From: Owenia fusiformis
Lineage: Eukaryota; Annelida; Polychaeta; Sabellida; Oweniidae
Length of the DNA stretch: 64,000 nucleotides
Reading direction: 5' to 3'
NCBI GenBank assembly: GCA_903813345.2
Contig: CAIIXF020000005.1
Location: 31,871,375-31,935,374, forward strand
Part shown: piece by piece, positions 1 to 64,000 of the stretch
Layout: every line of letters starts with the position of its first letter
Position numbering within the stretch: the first letter of the stretch is position 1
Program-made: the position numbers and the translations under genes
The notes under the pieces: generated by a model
Databases searched by the model: none
The model's input: the letters and a program-made list of their open reading frames with translations, nothing else
Told to the model about the DNA's origin: nothing

Positions 1-3000
1 TGTCTCTAATACATACCTATGAAGAAATCTCTGAGTTCCCTTGTGTTTGCTAGCACCTGGATGACACTGTTCATGAAGCATGTGTTCCCAAGATTGTCTA
101 AACCTGTCAAACCAGGGATGACCAACTGCTTGTTTTGGTCATCTTTGTTCAAAGGTGGCACAGTGCATACTGGTTTCTGAAACAACATAGGGTAAAGACA
201 TGTCACATAACTGATATAAAATTTCCCTATTGACAAAATAAGTTCGGTTGAATTAATGTTTATTTCTCTAATAATGATACTCATGTATAGCAAAAGGGGA
301 TGAGGACACATGTCTAAATATTTTAGCAAACTGAGATAACATGTCTTGCTGAAAATATATAATGGATTGAATTTGAGCAAAAAATCAACAAGTATACAAG
401 ATAAGTGGTATGTTAATCAATGCATGGTAAATCAATGTATTATAGCATATGTAACGTAACATTTCTTCAGAAACAGTTTATTTCGAATATTTGAGACTAT
501 AATTGGAAGCAATCAACAAACCTGTTGCGTAGAATTTTCACCCCTTTCTCCTAGAATCTTCAAACTGTTGGATCCTTTATTCATTGCATTTTTTCCTTCC
601 ACCTTTGACATTTCATCAAATATGACGGGTGGCTTCTGCTCAGATCCGGACCTACTTTCTTTGGTACTACTTTCTTTGTTCGGCATAACTTTGGCTGTTG
701 CTGGATTTTTAGATGTGGAAACCCAGTTGGAAGAAGGTAATGGGAGATTGGTGGCTGAAAGATCAAGAACATACCATGTGCTTCTATCTTAGAAAGATGC
801 TTCACATATATAGGATGTACATAAAGTATTTACATTTTACACAGAGAGACTTCATGGATACCCTGTATATTGTTAGTATGAGATATTAATATTACAAGGT
901 AGCCAACCTTTTGTCTGATAATGAAGTAACATGTACTGGAACATGTAATCGAAAGAATTAAAGTTTGGAGAAGTGGTTTCATTTAACTACATAAAATAAA
1001 ATGAAATGGCTGTATGAAACATTCCAGTTTCAACTGATACACACCTACAAGAGCCTCAAATACAGTAAAAACCTGTCTGATCCAAATGCCTCTGGAACTG
1101 GCCAAAAGTGTTCAGATTACTAGGTGTTTACATTTCACTGTTTTTCAATATGTGAGTCAATATGTGTGAGTATAGTACATAACAAAATTGGGGCTGAGAA
1201 AATGTTTATGTTGAGAGGTGTTCAGATTAGAAAGGTGTTTGGGTATACATGTACAGGGTGACCGGAAAAAAAGGAGACCATTGAAGTAATCAATTTCTCC
1301 TAAACTAGACAAGTGCCATCAATGAAATTTTGCATACACTGGAACAGTTATATGGAAATTTGTTACTGAAGGTTTCAATACAAGCATTCAACTGGTTCAG
1401 GAGCTATGATCATTTACATAACATGCTCTAAATAGGCACAATTGAGACCAACGCAGAGTTGGATTCATATGGCAAACTACCCTTACATGTTCTGCCCTCT
1501 ATGGCATTATTATGGCATTACATATAGCAGTGATTGCCTTCTTTAGGTCAACAATAGTCTGAGGATTGTTTTGGTATAGATTGTCTTTCAAATATCCATA
1601 CAAAAAGAAATCAGCAGGATTCAAGTCTAGGCTGTAATGGCAATGAAGGGTTATCTGACATGTGGTTCATCATCCTGTTGCCAAAGTGCTGATTTACCCA
1701 ATCTTAAGAGTCACTTTAGGTATTGGGCATAGTGCCATGTTACTAAAACCACTATATGGCACAATTAAATCCCATATGGAAACCAAGGGCTGCCCAAAAC
1801 CTCCTTAGGATGATACTGTAACTGAGTGGGACCACTGAGTCAGAAGCCATAGGTCAGATAAGCTTCGTCTCCATACACCTCAAATTTGAATCCACCTGAT
1901 TTCTTTTTGTGGGGCAATTTGAAAGACAATGTGTACCAAAACAATCCTGAGACAATTGCTGACCTAAAGGTGGCAATAAATGCTAAATGTAATGCCATAA
2001 CAAGGTCGGAATATGTAAGGGTATTTGCCAAATGTATCCAGCTCTGCGTTGGTCTCAATTGCGCCTATTTGGAGCATGTTATGTAAATGATCATAGCTCC
2101 TGAACCAGTTGACTGCTTGTATTGACACTTTCAGGAACAAATTTCCATAGAACTGTCCTGATGTATGCAAAATTTCATTGATGTCACTAGTCTATTTTAG
2201 GAGATATTGCCTATTTCAATGGTCTCCTTTTTTTCCGGTCACCCTATATAAGCTTCAAGTATTCAACTTCATACCTGATGCAGAGGATGACACCACGGGG
2301 GCCTCAAGACCACCCCATCTTATCGCAGCATTCAATTTCTTCAGATGGATCTCAACTCTGTAGCTGGACAAGTTAAAACTACATAGCTTTGGTTGAATCC
2401 TATCCCTGGAAAGAGTATGAAATCAAATTACAATTGTACCTTCTAACTGACTATCATGCCTTTGTGATATTTCCCCTCTACAAAAAAATTTGGGGAAAGC
2501 AGAAGAAAAGGGATGAAGATTAGATAAGAATATAACGATATATTTTCCTTTGAAACACAGATAAGTGCCTACTGCCTTTGCTTTTCATATATGCTTCTCT
2601 ATTTTTTTAATAGTATACTGTACTCCTGGTAAATTTTGACGCTATAAAATTTCGCGATTTTTCAAAATTGCAATTTCGCGGCTATTTAATTTCGCGGATT
2701 TGAGTTCGCGGATTACACAAGTTGAATTTTTTCCTCCAGCTCTTGATAATATAAATATAATTACATGCCTTTTTACAAATGCATGAGCTTAGCAAGTACA
2801 TCAATTGTTGATATAAAATTGAACAATACCCCATGTTAATTATCGCCCAACAACACTGGAGAAACGTTTAACACCGAACGAAACATATCAAAAGTCCTGG
2901 GTCAAATCCCCGGGGATTTAGAAGACAAATTTCGCGACGATAAATGTTCGCGATTTTACTACATTCGCGAACAAAGCGAAATTAAATCGCACGCGAACAA

Positions 3001-5701
3001 TACCCGGAGTACAGTATATGATTCGGGTTCATTTGAATTGTTATACTTACTTGACTATTATATGCCACTTAAACATTGTCTCTTCACTAGTTCCCTCATA
3101 AAGACTTAGAAACCTCTGCTCTTTAGTTTGAAAGTAAACAGTGAATGTTTTCTCCGTGAATTCTACTCTCAATGTGTTCCTGTTGATCGACTTTACATAC
3201 ATCATAACACGCATGTCATTCTGAAAAAGTACACATCTTACAAATAAAACATTCTATATCATAGAGAAAATTCATTACTCGTATTTAAGATATTTTTTTA
3301 TTCATGCCAAAATTTCCACAGAATAATTATGATTCACTTACAAAAAACTGAAATTTTTGAAATTGATTCTTCAATACAATCAACAAGTAACAAGGCACAG
3401 TGTATGAATATACAGTAACAGTTTGGAACAAGGTGAACACAAGCAAACCTTTTCAATGAAGTCATTTTTGACATGACTGATGCTATAGACATCTGTTGGG
3501 GGAGTGGGGATTATCCTCTTCTCATCTTCATTTACTGCTTCAGCATCACTCTAAAATCAACATTTTAATCAAAAATGTCACATCTATATATACACCACAA
3601 GCTTAGCGCATAACAGAAAGTAATTGAGAATATCAAAATGACTGGGAGTCCCCGAGAGGGATTATATTTCTTTGAAGTAAATGTATACTGTAGTACCTGT
3701 ATGGACAACTGACAATAATAGATTTTTTCAGTGTGTGCAAAAACATGTAGAATTATATGCTTCAATAATAAGCCAAAGGACACACTTGTTTGGAAGGACA
3801 CATACACAACTTTAAAAACAATCCCTGTGCTACAAATGCACAAAGTATGAGGGACAGGGGTCTGGGTTTACAATATTTATTCTATGCCTTATTTCATAAC
3901 TGAAATGAGGCACGACTTACCTCTAATTTCTCCCAATGTTTGTGAGCTTCTTTCTTCATTAATTGCAAGATGAGATTTCCATCTTTCATATTGACACGAG
4001 TTTGTTCTTGAACTATTTTGTGCATCAGGGCTAATCCAAACTTTCTGCCATCTGTAAGTATTATCAAATATCATATTGTTAACAAAAGCCAATTTACTTT
4101 TTGCTTCTAACTTTTAATAGACTATCAATATGAAAAACCAAACTTGACATCATAGTTAATTTGGAAGTCTGCTAATATGGTTGTGTATGATGCTTAATAA
4201 GGAACTCGTCCTATCAATCCCTAACGCTAACTTATGTCTAATAACAGTAAAATTTAAAATACCTTTAATTTCAATTTCTAGACTAATATCGCTACACTGA
4301 ATGTCTATATCATCTGGTTTAACATCTGCTCCAAGATGGAAAGATATCTGCATGGTCGTCGGATTTTGACTCCATTGAAAGACAACATTTTCTGAAAGTA
4401 GGGAAAGTATTATGTAATACAAAAACATATGTATAAATAATGTCAATATACCATTCAGCCTCTAAAAGTTGAAATGAGAAATGCAAGTGAAACTACTAGT
4501 AGTCAATTCTAAAAATTATCTATTCTATGACAATTCTCAGAAGTTAAGATGAAAAAGTTTTTTTAAAAAGGTAATTTATCCGTAAAATATAGGGGAAATG
4601 TGTCTTACTTCAATCTCGCCCATTGGGGATATAAGTTTTTTTTAAATTTTCAGACAAAAAAGAATATAAAACAGACTGCATGAATCAAAAATATAAAACG
4701 ATGCTGAAATGGCATCTTGGGCAAAAAAACATGACCAAGTAACCCCGTTCGTGGAAGTTCGACATGTTTCCATTTGAAATATAAGTTTTGAATCTAGTTT
4801 TTTCTAAAATATGACTTTGTATTTTTTCACTGCCTCACTCTAAACAACCAACAAGTAGGCTATGGCAAATGAAAAGCAATTGAAATACAGTGCTGATATA
4901 TAATAATTAAGGGTGCGTTTTCAAACTAAACATCGAGTGCTCCTATCAAAATGAATTTGCCTATATACCCCTGAGACTCTTATCTGATAGATAGAATGCA
5001 CAAATAAAAGAAAAGTTTTGCTATTATAGGTAAAAAGTTCTCTTGAAATTTCGAAGTGATTTTACCTGTTAATTCTGTCCATGTCACGCCATTTTTGCGG
5101 AAGTTACACTGAAACGCAAACTCCATGAAACGAAACGAAATCACTAGAAAAAAACATGGCACACATTGTGCGCATGTGCAGCAAAGTTTAGACCAATCAG
5201 ATTATTTGATTATTTTGCGCATATGAATTAGTTGCTTCTGAGCACTTACAAGCCTACCACAATAAACAAACCTGGCAGAGACTACCCTTAGCCTACTTCA
5301 TTTTGGCGAAATTTCAGCTCAAACTCGTGACAAATGCATTATGCATACGCTGGTGTGAAGCCTTGGAGACACTTATTTGGTAAATATGATTTATGGGGTA
5401 TACTTTTCTGCAGTTTGTGGGAGTTTGGGACATTAAATGTTAAAATTCAAGAAAATATGCCAATTAAACGACTGATCAATTAATATATACCAGCACTGTA
5501 GTTCTATCCAAACTTACCAGAATCACTTGTTTCTATTTTGGATCTTTTATCTGCGTTCTTTCGATCATTTGCATTGTTCTCGTGCGCAGATTCATTACTC
5601 GATTTTGACGCCATTGTTTTGCTGTTCCCTTCCAACTCGCCGTCTGGAGGAAACTTGCGTTTTCTTTGCAAATGATCTATTTTTCTGGGGTAACCAGACA
5701 T
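1..5701 (-). CDS. USP19: USP19-like ubiquitin carboxyl-terminal hydrolase, N-terminal part (runs off left edge)
   Basis: USP19 is a cysteine protease that removes ubiquitin; N-terminal CS (p23/HSP20-like) domains are its hallmark. Exons in gene order: 5518-5701 (ATG at 5701), 5066-5143 (optional, see separate entry), 4263-4391, 3921-4051, 3449-3550, 3051-3220, 2275-2405, 522-754, 17-176; the gene continues beyond base 1. All junctions are GT-AG and the phases match. The first CS domain spans the exons at 4391-3921 (starts near [11 protein letters not shown]). The second spans 3550-2275 (VKNDFIEK, then [19 protein letters not shown], ending IRWGGLE), colinear with vertebrate USP19. The linker exon 522-754 is Ser/Lys-rich. 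The last visible exon holds the Cys box, [14 protein letters not shown], followed by NTRELRDFF. The initial 61 residues are hydrophilic and rich in Lys/Asn/Ser. The His box, MYND finger and C-terminal membrane anchor known from the family are not in the window. Exon calls are by eye from frame, splice signal and family match. Confidence 0.9.
1061..1248. mobile_element. Pogo/Tigger-type miniature element (left end clear)
   Basis: The left end TACAGTAAAAACCTGTCTGA matches the terminal repeat of the longer pogo-like relic at 49594-51293. The body repeats the family phrases 'ggccaaaagtgttcagatta' and 'ggtgtttgggtata'. The right terminal repeat is degenerate. It lies in a USP19 intron, directly left of a mariner fold-back element. 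Confidence 0.5.
1252..2248. mobile_element. Mariner-like fold-back element with about 380-bp inverted arms
   Basis: The left end reads TA then CAGGGTGACCGG; the right end is its near-perfect reverse complement followed by TA, so a TA target duplication is visible. The inverted similarity extends far past a normal terminal repeat, from about 1254-1640 against 1880-2246. Both arms carry the same 3' transposase fragment in opposite orientations, around a roughly 240-bp unique middle. It fills most of the USP19 intron between 754 and 2275, and its right end lies about 25 bp from the donor of exon 2275-2405. Confidence 0.8.
1886..2086 (+). pseudogene. Fragment of a mariner/Tc1-type transposase (C-terminal)
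   Basis: A 66-codon open stretch in the right arm of the fold-back element contains [15 protein letters not shown] and ends with LEHVM. This is the C-terminal DDE-region signature of animal mariner/Tc1-like transposases (PxDFFLWGxLKDxVY ... LEHV). The N-terminal DNA-binding part and most of the catalytic core are missing, so it is a dead remnant. A second, inverted and more decayed copy of the same region is in the left arm around 1485-1610. Confidence 0.75.
2614..3018. mobile_element. Miniature inverted-repeat element rich in TTCGCG words
   Basis: The left end TATACTGTACTCCTGGTA and right end TACCCGGAGTACAGTATA are near-perfect inverted repeats. The roughly 400-bp interior has no coding potential and contains many TTTCGCG/TTCGCGG words. 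It lies in the USP19 intron 2406-3050, ending about 30 bp from the splice donor of exon 3051-3220. Confidence 0.75.
4886..5500. mobile_element. TA-flanked miniature transposon, CAGTGCTG terminal repeats (USP19 intron copy)
   Basis: The ends read TA-CAGTGCTGATATATAAT and, inverted, CAGTGCTGGTATATATTAA-TA. A second family member lies at 20711-21157 in the opposite orientation and aligns along almost its whole length. The copy here has about 175 extra bases (roughly 5007-5182), and these include the candidate USP19 cassette exon. It lies between USP19 exon 1 and exon 4263-4391. Confidence 0.85.
5066..5143 (-). other. Candidate 78-nt cassette exon of USP19 inside a transposon
   Basis: An open segment begins after a strong acceptor (T-rich tract then CTAG, AG at 5145-5144) and ends at a GTAAAA donor (5065-5064). 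It is 78 nt, a multiple of three. Joining exon 1 (phase 1) to it, and it to 4263-4391, keeps the frame; joining exon 1 straight to 4263-4391 also keeps the frame. It would encode 26 residues including [13 protein letters not shown]. It lies between the terminal repeats of the 4888-5498 element and is absent from the related copy at 20711-21157. Whether it is spliced in is not known; vertebrate USP19 shows nothing I recognise as equivalent. Confidence 0.45.
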
Positions 5702-6308
5702 AAAATATGTCCAGTGAGATTTCTGCTATTGATCTTTCTAGCGATTCTATAGGTTAACGTTTAAAACATCAGATATTCTGATATTTGTCGAAAAATCGAA
5801 CACGAAAATTAGTCGGCCATTTTGAAAAGTCAATAAATGGGAGCTCCGAATTTGCGCAAATCAAAATGTCAATTTTCCCGGGGATGATATTTTCTATAAA
5901 CGCCCGGCTTTCCATGTAGGCCTAATATCTGATGGCATTTCCATTGTCATTTGATCATGGCAAATTCAATCAAAATGCTGTATCAATATCATAATTCTCC
6001 TGGGGGATATTCCAGTCGTATTAGGCATATAGGGTTGCACGAATGCCGGGGGATCCACTGAGGAGCTATCAAGTTGGGAGGGGGCCACGGTTTCACAGGA
6101 AAATAAATTCCAGCTCGCGGAAAAGACCAAGTAATGCCCAAAAAGGCCGACTTATTGAGAAAAAAATTTTTGGGCCCAAAACATCCTCGGGGGGGGGGGG
6201 GTCCCATGCACCCCCTCCCCTTGTATCCGCTAGTGGGTTGACTCCCCGTAAAGGTAGCCTACTTCATTTATCTAATAACAATAGCCTATTTATATAGGCC
6301 TAGGGCAG

Positions 6309-6464
6309 GCCCGTAGCCAGAGGGGGAGCTGGGGAGCGGAAATTCTTTCAAAATCATGCAGTTTTTCACCAATCTGAGAATTTTTCGCATGATTTTTAGC
6401 CAAAATTGTGAAAAAGCTCCCCCCCCGGAAAAAAGCTCCCTCCTGGTAAAAGCTGGCTACGGGC
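6309..6464. mobile_element. 156-bp element with perfect 12-bp terminal inverted repeats
   Basis: GCCCGTAGCCAG at 6309-6320 is exactly complementary to CTGGCTACGGGC at 6453-6464. GGCA precedes (6304-6307) and follows (6465-6468) the element and may be a short target duplication. The interior holds G- and C-rich runs and no reading frame. Confidence 0.7.
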
Positions 6465-6608
6465 GGCAAGCAGGGTGTGTCAAAAATACAACCCTATAAT
6501 TTTGGAATAACTGGCCTCATATTACGACGGACTGTCGTCGATCCTGATTTTTTGAATTTACACCTTTCTACGCCTCTGTCACTGGTGATCCACTCGATTA
6601 GCCTACAC

Positions 6609-7130
6609 TAGGTAGTTGGGTTCGGTTCGTTTCGGTAACATGTCGGAACATCGAAGTTACGATTTTTCTTTTTTCCTTATTTGACACCTTGTAGGCAGAA
6701 TTCTCACGACATTTTTAACACAAACAGTAACATTTCTTTAAGAAAATGTACACACTTGCTAACAAATAGTTGAGAAGACAACAGAATCGTCGATTTAATT
6801 CCTCACTTAGGGTAAAGAAACCCCGGACAGAAACGGCATTTCGAAAAACAGTTAATGTCTGCACTTTTACCCCAAACCGTTTCTGTAACTTACCTAGCCT
6901 AAGTGAGGAATTAAATCGACGATTATGTTATCTTCTGAGATATTTTTTCGCAAACATGTACATTTTCTAAAACATATGATACTGACATATACGTTTGTGA
7001 GAAAAAACGTCGTGGGTCTGCCTACAACGCGTGAAATAGGCCTAGGGAAAAAAAGAAAATCGTACCTTCGACGTTCCGACATTTTGTCCCGGCATTTTGT
7101 TACCGAAACGAATCGTATATGTATAGGCTA
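6609..7130. repeat. Imperfect palindrome of about 500 bp (fold-back element)
   Basis: The left arm (about 6620-6820, containing GGTTCGTTTCGGTAAC and TCGTCGATTTAATTCCTCA) is the reverse complement of the right arm (about 6900-7115, containing TGAGGAATTAAATCGACGA and GTTACCGAAACG). The core is about 80 bp. No transposase is visible. Open frames across it are by-products of the inverted repeat. Confidence 0.75.
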
Positions 7131-7449
7131 CTGTAACTAGGGTAGCGAAGATTAGTCAGCAGCCTATATTTTTTGTTCATATTCCAATTTTAACAGTTCG
7201 ATTTCTAAAAATGATTTGCATTTTTTCATCGTTAGCCTAAGTTACTTCAAAATATTAAAATCATTTTTTGAACAAAAAATGATTTCTACAGTATGATGTG
7301 TCACTTTACTTTTACTTTCCATTTTAAGATGACGGTGAACTTTACTCCAAATAAACTTTAAATATGTGTTCGATCGCTAATTTGTCTAACAATTAAGTTG
7401 CGCTTGCATGGTACGTGGTTACACGCAGATAGGTACACGCAGGAAAACT

Positions 7450-7595
7450 TACAATGTGCGTCGGTGTTATGGCATTTGGGTATAACGCCTTTCGGTGTGC
7501 ACGTCGGTATAATGGGTTTTGGTATAATGCGCGTCTGTATAATGGGTTTCGGTAAATGCGCGTCGGTATAGTGCGTTTCGGTATAATGCAGACCC
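7450..7595. repeat. Imperfect short tandem repeat (CGGTATAATG-type)
   Basis: Variants of 'gcgtcggtataatgggtttc' repeat five to six times with small insertions and deletions. No coding sense is apparent. Confidence 0.6.
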
Positions 7596-7889
7596 CGACA
7601 ATCTAATACTCCATATAAAAATAATTTTTGGTAAATGTTTTCTTGAATATATATCCTAAAATCTGATTTGCCCCGAACCCACCATTTAATCCCATTGGTT
7701 CACACAGGAATGACGATTTTCAAAAATTCATCAAACAATTGAAAATATTCGAGGAAATATTACATATCCGCCTTCGTTATCAGTTTTTTCGTTGCAGGTT
7801 ATGAAAATAAAACATTTTTTTATGGAAAAAAAAATTCCCAAACTTATGGAGGGGAGTATACATTACATAACCATAGTGAGCCTGGTTAC

Positions 7890-8117
7890 ATTGTCGGATC
7901 AAGGGGGGGGGGCATTCTCCCCTCCCCCAAGGATGGGCCAAGAAAACTTTTGGACCTAAAATTTTGTAGATGAGTGGGCCGTTTGGGCAATGGACCTTAT
8001 TCTTACTTTTAGGCCAAATTATCAACATAAAGCCACACATTTTTAAAATTTGGGCCCAATTTTTTTTCATCTGAATGTGCCCCCCCCCCCCTTTTGTTAC
8101 CTTCCAGATCCGCCACT
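7890..8117. mobile_element. Short non-autonomous element with GCGGATC-type ends
   Basis: The left end TTGTCGGATCAAGGGGG and right end CCTTCCAGATCCGCCACTG are inverted relatives. The interior is non-coding and bounded by a G-run and a C-run. It is inserted beside a partial copy (7640-7860) of the fold-back element that follows. Confidence 0.55.
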
Positions 8118-8239
8118 GGGTTATATAGATGAAAAAAGTGGAACTAAAAAATGAGAGAAAATCCAACCGAATACAGTATTTTCGATGGTCAATGTGAACC
8201 CTCCTGATCATCTTTCTCAATTTTCTACATTCCATCTTT

Positions 8240-9135
8240 ACATTTCTCCCCCTCATACACTCCCCTCCATATGTTTGGCAACCTTAGCTCCCCCATTAAA
8301 CTACGTGTTAAAGCCTCTTCGAATTTTTATTTACTTATAACCTGTGATGAAATAACTTATTATATTGATGGAAACGCAACTTGACTTTATTTCCAATACC
8401 TCCAAATTTTCTTAATTTTTTCCTCAACATACAATAGGTCGAAAATTGATGATAAATTTGATAACTTTTTGAAAATAGTCATTCCCATGTAATCCAATGC
8501 GAAAAGGAGGGTTCGGAGCAAACCAGAAATCAGGATATCTTTTCAGTAAAAGATATAGCAAAAAATATTTTTATATAGAAAATTGAATTGTCTAACTTTT
8601 TCGTACACTAACTGTTTAGTTTATTTGTTATTTGATTAATACTAAAGTTACAGCGCTTCAAAGTCATTTTTGAAAATAATTTTTCGTCTCCTGTGTTGTT
8701 TCAATGGGAGAGGTTTTTTGAAAAACAATTTTGACTTTAAAGCCCTATAACTTTGTTGAACCTGGAGAAACATATCAATTTTTGTTAAATAAAGTTAGCA
8801 AATTCAATTGCCTACCTAACTAGTATTTTTTTTCAGTTACTCTGATGGATGATATTCTGTAATATGACTTGCGGCAAACCTACCATTTCCCATTGGTTTT
8901 CATGGGAATGTCGATTTTCAATAATTCATCAAATTTATCATCAATTTTCGACCTATTGTAATTTAGGAAAAAAATTGAGAACATTTTGAGGTATTAGAAA
9001 TAAAGTCAAATTACGTTTCCATCAATAGTATAAGTATTTTCATCGCAGGCTAAGTGAGGTAAAGAGGCTTTAACATCTAGGGGGAGCTGATGTTGCCAAA
9101 CTTATGGAGGGGAGTGTATATCATACACCCCCAGA
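8240..9135. repeat. Fold-back element of about 890 bp with long inverted arms
   Basis: The left arm begins 'cccctcatacactcccctcc', runs through 'gttaaagcctctt' and 'gatggaaacgcaacttgac'. The right arm is its reverse complement, ending 'ttatggaggggagtgtata'. The arms are about 300 bp. A third, partial copy in the same orientation as the right arm is at 7640-7860. No transposase sequence is recognisable. Confidence 0.75.
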
Positions 9136-9691
9136 TTCCCTCAGCTGTAGGCTATCCTATAGAGTTCCATATTTTCCAATTTTGTTAATAGCCACAAATG
9201 AGTATACTATTTTTAATAAGTCTTATCGGGGGGGGGGTTCGAAAGCACCGAATTATAGATAACTTTGAGCCATCTTAGTGCTATATATATTTTTAACACG
9301 AGCTGTTGTATCGCGCACTCACCAACAAAAGTGCTCCAAGGTGGGTTTGTTTCCCGTTTGTTTCTGAATATTATTTATAATCACGATCGACAATGTTCTC
9401 ACGAAAATAAAAACAAAAACATAAACAATTGAAAAATGATGTATGGTACATCAAAGTAAGAAGTCAACTTCCCCTAATCTTATCATCTTAGCGGCTCATT
9501 AGCATAACAATTAATCGTGCTGAGTCGTATGTTAAACTCCGCCCATGTCCAGCCCATCCCTATGACAACGTCAATCACACCTGTCAAAATTTGGTTGTTG
9601 GAAGTGCAATCACATAAAACAGGTCAATGTTACAACACATGCTCATAACCATAAGTAGCTCACTCAGGCAGGACAGTCAACGCAAACGAAC

Positions 9692-12678
9692 ATGTCAGGA
9701 ACTCAAGTAACAAATATGTCAGGAACTCAAGGAACTATTGCATCGCCAGGAATAGGAAGAGATGAAAATATATTTGATCCTTTTACGGATTATTTAAACT
9801 TACATGCAATGATCGGAACAACTACCGGGGATCAGTTATTCCCGCAAAACCCCAGCCTGGCCGGAGAATTGAACCGGCTCTTCGAACCCGTATCTGTGAA
9901 CCATGTCGTTGAAAGGCAAAGATTCAATAGTACTAGCACTGTCTGTAGCAGTGGGTACATGAGCTGCAGCCCAACTTCAGACGAAGAAAGTGTTCAAGCC
10001 CCCATTGATGATTTCAGATCAAATGGTAGGGAATGTGAGATTGACGATATCGAGTTGTATTTTAACTCCCTACATTTGGACTTGGAGTCTCGTCTCCCAC
10101 GACCATGGAATGCCGTCACGGAAGACTTAGTCAAAGCAGATATGCTTCAAATGAGACCAGGCCAGAAGAAACAAAGAAGTCCTCCGTCCACCTATCTGAC
10201 CGAAGCACCTGTGTGTGTGTTTTGCCGCAATAACGGGGAAAGTGAACAAGTATATCGCGGACATTTCTTGAAGGACGACCAAAAGCGTATTACATGCCCT
10301 GTTCTCCGGGCGTACACATGTCCAATATGTAAAGCATCTGGTAAGTTTGTTTGTTTGTTTTTATAACACTTGTTGATGTAATCTCGGACTGTATGAAATG
10401 TATTTGTTCCACTGGCTGCTAATCAGTCAAGTAATTCTTCAAAAATCTTTACTCAAGATTTATGAAGCCAATCTAATGTCTGCTCAAAGAAAAACAATGC
10501 TAATCAAGCTTTGTGTCACTTGTCATATTATTCCCCATCAGACTGTATGTCTATTTTAAATCAATACTAAAGGATATGTATTAGAAAGATGTCCAAAGTA
10601 GTCTTATTAATTTCAATACTTTTTGTTAGGATAAACGATAATGGTCTTGTAATATCCATGTCCATGGATTTATTGGTAGCTCAATCTGGAGGAGTCAAAC
10701 TCGAGATAATCCCATTGTAAGAGTGGGTGACCAATGATTTCAAAGCTACATATTCTATCAGCATTTTTATCATCAGAAACTATGTATATTTCGGAGATAT
10801 GAAAGGGATGTTTTGGATCTCTGTCAAGACCTATTCAATACAATCAGAAATGCTCATTGCACCACATACACTCCCCTGGACTATCTATATCTTGCCCATA
10901 ACCCCAGTCCCCAGTTGAGTGGTTGTGCTGACCCCTAAGTGAAAAAATGGAATTGCTCTGGACCCCCTCCCAAGGTATAGATTATTGAAAAATAAATCAC
11001 TATTTACTTATTTTTCCTCACCATATTCTTTGATCTCACTTTCTTTTGGCAAACTAAAACATTTATTGCATCTTAAACCTTAAAAACTGAATATAATTAG
11101 GTCCCTCAGCTCAGTGCCACCCCCTGCCAATTATCTAGTCTCCCATATCTTCGTACCAGGTCATGGATCTCACTCACTCCCTCCCTAATTCCGTTCTCCA
11201 TTTTATCCCTCCCTTCTGTTCTCTTCATTTTATTTAATTTTCCATCACATCCTTCCATTACTCATTCCTCTGATCCCCATCCCTGCAACTAATCTTTTAT
11301 TTGTAGTGGCGACTTCAATATTATTCCCCAGATCTCAAGAGTGTGCATTTATTTGTTTGAAATTGCAATGGTTGAATTGTTGTCAGTCCCCCCCCCCCCC
11401 ATCAACTTCAGCCTGTTGTTGAAATAGATAAGACTGCTCCCCCACATTGAAATCTCTGAGGCGCAGCACCTCCATGTATTTTATAAAACCAAATTGCTCC
11501 TCAATACAATTTGATGTGCCTCCTAAAATGTTACAATAAAAATAAAGAAATTCCAAAATGATGCACAATAAATGTCAAAATCATAAAATGTTGCACCAAA
11601 AGTTACAAAATGCTACAATGTTGCACAAAAAAATAACAAAATCCTCCACTCATAAAATCCTGGGTAGAGCACTGTGAAGGGGATGGGAGTCTTGAAGTTG
11701 AAAAGAGAGCTTCATTTTCATAATAAACAAGGCTCTGAGTATCACGGTAACTACATAAATATTATGTAAATAATGTACTTAACTTTATGATTCTCTTTGA
11801 AACATTCTTTAATTAAATGATTGATTAGTGATGAACTCAGATTTAGATGGGAGGCTCCTATAAACAAAAATAATACTTTTGTTTTTCATGAGGTCTTGAA
11901 TCATGAAAGTATTTACCTTGAACACAGAGGTTAGTTAAAAGTAAGATGAAGCTCTCTTTTAAATAGCGAAGTTGAAGAAATGGAAAGGGTTTTAATTATA
12001 ACATTTTGTTTTTGAGACTGAACATTCACATTTGTCAGGGAGATTGTATCACCTCTTCTATAATAGGTAATAACCAGCTCTGTTTCTTATATAAGATAGT
12101 AGTCATTATTCTCAACAAACAGCAATTATCCAGATTATGTATAATATTGTGTGGTCACCTTTGATTATATCTGTTCATAGACATTCCGGAACCTGAATTG
12201 TTTCTGTATTTCTTTCAAGTTTTCTATTTATATCAAATTAGATTCAACTAATTTACATATTTCTTATCTGTCTTTAATCTTTCCTTTTCATTTTTTTCTT
12301 AGCTGTGTCCAATCTTTCCTCTCATTCATATCTCAAAGGATGATCTCTTGTTTGATCTTTTATGAGACTGAATCATCAACTCCCCCCCCCTATCAGTCAA
12401 AACATCACTTAGAGCTCAAGTTTGGGGATGGGGGGGGGGGGCAATCTTGACAATTTTATTTTGCTTCTTTGAAAAGAGAGTTTTATCTCCATAATATACT
12501 AGGCTGTGACTGTCGGGTGCACATATTTCATGTTCAAAAATTCAGGTTTACTGTTGTTGTTTTTTCAGGTGATGATGCCCATACCATCAAATACTGTCCC
12601 CTGGGAGGAGAAACCACAAGTGCGGTGAAGGCTCTACGCACCCCCAGGACCAGTAATGGCAAGAAAAGAATCAATTAA
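9692..12678 (+). CDS. nanos: Nanos-type RNA-binding zinc-finger protein, complete, two exons
   Basis: Nanos is a cytoplasmic translational repressor that acts with Pumilio and the CCR4-NOT deadenylase, mainly in germ cells. Exon 1 is 9692-10340 (phase 1, donor GTAAGT) and exon 2 is 12569-12678 (acceptor TTTTTTCAG, stop TAA): 252 codons. The two CCHC knuckles are exact: C175-x2-C178-x12-H191-x10-C202 and C210-x2-C213-x7-H221-x4-C226. The single 2.2-kb intron splits the second knuckle after residue 216. Near the N-terminus FDPFTDYLNL (28-37) resembles the NOT1-interacting motif of vertebrate Nanos (F-x-x-W-x-D-Y-x-x-L) with Phe instead of Trp. The start is duplicated: MSGTQ is encoded at 9692 and again 24 nt later, so two in-frame ATGs compete; the first is chosen. 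The linker (about 60-160) is low in recognisable structure. Coding GC is higher than in the flanks. Confidence 0.95.
10341..12568. other. Nanos intron
   Basis: This 2.2-kb intron interrupts the second zinc knuckle. It has C-runs near 11390 and 12380, a G-run near 12430 and AT-rich sequence. I see no exon and no clear transposon in it. Confidence 0.7.
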
Positions 12679-14213
12679 ATCAAGCTCCAATTAAATTCCC
12701 ACATTTTAACTCAACATCAAATGGAGCCAAACCTATACACACTCGTGCATTCAACTCAAACAAGACAGGGTACAATAGGTAGGAATACAGTGTTGTTTAT
12801 AGCCATCAACTTAGCCATTTTGTGTACATAATAAGACAGAAAATATATGTGCATTAAACAAGAAAGTTAGGTCTCGGAGAGAATGACTGTCTACTGGATA
12901 ATAGAATATGACAGTTCTCTAGATTTTTGAGATGGACGGAACAGTAGATCCATCATATAATTGCCAAGTACATGTGAATGGTCAATGGACTAAACTACAG
13001 TATGTGTCCCCCCTCAGGTTATTTGAGTGTAAACCTGCTGTGGCTACACTAGGTTAACACAAACATCCATTTAGTTCAATTACACAATGTCACACCACAA
13101 AGCACAATGTATTGTACATATGATGAATGGTATAAAACTCTATTCAGCATGTGCAATCTACTGTAAAAATGTTTTCAAACTTTTCAAAGGGAGATCTGGG
13201 TACCAATTGCCCAATGTTACTTTTGATGTGCTAATTCCCTTAGTCATATAAAAGGCCTCAGGATGTTTCTATGCATTTGTGATATCATAAATTCCTTCAC
13301 TTCAAACTTTTGTTTATTCACTTTTGTAGCCATAGATAATTTGAAGCTTTCATCATGGACCTTATCTGTCCGGAATATCAATCTCAATTCACATTGCAGT
13401 TTTGTGTGTATAGCTATTACATAAGTGATATGTGTGGGATAAATCCCTTTCAAAACATTTGCAGAGATATGGTACTTCGCTTTAAAAATGAAATTTAGTT
13501 AATTTTTTTGGAACTTATCTTAGTTCAACTAAACAGTTATTGGAATTTCTCCTTTGTTTTATAATAGTGCCATTTGATGTTTCTTAAGTATACTGCTGAA
13601 TATTGACTAGATATTTGCAATGGTCATAATGCACATGAAGTAGGTTTTTATATTCAGTATACGAACATAGGAAGAGAGATCTGAATCAGTCATGTATTGA
13701 AGTATTTCAAGTAGTTATTTCTGTACACAGATTACAGTGAGAATAATCACATGATTATACTAAAGATTAATTGTAACAAAATCATAAAAAAAACATTGCT
13801 AGATGTAATCCTTTAATGCTTAAATTCATGATTGCCAATTTTCAAAAGACATCATTGTGAACTTTTTTTCTCGTTTTTAATGCTGACACATTTTTTGGAG
13901 GGGATTTCCAAATTAATGGTTATTCACATCTTATGCCCTGTAAGCTTCAGGGTCCGTTGAACAATTTTCATTTTATATAAAACTATCCATTACATTAAAA
14001 AGATCATTTTAGATGTAAACTTCATGTATATGTGTATAGTCCTTAATTCCTTAAGTTTGTACAGTGTGTAAACAAGGATCAGTTTATTATTCAGTTTTAT
14101 TCCATGGAAAACCCAAGATTTGTATTTTATTTTTCAAACGGGTAATAATGAGGAGAATTAATAATGTGGTTATTCTCAGTGTATCTGATTGAGTTTATAT
14201 ATTGTTTGTGTTG

Positions 14214-14219
14214 AATAAA
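14214..14219 (+). terminator. Candidate poly(A) signal of nanos
   Basis: AATAAA lies about 1.5 kb after the nanos stop codon and is the first canonical hexamer that I found downstream. It implies a long 3' UTR (12679 to about 14240), which includes two Pumilio-type words TGTACATA at 12823-12830 and 13113-13120. Other hexamers near 14843 and 14971 are alternatives. Confidence 0.45.
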
Positions 14220-15279
14220 TATCTAGTCTACATAACAGATCTGTGAAGTTCAAATTACAGCTTGTATTTTAGACAGTGATGAAGTAATGATTATACATGT
14301 ACAGTGTATTGTAATTATGTAAAAATGTAATTATTCAAATGAAAGAAAATGAGTATTTTTTGTAATTCTTAAACTGCTAAGCTTCAAGAATCACTGGTGT
14401 AATTAGATTCTTTGATGCAGAGATATAAACATTGATTGTATTTGATTTGAGAGTACACCTCAATCATACAGGGGGTCTTTTATTGCATGATCACAAATTA
14501 GTGTCATATTTCATTTATAACATCATGTACATGCAAAATGAGACCCACCTGCATTTATAATGATCAGTGGGAAGCAGAAATTATAATTTAGACAAAAATG
14601 AAATTGTACATATGTTCTACTACAGCCCATTTCATTGTTTTATGTCGTCAGTAAAACCTAGAAAAAATAAGAAATACCATAATATTTTCAAAAAGATTTA
14701 ACATGGCTGAAATTCCTTAAATTACAAAAAAACTAAATAATCTAAAATAAACAAATGTCATTCATGTACAATATTAATATACTTTTCCGTATATTATTGC
14801 ACAATGGTCTCCTGATTTCTTATTTTTAGGGTTCTACTGACGAAATAAAACAGTGAAATGGGCTGTAGTTATCAGTGAAAAACTGCTGAAAATATATTTA
14901 GTTTAGCTTAGTATTCAGTATAAAACACTTCCGGTGTGTATATGAAAGTTTTTACTTTTTCAGTGTAATCAAATAAAAGAGCAATATACAAAGCTTTAAC
15001 ATTAGGATAAGAGTATCAGTGTGTTTACACAGTGTATGAATATTTTCTTACACAACTGCAAGTTGCAATAGATAAATGAAATATTTTGAACTTCAAAATG
15101 TAAATAGTTGTTGTGCAGGAGTAAAGTGATTATTTGAATGAATTATCAGAAGGGTTGATAGTGAACTTTTTCATTAGTCATCTCCATTGCTAAGCATCTG
15201 AGCCTTAGTCTTGCTTCAATGCCCTGTAACCTTCCCCTTGTCTACTTCAGCAACATTCTGTCTGTCAAAAGGTTGTTGA

Positions 15280-15410
15280 AGTCGGGGGATGGGGGAGGGG
15301 CTTGAAGCAAGACTATCTGACATGTTTGAGACTAGACTTGAATCAAGTTTCCTTGTGTTTACCCTAGAGAGGATGGGGCAACTGAAGGGAGGGGGAGGGG
15401 CTTGATGCAA
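15280..15410. repeat. G-rich repeat 'gggggaggggcttga(a/t)gcaagac'
   Basis: Two direct copies about 100 bp apart share 'gggaggggcttga' and 'gcaagact'. A third, weaker relative is near 16885-16925 ('gggagggggcgcagggtttt' then 'gcaagact'). The origin of the family is unknown. Confidence 0.5.
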
Positions 15411-15535
15411 GACTTTTCTCTAAAGCAACTGTCCAATGGGAATATTGTTACCCTTTGCATTCGTTTGACTTCACTTCTTAAAAGAAAGCTTCGTCTTCAC
15501 TCTTTCAAACTAAAATAAACCTGTGAACTCACCGC

Positions 15536-15687
15536 GCCAATCAGTGTTCGTCGGCCAAATTTGACCGACGTTCTATATATGGGCATTCCTTCTGACGTCA
15601 TCGTTGAGCCCGGGATTGACCAATGACATACGCATATTTAATTAGAACGCATTTGGCGTATGTTTCTTCAAGCTCGCTGATTGGTGG
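15536..15687. promoter_or_regulatory. Promoter-like cluster: three CCAAT boxes, CRE and TATA-like word
   Basis: GCCAATCA (15536), ACCAATGA (15619) and an inverted ATTGGTGG (15680) surround TATATAT (15574-15580) and a perfect CRE TGACGTCA (15593-15600). A GC-box-like GGGGGCGGGGC follows near 15750. The stretch is richer in CpG than its surroundings. No open reading frame with a recognisable product starts nearby on either strand, so it could serve a non-coding RNA, an untranslated first exon, or a distant gene. Confidence 0.4.
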
Positions 15688-17401
15688 AAGAAAGGTCAGC
15701 ACGTAGGTCAGAAGTGATTTATTACCCAAACTGTTACCGGTACCCGTCGTGGGGGCGGGGCTACTAAACTGTAATATGGTATCTACTAGGCAGAGTGTAG
15801 TTTAACTAGACTCTGCACGCAGGGTAGAATATTGTGGAAATGAATTTTGCATTGGTATCGAAACAAGGGAGATAATATGTGTGATTCACTATGCACTTTG
15901 AGATTTTGTTCAACAACTATTTATTCTACCATGGTAATGTATTTATATTACAACAAAATGACTTTGAAGGGAATTATATGGCCCATTAATAGTCCCATTC
16001 ATGGCATACTCTTCAGATGGACATTAGTGTACTTGTTTACGATAAGTTGGCTATTGTAAATTGTAATGAAGCATGCATAATGCTGCTTTTGTCCGGGTAG
16101 TAATCTGATTTTAGGAATATTTATTTTTTCAAACTTATTTAAGTTATCATTATTTTACTGTCTTAATTTAAGATTTTATAGTGAAATATCATTCTGATGT
16201 ATTATAAGTCCCTAGCTTTTGATTTCATGTGTTGTAAAATACCAATGACAATGTAACATGTAGTTATATTTCAATTTTTATTTGATGCTTGGTCATCTTA
16301 TCATTTTGAAGTGGCCAAACAAATAAGCCTGAAGTGGCCTAGCTAACTGCTCTTATGGGAATTGACAATTTCCATGCAACATGTAATTCTAGTTTTTAAG
16401 TTCGTATTAGCTGGTTAGCAGTTTAGTGTTGGGCTAGGAATAAATTATATTTAATAATTACGTAATGTTTTGTGAATCATTCCATATGAGATAATACATG
16501 GTAATAGGGAAGTACAAATGATCATTGAAGTGGGTGTTCAAAATCTGAACATATAGAAGCAGCTGTGGTAAGTGCCCTTGCAAATGAGCTCCCCCCAACC
16601 ATTAAACCTGAAATGAGTTGAAGTAGAATTGTATCTTCCCACAAATCTGTCTTCCATAGATTTTTGTCTACTATCACATTCATTTTCACGCCTAGTCTCA
16701 GCTCCTTTGAAGGAAATACAGATTTTCAAATTTTTGTAAACATCTAATTCATTTGTGATGTTTACAAAATGAATTAGTTTGGCCAACTCTTGCCAACGTC
16801 CTGTTTTAACTTTTTGTTAATTTAATAATTGCCCCATTTGTAGACTTGCACCAATACTTTGCACATTCCCCTGTCAATTACAGAAGGTTTAGGGAGGGGG
16901 CGCAGGGTTTTAATGCAAGACTACCCTGGATTTAAAAGATGGCATCAATGTTAATTAAAATACCAATTTGTCTATTTCATGTCCTAGTAGTATAGGAAAC
17001 GTCCAAAAATTTTGCTTGCAATTTTGTCACCATTTGTATCTGATTTAGTTCATTTCAATTCTTGTTTTAATTCTGACAATTCATGACTAAAGGCGATCTA
17101 CGAACAGGTCAAAATATTCCAAGGGTTGACTTAAATTGACAAATCACCAAAGCCAACATCAAAAAGATGTAAGATGCTCTAAGGAGTATCTGGAAATCGT
17201 CAACATAAGAAGTCCATAAAGCATTGCCCCTCGTGTTCATGGTCACTCTCCTAGTGACATATGTATGGTGCTATCACATGTGAATTGAACTATCAATAAT
17301 TCCCCAGTGGTAATGTTCTCCTATACCCTTTTCAAGAGTGTGACCGTGTGTACTCTTAAAATGAGAGGATTGTTAATCTAGCTTAAACCTATCAGAGTAC
17401 T

Positions 17402-17720
17402 GTAGATGCACTTAATTTGGCTCCTGTTTTAACTTAGAAGATTGAAAAAATCAGTCCGATTAAATGCGCCAATTTTCAGCAGGTCTATTTTAGAAGTTAA
17501 GAAAGCAATGCAAATTAAGATAAGTTCACTGAAACTCAACTAAGATTTATCTTGTGTACATTTCCTATTTGGATGTCAGTCAGTATACTGTCAGTAGTAC
17601 ACATGAATTGGGAAATGCTTATTTCCCAAATCCATGATATAACTTGAGCTCAGTCCTGAATCCGCCAAATTAAACAGCCTATTTTATTAGATGGCAATAT
17701 GTCAAATTAAGTGTATCTAC
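17402..17720. mobile_element. 319-bp miniature element with 18-bp terminal inverted repeats
   Basis: GTAGATGCACTTAATTTG (17402-17419) pairs with CAAATTAAGTGTATCTAC (17703-17720) with a single mismatch. No coding content is seen inside. Confidence 0.7.
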
Positions 17721-19901
17721 TAATCTTCATACCATCTCAAATGGAATACCATAAACTACATTTAAGATCATATAACATCAATATTCTAAAATCACATGTA
17801 ATATTGAGAGGGTAACACAAATATGTGGATAGCTGATACAACAGGGTACTGTCAGTTGGATGCATCTGGAGAATGGCCATGTGGAAGTGATACATCACCC
17901 AGAGTGTGTCTTCACTAGTCCTCACCATGGGACCAATATAGCAACATAACAATTAATCTCCACAACAACCTGTTGACAGTTTACAACATAAATCTCACAT
18001 TTTAATGGATCATATGGACTGGAATATATTAAGCATGACTATAGCTACAGCGAATTCCTTTGAATGTCCTGTAAAAATATACAATGAGAAAATATGGCAA
18101 GATCTGAACATTTTATGTTTTGATGAATTGTTGATTAATTATTAAAAAGGTTGACAGATCAAATGATGGTTTGTTGGGAAAATGTCTGGCAATCTACTTG
18201 TCTGAAAATACATCAATGGATTATGGAATTATAAATCTGGTCAAAATGACCATGAGGAATAGGATATATTGTCCCCCTCAAAGTTTTTTTCATAAAAATG
18301 CACCATAATTACCAGACATTCCTAAGATGATTTCCAATATTTTTTAAATCAGATCTGATACCCTTTTTAAATTAATTAATTTTGATTCTTTGAAAGAGAG
18401 CCATTATTTGTTTCAATAATAAGGACATTTAGTCTAATTATGATAGATGTGATTAGCCAAATAGTGTTAGTTTGTTTATTTAGTTCATTCTAGTCTGCAT
18501 TTATATTTGGTTGTTTTCATAATGAACATGATCATGAATCTAAGGAACAGGCCAAAATTCCCACCAAAAATGTGTGAGGTCGTCTTGGTTACAGAGTGGG
18601 TGGATACTTTTTAGTTTCATTTCTTCAAAGTTAAAAGGCAAGAGAGTAAATACATTAGCTGAAAGTGAAACAATATCGCAAAAAGTTTGAGAAAAATTGA
18701 TTTGGTCCAGTTGCAACATCCTTCTTCAAGGACTTCATTTATTCTTAAATTCATTAAATTATATACTTGTAAAATACCCTTGCAGCAAGGATGAGTTGCA
18801 AAGGATATATAGCTTGTCAACATCGATCAATGGCGATCATGCAATGCCCTCTATTATTTGTGATAATTAATTCATTATACAGATAGAGCGCATCAACGTT
18901 AAAAAGATATACCATTATGTGGTTGAATAAAGGGAATGCACAAAGTTAGTTGCCCTCTCAAGATATTCTGGTCAACAGTGCATTTTATATGGATTTTTTT
19001 GATAGCTGTTACTTTCTCCGAGAGTCAAAGTGACCACACAATACTCAACTGAACACCAATAATTAAAGGCAGATCTAGCAATTACTTCAATGTTGCCCCT
19101 TTGTTGCTTCATCTTGACGAAAATTGTTTCAATCTACGAATATTTTGGGCTCTTATCATGTCAATTTTCTAAGAATACCCAAAGCATACACTTTCTTTAG
19201 GAAAACTAAAGATTTTTAGAATCATGCAATCATTTCATCTGCCAACTATGATCTAATGCCAAAACCATCTCTCTCAGTCTGTGTACCCTTTCCAAAATAT
19301 TTACATCCGGGATTTACATTTACTTTATACCCTCATTATATCCCCATAGACGTGGTGCTGATTTTTCACACCCACGTCTACTTTTGTATTAAAATCTTCA
19401 AAGGGCTGAAAAACTTTGTCAGTAGTTGACACATAGCTAAGTTTTATCTAAATTACCACTAACCCAACTTATTTCAACCGCAAGATTTCAATACACAAGT
19501 AGTCAGGTAGTATTTGAAAAATAAACCTCACATTTACCAGAAGCACTCGACTTCTAAAACTGGAAACATTTTGGGATTGATTGCAGTGTGCATTGCACCA
19601 TGACCACTGAAAACTAATATGAACGGTAAAAATGACCTCTGACAACTGAAAACAATGGACCGCACCTACACTTTCAAATGAGCTTATAATCTGTTTTTTA
19701 AAAGATTTATAATACATGTAATAGAAAAGCGATCTTTTTGAGTGTTTGACATATATACGTTTGTTGGCTAGAGACTCGAGTAAGGTTATCCAAGACAACG
19801 CACAATCAAATCCTTGCAATCAAATAATGGCTGTAATTAAAAGTACGACCGCACCCTGAGTATTAGCCGTTCGCAGTTTTATCGGAACACACTAATTAAA
19901 C

Positions 19902-22900
19902 ATGGCGGCAGAAAATGAAAAGGTAAAAACTTCCTTGTAACTTTTTGTTATGTATTTAACGTATTATTTCAAATCATAAACGAGTAAATAATGTAAAAAG
20001 CGAAGGATATTATATATCTTGATTTGTGTGGGCGCAAAAGTTTAGATTATAAGTTTAAAACCAAAAGATCTGTAGAAATTCTTCCAGAGATAATTTATTT
20101 TCAATTTTTTGATTGACAATTTGAGTATTCATTTCATTTTCTATATCTACCTACATCTCTACATCAATAATTTCCAAAAGCCTAATACGTCTATTTAAGC
20201 AAGATATATAGTTAAACAATTATAGAGTTTGAATAGAATATAAATACCGATATTTCATGCTTTTTCTCAAAGGCGCATCGAGTTCACAGATGCTTGTGTT
20301 TACCCCGTGCCAGGACTATAGTCCTGCATCGAGCGCAATCTTTTGCCTGTACGATTACAACTTGGGAGAATTATCTACGCCCCTTACACTTAATATACCT
20401 ACTTCAATATATTCCTGGGTATTTTAGCATTCTTTTCATGTAGTTGAATCCACAATTGTCTGGGTATATCGGCAGAACGGGAACATTTTTCATTTTCATC
20501 GAGAGATATTTCATCACTTTCCAAGATGGCGGTTGGATTTAAAAGGGGATTCCCTGTTTGACTGACCCGGAAGTGTCTCGGATGTACCAATAAATGGAGA
20601 AATTTGACAGTTAAATATTACACGCAAATATTGCGATCAAAAACGAAAATTTCTTTGTTCTGCCTATAAACCCAGACAATTGTGGATTCAACTACACGAA
20701 AAGAATGCTAAAGTGCTGATCCATATTAATTGATAAGTCGTATAATTGGCATATTTTCTTGAATTTTAACATTTAATGTCCCAAACTCTCACAAACTGCA
20801 GAAAAGTATACACCATAAATCATATTTACCAAAATGAGTGTCTCCAAGGCAGAATCACACCAGCGTATGCATAATGCATTTGTCACGAGTTTGAGTTGAA
20901 ATTTCGCCAAAATGAAGTAGGCTAATGGTGGTCTCTGCCAGGTTTGTTTATTGTGGTAAGCTTGTAGGTGCTCAGAAGCAAATAATTCATGTGCGCAAAA
21001 TAATCAAATAATCTGATTGGTTTAAACTTAACTATTTGTGCATTCTATCCATCAAATGAGAGTCTCACAGGTATTTAGGCAAATTCATTTTGGTAGGAGC
21101 ACTCTGTTTAGTTTGAAAACGCACCGTCGCACCCTTTATTATTATATATCAGCACTGTAGAATACCAAGGAATCTATTGAAATAGATATCTTAAGTGTGA
21201 GAAGCATAGAAAATTCTCCCATGTTGTAATCGTACAGGCAAAAGAATAAGACATTTACAGGACTATAGTCCTGGTACGGGATAAGCTTGTGTACTTCTGT
21301 CATTTGGAAGGGTTTTCCCTCAATTGTTGTGATCAAACTCAATTGTGTTCCATTTTGACAGTTGGTTGTTCTGTTGATCTTCCCAATATACCAGCAATAC
21401 TATACTCATTAGTCGAATCTCTAGCCAAATTACTTGGCTAGAAGACACATGTGGACCACCGTGTACTAGTGAAAACGTTTATTCTGGAGTAAAAAATGAG
21501 AATAATGAGAATATTTCATCAATTAGAATTCAAACGGACACTGTCCTTTGTGAAATATTACATTCTTTCGTCTAAACTTAAAATCATTTGGTCTGCCATT
21601 CTTAAAAACATCTGTTGAGGTTGATCTTTATCTCGCTTTAGCGAAAAACAAAATGGCCGTTTTTACCAAAGGAACTTTTTCAAAAGTTTGCTCTTAGAAA
21701 AGACTAAATAAAAGCCGACATAGATGGTCATTTGAACTAAGACTACATACTAAGTTCAATGAAGGTGTATTTATCACATTTGAGTTAATTCATAGCAACA
21801 GTCCACATGGAAAAGCGTAAAAAGCAATAAAACAAACAGTGCTTGATGAACTCATCAGTATCAGATATATCAAAGGTGTGAAAGATTTTATATAAGCACT
21901 TATGATGGGACATCAATGATTATCTGGCGGAGAAACACATGGCATACCTGGCGTACATGGCGTGCATTTTTCCAGAAAATATAGATGGCTAAGCAAGTGG
22001 TTGCGTGGAAGAAGGCAGCACATCTGGGGGTTTGAGGCATGCTCCCCCGTGAAAATTTTTTTGTCATTGAAGACTTCATTTGGTGCAATCTGAGCATCTT
22101 TAAGGACCATAAATAGTTTTATCATTTAAAATAGCATTTTTGAAGTTTCACTGAGAAATCTTATCAAAAAACTTTTTGGGCAGTTTCAGAGGGGGTGCAC
22201 CCAACACACCTCCCATTTTGACACCCATGGTCTAAAGACATTAGACTCTGGAGAAACGTGTGAAAAGAGAGATACATTCCGATAGAGAAGATCATATGAT
22301 CTGTTGACTTGTCGCCATATTCAAAAAAATAAATTCGTTCGACTTTTCACCTTTTCATTCCATCCTTACCGCACTAACTGCAACATCTATGCAATAACTG
22401 AATAAAAGTTTATCGTATTTTAAAACGCCCTAGAGCGCTTCACATGTTCTTGGGGGAAGAAGCACCCAAAACCACCTTCAAAGTTTGTTCGTTTAGCTAA
22501 CTTGTGGCGTACACTCACAAAATACCCAGGCTATGCCACTAATAATTATAGACTATCCAAATAATAGGCTAAGGGAAAAGAAGTAGTAAGTTCAATCAGA
22601 AGATCTTGCACAACTTTTTAAAACCTTGCTCTCTTGGCACAAATTCTCATTACTGGTATCAAATTGTTTCCCCAAATCTCCAGAATCTACCCCAAAGTGT
22701 TTTCAAATGTATACTGTAAAAAGTGATTATTTTAACCCTCCGATAATACTGCATAAAAGACAACAACCATAAATATCATTCTGCAACTGCCTAGCAAGTT
22801 GAAACTTTGGGTCTAGTCTATTGGGTTTGGCATATTCACACTGGAATAGCCTGACAACGGTAAAGTCGGATACCGTTCTAACAAATGGCGGACATAACTG

Positions 22901-25900
22901 TCGCTTCAATTAGATTTTCTTGAACTGTATGTTTAATAATGTTCTACCATCGAAATAAAGTCTTTAATTTAACTGATCAAAATGAGATATGGGAAAACGG
23001 ACACTGTAATTACCATATGCCGTTGTCTTTCTAAATTACTCAAATTCAGATTCCGTTGTCATTGACGATATCGAAGACGCTTTATTATGGCGATTCATGA
23101 GCCAATTTGATAGAAAATGGGATTTCATATGATACAGTATCACAAGAGCTCAATGTATGCACAGAATTAGCTACGATAAAATCCCATGAAATGAGGACCA
23201 AGTGATTGAACAGTTGAAGCGACGGTTACATGTATGTCCGCCATTTGTGACAACAGTATCTGACTTTACAATTTTTTAACAAGTAATGCATCTCGCTCAA
23301 CAAAACGGTCCTTTGTCCAAGGGTATTTCAATTCTTTCCATAACTGCCATCGTAGTGAAGCCCAACTTGAAGGATGTAACAAAAGAGAGTAAGATTCTGT
23401 ATGCACGTTCATGTACATGTACATTGTACATCTATATCAATTTTATTTCATAATGTTTATCACTTTTAGTATGACAAAGGCTTAGACTTGGATCTAGATC
23501 TGCGACTACGTAATAGCCAAGATAGTGAAGATGATGTCATTTTCACAAATATTCCTCTAGATGATAACAAGAAAGATGGCAACCAGGTGAACACAGAGCT
23601 TTATCCTCCAGGGGTGTACTACTCTACAGACACGCTCAATACTCCAGTAAGTAAAAATACAATTCTGAATTCTATAATGAGATATTACATTTTAATTGAT
23701 TAAGACTGTTCGATATTCTGTATTGGCACTAGACTTTGTCTCATTCCGATACAAAATTTCTCAAACAGAATATATCCTGTATTGCACTTCAAATCATTCA
23801 ATAACGTTTTTATCGTGTGATCCTCTGTATTGCTACTTAGATTGTCTCCTCCATACCAATATTTTCTGTATTTCGACGGAGGTGATCAACGGGGACAACC
23901 TCAGTAGCAATACAGATCGGTACAGCACAATAACTGACCAATCAGAGGGCTTCATTTTACAGATCATTCGATAAATTCAATTGTACATATGCTTATGTTG
24001 CTATTGCTAGCTAGGTTTTGGTTGAGGGAATGCTACTCTTGATTGAGTTAAGCCATCATCCATGTATGAAACATACCAAGCCTGAATCTAAATCATCAAT
24101 TTAAGACATGAAAAGACTAATGGTGCCTTCTGTTGCATTTCTGAAGTACAAATAGTGGTTTACAAACAAATTTTACTTGTTCCTGGCTAGAGACTAGAGA
24201 TTTCGCTGCAGAATTCCAGGCAGGATTGCACCTGTTATATCACCCTCCCTCTGGTTATGGGCCATTTATTGCTATTTTCAATGTTTGAAACAATTAAAAT
24301 ATGGAAATACTGAAAAGGGTAGTTTGTTCTTGTTTTGCAGAGATCTGTAGGGGAATCAGAAATAGATTCCGGCATTCTTACTTATGGCGAAGATGAAAAT
24401 AAGGAGAGAGGCAATTGGTCTGGAAAGCTAGATTTCTTACTTAGTTGCCTTGGTTACGCAGTCGGTTTAGGTATTTTATTTTTATATTGTTTGACGTACT
24501 TAGAGAAACATTGTTTTTACAATGAATTTCATCCTTTAAATCTGTTTCTCTGTTTTCTAGTCATGCTCTAGTTATCAAAAAATGATTATTCCAAGTTATA
24601 AAATAGCATGATTTTGGGGTATATGTAAATACATGGTAATGTTCTTTGTTCTATTTATCAAAAAGGATGATGGTTCCAAGTTATGGAATTTCATGATTTT
24701 GAGAAATTTGTAAATACCCTGTAATGTCCATTGTTCCTGAATTGTAGGAAATGTATGGCGATTCCCCTACTTGTGTTACCGGAATGGTGGAGGGGCATTC
24801 TTGATTCCATACGCCATTATGTTGGTGTTTGTGGGTCTCCCATTGTTCTTCATGGAGTTATGTTTAGGACAGTTTTGCAGTAGTGGGCCATTGACATGCT
24901 GGTCATACGCACCTATGTTCAAAGGTAGGCCTTCTCAATATGTTTTGTTTGATACAGTTAAACTGGAAAGTGGAACACATTTGGGACACCTAAAAAGTGT
25001 TCCATTTGAGAAGAAGGCTCATTTACAGTGGTTCATTTAACATTTAGTGAATAGGTCATGGGTGTTCCTTACCAAGGGTGTTCCACTTAACAGGTTTTAC
25101 TGTCATAGTATTTAACTACCATATGTTATTCAGATAGGCCATTTTAAGTTAATGATATGTTTAATATCCTTGTTCTAGAATATTATCATCTTTCTGTAGA
25201 ATCAGTTTTAGACAATATGAGCTCCCTATTTTATTTGAAAAATAGCCTCAATTGATTGTCTGACTCTCATACAATTATTTTTTATTATTTCCAGGGATAG
25301 GTGTTGCCATGATGATTGTGTCTAGTCTAGTAGCGGTATATTATAATATGATCATAGCCTGGTCACTCTATTATCTCATAGCATCATTTACATCAGAGTT
25401 ACCATGGGCTGACTGTGACAATGATTGGAATGGGAAAGGTAAGTTAGCACACAATAACTATACTCAAACCACTGTTCCACAACTAGTTACTTCGACGGAA
25501 CGTCAATGTATCAAAATGGATGAACTTCATTTGAGCAAAAAATGTGTCTTTTAGTAATTTGCAACATTTAAGATCATTATGTGGAAGAACTTAAAAGAAT
25601 TCTGGTGACATGATAAGTGTTTGTATAATAAAGCTACTACATCTATGTATGAGTTCTAACAAATGTTATTGATTATTTGATCAAAATGCACTTAAAACCA
25701 TAGCTTATGGATCAACTTCTATTTCACACACACCGTAATATAAAAAGATTCTTTATAAGTTTTATTTTGGCAGTATCTCTCTCTTCTATATTGCTGTATT
25801 TTACATTTGGATATTGAGTACATTGAGTGTGTTGTGTTGTAGGTTGTAGTTTAAGGTGGCCTCTATTGAAAGAAGATGAGTGCCAAGGTCGTGGAACAAT

Positions 25901-28900
25901 CGAATACCCCAATGGTACATGCTATACACAGCAAGACGACAAGACATACAAATTTACTGGTGTTTACAACGAATCTCTATTTTTTCAACAAACAAAAATT
26001 AAGCGTATCTTGCCAAGTGAAGAATACTACAAGTAAGATTTTCTTGGTTTCTGCTCAGTAGATGCACTTTTGTAAATAGTTGATTGATACAACAGTGATA
26101 TTTTTAGTATTGTAGCAAAATGTCACCACCTGTCATTTGTTACAGATGCCAAACACTGAATGCCAAATTCCAAACCACTTGTGGGGGTGACATGAAAATA
26201 GAAGAGAATAATACATACTTTTTGTTACCACCATGAGTTGGTGACAAATTGTTACATGAAGCCGTTTTTTGTGACTTTTGTTTTGGATAAGGCATTGAGA
26301 GTTGGCTTTTGCAACAAACTATTTCACTTTTGTAACTAGTTGCAGGTGGTGTATTTTAACACATTATTGCCTTGGAGTTTGATATTCTTTAATATGAGCC
26401 TTGTATACATCATAATTAGTGTTTGATTACAGTTTTTGCATGTTAAAACTTTATTTTGATTTTCAATTATTTTATGTTTGCTACTACCCTGCTACATTGC
26501 AGCATGTAAATGTACAAATTGTCAAAGAAATGTTAAAGAGCTAACATATTTTACTGCATGATTTTTAGATCTTTCTAGAAATTAATGTTACCTTGAATTT
26601 TAGTAATCTTGCTTTGCATCAACCATTGAATTGATATTACATCTTCATTTTCAAGAAAGATTGTCGTTACTTTCTGCTATAAATATTCCTAATTTAAATG
26701 TGTTTAACAAGCGAATCACTAATTTCACACCAATTTGTCAGTTTTTCAAATGCTGGACAGTTTTCAGGTTAAAGTAAAAAATTCAAATTTTGAGAAAAAC
26801 ATGAAAATTTGACAAATAGTGTATGAGGAACAAAAAAGAGACGGGTCAAATGTTAACACACAAGGAATTGATGCAAGACATTTAAAATTTGAGCTATATA
26901 TTTTGCTATTTTGATCTTTGTGTTTTCCAGTAATTATGTGCTGAATCTCAGTAGTGGAATAGATGATATGGGAGCCCCCCAGTGGAAGTTGGTCCTTGCC
27001 CTTATTGGGGCATGGGTCATCGCATTTATGTGCATGATTAAAGGCATCAAATCCTCTGGAAAGGTGATTTGTTGGCCTTCCATTGAATGAAGCATCCACA
27101 ATGTTAATACTATGAGTTCTGGGATGTTCAAGTGGTATCAGGTTGATCATGTAATCTTGGGAGATGTTACTTTTTTGGAAAATTTTATCGAAAATTTGCA
27201 AATCACATTCTTTACTTTTGCATTCACAAATTTAATCACATAAAAGATGCAAACTGCTAATTCACAATGATGTATATTGCGATTGAGTGTGACGTTTTGT
27301 GAATACAAAAACATGGGAATTGCAACAGAATGCGAATTTGGATTGAAAATGTTAATAACAATATGCCGATGTGCTGTTTTGTGAATAAGTTCTCAAATAT
27401 GCTATCATTTCATGACTAAGACATAGATATGCCTGCAGTTTGAAATCCCCTGAACCTATCATACAGTGTCAACATTGTGTTTCAGTTTCATGACTTGTAA
27501 TATATTTTGTCTGTGCATGGAGCTTTTCCCCTTATAATATCTACATATAATATAAAGACTAAGTATCCTTTCGTTTGCTTATTTTAATAATTATCATACA
27601 TTCATTTTGATTCATATTTTTCGTTATTTTGAAAATGTACAGGGTTTTTATGATTTCAGTTTATTGAATAATTAATGACGTGATAGATTAAAAGACCAAC
27701 CTGTATATTATATTTATTTTTTGATTATTTTGCTTGATTTAAAGTTACTCAAATTCTGCATGCTTTTATAAATATTTAAACAATAACCCATCAAGAGAAA
27801 AGAAAGTCTAATTCATATGTAACATAATAGTGCTGTTTTCTTGCAGGTTGTGTACTTTACAGCCACCTTCCCTTATGTAGTACTTGTTATTCTACTTATA
27901 CGTGGGGTGACCTTAGATAATGCGGGTCAGGGAATATTATTCTACCTTCAGCCTGACTGGCAGAGACTAGGAAATGCTAAGGTAAGGTGCTTCAAAAAGA
28001 CATTTGGGAAAGTTGTCCCAGCTCTAAGGGAATTGAATGTAATATCTTTCATGCTGATTTCCTTACAACTCTCACATACAGACTGCCTTATACATGTACA
28101 GTAAAACCTGTTAAGTGGAACACCTCTGTTAGTGAACCTCTTTAAGTGGAACACCAATTTGAACACTTTTTAGAGGTACCAAAGGTTTTCCACTTTGACA
28201 GGTTTTATTGTTTTGTTTTTTTGGATCGTAATTAGGCCAAATATTAAAAGTAATAATTACCTTTATTGATTTGCTTTATATTGTGTCATCCCAAAGCAAA
28301 ACCAAATAGGAAAATCTTAAGAAAACAAAACAAATTCAGTTCAATTCAGATGAATTTGTCAAACTAGTGGAATAAAACTCGTACAGTAAAATCTGTCTAA
28401 TATGATCACTACTTGGACTGGCCAAGTATCGAATTGGCAGGTGTTCACATTTCACATGTACATTTAACATTGTAGTCATTGTAAATAAAAAAAAATGGGA
28501 TAATTAGTGTTCATATTGAGAGATGTTCAGATTAGATAGGTGTTGGGGTATAGAGCTTTTAATGTACTTGTTATATTTTATTTGTATATATTTTTCATTA
28601 AGGTATGGAATGACGCTGCAGTTCAAATCTTCTTTTCTCTGTCCAACTGCTGGGGAGGCCTCATCGCTTTAGCCAGCTACAATAGATTCCACAATAATTG
28701 TCTCAGGTATGTTATTGTTGTTTTATTCAACCCAATCTCTGACACTAGAGAGAGTTGCATGGCTGCAAAGTGCATTTGCAAGAACACCTTTCACTACTCA
28801 GCGCATATTTTACAAAGTAGCACAACTTATTGCATCTTTTACACAATAGCCACTCTAAACTATAACTCATATCTTTATTATCCCAACAAATGAGGTTTGG

Positions 28901-31900
28901 AGGGGGATATTGTGAAAACTCATGTTGGTATGTCCAGATGATAAATTGCTATTTTGACCAGAGTGGTGAATAAAAAAGTCATTGATTTATTAGTAAAAAA
29001 ATCAACTTTATTTAAGTTAATTTAAGTTGTTTACATTATGTCATATGATATACAGTGTGTGGTAAATTCATTGGATTTGGACTATTTGACTTAAGAAAAT
29101 ATGCAAAACATAGAATGATGAGAGCAAAACAATATTGTAAAATTGTAAAATATTTTGAGACATCTCTATTTCTACATTTTGCATAAATATATAATATAAA
29201 ATACTATAAACAGTGCAAAACAATAATATACTGATTTGAATTTTTATGTGTGTTAGCAACTTAGCATGTATCACATACAGTAAAACCTGTCTAATCTGAA
29301 CTCCTTTTGGACCAGCCAAAAGTGCTCGGAGTAGCAGGTGTTCAGATTTTAAGCTTTTTTAATATGAGAAATAACAAATTTGGTGTTCAGAGTAGAGAGG
29401 TGTTTGGATATACAGATCTCACACTGTAGTGCTTGAATTATAATTCCTATCACTTTTTTTCCTTGATACATATTGTATCATAAACCTCTAACATTCAGTT
29501 TGTTAATTTGGTGGTTCTAGGGGGTAATTTCAAACCCAATTGAATAAATCCGACATGCTTTTTGATTGAGTTCAACCCAGCCACCAACTATAATGTTGTC
29601 TGGTTCAACATGGCCTTGCCACACCCTGCCATCTAGTACACCAGGAGTTCCACTTCTGCACTGCTTATATGTGATACCTGCGGGGCTATCAGCATGAAAG
29701 AAACCAACTTTGTCAGAAGGTTGAACCTGGAACCAAAATTTTAATGTTACATAATATGAAAGTATACTCTATATACTCCTGGAAACTTGAAGTAGTATGT
29801 CAAACTAATACAAATCATGTAGTGTATACATTAAAAAAAGTTTATATGAGCTGCTGTTACTTGTCAATCTTTACAATCTCTAAGTTTTATGCTATGATTA
29901 AAAAATTACAAGAAGTTGATAAAAATTTTAAAAATCAACTTTTTTTTACAGCCACCCTACATAACATTGAATGAGTTTTACCTGAATTCTCTTTTCGGCT
30001 TCTATATGAAATGTATTTATTCTTCTCGGGTGTATTAACACTTCATTTGATCCCACTAAAGTGAAATTTAATGACAACTCATTTCGACGCCATATTTGCA
30101 TGTGAACCGTTGTGTACATCTCAGAGTAAATAACCCATTTGGAGATTCCCCCTCCTTTTGTAATGCGTAGAGTCTTCATGTCAATCACAGTCACCAAGTT
30201 TGGACCATCAACAGTGCCGTAATTCATCATTGGATTTTCTTGGTAAATTGGTACAGTTGATGATGCTTTAAGAAATGGAAGATTTAGAAACTGCATTACA
30301 TACACAGTATTCCACAATTCATTGTTATAGTACAAAAGTCTTGTTAGCACTATGTAAAAAATGTTGGTTTTGAATAATTTTTCTGACTTAAAACAACCTA
30401 CCTTCACACTTAGGGACGTTTGTAGAACAGTCTGAAATTAAATGAGTACCAATAAATTGTATATTATGGGTCCCATGATAATTCATTGATTTAATGCAAT
30501 ATATCTGAGTCATGCTTTGAAACATGTTGCTTTATTACTACAAAAGAAAATTCAACGTTGGCACTTTTTATCAAATATTTGGAGTGTAATGGAGTGACTT
30601 ATCCAACACAGAATCATTCTTAAAAATTATGAAAATCATGACACTTATGAGAGACATTTGGCCAAGATAGAAGTCATATTTAAAATATTTCCAGTGTATC
30701 ATTATAGTTGCTTCAGAGTTGTTTACCAAATAGACCATAGTATTATAGGTTGAAATGGTCTCATTAGGTATTTTTTTGTAGATTGTGAATCATTATGTCA
30801 CCAGAAGTGGTGACATATTGTTATAGTCTCCAATTTCTTTATGGACAGTGTTTGGCGTCTGTAACAAATTACAAGGTGCTGACATTTTGTCATGTGAATG
30901 TCTTGTAGGGGTTTAATATTTCCATACCTGTTACATCATACTTGTCCCTATAATCTTTGTTTCTGCAATAGGTCTCAGTATTGCCACACCAACCACCTGT
31001 ACTACAACATGGATAGATCCCATCCCAGCCAGATATAGGGGAATCAATGGGGCATTCAAGGTTGTTAAACAATGGCCCACATCTACCATCTTGACTTACT
31101 ATTGAAGGGTGTTGCACTAAAAATACATATAAATGCTATGATGTCAAGCATTTGGACCAGGCTCAAGATAAATTTTAGAGGTTATATTGATAATGCAGCA
31201 CACATAATATTGTTGTATTGTACTGTACAATATTAGCCTATTTTAATCTTATTATTACATTTGTTAAATTTATCTCTCTGTATCAGTTTTCAATGCAATT
31301 AATTTATTTCCTATTTTCTTGAATTAAGTACAACAAATGATATACACTACCTGACATGTGCTTGTAAACGTTTTGGCTCACATGGTGAATTATTTTGGAT
31401 CATATTTTAGCTTGTTAGTATTCTTACCCATGCATTGATCATGTTTTGGTACAATTGTAGCAACACCATTTATGGAAGTGCATGCCATAGAGTGGAACCC
31501 ATTAGTAATTTCATAACCATCATTACATTCATATGTAACACTGTCACCAATCATCAAAGAATCATCTCCAGAAACAATCATAGCATTTTCAACATTTCCT
31601 AGTTGTGCACATGCTGTAAAATGGAGTCTACTGTTATTTCCAGAATGGGCAATGTTTAAAAAAGTCAATCATGCATACATTTGTAGAATCATTCATTACA
31701 TAATAACATTATAATATAAATTGATTTTTTGTCTTGTTCTCAAAAGAATTATGTACGTGTGGTTTAAATGATTCTTTGACCTATATTTGCCTATGCTTTA
31801 CACTTATTGTCTGAGCTAAAATTGCTTCTTGTTTTTAAAGATGTCATGGTTTGAGTTCTTTTAATTTTTACTACCTGTTTGGAGTTTCATTGGTCGTTAA

Positions 31901-34900
31901 CAATATTTAGATAAAAATGCATATGAAATGTATATTTCATACCTTGGGAAGAGGCATATTTCTCTCTATAGTCTACACAGCCAGAACATGTACAATGTGG
32001 CACCTCTTTGCCACACCATCCTCCAGGGCTGCAACAGGGGTAGATTCCATCCCACCCTGGGATTGAACTAGCAATTGGACACTCAGTGTTGTCAAACTGT
32101 GCACCACATCGACCAGTGGAAGTAATCTTTGAAGGATCTTGTTCTTTCAAAACAAATCAGTTGTTTGTATTGATTTAAATCGGGAGAAATCCTGATTTTT
32201 ATCCTGATTTTAAGAAAATATCTGATTTTAAGAAATATCCCGATACTAGCTTAGACTATGCATCTTTTCTGGAGAGATTTATTGAATCCAAAGATAAAAT
32301 ACTGACAAGAAATATTCAGTTTAAAAGTAACTCTTCATGATGATCATTTTGAGCACTTAAATGCAATATTAAAATGTACTTACCTTTCACACGTGTACAT
32401 ATTCCACAGGTTTGCTTGCAATAACGTGTGGCAAAGTCATTCTCTTCAGAACATAAGGTTGGCATGTGTTCCAAAAGTTGCAGACAATTATTTGCATCAT
32501 CCAAACAAGCTACATCTATATCTGGTGGGATACCTTTACAGACATATGCTTTTTCATAGGCACATGACGTATCATCCCAGTGCCATGGATCAGTTCCCCA
32601 AAATTTTTTATTGATAAAGGTACAGTTATCAAGTCCTTCTTTACCATTGGGTTTTCCCACCTTCCAATCTGTATATGGTTCATATGATCCATCAGACCAT
32701 TTCCAGCGGTTTTCCTGTTCTTGGTCATTCCATCCTATCCAGTATGAACCAGTAATACCACTAAAATTAATTATTTTAAGAATACAATGTAAATCAGAGA
32801 TTGCTCAGTACTAGGAAGTATCATGTCATATCAGATAATACAGTACACATGTTGACATTTTATTTTTTATTTTACCCATTTGATGCTACATTCTGTATGA
32901 AGTTATCTTCAGCTTCATCATGCATACTGGCAAGGTGACCTCCCTCTGTTATACAATACTCTTCTGCCAAATACCAGGTATGGGCACTGGGGAATGCCTT
33001 GTAGCAGTTCTCATTGTAAAAACTCCATCCAGATTCGCAACCATCTAAAATATACAACTCAATCAAGAATTTCTTAATTATTGTGTTTTCACAGATTGGT
33101 TATTCTTGTACCATTTAAAAAAGTATTTGGGTAAATTCCAGATTTAGCTAAATCTCACAAAAAGCAGAAATCCTATTATGAAACAGTGCTTGTTTATTAC
33201 ATTATTTTTGATTTAGACTACAATAGTGAAAGAAATTATATTAGTGGCAAATGGATGAATGGTTAAAAAAAGTCATATGAAATCATTATCATACCCTCAG
33301 CCATTCTTTTGCATATAAACTTCATAGTAGCATTGCAGTTCTTATCGTCCCAATATCTTCCACTTTTTTTAATAACGGCTGTGCAATCTTCACCGTTACT
33401 CCCTCCATTATTTGGCTTATTACGATACCACCACCTTAGGTATGCAGATGGATTCCCATCCAACCACTTGAATCTTGGATATGTGTTGTACTCGCCAACA
33501 TCCTCTGTTAGACCTATCCAAAGATCATATACTCCATGGCTGAAGAAGAGAATATAACACTTAAATGCTACAAGTCTACAAAGACATATACAAATATATT
33601 TATTTCAAATGATAGGCAAGTGACATCACTTCAATAATTCCATCTTTCCAAGTATATCTTGAAACATTTACACAATTGTATGAAGCTTTAATGATCAGAT
33701 GATGACCAAAGTTGGTTTAAAAGCATTGGTATATCACTCTATAGATTGCCAATGTGTTTGCCTTAATCTCCTTATGGAATCTGTGTACATCATTAATATA
33801 AATCATCTGTGCATACTGTCCATTTACCTTTCTGCTAATTCATAGATGAGCGTTGGTTTTGGCATATCCAATAACCAATTTTACAAACAAGCCTCATTTG
33901 ACATTAAAATTTATCTCAGAATGTTCATATAATAATCATATAATATGTAAATAATTCATAATAATAATCATATATATATGTAATGACTTCAGTATGAATG
34001 AAATGTCCCTTGGTCTTCTGGTCTTGGATTGTGATATTGATTCTTGAATGGTGGGGGGAAAGGGGGTATTAGACTTTTGGCACTAGTGCTTATATATTTC
34101 GCTGTTGTCTTATGATTATTCTCTACAAGAATGGATAGCGTAAATGATGTTGAACTGAAATAAACCTTGCCATTTCCATGATTTCAAATTTTACCTTTCG
34201 CATGCATGGCTCTGAGAAAACATTTGCTCATGATTGTTCATGTGATAATATCCTGATATTGATTGGACATCATGTACTGATGAGCTTGATTTTAATACAT
34301 TATGTTAATGAATACGAAAGAATTCGGGGAGCTACTCACTTCTTCTACTGCTGGTTTTTACAAAATCAAATTACTTAGATAAATACAGGGTGTCCAAAAA
34401 GGCATTGTGTGAAAATTCAGATAAAATGCATATTTATAAGTTCTAATATTTATTGAAATGACTTGTATCCTAGCATATACACACATGCACATGTTTTTTT
34501 GTTTTGTGTTTTGTAGGGATACACTCATCGTGGCATTCGGGAATTGCTGCACCAGTGTGTTTGCTGGCTTTGTCATCTTCTCCTTCCTTGGTAACATGGC
34601 TGGCATCATGAATACCACTGTGGATAAAGTCGTTGATAGCGGTAGGAAAACTTAGCCCCTTTTGTTTGTTCAATTGTAGCATAAGTGTATTAATAAGTCA
34701 TAAAAAAGAGAAAAGTATTCATTCACTTATAAACACCTTTTTATAAATGTTTGCTCTATATAAATGGATATAGATGTGCAACAGATAATGACTTAAGACA
34801 CACCCGTTATAAACATGGTGTATAAACCATTTGAAACCACAATCGAAATTTGGCATTTCCGTGTGTTGGACATTTTTGCCTTTTTCTACTTGGTATTAGA

Positions 34901-37900
34901 TCATAAAAAGACTTCCTAAGAATTTTATGCAGAAGCACGATTGACATTGTCATTGTAAGTGCTGGTTTTTCTCTGCGAATAAGTAGCTTTTCAATTCAAA
35001 ATATATTGCGTGAAAATCTGAAATTTCTTGTAAAAATGAACTGCTCCTTCGCATTGACCAAATTCACAGGCTGGTATCGTAAGATTTGTCTGCTGTGACG
35101 GAGCATGCTATTTTTCATAAAAACATTAAGAATACTTCACAATTTATTTTTTAACTTATATGTTTAGTTTTATCAAAGAAAATTACCTACTCCATGCAAT
35201 GAATATATCATTTGCGGATAAGCTTCACTTCTATTTGAAGTTCAGTAACGCTAGGAACAAAAGCTATTGAAAACGGCTCCAGAGTATCAAACTCTAAAAT
35301 GTACCATTTCTTTTTTAACTTTTTAATGGCATGATATATTGACATGATAATATTTACATATGTTTTCAGCATAACTCTGAATGTATTTATGAAATCTGGA
35401 TGTATTTGGTCTTTTTAATTTTCTTTAAAAAATAATGTTTAGATTTTTTCTGTTGTGATGGAGCAGTTTCACAGTTCATATTTGCAACTGCTCCGTCACA
35501 GCGGACAAAAAATTAAACATTATTTGTATAAAAGAAATTAAAGAGACCCAATACATTAATTATTTTATCATTACCTTCAGAGTTATGAAAAAATATGTAA
35601 ATATTAATGGGTCACTATATCGTGCCATTACAAAGTTAAAAAAAGAAATGATAAATTTCAGATTTCGATACTCTGGCGCTGTTTTCAATAGCTTTTACTC
35701 CTAGCGTTATGGGACTTCAGATAGAAGTGAAGGTTACCCGAAAATGATATATCCATTGCATGGTGTAAGTAATTTTCTCTGATATAATGAAACATATGAG
35801 TTAAAAAATAAATTGTGTGGTTTTCTTAGTGTTTTTATGAAAAATAACATGCTCCGTCACAGCTGACAAATCTTTCTATACCAGCCTGTGAAATTAAGTG
35901 ATGCGATTCAATGGAGAATTGAATATTTGTAAGCAATTCACAGTGTCTTGTGACACTTTTTCTCAAAGGTGTTCATAACAGCCATTTTTACTTGTGTTAT
36001 TTTTCATTTTTTTACTGTCTTGAAGAATACTGTATAACATGAAATATTGCCGTGGATATAAAGTTGCCGATTGCCGAATGTAAAACAGAAACGGCAACAT
36101 AAAATTCGGAAATATAATGAAGTAATTGAAGATCGATCTTAGTGGGCGATAATATGGTAGTTGTCTAATGTGTGTCAACTTACTGTAATAGGGTAATTTT
36201 CTAACGAGTATCAACTTACTATACTTTAACAAAAATCATAATAAAATACGATAAAACCGAAGCTTTATTCCCCAGCATAAAATTACAATAAAAAGTTAAT
36301 AATAAAAATGTTGCAGTTAAAATGTATGCAGTAAATTCTATACAATATTAAATGGATTGTCATGTTAAACTTTCAAAAGATCTAATTGTATCCAAGAGCT
36401 TTGGAAATCCCAGTATTAAAAGTTTCTAATCCCGATATTAAAAGTTTTTAATCCTGGTATTAATTGTCCTGAGTCATTCAAATGCGGGTAATCACTCAAA
36501 TTGTCACTCATAATGTCAGGATGTCAGGTTTTCTGAGTCAGTCAAATGAAGGTAATTAAAATTCAGTTGTACATCAAAATTATATTAGGGGTGTCAGCTT
36601 AGCAATATTTTATTTGGCTTTACATTTAGGGGTGTCAGGTCGGCAAACTTTTATTCGGCAATAACAATTTTAATCCAATTCGGAAAATAAAGCACCCAGA
36701 TTTAATACATGTTATACAGTAGTGGAGCGATTTGTTCATATATGATATGTAAATATTTATAAGCAATATACACAGTCTTATTGCACTTTTATAGTATATT
36801 CTTGTCTTGAAGGGCCAGGCCTTGCATTTATAAAGTATCTTTGTTTTGTAGGGCCAGGCCTTGCATTTATAGTGCATCTTTGTCTTGTAGAATCAGGCCT
36901 TGCATTTATAGTTTATCTTTGTCTTTTAGGGCCAGGCCTCGCATTTATAATATATCCTTGTCTGTTAGGGCCAAGCCTTGCATTTATAGTGTTTCCTTGT
37001 GTTGTAGGCCCAGGCCTTGCATTTATAGTGTACCCATTTGCTGTGACAATGATGCCAGTGTCTCCCCTTTGGGCCATCCTGTTTTTCTTCATGCTCATAA
37101 CACTTGGACTTGATAGTCAGGTCAGTAGCATGCTACCCTTCAACAGAGATCAACCATGTATGAACTCTAAGGAATTTTTTCATCTTAAATGCATAGCAAA
37201 TGAGTCAGAAAATAGTGAAGCAATATTTTGAAGCTATAAGTAGCTAGTAGTTATCTCACATTTGAAATCCCAGTAGTAATTGATTAGTGATTATATTACA
37301 CAATCCTAATCTTCAGGGTACATTCCTCAAAAATGATATTTGAATAAAATAGTTGACCTAATGACCTTTGTTGGTGATTATAGCCTCTGAGCATCTGTAA
37401 CAAATGGTTACATTTACATTATAATGTCAAGTGAATGCTTGTTTCTTTTCTAGTTTGCCATGTTGGAAACAGTCATGACGTCTATAATGGACCAATTTCC
37501 ACATGTTCGGAAAAAGAAGACATTCATAATTCTCTTCATCTCCATTTTGTTCTTCCTTTGTGGTTTGACATTGACCTGTAGGGTAAGTACGTCAAGGTCA
37601 AGGTCAAGGTCATGTAATATTGATGACCTGGGAATGACATCACAATATTGATCCCTGGATCCAGGCATACAGCCATGTGGTAGATTAGGAGAGTGCAGGT
37701 ATTCACCAAAAGTGTTCATTGTTGTCTTGTGTGAACAGAAAATGAAGCAATATGACTTGTTAGTGTTTGACCTTTGTGGGATTTATATTAATGTATAAGT
37801 TGCTGTTGAAATAGAATATAACTTTCAAAGCAAGCTATCTCTCTATTCCATAAGGCATAAATATGAATTAATAATATCGTTTTATGAAAAACTTGTGTAA

Positions 37901-40128
37901 TGTTGATTGAATGTAGGTAATGTTCATAGAATATTTTCCTATTGCAGGGAGGGGCCTACATGTTACAGTTAATGGACACATATTGTGGAGGATGGGCCAT
38001 TCTCATTATAGGAATTGTTGAGAGTATATCTATAGCTTGGATTTATGGTAATTTGTACATCGATTATATTTTTTATTTGGTCTATTTGGGACTTGATTAA
38101 TGTGAACAGTCTAATCAATTTATGGATGTATCTTCTCACTTCAATAGATTTAACTTATGCACATAATCATACTCATACACACAAGCAATGTTGACTTCCC
38201 AGGGTAGACCACATCTACAGTATGTACAATATTGTCAAATTTTCAATATTTTATTTATATTATCAATGCAGCGGTATGCATCTTGCCAGTTTTAACATGA
38301 TTTGCACCCTTTGACTGTTCATTTCTGATTCATCATTAATATATCTAATTTCAGGAGCAGACAGGTTTATGAATGACATTGCATTGATGACTGGAAAAAA
38401 GCCTTCTATTTGGTGGCGAATATGCTGGCAAGGCCTGACTCCATTCCTCATCATTGTAAGTACATTCTCAAATCTGTAATGATGTGTTTGAATGATAGTA
38501 TATCATTCTTTTTCAATAGTGAATTTAGTATTCCACATCATATATTTTGTAAGACTATTATTTGTCTATATTTGTTTAGTAATGGCTTGTTCATGGAATT
38601 GACTATAGTTGTTGTTGCTTAATTGTGAAGATTGGTCAAATAAGGCTAGAACATATATAGTCTCCAACTTTTTTGTGGATGGTGTTCGGTGTTTGGTGGT
38701 TGGTCATTGGTTTATGTAACAGATGGCATATTAATGCCATGTTTTTGTATTATTTTCAGTTCATTCTATTATTTACGTGGATAGACTACTCCCCAGCTAG
38801 GTTTGGCGACTATTCCTTCCCTGAATGGGCAGATGGCTTGGGCTGGTGCATGAGCTTTACTTCTGTTATATTCATACCAATTATGGCTGTCTATAAGCTT
38901 TCTAAGGAGGAAGGGTCATTCTTAGAGGTATGTATCAAATCTGGAGATTCTATCTGATCATGGGCTTCATTTTTTCTGGTAAAGTTTGGGTCATGAATCA
39001 TTTACTTTACTTACAGACTTCTTATAAACCTGGAAATGTCTGCATGCATTTATTTCCCATAACAGGGTCTAAGTGTCAGGGATATTGGGAATAATAAAAC
39101 GTGTCAGGGAAATGTATGAAACTTAACTTAGTATCAGGGTTGAAATGTTCTTTTGACATTTTGAGCATATATTTTCTGAATGACTCAAAGTTACAAATTG
39201 TTTCATGATAGCGTCTACGCCGGGTGACGACACCATCAATTGAGTGGGGCCCAGCACTAGTGAAACATCGCAGATTGGTGAATTATGTGAATGGCTTTTG
39301 GACTGACCCTAAAGCTGCACTGGGTGTTGTCAACCCAGCTATGTCATATAGCAGTATGAATGGAAGCTCTGTCAAGGTAGGTAGATCTGCTACTATGTGT
39401 AATAAGTATTACAGAAATACACAATTTTATACTATGAAGTGCGGTATGGTAGAAAACAGACAAATTGTTTGTGGTTGAGTGCAGTGTAATCCTGGAAAAT
39501 GCATGAAAATTGAGGTTGAAGGGTATGTTCTATCCGTTTCCATGGCAACCAGTTAACCATGTGACATGGACTTTTTATAACACAGTAAGTTACCCGATAC
39601 AAATATATCCTAGTAATTTGAAAACATCCTGCTGAGTATTTAATAAGTTCTAGCCCACTTTCATAGTAGGGGTTTAAATTATTGTCTAGAAGGGAATAAA
39701 TGGCCACAAAATCTCAAAGCTGAAAATCTTAGCTCCAATAATTCATATAATTATGCAAAATCATGCAAGTAAAATGAAAGATTATGTCCCATGAATTTCC
39801 TCTGAGTGCATGTTCATATCCTCATTCTGAATGTATTAATCGGCTTACTCATTATAAAACACTCCATTGGGGTGTCTTTATTGCTGTTATGCAAATAACT
39901 TCACGAGATTTCATTTAAAATCAAAGAATTGAATGATGAAATTACTTTCTGTTTCAGGTGAGCTACAATGGTGTGCCAATAAGCCTGACTCCTGGCTATT
40001 CTACCCCTGGGTACTCCACCCCTGGTGGTGAAAGTATAGATGGGAGGAGAACTCCAGGATCTCAAGCTACAGGAACATCGTACATCTCACAGGCCAATAG
40101 TTCAGTGTCATATGAAAGTGTTGTATAA
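19902..40128 (+). CDS. SLC6 sodium/chloride-dependent neurotransmitter transporter, glycine-transporter-like, complete (17 exons)
   Basis: An SLC6 symporter moves an amino acid or amine across the plasma membrane with Na+ and Cl-. Exons: 19902-19922, 23470-23646, 24341-24470, 24748-24924, 25295-25438, 25843-26032, 26931-27063, 27847-27981, 28603-28706, 34517-34641, 37008-37120, 37454-37582, 37948-38047, 38355-38455, 38760-38927, 39212-39376, 39958-40128. They sum to 2283 nt, 760 residues plus TAA, all in phase. TM1 has [15 protein letters not shown], the family ion/substrate signature. The segment DCDNDWN to SSGIDDMG is the large glycosylated loop EL2 (NGTCY, NESLF sequons). [18 protein letters not shown] is TM5; [20 protein letters not shown] is the unwound TM6; [10 protein letters not shown] is EL4; [10 protein letters not shown] is TM8. 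The C-terminal tail ([14 protein letters not shown]) is Ser/Thr/Gly-rich. The acidic N-terminus is long. Family match is closest, by eye, to GLYT/SLC6A5-A9; substrate is inferred. Intron 9 carries an antisense lectin-gene fragment. Confidence 0.93.
20285..21300. repeat. Fold-back element interrupted by a nested transposon
   Basis: The left arm, 20285-20465, includes the self-complementary AGGACTATAGTCCT and 'agcattcttttcatgtagtt'. It is the reverse complement of 20668-20710 joined to 21160-21300. The two right-arm pieces become continuous when 20711-21159 is removed. The loop (20466-20667) is about 200 bp and non-coding. Confidence 0.85.
20711..21157. mobile_element. TA-flanked miniature transposon, second copy, nested in a fold-back arm
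   Basis: 447 bp with ends AAGTGCTG (one change from CAGTGCTG) and CAGCACTG, bordered by TA on both sides (20709-20710 and 21158-21159). It is the inverted counterpart of 4888-5498 in USP19 but lacks about 175 internal bases. Confidence 0.85.
22861..23270. repeat. Inverted repeat pair, possible miniature element
   Basis: The left arm near 22861-22914 (taaagtcggatacc ... aaatggcggacataactgtc) is the diverged reverse complement of 23211-23270 (gacggttacatgtatgtccgc ... tgactttac). The interval has no coding features. Confidence 0.6.
24953..25104. mobile_element. Pogo/Tigger-type miniature element in SLC6 intron 4
   Basis: It starts ACAGTTAAACTGG and ends AACAGGTTTTACTGT, with 'gtgttccattt' and 'ggtgttccact' inside. 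It is a relative of the terminal sequence of the relic at 49594-51293. Confidence 0.6.
28097..28211. mobile_element. Pogo/Tigger-type miniature element in SLC6 intron 8
   Basis: TACAGTAAAACCTGTTAAGT at the left and GACAGGTTTTATTG at the right are inverted terminal repeats around about 90 non-coding bases with 'gtggaacacc' words. Confidence 0.65.
28383..28553. mobile_element. Pogo/Tigger-type miniature element, decayed right end
   Basis: It begins TACAGTAAAATCTGTCTAAT and contains 'gactggccaag', 'ggtgttcaca' and 'gttcagattagataggtgtt', as in other members. The right terminal repeat is lost. Confidence 0.5.
29277..29416. mobile_element. Pogo/Tigger-type miniature element shared by both duplicate blocks
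   Basis: It begins TACAGTAAAACCTGTCTAAT. The same insertion, at the same relative site, is at 52043-52180 in the downstream block, so it predates the duplication. Confidence 0.65.
29517..33844 (-). pseudogene. 5'-truncated paralogue of the mosaic lectin gene, antisense inside SLC6 intron 9
   Basis: Nine full exons and a tenth cut one, in gene order: 33828-33844 (remnant), 33295-33539, 32876-33044, 32384-32760, 31943-32143, 31428-31613, 30928-31116, 30402-30431, 29982-30265, 29517-29726 (stop TAG at 29517-29519). They encode the second half of a C-type lectin domain, a whole second C-type lectin, an ShKT six-cysteine domain, hevein-like 1, sushi, hevein-like 2, a linker microexon and the C-terminal module. 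Every splice signal and frame is intact, and each exon matches the length of its partner at 52281-56299 except 33295-33539, which is 9 nt shorter. No signal peptide, start exon or upstream domains are present: similarity breaks at 33844 in mid-exon. Either it is a recent pseudogene or it is transcribed from an unknown promoter. Confidence 0.8.
35030..35930. repeat. Large near-perfect palindrome in SLC6 intron 10
   Basis: Arms of about 430 bp (35035-35467 and 35489-35925) are reverse complements with scattered mismatches around a spacer of about 20 bp. Inner ends read 'tgatggagcag' and 'ctgctccgtcaca'; outer parts read 'cacaggctggtat' and 'ataccagcctgtg'. No coding content; it could fold into a very long cruciform or RNA hairpin in the pre-mRNA. 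Confidence 0.85.
36793..37031 (+). repeat. 39-bp unit, six tandem copies, over the splice acceptor of SLC6 exon 11
   Basis: Each unit joins an intron tail (T-rich, ending TAG; AAG in the first) to the first bases of exon 11 (gccaggccttgcatttat). Potential exon starts are 36813, 36852, 36891, 36930, 36969 and 37008, all exactly 39 nt apart. The annotated exon uses the last one. Because 39 is 13 codons and no unit has a stop, each acceptor would be in frame, adding [13 protein letters not shown]-type repeats. Confidence 0.9.
37592..37612 (+). promoter_or_regulatory. Three tandem AGGTCA nuclear-receptor half-sites
   Basis: TCAAGGTCA followed by two more AAGGTCA words directly after the donor of SLC6 exon 12. 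TCAAGGTCA is the monomer site of SF-1/ERR-type receptors. Function is speculative; it may be only a simple hexamer repeat. Confidence 0.3.
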
Positions 40129-40176
40129 ATCAACATGTTGAATACCGGTGAAGAAAATCAAGACTAGAATTGAAAT

Positions 40177-40182
40177 AATAAA
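40177..40182 (+). terminator. Candidate poly(A) signal of the SLC6 gene
   Basis: AATAAA lies 49 bp after the SLC6 stop codon, before the start of the hairpin-ended element at 40324. Confidence 0.5.
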
Positions 40183-40323
40183 CAGGCTGTCTTGACAGGT
40201 TTTCCTGATAAAATGTTAATTTTATATAAAGTTGATATCTATAGTGTTTAAACAGATGCTTGGTTGATGCAGTCTTTTTAGTTCTTCCAAGATAATGTTA
40301 GCCTTGCCCAAGTCGGTATTTTT

Positions 40324-41455
40324 ATCGTACCTAATAAAGGTACGATATGTTTCTACGTATCAAAGTTAAGAACTGATTAGTTTTTGGGCATTCTGGGTAA
40401 ATTTTAAGGTGGCCATTTTGGATTTTCCGTCCTAAAATCTTCACTTTCAAGACTTGTCTACAGGTTTCCAGCCAAACCATTTGACAGATTCATCTGAAAT
40501 TTTCAGGAATGTTTCTACGTATCAAAGTTAAGAACTGATTAGTTTTTGGGCATTCTGGGTAAATTTTAAGGTGGCCATTTTGGATTTTCCGTCCTAAAAT
40601 CTTCACTTTCAAGACTTGTCTACAGGTTTCCAGCCAAACCATTTGACGGATTCATCTGAAATTTACAGGGATGTTTCTACGTATCAAAGTTAAGAACTGA
40701 TTAGTTTTTTGGCATTCTGGGTAAAATTTAAGGTGGCCATTTTGGATTTTCTGTCCTAAAATCTTCACTTTCAAGACTTGTCTACAGGTTTACAGCCAAA
40801 CATTTTGACGGATTCATTTGAAATTTACAGGGATGTTTCTACATATCAAAGTTAACAACTGATTAGTTTTTGGGCATTCTGGGTAAATTTAAAGGTGGCC
40901 ATTTTGGATTTTCCATCCTAAAATCTTCACTTTCAAGACTTGTCTACAGGTTTCCAGCCAAACCATTTGATGGATTCATCTGAAATTTTCAGGGATGTTT
41001 CTATGTATCAAAGTTAAGAACTGATTAGTTTTTTGGCATTCTGGGTAAAATTTAAGGTGGCCATTTTGGATTTTCTGTCCTAAAATCTTCACTTTCAAGA
41101 CTTGTCTACAGGTTTCCAGCCAAACGTTTTGACGGATTCATTTGAAATTTACAGGGATGTTTCTACATATCAAAGTTAACAACTGATTAGTTTTTGGGCA
41201 TTCTGGGTAAATGTTAAGGCGGCCATTTTGGATTTTCCGTCCTAAAATCTTCACTTTCAAGACTTGTCTACAGGTTTCCAGCCAAACCATTTGATGGATT
41301 CATCTGAAATTTTCAGGGATGTTTCTACGTATCAAAGTTAAGAACTGATTAGTTTTTGGGCATTCTGGGTAAATTTTAAGGTGGCCATTTTAGATTTTCC
41401 GTCCTAAATTCTTCACTGTCACACTGCTGTGTTTTAGGTACGATATTGTTCACGT
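40324..41455. mobile_element. Hairpin-ended element A with seven 162-bp core repeats
   Basis: The 5' end is a hairpin, ATCGTACCT-aataa-AGGTACGAT (40324-40346). The 3' end carries a third copy of the arm, AGGTACGAT (41436-41444), followed by ATTGTTCAC. Between them a 162-bp unit starts at 40349, 40511, 40673, 40835, 40997, 41159 and 41321, the last incomplete. Units contain 'ggtggccattttggattttc'. The unit is shared with element B (46676-47555), whose hairpin stem differs. The layout recalls bivalve pearl/HINE-type repeats; that identity is a guess. Confidence 0.8.
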
Positions 41456-41579
41456 CTGTGCCTTGTTTTGCTTATCTGATCTTAATGTCTACACCAACAA
41501 TCCTGGAAGCATCGGGGAGTTGAATTGAAACAAGGGGTTAGAAGGAGGATGAGACAGCATGTACATCTGGGACATTGAT

Positions 41580-41900
41580 ATGTAGATCTAAGACATTAAA
41601 CTTAATATGTAAATCTGTGACATTAAACTTGATTTGTATATCTAAGACATTAAACTTAATATGTAAATCTGTGACATTAAACTTGATTTGTAGATCTGAG
41701 ATATTAAACTTGATATGTAAATCTGTGACATTAAACTTGATATGTAGATCTGAGACATTAAACTTAATATGTAAATCTGTGACATTAAAATTGATATGTA
41801 GATCTGAAACATTAAAATTGATATGAAGATCTGAGACATAAAACTTAAAACCTGTGACATTAAACTTGATATGTACATCTGTAACATTAAGCTTGATATT
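41580..41900. repeat. 27-bp tandem array with 54-bp higher-order pattern
   Basis: About eleven units of 'tgtaaatctgtgacattaaacttga' type, with phase points at 41581, 41608 and 41635. 'gtagatctgagac' and 'gtaaatctgtgac' versions alternate, giving a 54-bp dimer. The open frames it creates on both strands are artefacts of a unit divisible by three. Confidence 0.85.
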
Positions 41901-42144
41901 ACATCTGTAATTTTGAACTTTATATGTTCATCTGTGGTGTGTTACTTGATTTGCAGGTCTTTGACATTTCACTTCATATTTATATTATACTTGTACATAA
42001 TAGTTGATGTGTAGATTTATGACATAGAAACTCACTCAATACATGTATATCTGTAACATTTGTGAATTTAATTATAGATCTGTGACTTTGACTCAATATG
42101 TGTATATATAGGCCTATTTATGACATTAAACTTATGTGACAAGT

Positions 42145-43110
42145 CCTGCAGATCTGTGATCATATGGAATATTTTGAGCAGAATTCAATTGGAGATTATT
42201 ATGTGTAGTATATATTCATGCAGATCTGAGATTATATGGAATATTTTGAGCAGAATTCAATTGGAGATTATTATGTGTAGTATATATTCATGCAGATCTG
42301 AGATTATATGGAATATTTTGAGCAGAATTCAATTGGAGATTATTATGTGTAGTATATATTCATGCAGATCTGTGATCATATGGAATATTTTGAGCATAAT
42401 TCAATTGGAGATTATTATTTGTAGTATATATTCATGCAGATCTGAGATTATATGGAATATTTTGAGCAGAATTCAATTGGAGATTATTATGTGTAGTATA
42501 TATTCTTGCAGATCTGTGATTATATGGGATATTTTGAGCAGAATTCAATTGGAGATTATTATGTGTAGTATATATTCATGCAGATCTGAGATTATATGGA
42601 ATATTTTGAGCAGAATTCAATTGGAGATTATTATGTGTAGTATATATTCATGCAGATCTGTGATCATATGGAATATTTTGAGCAGAATTCAATTGGAGAT
42701 TACTATGTGTAGTATATATTCATGCAGATCTGAGATTATATGGAATATTTTGAGCAGAATTCAATTGGAGATTTTTATGTGTAGTATATATTCATGCAGA
42801 TCTGTGATAATGAATATTTTGAGCAGAATTCAATTGGAGATTATTATGTGTAGTATTTATTCATGCAGATCTGAGATTATATGGAATATTTTGAGCAGAA
42901 TTCAATTGGAGATTTTTATGTGTAGTATATATTCATGCAGATCTGTGATAATGAATATTTTGTGCAGAATTCAATTGGAGATTATTATGTGTAGTATATA
43001 TTCTTGCAGATCTGTGATTATATGGAATATTTTGAGCAGAATTCAATTGGAGATTTTTATGTGTAGTAAATATTCATGCAGATCTGTGTTAATGAATATT
43101 TTGTGCAGAA
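42145..43110. repeat. 72-bp tandem array, about 13 copies
   Basis: The unit runs 'gcagatctgagattatatgg' to 'gtgtagtatatattcat'. Each copy has a BglII-like AGATCT and an EcoRI-like GAATTC word. Some copies lack 3 bases (gataatgaat). Since 72 is divisible by three, a 331-codon frame runs through it with the repeat CRSEIIWNILSRIQLEII; it is not treated as a gene. Confidence 0.9.
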
Positions 43111-43188
43111 TTTAATCGGAGCTATTTATGTTCAGTATATATTCAGCAATATTATTATCACTGATCAATTTTGATATTTTACTAATTA

Positions 43189-43235
43189 TATCACCATCAT
43201 AAGTGGTGAGATGTTGTTATGGTGACATTTTGCAT
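43189..43235. repeat. Minimal hairpin-ended element (TCACCA...TGGTGA)
   Basis: TATCACCA and TGGTGAGATGTTGTTAT form a hairpin followed directly by GGTGACATTTTGC, as if both ends of a hairpin-ended element had fused. Longer relatives are at 26224-26255, 30795-30816 and 53556-53577. Confidence 0.4.
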
Positions 43236-43413
43236 GTTTTTGTAGACTATTTAGTAGACTGCACCTGTACAGCCTATTTAATGTGAAATAAGACTCACTC
43301 CCATTATAATTGTGCTTATATAGTACTTGTTTTAGTTCTTCCAAATGTACTGTAATGATTATTCAGTACAAACACTTGCCAGCTAGTTTGTTTTATGCAA
43401 GGATTTATTTATT

Positions 43414-44949
43414 ATCCCATCGAACGAAGTTCGGAGGGATATAGGGAACGCCTCCGTCCGTCCGTGCAATAACTCAAATACGGTTGGCCCGATTTTGTTC
43501 ATATTTTGTACACATATGCCCTATGGGGGTAAAAGTTCTGCTCGAAAGCCGATTTTCAAAATGGCCACTCATTTCAAAATGGGGGCCATTTTAGTGCCGA
43601 TTTTACAGTAATTTAGGTGCAATATGTAGAACTGTTATATATATATGTTTTAAATGTAAAAAAAATGATTAAGGACATTAATAAAGCTACAAATGTAGAT
43701 ATTAAAAAAGCACATGGCAGCCATCTTGAAAAATGGCGGCCTTTACTCATTATTTCATGATTTTTGCTCTAACTCGAAAAGTAGTGGAGCGATTTTGTTC
43801 ATATTTGGTTTGTGAATACTATAAGCATTGCACACTGGCTAAAGACACTTTTGGTAGAAGGCGGCCATTTTGAAAAATGGCTGCCATTTTAACTTTTTTT
43901 TACTATAACTCGAAAAGTAGTGGAGCAATTTTGTTCATATTTGGCGTGTGAATACTATAAGCATGGCACACTGTCCTATGACACTTTTGGTAGAAGGCGG
44001 CCATTTTGAATTTTTTTTTTGAAAAATGGCCGCGATTTTAATGTATTTTACTATAACTCGAAAAGTAGTGAAGCAATTTTGTTCATATTTGGTATTTGAA
44101 TACTATAAGCATGGCGCACTGTCTAATGACACTTTTGGTAGAAGGTGGCAATTTTTCAAATTTTAACGTATTTTACTATAACTCGAAAAGTAGTGGAGCG
44201 ATTTTGTTTATATTTGGTATGTGAATACTAAAAGCATGGCACACTGTCTAATGACACTTTTGGTAGAAGATGGCCATTTTGAAAAATGGCCGCCATTTTG
44301 AAAAATGGCCGCCATTTTAACATATTTACTATAACTTGAAAAGTAGTGGAGTGATTTTGTTCATATTTGGTATGTTTCATATTTTATATGTGAATACTAT
44401 AAGCATGGCACACTGTCTAATGACACTTTGGGTAGTAGGCGGCCATTTTGAAAAATGGCCACCATTTTTACGTTTTTACCATAACTTGAAAAGTAGTGAA
44501 GCGATTTTGTTCAGATTTGATATGTGGATACTCATGAGCCTTGCACACTGTCTCATGACACTTCGGATAGTAGGCAGCCATTTTAAAAAATGGCTGTCAT
44601 TTTTACATTTTTTACTATAACTCGAAAAGTAGTGGAGCGATTTTGTTCATATTTGATATGTGAATACTTAAGCATGGCACATTGTCTAATAAAACTTTGG
44701 AAAGTAGTCGGCCATTTTGAGAAATGGCCATCATTTTTATGTGTGTTATTTTACAAGTACATGTGTGCGATTTTTCAAAAATTTTATAGGTGGCTACTTC
44801 AAAGAATATTATTTCTTCTGATGACAACTTGGCTAGTGAGCAACCATTTTGAAAATGGTGGCCTTTCTGGTGTGTTGTTTTATGATATTTGCTATATATT
44901 TCGTTTGTAAAAATGCCAGCCATTTCTGTTCGATGGGATTCGCTACGCT
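43414..44949. mobile_element. Hairpin-ended element C with about seven degenerate core repeats
   Basis: ATCCCATCGAAC (43414-43425) and GTTCGATGGGAT (44938-44949) are perfect 12-bp inverted termini. The 5' end also folds on itself (ATCCCATCGAAC-gaa-GTTCGGAGGGAT). The core repeats, 125-155 bp apart (phase points 43771, 43917, 44055, 44180, 44333, 44483, 44619), contain 'aactcgaaaagtagtggagc' and 'gcggccattttgaaaaatgg'. Several short open frames inside are repeat artefacts. Confidence 0.85.
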
Positions 44950-46360
44950 TTGGCGTTGCCGTTGTTCTGGTTCAATTAGGTTTCAAGTCATACGATAAAT
45001 TGTGAAATGCAGGAAGACCATTGAATTGAAGAATTTAGATTAATGAATCTCTTGGAAATTTCTACAAGAATACAGTGCTGTTGTTGTATTGCTATTGCTG
45101 TATATTATTATATTTGTATTTGTAAATACTTATACTTGAAGCAATCTCATTCCCAATACAAAATCTATGACAGGTTGTTTTGGTGCAGTATGACGGGTCT
45201 TGCTATACTAGATATAGTAGTTTTTATGGACTACTACAGACCTATTCATGATATTCCATATTTATTGGCTGGATTTGACTGGCCCTACTTTGATATTGTT
45301 TTGTTGTGTTGTATCATTATATAGATGTTGTGTTAGATAACTTAAGGGGCCAAAAAGTATATGGGTAAACACATAGAAAATGTAGTATTTTTTCGTTTTA
45401 TTCTGTAAGATTTTGAGATATCAATATTATACAATATATATATGTTAACAAACATTTTTATTATCTTGAATTAAATTTGTCAATAAAATGCTGTGTAATA
45501 TTTTACGTAACCCAAATTATAACTTTTAATCAAATGTTATGGTTTAAACCTCCTAATGGGAGTAACTATTACTTATTAACAACATTAATTTGTTATTTCT
45601 ATATACTCATACATGTACAAAAAAAATTATAAAATATTTTTGCATTGATGTACATGAACAAGAAGAAAACTATGAAAATGCTTTAATAGTCTAGAATCAT
45701 TTTTGAATGTATTTTTATTGAAAAATAAGACATTACCTCTTTTCTTTTGATTTCCCATAATCCTTTGTACATCGTAATTTACTGAGCTTTTCTTATTGGC
45801 AGCAAAGGATCATGGGATATTTGAAAATGGTTGATAGAAAAATCAAAATATGGGTTTACCATACTCAATAACTGTTAACTGATACATGTACTTATACTCA
45901 TCCCATACATGTGCTTATATTAATTCCATACATGTGCTTATACTCACCCCATACATGTACTTATACTCATTCCAGACTTGATGATTCAAAGGAAACATCT
46001 GGCTTTGTATTTGTTTTATAAGCTATTACAATAAACATGTAAATCATATATTTGATACAGATCTCTGTTTTGTGATTAAATATATACTTGATATTAGCAT
46101 ATTTTATCATTCACTTGTCAACATGTACTTAATGTGCAGCACCATTCAAAAAATAAGACAACAATGACCCCAAAAGAACATTAAATTTATTGAGCTTCTT
46201 TCACAATTGACAAACCAGTGTATTCTCATTTGAATCCTCCCCAAATATAACATCTTTAGGACTATTGAAGGTGCAATTTATGATAAGATAGTTGGATTAT
46301 TTTTTAATATTTTTGAGACTTAACTTTTTATGAAAAATATTATCAAAAGTTGAAATTTTA
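44950..46360. other. Spacer downstream of element C
   Basis: AT-rich with a 93-codon open frame at 45043-45324 that resembles nothing I know, and a 25-bp tandem repeat (45885-45976, 'catacatgt(a/g)cttatactca'). No gene is called. It precedes the left limit of the downstream duplicate block. Confidence 0.5.
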
Positions 46361-46675
46361 TTTGTTGTCAAATCACATTCTTAACTTTTATTTTGTTTTC
46401 ACAACTTTCATCGCCTTGAAGATGCAAATTTCGCCATCCAGCAAACTCGCAATGACATTTTGTGCGAATAAGTGTGATTTTTGTGAATACAAAAAGATTT
46501 GAATTGCAACAGAATAGAAATATAGATTGAAATACAAATTGCAAATGAGTTGCTTGACCAATAAGGTCTCAGGTTTACGATTATTTCATGTTGAAGAAAT
46601 GCCCACGTTTGAATACCTCTGATCCAATCATACAGTGTTGACATTCTGACATTGTGTTTCAGTTTCATTATTTTT

Positions 46676-47555
46676 ATCGCACCCTAAGGTGCTATATTGT
46701 AATCAGTTTGCCGGGCGGGCGGTTGGGTGGGCGGGTGGGCGTCCCGAAATAAACTTGTCTACAGGTTTCCAGCCAAACCGTTTGAGGGATTCATTTGAAA
46801 TTCTCAGGGAAGTTTCTACCTATGAAAGTTTAGAACTGATGAGTTTTTCGGCATTCTGGGTAAATGTTAAGGCAGCCATTTTGGATTTTCCGTCCTAAAA
46901 TCTTGTCTGTCAAGGCTTGTCTACAGGTTTCAAGCCAAACCGTTTGAGGGATTCATTTGAAATTTTCAGGGATGTTTCTACTTATGAAAGTTTAGAACTG
47001 ATTAGTTTTTCGGCATTCTGGGTAAATGTTAAGGCGGCCATTTTGGATTTTCCGTCCTAAAATCTTGTCTGTCAAGGCTTGTCTTCAGGTTTCCAGCCAA
47101 ACCATTTGAGTGATTCATTTGAAATTTTCAGGGATGTTTCTACCTATGAAAGTTTAGAACTGATTAGTTTTTCGGCATTCTGGGTAAATGTTAAGGTGGC
47201 CATTTTGGATTTTCCGTCCTAAAATCTTGTCTGTCAAGGCTTGTCTACAGGTTTCCAGCCAAACCGTTTGAGGGATTCATTTGAAATTCTCAGGGATGTT
47301 TCTACCTATGAAAGTTTAGAACTGATTAGTTTTTCGGCATTCTGGGTAAATGTTAAGGCGGCCATTTTGGATTTTCTGTCCTAAAATCTTGTCTGTCAAG
47401 GCTTGTCTACAGGTTTCCAGCCAAACCCTTTGAGGGATTCATTTGAAATTCTCAGGGATGTTTCTACCTATGAAAGTTTAGAACTGATTAGTTTTTCAGC
47501 ATTCTGGGTAAATGTTAAGGTGGCCATTTCTGTTCAAGGGTGCGATATTGTTCAC
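46676..47555. mobile_element. Hairpin-ended element B with five 162-bp core repeats
   Basis: The 5' end has ATCGCACCCT (46676-46685), part of the hairpin GCACC-ctaa-GGTGC, then ATATTGT. The 3' end has AGGGTGCGAT (47537-47546), then ATTGTTCACC. The 162-bp units have phase points 46812, 46974, 47136, 47298 and 47460 and are close relatives of those in element A. It is absent from the homologous position in copy 1 (near 27490). Confidence 0.8.
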
Positions 47556-47568
47556 CGTGTGTTTTATT

Positions 47569-48966
47569 AGACTCCAGATGTAAATCTGGAGTCTATTGTT
47601 TTCGTCAGTATTCTTATTCTTATTATTATTCTTTGTTTATTATTCTTTCCCAGTTTTCTCGTTAACTAGAAGATATTGAGTCAAGTCCTATATATGGTCC
47701 ATTTAGGTCCTAAATCTAGTTTCTCGGAAATTGGGTCAAATTTTTATCTAGGTCAAATCTTACATTTTCAACATTCTGTCATTTATCTTCGTTGTTGTTT
47801 ATCGTAACTCCTAAATCTTTTTTTCATCATGTAGCTTAGAAAAAGCCGAAGCAAAGATATGACATTAGATTTTTGATTATTCTTACCAATTTTTAAATAT
47901 GGCGTCCAGAAAGTAGGTCACGACAAAAAGTTCTTCAAATTCAACGTATGACATATGAACTAAGGGTAGAATTTTCTCAGGAATCCGAATCTGCAAACCA
48001 AATTTCGAACCGACTTCCGGTTCAAAAGTGATGACGTTTTGAATTTTCAAAAAAAATCAATATGATAGTAGCCTCATAGAAAGTCAAGAGTAGTGCAGAC
48101 AATATTGAAAAATCCATCCATCTATCATATCCATCCATCCTATCCTATCCTATCCTTCCTATCCTTCCTATCCTATCCTTCCTTCTTATCCTATCCTATC
48201 CTTCCTATTCTGTCCTATCTTATTCTTTCTTCCTATTCTATCGTATCCTATCCTTCCTATCCTATCCTTTCTTCCTATCCTATCCTTCCTTCCTATTCTA
48301 TCCTATCCTTCCTTCCTATTCTGTCCTGTCCTTCCTATCAATCCATCCATTCATCCATCCATCCGTCCGCTTATTCTGGATGACTCGGCTTATTCTGGAT
48401 GACTAGCTTATTCTGGATGACTTGGCTTATTCTGGATGACTCGGCTTATTCTGGATGACTCGGCTATATCCATCCCACCTAGCCTATCCTATCCAATCCT
48501 ATCCTTCTTTACTATCCTTCCTTCCTATCCTATACTATCCCATCCTTTCTTCCTATTCTATCCTATCCTATCCTTCCTTCCTATTCTGGAAGGAAGGATA
48601 GGATAGGATAGGATAGGAAGGATAGGATAGGATAAGAAGGATAGGAAAGAGGGATATGACTGGATGACTTGGCTTATTCTGGATGACTCGGCTATATCCA
48701 TCCCACGTATCCTATCCAATCCTATCCTTCTTTCCCATCCTTCCTATCCTTTCCTATCCTTTCTTCCTATTCTATCCTATCCTTCCTTCCTATTCTGTCC
48801 TATCCTTCCTATCCTATCAATCCATCCATTCATCCATCCATCGGCTTATTCTGGATGACTCGGCTTATTCTGGATGACTCAGCTTATTCTGGATGACTTG
48901 GCTTATTCTGGATGACTCGGCTTATTCTAGATGACTCAGCATAAACGAATCTGTCATCTGGAGTCT
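47569..48966. mobile_element. Hairpin-ended element D with microsatellite core
   Basis: AGACTCCAGATG (47569-47580) and CATCTGGAGTCT (48955-48966) are perfect inverted termini. The 5' end forms a long hairpin with ATCTGGAGTCT (47584-47594), then ATTGTTTTCG. The core has a TATCC/TTCC-type microsatellite (48110-48340, 48480-48660, 48700-48830) and a 20-bp repeat 'cttattctggatgactcgg'. It begins 14 bp after element B ends. Confidence 0.8.
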
Positions 48967-49274
48967 GAAATTGAACTTGTTCAATTTCCAAAGTCTAGTT
49001 ATTTTAGCTTTTCCCCTAATTATACATATAACATAAAGACTAAATATACCTTTGTTAGCTTATTTTAATTATCATTTATGCATTTTGATTTATATTTTTG
49101 GGTTAATTTGAAAATGCACAGGGTTTTCATAATTTCAGTTTACTGATTGAATAATACATTAAATGTCCATGTATCCTCTAATGTAACATTAAAACACGCT
49201 TTAATGTCCTGATTAAATCAAGAAAAAAGAAAGTATGAATTCATATGTTACATTATATTTCTGTTTTCTTGCAG

Positions 49275-49408
49275 GTCGTGTACTTTACAGCCACCTTCCC
49301 TTATGTGGTACTATATATCCTACTTATACGTGGGGCGATTTAGATAATGCGGGACAGGGAATCATATTCTACCTTCAGCCTGACTGGCAGAGCCTAGGAA
49401 ATGCGAAG
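49275..49408 (+). pseudogene. Decayed copy of SLC6 exon 8
   Basis: 134 nt against 135 in the intact exon (27847-27981). [20 protein letters not shown] is still readable, then one base is missing and the frame meets TAG. The acceptor CTTGCAG and donor GTAAAT survive. Confidence 0.9.
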
Positions 49409-50032
49409 GTAAATAGTCATTTGGGAAAGTTGTCCCAGGTCAAAGCAAACAGCTTTCATTACAACTCTCATATTATGACTGCATCATATTATACACTTTA
49501 TACTTTTTGATCCTAATGAGGACACATATTAAAAGTAATAGAATTATTTTTTGTGTCATTCCAGTGAGAAACCAAATTGGAAAATCTTAAAAATACAGTA
49601 AAACCTGTATATCTGAACACCTGGCTAATCCGAACACCTTCCAATTTGAACACTTTTTTCGGTCCCATTTTTCCTCCCATTGACCCCCATGTTAAAAAAA
49701 CCTTAAAATCTGAACACCTCCTAATCTGAACAGTGAACAACCAGATTTGAAAAACTGACCTGTCTAATCTGAACATTTTTATCAGAAATCAAATGTCTGG
49801 ACATTTTAATAATAGCCACATATTGAGTCAATGTTATAATTGTTATTTATCTTTACATATGCAATGTAATCAAAGAACCAATATTGTCCTTATTAACTTA
49901 TTTAAGTCTCAATGACATCCTTAATTGTGGAGAACAACAGGATGATTTGGAAAGGTGTGAATACAGGAGTTAATTGGTTTATCCTATTAGAAAAGAACTG
50001 AATGTTTTATGTTTGGATTAAGAGAAAGGTGA

Positions 50033-50690
50033 GAATCTGGGAGATAATTGGTTTATCCTTATTTTAAATTAACTGGATGTTTTTGATTTGGATTATGAAC
50101 AAGTCTTAACTGTTTTATATCCCATGGGTCTGTTATGATAGCTAGGATTCAATCAGTAAATGTTTTATAATCACAGAGACAACACAGACACATTTGCAGA
50201 CAAGATTATAATTGTTTTATCATTATTAGAAATTACCTGGATGTTTTTGATTTGGATTAAGAGAAAGGTGTGAATCTGGGAGATAATTGGTTTATCCTTA
50301 TTTTAAATTAACTGGATGTTTTTGATTTGGATTATGAACAAGTCTAAACTGTTTTATATCCCATGGGTCTGTTATGATAGCTAGGATTCAATCAGTAAAT
50401 GCTTTATAATCACAGAGACAACACAGACACATTTGCAGACAAGATTATAATTGTTTTATTTTATCATTATTAGAAATTACCTGGATGTTTTTGATTTGGA
50501 TTAAGAGAAAGGTGAGAATCTGGGAGATAATTGGTTTATCCTTATTTTAAATTAACTGGATGTTTTTGATTTGGATTATGAACAAGTCTTAACTGTTTTA
50601 TATCCCATGGGTCAGTTATGATAGCTAGGATTCAATCAGTAAATGTTTTATAATCACAAAGACAACACAGACACATTTGCAGACAAGATT
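50033..50690. repeat. About 240-bp direct repeat, three copies
   Basis: 'gaatctgggagataattgg' recurs at 50033, 50272 and 50516 (spacing 239 and 244 bp). 'cccatgggtc' and 'cacatttgcagacaagatta' recur in each. The repeats lie inside the pogo-like relic. Confidence 0.85.
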
Positions 50691-50781
50691 ATATCACGAG
50701 AAAGAGAAAAAATTCAACTTCGTAATATCCTATCACTAAAATGCCTCCTAAAAAGGCACATCTGACATCCTGAATGCCCTT

Positions 50782-50919
50782 GATATTTTGAAAGATTATG
50801 CATCATCTCGAATGAGCACTCGTGAAAAATTAATTGAAGAGGGTATCCACTCAAATATTGCTTATGCCAAAAGTGCCAACAAACAAACAACAATGAACGA
50901 CTTTTTCAAGCTCAAGTAA
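50782..50919 (+). pseudogene. C-terminal tail of a pogo/Tigger-type transposase
   Basis: A 45-codon tail ending KQTTMNDFFKLK and a TAA stop. Tigger/pogo transposases typically end in a QxxLxxFF-type PCNA-interaction motif; QTTMNDFF fits. The catalytic domain is not recognisable upstream, so it is a remnant. Confidence 0.55.
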
Positions 50920-51412
50920 AGCAGTGCTATGTAACCATAATATGAGATAAGTCATTTAATAAGCATAAGATTCGTACAAGACTATGATATACTTATTCAG
51001 TGTATTACAAAGTTTTTGCCAAAATTAAAGAGTTATTTTTCCCAAAATAATGAAATTTTTCAAAATGTAAATAAAACATAGCATATACATGTAGGCTATA
51101 GGCCTATTGTAGAATAAACTCATCAACAACATGTATTGTTTTCTGACTAAGTATTAAGAGTTCAATATAGTGGACTGAACAATGAAAATCCCCCCCCCCC
51201 CCGACCAACAATATCCTCGAAATTTGAACACCTGCCAATTTGAACGCTTTTGGCTGGTCCCATGGGTGTTCGGATTAGACAGGTTTTACTGTAGAAGCAC
51301 GGGACTGATATAAAGCATTCAAAAGAGATGTTCAGATAAGATGGTGTTTTGATATAGAGATTTTACTGTAAACGTTACACTCAGTAATATATTGTAATTT
51401 TATTTCATCAAG

Positions 51413-51486
51413 GTATGGAATGATGCTGCACTGCAAATCTTTTCTCTGTCCAACTGCTGGGTCATAGCCACAATTATTGTCTCAGG
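51413..51486 (+). pseudogene. Decayed copy of SLC6 exon 9
   Basis: 74 nt against 104 in the intact exon (28603-28706). VWNDAALQIFSLSNCW is readable, but most of the TM6 segment [12 protein letters not shown] is deleted (30 nt missing in two gaps). Acceptor CAAG and donor GTATGT remain. Confidence 0.9.
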
Positions 51487-52042
51487 TATGTTATTGTTGT
51501 TTTATTCAATCCAATCTCTGACACTAGAGACACTGCCTGCAAAGTGCTTTTGCAAGAACACCTTTCACTATTTTCACACATTTTTTTACAAAGCAGCACA
51601 ACTTATTGCATCTTTTACACCCTAGCCACTCTAAACTATAACTCATATCTTTATTATCCCGACAAATGAGGTTTGGAGGGGGATATTGTGAAAACGCATG
51701 TGTGTATGTCCAGATGATGAATTGCTATTTTGACCAGTGGTGAATAAAAAAGTCATTGATTTATTAGTAAAAAAATCAACTTTATTTACGTTAATTTAAG
51801 TTGTTTACATTATGTCATATGATATACAGTGTATGGTAAATACATTGGATTTCGACTATTTGACTTACGAAAATATGCAAAACATAGAATGATGAGAGCA
51901 AAACAATATTGTAAAATTTTAATAATTTTTGAGACATCTCTATTTTTACATTTTGCATAAATATATAATATAAAATACTATAAACAGTGCAAAACAATAA
52001 TATACTCATTTGAATTTTTATGTGTGTTAGCATATATCACAT

Positions 52043-52180
52043 ACAGTAAAACCTGTCTAATCTGAACTCCTTTTGGACCAGCCAAAAGTGCTCAGAGTAG
52101 CAGGTGTTCACATTTTAAGCTTTTTAACATGAGAGATAATGAATTTAGTGTTCAGAGTAGAGAGGTGTTTGAATATATAG
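52043..52180. mobile_element. Pogo/Tigger-type miniature element (duplicate of 29277-29416)
   Basis: It begins TACAGTAAAACCTGTCTAAT. Same insertion site and orientation as in copy 1, so it was inherited by duplication rather than inserted twice. Confidence 0.65.
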
Positions 52181-52280
52181 GTTTCACACTGTAGTGCTTA
52201 AATTATAATTAGTATCACTTTTTTCCTTGATACATATTGTATCATAGACCTCTAACATTCAGTTTGTTAATTTGGTGGTT

Positions 52281-55200
52281 CTAGGGGGTAATTTCAAACC
52301 CAATTGAATAAATCCGACATGATTTTTGATTGAGTTCAACCCAGCCGCCAACTATAATGTTGTCTGGTTCAATATAGCTTTGCCACACCCTGCCATTAAG
52401 TACACCAGGAGTTCCAGTTCTGCAGTTCTTATATGTGATACCAGCGGGGCTATCAGCATGAAAGAAACCAACTTTGTCATCAGGTTGAACCTGGAACCAA
52501 AATCTTTATGTTACATAATATAAAAGTATACTCTATATACTCCTGGAAACTTAAAATAGTATGTCAAACTAATCATGTAGTGTATACAATAAAAAAAAGT
52601 TTATATGAGCTGCTATTACTTGTCAATCTTTACAATCTCTAAGTTTTATTCTATGATAAAAAACATTACAAAAGGTTGATAAAAAAACTTAAAAATCAAC
52701 TTTTTTATACAATCACCCTACATAACATTGAATGAGTTTTACCTGAATTCTCTTTTCAGCTTCGATATGAAATGTGTTTATTCTTCTCGGATGTATTAAC
52801 ACTTCATTTGATCCCACTAAAGTGAAATTTAATGACAACTCATTTCGACGCCATATTTGCATGTGAACCGTTGTGTACATCTCTGAGTAAATAACCCATT
52901 TGGAGATTCCCCCTCGTCTTGTGATGCGTAGAGTGTTCATGTCAATCACAGTCAGCCAGTTTGGACCATCAACAGTGCCGTAGTTCATCATCTGATTTTC
53001 TTGGTAAATTGGTACAGTTGATGATGCTTTAAGAAATGGAAGATTTAGAAACTGCATTATGTACACAGTATCCGAAATTCATTGTGACATTAAAAAACTG
53101 TCTCGTTAGCACTATGTATAAAATGTTGGTTTTGAATAATTTTGCTGACTTAAAACAACCTACCTTCACACTTAGGGACGCTTGAAGAACAGTCTGAAAA
53201 TAAATGAATACCAATAACCTGTATATTATTATGGGTCCCATGATAATTCATTGAATTAATGCAATATCATATCTGAGTCATGCTTTGAAACATGCTTTAT
53301 TACTACAAAATAAAATTCAATGGCACTTTTATCAAATATTTGGAGTAAAATGGAGTGACTTATCCAACACAGAATCATTCTTAAAAATTATGAAAATCAT
53401 GACACTTATGAGAGACATTTGGCCAAAATAGAAGTCACATTTAAAAGAATTCCAGTGTATCATTATAGTTGCTTCAGAGTTGTTTACCAAATAGACCATG
53501 TATTAGAGGGAGATATGGTCTCATTAGGTAATTTTTTGTAGATTGTGATTCATTATATTACCAGAAGTGGTGACATATTGTTATAGTCTCCAATTTCTTC
53601 ATGGATGGTGTTTGGCATCTGTAACAAATTACAAGGTGATGACATTTTGTCATGTGAATGCCTTGTAGGGGTTTAATATTACCATACCTGTTACAACATA
53701 CTGGTCCCTATAATCTATGTTTCTGCAATAGGTCTCTGTCTTGCCACACCAACCATGTGTACTGCAACATGGATAGATCCCATCCCATCCAGATATAGGG
53801 GAATCAATGGGGCATTCAAGGTCGTTAAACAATGGCCCACATCTACCATCTTGACTTACTATTGAAGGGTGTTGCACTAAAAAATACATATCAATGCTAT
53901 GGTGTCAAGCATTTGGACCAGGCTCAAGATTAATTTTAGAGGGTTATATTATGATGCAGCATACATAATATTGTATTGTACTGTACAGTATTAGCCTATT
54001 TTAATCTTATTATTACATTTGTTAAATTTATCTCTCTGTATCAGTTTTTAGTGCAATTAATTTATTTCCTATTTTCTTGAACTAAGTACAACAAGTGATA
54101 TTCACTACCTGACATGTGCTTGTATATGTTTTAGCTCACATGGTGAATTATTTTGGATCATATTTTAGCTTGTTAGTATTCTTACCCATGCATTGATCAT
54201 GTTTTGGTACAATTGTAGCAACACCATTTATGGAAGTGCATGCCATAGAGTGGATTCCATTAGTAATTTCATAACCATCATTACATTCATATGTCACACT
54301 GTCACCAATCATCAAAGAATCATCTCCAGAAACGACCATTGCATTTTCAACATTTCCAAGCTGTGCACATGCTGTAAAATGGAGTCTACTGTTATTTCCA
54401 AATGGGCAATGTTTAAAAAAGTCAAGCATGCATACATTTGTAGAAATGTTCATTACATAATTACATTGTAATGTAAATTGATTTTTATGTCTTGTTCTCA
54501 AAAGAATTATGTATGTGTGGTTTAAATGATTCTTAGACTTATATCTGCCTATGCTTTACATTTATTGTCTGATCTAAAATTGCTTCTTGTTTTTGAAAGA
54601 TGTCATTGTTTGAGTTCTTTGAATTTTTACTATCTGTTTGGACAGTTTCATTTGGCGTTAACAATACTTAGATAAAAATGCATATAAAATGTATATTTCA
54701 TACCTTGGGTAGAGGCATATTTCTCCCTATAGTCTATACAGCCAGAACATGTACAATGTGCCACCTCTTTGCCACACCATCCTCCAGGGCTGCAGCAGGG
54801 GAAGATTCCATCCCAACCTGGGATTGAACTAGCAATTGGACACTCAGTGTAGTCAAACTGTGCACCACATCGGCCAGTGGAAGTAATCTTTGAAGTATCT
54901 TGTTCTTTCAAAACAAAACAGTTGTTTGTATGAATCCTGAAATCTTGATTTAAATCGGGAGAAATCCGATTTTAAGAAAATATCTGATTTTAAGAAATAT
55001 CCCGATACTAGCTTAGACTATGCATCTTTTCTGGAGAGAAATATTGAATCCAAAGATGAAATACTGCCAAGGAATATTCAGTTTAAAAGTAATTCTCAAT
55101 GATGATCATTTTGAGCTCTTAAATGCAACATTAAAATGTACTCACCTTTCACACGTGTACATATTCCACAGGTTTTCTTGCAATAACGTGTGGCAAAGTC

Positions 55201-58200
55201 ATTCTCTTCAGAACATAAGGTTGGCATGTGTTCCAAAAGTTGCAGACAATTATTTGCATCATCCAAACAAGCTACATCTATATCTGGTGGGATACCTTTA
55301 CAGACATATGCTTTTTCATAGGCACATGACGTATCATCCCAGTGCCATGGATTTGTATCCCAAAACTTTTTATTGATAAAGGTACAGTTATCAAGTCCTT
55401 CATTACCATTGGGTTTTTTTACCTTCCAATCTGTATATGGTTCATATGATCCATCAGACCATTCCCAGCGATTTTCCTGTTCTTGGTCGTTCCATCCTAT
55501 CCAGTATGAACCAGTGATACCACTAAAATTAAATTTTTTTCAAGAATACAATGTAAATCAGACATTGCTCAGTACTAGGAAGTATCATGTCATATCATAG
55601 ATAATACAGTACACATGTTGACATTTTATTTTTATTTTACCCATTTGATGCTACATTCTGTATGAAGTCATCTTCAGCTTCATCATGCATACTTGTTATG
55701 TGACCTCCCTCTGTAATACAATACTCTTCAGCCAAATACCAGGTATGGGCACTGGGGAATGCCTTGTAGCAGTTCTCATTGTAAAAACTCCAACCAGATT
55801 CGCAACCATCTAAAATATACAACTCAATCAAGAATTTCTTAATTATTGTGTTTTCACAGATTGGTTATTCATGTACCATTCAAAACAGTATTTGGGTAAA
55901 TTCCAGATTTAGCAAAATCTCCCAAAAAGCAGAAATCCTATTATGAAACAGTGCTTGTTTATTGCATTATTTCTGATTTAGAAAAAATGATATTAGTGGC
56001 AAATGGATGAATGGTTAAAAAAGTCATATGAAATCATTATCATACCCTCAGCCATTCGTTTGCATATAAATCCCATAGTAGTATTGCAGTTCTTATCATC
56101 CCAATATCTCCCACGTTTTTGATTTTGAAGAACGGCTGTGCAATCTTCATTACCGTTACTCCCTCCATTATTTGGCTTATTACGATACCACCACCTTAGG
56201 TATGCAGATGGATTCCCATCCAACCACTTGAATCTTGGATATGTGTTGTACTCGCCAACATCCTCTGTTAGACCTATCCAAAGATCACTTACTCCATGGC
56301 TGAAGAAGAGAATATAACACTTAAATGCTACAAGTCTACAAAGACATATACAAATATATATATTTCAAATGATACGCAAGTGACATCACTTCAATAATTC
56401 CATCTTTCCAAGTATATCTTGAAACATTTACAGAACTGTATGAAGCATTAATGATCAGATGATGACCAAAGTTGGTTTAAAAGCATTGGTATATCGCTCT
56501 ATAGATTGCCAATGTGTTTGCCTTAATCTCCTTATGGAATCTGTGTACATCATTAATATAAATCATCTGTCCATTTACCTTTCTGCTAATTCATACACAT
56601 AGACATGTTCTTCATGGCTTAGAAGACTAACTAAATCAGCATTAAAATCATTACATTTAGCTGCTGCATCCAAGAAATTGAGTGACTCAGTGAATACTGC
56701 ATAACAATTTCCATTGAATTCATACCATCCAGCTGGACAAACTACAAATAAAGTCCATAATAACTAACTTTCAAAAGCATAATGCTTCAACTTGGATATT
56801 TCTCATATCTTTCTAGTATTTTAAACTCTAGTTTTGGAAGTGGAAATGTAAGGATCATAAAAATGTTATATCTCTCTTGTGATCCCTTGTATGTGTACCT
56901 CCACATATCACTTTCCTTCCACTCCATGTACCGTCTGTCAAAGCTTCACGTTCGTCAAACCCAAATACTTGTAGGTTGGTGATTTCTTCCCCATTTGTCT
57001 CACTACAGAGAAATCTGACTTTGTCTCCATCTTTATAGGTTCCACTAGCTGGGATTGGGTCGATTGTATAAGCATTGGGATCTTCTATATCAATACTTGG
57101 ATTGATGAAAGCTGAAAGTATGAGTGTAAAAAAGTTAATATGTTCATGCTGATCAATCAAGACACATTAACACTTAAAATGAATTGAATATTTATAAACT
57201 GATTTATCAGTGATTTCTAAATTTTACTCTATCTATAACATTTGGTCAGGTACCTCTATCTAGGCTACTCGTTTGGTAATTGTTGCCTTAGTAGTTAGAA
57301 TGTTAATTTATTCTTTCACAAACCTCTTTCTGTCACTCCCAATGTACACAAAGAACATGATTTCTTGCAGCCATATAAACCCTCATCAGAATCACAGTAT
57401 TCTTCAGTCAACAAATCAGCACAATTGTTATATATATCATGACAAGTCCCTACAAAAGTACAGGAAAGTATTTTCTACTTGCATATTGTATCATAGTTCT
57501 GAAATAGATTTATAATGGTGAAACAATAACCATGCAATTAAACATCACAAATATCGAGTGTCCCAAAAAAGAGACGCTTTTTGACTAGTATTTTTTGACA
57601 ACTATTAATCCATTTCCAAGCAAAAATATGTTTCCGTATTCACTTCACCACCAATGAATTTTGAGAATGAATGGAATTTGGATATCTTAGAAGAATGAAA
57701 CAAAATTATTAAACATGATGCACAGACAAGCTATTTTGACTGATTGGCAGATGCTATCTCCTGATAACTGGTACAAACACCATGGTGGTCTTATCGCAGA
57801 GCTCCAGTATGGGAATTTTTGACATGCTATTTTGAATTTCTTAGTACTTACAAAATGTTTACTTGACTTTTTTATATTTTTACAACTTGCTAATCATACT
57901 TTTAGGCTACTTTGTACAAATTTTCAGTGCATTTGGTTCATCAGTTGCCGAAAAAATACTTGTCAAAAAGTGTCATTTTTTCTGGGACACCCGATATAAT
58001 TTGATCGATTTGGTACTGAAAAGGGTTTCCTTACCAAGATTAGCAACATCGCAAAAGTCTTGAGTGCAGAAGTGATCTGTATAACACCATGGCCTGTATA
58101 ATCCATTTGGGTTTCTACAGTAGTTGTGTGATCCCAGACCTTTTTCATAGTACCTAGAATAGTGAAAAGTATATATTGCCCATGTACATTCTCATATATG

Positions 58201-61200
58201 GATTTGATAATGGTTTGAGTTACACCCCAGGTTTAATTGCTTATAATTGCATTTTGACAAAGAAACCTTATAATGAAGGATCTTGGAGGTGTTACAGATA
58301 GACAAAATCCTTTGTTTGAATCCTATTCTCAAAATGGTCATAACAAATAATATAACCCCACTGTATAATGGATACCACTGTCTCCATGATTCATCTATCA
58401 TATTTGATATATATAAAAACTGTATTACTTCTACTTTTAGTAAGCTTACTCAGGTATAAATGGGCTAACAGCACAGTGGCGCACATCCATCCAATTCATA
58501 CATTTGCGGTTTGCTTGTGTGTATGATACATTGCCACGGTATGTGTCGCCCTTTAGCTCATGGTTGTAATACACATCAATATCTGCATCTAAATTTACAT
58601 GAATGTGTTACTTTAAATGCATCAAAAAAAGGATTGATACTAGGACATCAAGGAAATCTATGACAAACTATGAACCAACTCAACCAATTATCGAAACCAT
58701 GATAGATTCATGTTTTTTTAGGAATTATATTACAGTAACAACTTTTCTTCAGAATAGCTGCTTTGGTTAGTAAAGAAATGGTAGACAATTAAATCCTCAT
58801 TACTTGTATTATATTTCACAATGGCCTTGAATCCACTTGCTTCTATGTTCTTGTTTGTACTTAGAGTGAGCCACATCAGGTTTGTTTCTGCAATCCATGA
58901 TCTTGACATGTTTCCACCACAAACCCTGAATAAAATTTGCATTCAGCAATCAGCACATAATGATTGATGTATTGGTGCTAATATTTTTCGAAATGTCCAA
59001 TTGTATTCATCGTTACACAAAAATCATGATCATGTTTAAATAAGTATGGTTACTTAATCCCTTTCTGTCCTGGTAAACTTTGTCTTATTTCAACAAAGTC
59101 TTTGCAGTTCGTTTCATGATTTGATACACCGTCTAAGCCACCATGAACATCAAATGTTTCAAAGTAGACATTCACTCGTGCCTCTTGAGGAGCCTGTAGA
59201 ATAGTAATCATTAAATTTGCAAGTTACAGAGAGTTTTTCAGGGAAGAAGGGCAGTAGGAGGATGATTATGCAATATTTAAATATATCCTTAAACAATTTC
59301 ATTCCATACAAGTCTCAAAGATGTGTCACAATGACAAGTTCCTTGTTTTCCTTTCCAGAGGGTATTTTATTTTGTTATTCAACATTAGAAAGTGTAGAAG
59401 TTTGAATTAGCATGCAATGAACAAGAATGTTATATACAGTACTTACTTTTATAAACCAATTGCATATTTGCTCTGGATTGTAATTGTTAGGATAATTAGG
59501 TGTCTGGATAGTTGCAGAGGGATTGTTTTCATCTAGTGTAATCTCATAATTGCAGCCTACAATAACATGCACAAACAGATTGTGTCAGATGAAATGATTT
59601 AAATAATTTGCCAAATAAAGATTTCAAAAAATTCAGTTGGATACATTTCAAAATGTTAACTTTGCAGTACAGCTCGAAAACACAAGTTATATTTAAGAAA
59701 TATAAACCAAACTGTAGGTATTAAATGGATGAATAGATATCACTGGGCTAGGCACAAATGTTTTTCTGCTTTTGTGCCTAGCCCAAAAGTATATATTATT
59801 CGATATAAACCTGATCTGGGGCTATATTAGAATTTGAACATGAATTCTCACCAAAAGGAGCATGTACGTTATTGCAAACAATTTCAGATGGTAATATCTC
59901 GGATTATGATTATTTTTCCGACCATGAAGACAGGTATATCTTTTAGATCCATTCAATATCTCAAAGAAAATTATATACAGTAATAATAAAGTCAAACAAA
60001 CTCGGAGATGTTTAACTAGCAATCAAGCCATCAACACACTTTTCAAAGATGTTGACCTTATTTTCAACAAAAATGCAATTGTTTTTTTTTTCAATATTTA
60101 ATGCATTACTCCTGCTCCTTCTGCAAAATCCTCATTACTTTTTTAGAAATGGTCATTATTATAATATTTTAAGTCGTGTTTTAATTTTGCCATTTATGAA
60201 ATATCTATTTTTATCTTATTGAAACATGTGAATTGGATATCAAAGCTTTTGCTTACCATAATTAAGAGGATAATAGTAGCACAGTTGAAAGGAGTACTGA
60301 TTGCGCGAGATAGGATCATATGGGACAGCACCAGTTCGTTCATGATTAGGATCATCCTTCTCGTCAAACCGGATCTTATCAGTAGTAACAGCCATGCCTG
60401 GATGGACAAATATTTTATTCCCACTTTTATTTTAATTCTAATATGAGTGGTGGTTTTTGAAACAGTTGAATTGTTTAAGAGCATGTAGAGTATATCTGAT
60501 AACCATGTTTTCATGGCCACATCTTTTTAACAGCCACATCAACATCAAACTAGGACCTTTAGAATTCAAAAATCATTATAGATAATCTGCACATCTTTTC
60601 CAAATTTAAAATCTATCCAAAGACATAAATTGTGGCAATCTAACCTGCAACAGCCTGACAAGTAGAACTTGCATGTCTAAACAAGTAGAAAGGCTTGGAA
60701 TTTGGAAGCTGAATCGGCCAGAACTCATCACTATCAAACGGGTCATTCCTGCAGCAGAACTGGTATTCTGTATCCTAGAATATAATGTTTTAGTGGCCTA
60801 TTTATATAAAAAAATGCCTTTAGAGGTCAACCTTTGCTTTTCTGAGAGCGTCTTACTCCTGTGATATTTGTAGAATTTATGTTCCCTATTTTAAGCATTC
60901 TATTATTTAAGCAGTAGTGATTTGAACAGGCATGAAAGTAACAAGCAAATCAATTTTGAAATTTGAAAATACACAACTAAAAAGTAGTAACCAATCAATC
61001 AATAGCTTTGAGTTTTAGTAATGCATATCTAGCTATGTGATTTATATTGAAAAGAATGGCTTACATCTTCCAGGACTCCATCTGGTACAGCTCCGCTATG
61101 GTTTCCTTGCTTAGAATCATTATCATCAATTCGCACAGAACCCATTTGGAAACCTTAATATAAATTTTATGAATCATTTCTGGGGTCGTCTGAGTTGGCT

Positions 61201-62689
61201 GAGAGGTCATGAGCAGTTTATGGGTACCGTAACCACAAGATTTCGAGTTCAAGATGCGTGTGCTCCTTTCGTTTATTCATTTTATTATAATGTATTATGA
61301 TTGCTATGATTTGAATAAGCATAGTTTTGACCACCAATCTAAAGGACCTAAAAATGAAAAAATGTTCTATGTGTTACATAATGCAATTAAGTACTAAAGA
61401 CTGTCTACCTCTTGGACAATCACCATGCTTGTAAATACAATATTTTCCTTCGGGCCAATCATATGTGCCATCATCTGTTGTGTCAATACAGAACTGATCC
61501 TTTGACCAATCTCTTGTTTCATCATAGGAATCAGCATGTATGTGATTCTTGTAGTTACTACTAAGGACATTTTTTCCCTCCCCATAATGTAATCTGTACC
61601 CTTTACTGAAGTCATCATCTGGGCACCCAGTGTTAGGCAATGGAAGACCATATGTACCAGATGGCCATTTGGTGGGAGCAGTTTGAGCTAGAATAAAAAG
61701 TGTTGTCAATTTGGTTGAAGTTTCTTAATTGTCTCTTTTATGCTTTTCTGCTGAAATATGTGCGTTTTATTTTCAATAATTATTATTTCAGTTTTATTTT
61801 TCTCTGTAATATTATTTTATAATGAAATATTTAAAGTGACATATTTGACTTTTTAACAGCTTAATACAGGGTATGTTCAATATAACTTACAAGGGTCATC
61901 GAATTCCTCACATCTTTCCCCAGTGAGACCAGGTAAACAAATACATGAACACTGGTCATTCACCCAGCCAAGATATCCTCCATTCTCACAACCTGCTTCT
62001 TTCTGCTCTGCGGTACACCCAGCTATTGGAAGAATGTATTATAATGGTGACAGACTGTTACATTCAATAGTTTTCTACTTTAGATTTTTCCAGATTTTTT
62101 TTTATCATTTTGTAGTTTATAGGTTAATGAAAATTAAGGTCAAAATTAATAGACACCTTTTGGAGACCAATCTTAAGATTGCAGATTTGTAACTTCTAAA
62201 TGATGTAACACCAGTATTATGCTATCTACAAAATTATTAATTCTGTCATTCAATACAATCAACTAGGACTGAACATCAGAGGTAAAACTAAACGGCTAGT
62301 ATGTCAATTTATGGACAGGAGTCACAACCCTCAATGTGCAATTCTTTTTAGACACAATGACTGCTCACTAAAGCCTCAGTCAGATTAGCTTTGCTTTCAC
62401 AAAATTGATGGGGAAAATAAACACCATACTGCTTATAACAATGCACTATATTTTGTGCTGCATATTTTCTTTGATTTGGGGAAGCTACGGCCACCATACA
62501 GTTGCAGTAGATTAAATGTGACTTTACAGGTAGTGTTTATTTAACAATTTTCATCTTACCGTCACACTCATATGCTTTGGTGATGTCCATGAGGTCATAG
62601 AAACCATAATGGTATTGCTTTGCAGACCACAGGTACTCCCATCTGGGATCTAATGGCTCCATGGTTGGCCATTCAGTTCCAGAGGCAAA
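52281..62689 (-). CDS. Large mosaic secreted protein: EGF, ApeC, CUB, kringle, ShKT, C-type lectin, hevein-like, sushi (5' end beyond window)
   Basis: Exons in gene order: 62560-62689, 61891-62022, 61409-61687, 61065-61153, 60645-60774, 60257-60397, 59447-59556, 59054-59193, 58804-58925, 58450-58588, 58035-58153, 57324-57449, 56899-57111, 56579-56741, 56046-56299, 55641-55809, 55146-55522, 54704-54904, 54186-54371, 53688-53876, 53164-53193, 52743-53026, 52281-52490 (stop TAG). Total 3933 nt, 1310 residues, all phases agree. Domains N to C: novel segment; EGF (61891-62022); ApeC/apextrin (61687-60257; WPSGTYGLPLPNTGC, YCIYKHGDCPRG, FCCRND); CUB (59556-58804); kringle-like (58588-58035; YCRNPNGLYRPWCYT); ShKT; sushi-like; two C-type lectins (KPN and WDD motifs); ShKT; hevein-like ([15 protein letters not shown]); sushi; hevein-like (PCCSTHGWCG); C-terminal beta module (MQIWRR ... 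[10 protein letters not shown]). Such domains bind glycans or microbial surfaces, so an extracellular immune or matrix role is inferred. The signal peptide is not in view. Confidence 0.88.
53164..53193 (-). CDS. 30-nt microexon of the mosaic lectin gene
   Basis: Bounded by TTTTCAG and GTAGGTT, it encodes ten residues, DCSSSVPKCE plus a split Gly, with two cysteines that may close a small loop between hevein-like 2 and the C-terminal module. Its twin at 30402-30431 is the same length with changes at a few bases. Confidence 0.8.
57552..57997. mobile_element. Mariner-type miniature element in a lectin-gene intron
   Basis: Left end TATCGAGTGTCCCAAAAAA and right end TTTTTCTGGGACACCCGATA are inverted; the similarity runs about 50 bp inward (gacgctttttgactagtatt). 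About 445 bp with no transposase. It lies between exons 58035-58153 and 57324-57449 and ends about 40 bp from the former. Confidence 0.8.
59744..59785. repeat. Perfect 15-bp stem, 12-nt loop hairpin in a lectin-gene intron
   Basis: TGGGCTAGGCACAAA (59744-59758) pairs exactly with TTTGTGCCTAGCCCA (59771-59785). Too short for a typical pre-microRNA; possibly the ends of a deleted element. Confidence 0.7.
61184..61265 (+). repeat. tRNA(Leu/Ser)-like sequence, probable SINE head or tRNA pseudogene
   Basis: GTTGGCTGAGAGGTC resembles the A box of a leucine/serine tRNA, and GAGTTCAAGAT about 45 bases later is a weak B box. Acceptor and anticodon stems do not pair well, so an active tRNA is unlikely. 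It sits in an intron of the lectin gene. Confidence 0.4.
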
Positions 62690-63197
62690 CTAGAATGGAA
62701 AAGTAAAATAATGTTCAAGATGTTTAACCTCCTGACTACCAAGAGATGAGATTTCTTGTCATCTTAGAAATGACCTTGAAACCAAGAGTGACAAGATAAT
62801 CTGTCACAAATTTTTTTCTCTAAAATTGCTCTTATTTGAACAATTTTTATCCGATTTACACAAAATACATTGTAAAATATGTTGAAACGATCTCTGCCAA
62901 CAAAGGATTGGTATTGATATGGTGAACTGATTAATTCAACAATGTTTTTCTCTTAAACCAATTATTGAAAACATTCTGTGAAAAACACGGTCCTTTATGT
63001 AATGTTGACTGAGAATTATTTATATACATTTTATGACTGTTTTTGTTAACATTTTTGGTTTTTTAGTGTAATTGTTTTTTGTTCCAAAAAAGGAACCCCC
63101 TATATTCCTCCTTTTTTTCTTTTATTCTATTTTTTCTATTTTATTCTTTCTATTTTCTCATATTTCTCATTTTAAGAAATAACTCTCTGATATTTTT

Positions 63198-63618
63198 CAC
63201 ATTTGTACATCATTCAATTTCCTACCACCCTACCATATTTCATGACCATCAGATCGATAGTCACAATGTTACCCCACTTTAAAGAACATGCCCCAGTGGT
63301 CACTATTGGCTGTCTGGAAACCTGCACTCGTCAACAAAAATGTCCCTACCTGTGGGGATATGACAGAGATAGAGTGTATGAGAGTGACTGAGGACAATTG
63401 CAAACCTAAAAAGTGAGATCATCCATGTCATTCAGGCCATACCTGCTGAGGAATGCATTAGGGTCATTGACAACTGTGCAGGTTTCCCTACAGCACGATG
63501 ATGGCCAAATCTGAAGCATGGTGTTCGAAGTGCTGTGAAATTGTGACTATCGATCTGATGGTCATGAAATATGGTAGGGTGGTACTGGTAGGAAATCGAA
63601 TGATGTACAAATGTGTAA
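63198..63618. mobile_element. Mariner-like inverted-repeat relic with transposase fragments
   Basis: 'catttgtacatcattcaatt' to 'gatcgatagtcacaat' (63200-63267) is the reverse complement of 63540-63617. Between the arms, decayed coding such as YLWGYDRDRVYESD and VIQAIPAEECIRVIDNC (different frames) recalls the C-terminal FFLWGYLKDRVY region of mariner/Tc1-like transposases. Reading frames are broken. Confidence 0.65.
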
Positions 63619-63774
63619 AATACTAGGGAGTAATTTCATGAAATGACAAAGATATAAAGAAAATGCAGGATTTCCATTTTTTTGACCACCCTGTAAAATA
63701 TCTTTCCAAACCTTGTTGGAACAAATGGCATTTTCAACATTTTCTTAGGCCTTTGTATAATATAGTAATACAAA

Positions 63775-63899
63775 GGAAAGTTTGGTTGATTTAACAAAAG
63801 TATTAAAAAAATTAAAACAAAAACCCCCAAATAGATAAAAATTGAGATAAAGCTTTTATTTCATTAACAAGCTACTTTTTTAAATCAACCAAACTTTCC
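63775..63899. repeat. 19-bp perfect inverted repeat, 125-bp unit
   Basis: GGAAAGTTTGGTTGATTTA (63775-63793) and TAAATCAACCAAACTTTCC (63881-63899) are exact reverse complements around AT-rich sequence; probably a miniature element. Confidence 0.7.
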
Positions 63900-64000
63900 G
63901 AGAGACCAAAACATGTGTTTATGTCATTTTGTTCCAATGAGGTTCTGATAGATGTTTCATTTCATTCCGAACATATGATACCAAGAACAAAAGAAGTGTC

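Follow-up and report, generated by a model that had tools for sequence, protein, structure and literature searches.

An SLC6 gene in the 64,000-nt stretch of DNA analysed here (the window; C5:31871375-31935374 of the 498-Mb genome) carries a 39-bp tandem array that spans the border between an intron and the following exon, contains part of both, and presents the splice acceptor six times. Our best reading, which we hold to be very probable, is that of a boundary-straddling minisatellite of the 'mirage' kind, in which the exon-proximal site at 37008 is the main acceptor, the period equals 3 × 13 by chance and the array is mostly neutral. What the preliminary description of this DNA had observed is confirmed; its interpretation of the array as a series of in-frame isoforms finds support in part only, and for the most part does not.

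The array and its six acceptors

The gene is read as sixteen exon stretches, E1 to E16; E2-E15 were matched in other SLC6 genes of the genome, and E1 and E16 come from frame reading alone. The exon next to the array, E10, matches the PF00209 SNF profile from profile position 326 onward, E10-E11 match it with an E-value of 4.7e-26, and the nearest solved sequences to E9-E11 are those of proline and glycine transporters (~1e-36); by these matches the gene belongs to the SNF/SLC6 (sodium:neurotransmitter symporter) family. The E10 region would correspond to extracellular loop 4 of SLC6 structures. It had been labelled exon 11; as read it is the tenth of the sixteen stretches, and the numbering is arbitrary. 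The features are as follows, in window coordinates, with acceptor scores and their percentiles among 107 acceptors.

23512-40125, plus strand: SLC6 gene as read, 16 exon stretches E1-E16 (open frames and genome matches)
34518-34641, plus strand: preceding exon E9 (its matched part), last base G, donor GTAGG at 34642 (SLC6 exon match)
36788-37032, plus strand: 39-bp tandem array, 6.3 copies, across the intron/exon border (TRF, repeat search)
36813-36851, plus strand: unit u1, upstream acceptor gaag|GGCCAG, score 11.3 (66th percentile)
36852-36890, plus strand: unit u2, acceptor gtag|GGCCAG, score 11.9 (79th percentile)
36891-36929, plus strand: unit u3, acceptor gtag|AATCAG, the weakest of the six, score 5.5 (19th percentile)
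36930-36968, plus strand: unit u4, acceptor ttag|GGCCAG, the strongest of the six, score 13.4 (93rd percentile)
36969-37007, plus strand: unit u5, acceptor ttag|GGCCAA, score 8.9 (36th percentile)
37008-37120, plus strand: authentic exon E10, acceptor score 11.4 (70th percentile), donor GTCAGT at 37121

Two further observations concern the gene outside the array. The last exon (39958-40125) encodes a small tandem repeat, and TRF finds a 15-bp repeat there in three of the downstream copies described below (p2-p4). The intron between E8 and E9 contains, at window positions 30890-33604 on the minus strand, open reading frames matching C-type lectin (two), Sushi and a sub-threshold chitin-binding domain.

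TRF gives the array a period of 39 and 82% matches, and its copies exceed those in all of 300 shuffles of the upstream 700 nt. The six AG acceptors of the preliminary description are exactly where it had placed them, with first exon bases at 36813, 36852, 36891, 36930, 36969 and 37008, the last being the start of the exon, and with a spacing of 39 nt throughout. The units carry copies of the splice signal: AG is present at 6/6 acceptors, and a pyrimidine-rich tract precedes it in each unit. Each unit also has TTTAT ~22 nt upstream of the AG, a putative branch-point-like element, and most have a further AG 6 nt downstream of the acceptor. The division of the unit between intron and exon is ambiguous. 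About the first 28 bases are exon-like and only ~10-11 are intron-only; the left edge of the array, near 36788, begins at TTTATAGT, which is also present in the exon and would give a split of 25 intron and 14 exon bases. The proposed split of 18 plus 21 therefore does not stand as the unique one, and does stand as one of several, with anything from 10-11 to 25 intron bases possible.

The acceptors were scored with a weight matrix from 107 SLC6-family acceptors, whose boundaries were set at the nearest AG and may in some cases be wrong. All six fall inside the range of the family, in keeping with the claim that the array multiplies a good-looking acceptor. Two upstream copies, u2 and u4, outscore 37008 and u1 is about its equal, and by sequence strength 37008 is not singled out among the six.

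The six acceptors were also rightly described as in phase and stop-free. The E10 frame is open from 36813 onward through all six units, and the phase fits, as the preceding exon supplies a G (34641) and the last acceptor supplies GC to form a split glycine codon. Over 36813-37007, however, only one of the three forward frames has stops, which occur in every unit, and the other two are open, the second of them from 36811 to 37113. Because two of three forward frames are open, the lack of stops is no sign of protein use, and the stop-free E10 frame counts as weak evidence. Note that most of the 39-bp unit, as read, is exon-like sequence and open by descent, and that one period in three, 39 nt among them, would keep phase by chance.

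Paralogous arrays on C5 and at the homologous acceptor

When the array and its exon served as a DNA query, four further downstream loci came up on C5 (31945228, 31993632, 32027603 and 32069615). They belong to four tandem 3'-partial SLC6 copies (p2-p5) over C5:31943147-32075643, in which exons from E9 or E10 onward were recognised. Exons E1-E6 gave no match in the 20 kb tested per copy nor elsewhere in the window, and a genome search with E2-E9 gave none for E2-E6 near p2-p5 among the matches listed; the same search gave an E7-like match at C5:31952712. Two exon remnants within the window were assigned to the first downstream duplicate.

49275-49408, plus strand: broken (split) E7 copy assigned to p2 (exon match)
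51413-51460, plus strand: broken, truncated E8 copy assigned to p2 (exon match)

In addition, p2 has two stops in E12 and E10 of p5 is frameshifted. By simple Nei-Gojobori-type counts, in which multi-hit codons are approximated, the p3/p4 comparison gives 4 synonymous against 12 non-synonymous changes (dN/dS ~0.88), which suggests little constraint on them since their split; the window gene (W) differs from p3 by 13 synonymous and 4 non-synonymous changes (dN/dS ~0.09), and its dN/dS against p2 is also ~0.09. We read p2-p5 as 3'-partial duplicates that appear to be decaying, at various stages. Other repeats occur in this region: a 162-bp minisatellite forms separate arrays, some between the gene and the first duplicate and some inside that duplicate (window 40347-41421 and 46754-47529; L018, 2581-2925), and 27- and 72-bp arrays are found downstream of W, p2, p3 and p4.

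The number of array acceptors varies among the paralogous loci: 6 in W, 4 in each of p2, p3 and p4, and 10 in p5. In p2 one spacing is 34, corresponding to the deletion of 5 exon-side bases, which puts the first two acceptors out of frame; the four acceptors of p3 are all in frame, as are those of p4. The p5 array, the longest and most uniform (98% matches), has an open frame within itself and precedes the frameshifted exon. Units u1-u3 are common to W, p2, p3 and p4 with few differences, and the array is therefore older than these duplications. Units u4 and u5 of W differ from every other full-length unit at 5 or more of 39 positions and so are not fresh copies. Between loci, the arrays of W and p2 differ at 4/137 sites (hand count), a level of ≤4 differences reached by 9 of 192 overlapping 137-site intron windows; those of W and p3 differ at 2/117 sites, with 74 of 187 intron windows at ≤4 differences. 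Intron divergence was taken from local alignments, as the global alignment of the upstream intron had large gaps and was uninformative. Array divergence lies within the spread of the intron windows, close to the lower limit in the case of p2, and the W/p2 array may have been subject to gene conversion or mild constraint.

The homologous acceptor was examined in 42 rows, made up of the window, a related gene on C4 and 40 other loci, four of which are p2-p5 (one locus, L004, gave no row). Of the 37 rows outside the C5 cluster, two have clear copies of the exon start together with its acceptor, on C4 and C3, and the remaining 35, three of them with ≤210 nt of upstream sequence (L064, L065 and L081), have no clear array at this site. 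One of the 35 (L083) has a single marginal copy (22/36, p 0.01), as expected by chance given the number of tests. The C4 gene (C4:12942700, L063/L066) carries, in a stretch of 700 nt, at least 12 extra copies that match at 23-32 of 36 positions; 10/12 among the copies listed are out of frame, as are 8/9 upstream acceptors above the score cut (an AG inside an exon copy being left out). With scores of 12.8 and 12.6, two of its upstream sites lie slightly above the authentic acceptor (12.4). It matches E3-E15, some partially, has no stop in the matched stretches and may be a working gene. Frequent upstream use there would give mostly frameshifted products, which suggests that the exon-proximal site is normally chosen. 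At the C3 locus (C3:4714680, L078) there are two copies (27 and 31 of 36) with spacings of 66 and 63, in phase, and both hit in-frame stops. The frame thus stays open through the arrays of W, p3, p4 and p5, and does not in those of p2, C4 and C3.

Border copies at other splice sites

A survey of 76 SLC6 sequences, the window and the C4 gene included, covered 106 acceptors and 91 donors; the loci were picked by family match and not by repeats, although the E10 position is over-represented, having been specifically sought. Ten of the 197 boundaries beat 200/200 shuffles, with ~1 expected by chance, and two of the flagged loci (L015 and L003), having only 2 and 1 matches above the shuffles, were counted as chance. 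Clear copies (≥25/36) are present at 8/197 boundaries, or 7/196 without the window case.

E3 donor of L032: single extra copy
E3 donor of L041 (C12:25400050): 35-bp array
E4 donor of L052 (C12:10941050): 119-bp, single extra copy
E8 donor of the C4 gene: single extra copy
E9 acceptor of L017 (C5:204250, L017 and L086): 61-bp, six copies
E10 acceptors of W, the C4 gene and L078: clear copies

The distances between copies (e.g. 35, 61, 119 and 56) are mostly not divisible by 3. TRF rows near exons were set aside for L037 and L044 (short-period) and for L056 (a 52-bp array in the intron only).

Myosin served as a second-family control; a sugar transporter family was dropped from this role, the 9 scored matches among 221 candidates being long single stretches with few introns. 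By one test applied to both families, an off-exon copy at ≥22/30 accompanies 4/52 myosin and 6/64 SLC6 exon matches. The SLC6 hits comprise four loci also found in the boundary survey (L052, L041, L032 and L063, part of the C4 gene) together with L004 and L028, which enter here as counts, as does the myosin L088. Among the other myosin hits, L105 has one diverged upstream copy and two are acceptor arrays.

Myosin L122, 1-264: acceptor array, 32 bp × 8 copies
Myosin L099, 636-908: acceptor array, 61 bp × 4.5 copies

Border copies therefore recur in two unrelated gene families, which are too few for a genome-wide claim. Separately, twelve myosin exon matches lie in a row at C9:37986009-37994334, all to one profile region (~18-84), which looks like a cluster of mutually exclusive exons.

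Probable origin of the array and comparison with known systems

On this reading a 39-bp piece, reaching from the last bases of the intron into the first of the exon, would have been duplicated by slippage or unequal exchange, and gains and losses of units would have followed. The pre-mRNA would then present six comparable acceptors, the exon-proximal one at 37008 most likely being spliced in most transcripts. We infer this choice because upstream use at several of the other arrays would shift the frame or hit stops; exon definition is a possible basis for it. The array would be mostly neutral, its divisibility by 3 a matter of chance, and rare in-frame isoforms its by-products. That five C5 loci have the array, with the frame broken in p2 and the exon frameshifted in p5, supports this mirage reading. 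Against it stand three points: u1, u2 and u4 appear about as strong as 37008 or stronger, which leaves the choice of the last site unexplained by sequence; 6/6 units are in frame in the sole full-length gene of the cluster; and the W/p2 array divergence seems low for an intron, only 9/192 windows being as low.

The preliminary description had proposed that the six acceptors are used alternatively, giving transporters with 13-65 extra residues in loop 4 and a copy number that varies between individuals. All six being in frame and stop-free, with several scoring as well as 37008, agrees with this proposal, as does the finding that most human border repeats which modify introns also show a repeat-retaining transcript (PMC2812944); by analogy both spliced forms may be made here too. 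However, openness is not specific to the coding frame, off-frame arrays occur at other exons, the frame is lost in the p2 and C4 arrays, and stops interrupt that of C3. With the frameshifted exon of p5 added, these do not bear out an in-frame extension of the gating loop as a meaningful feature; in-frame isoforms are possible and not favoured, and we regard their alternative use on this scale as unlikely. A passive minisatellite had been expected to be out of frame in relatives, and among the paralogs this is so in part: two p2 acceptors and most of the listed C4 copies are out of frame, the C3 copies are in phase with stops, and p3 and p4 are in frame.

Alternatively, the array might regulate splicing, its acceptors and pyrimidine tracts acting as decoys that slow or gate removal of the intron and not as exon starts. 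Arrays at one homologous acceptor in three SLC6 lineages (C5, C4 and C3), and the several high-scoring upstream acceptors retained by C4, would fit such a role, but the 35 rows without a clear array (the marginal L083 and the three with short upstream sequence among them) argue against it, and with arrays at other exons too, recurrence points to no role at the E10 site; we give this very little credence. Less credible still is a cassette model, in which a single transporter gene with one 5' half and several sets of exons 10-16 would use the five C5 loci as alternative 3' cassettes, the array lying at the switching junction. The searches that found no E1-E6 match near p2-p5 (for E2-E6, among the genome matches listed) and the low W/p3 dN/dS speak for it; the E7-like match at C5:31952712, the broken E7 and E8 and the E12 stops of p2, the frameshift of p5 and the p3/p4 ratio near 0.9 speak against, and on the last two grounds together with the broken p2 we rejected it as the main reading.

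In NAGNAG-type tandem acceptors, competing in-frame AGs add or remove residues. There the shift is 3 nt; here the spacing is 39 nt, and the whole acceptor module is copied with 14-29 exon bases. Closer precedents exist. At the acceptor of the amphioxus globin gene BflGb6, 'mirages' of 150-160 bp units occur in 6 and 3 copies in two haplotypes, RT-PCR suggests regular splicing while use of cryptic sites in the copies is allowed for, Adh3 and other loci are cited as further cases, and mirages are proposed as seeds of new introns or exon extensions (PMC3087553); they are also reported at troponin C, with similar repeats in PGBD5 (PMC3902484). Like the window array, the mirages of Adh3, troponin C, BflGb6 and BflGb9 are minisatellite-like repeats over a border, many units of which carry splice signals. 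They vary in copy number and occur on acceptor and donor sides; here counts vary between paralogs and both sides are likewise found. The window unit, by contrast, is 39 bp and in frame, against 150-160 bp in BflGb6 and 10-72 bp in Adh3, and amphioxus splicing was seen by RT-PCR whereas our array is known from genomic sequence. In human segmental duplications, border repeats gave 27 intron modifications, 66% of them also with a repeat-retaining transcript, and the mean over all variable repeats is a 30-bp unit present 4 times (PMC2812944). These too are minisatellites at borders of recently duplicated genes that vary between paralogs, although they were found through transcripts and are described as forming alternative introns (PMC2812944). 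The arrangement is thus less unusual than first claimed, with border copies recurring in two gene families here and published for amphioxus and human. A boundary array in an SLC6 gene was absent among the literature matches listed, which says little given their limited coverage.

A broader proposal goes further than the mirage reading: border-duplicating minisatellites would affect a few percent of the splice sites in genes of unrelated families and create a graded series of 2 to ~13 closely similar competing acceptors, and the in-frame series studied here would be spliced at a low level, so that individuals would have variable sets of loop-4-lengthened transporters open to selection. We offer it as speculation that is rather unlikely to hold in full.

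Taken singly, the window array is an oddity with precedent; its recurrence in the genome is the more useful finding and merits follow-up. One genome offers many natural constructs in which similar-looking 3' splice sites follow one another, some in frame and others not; three lineages have them at one position of paralogous genes, and decayed genes hold matched copies. This recurrence makes it testable how the spliceosome chooses among near-equal acceptors, and whether new introns or extended exons arise from arrays of this kind.
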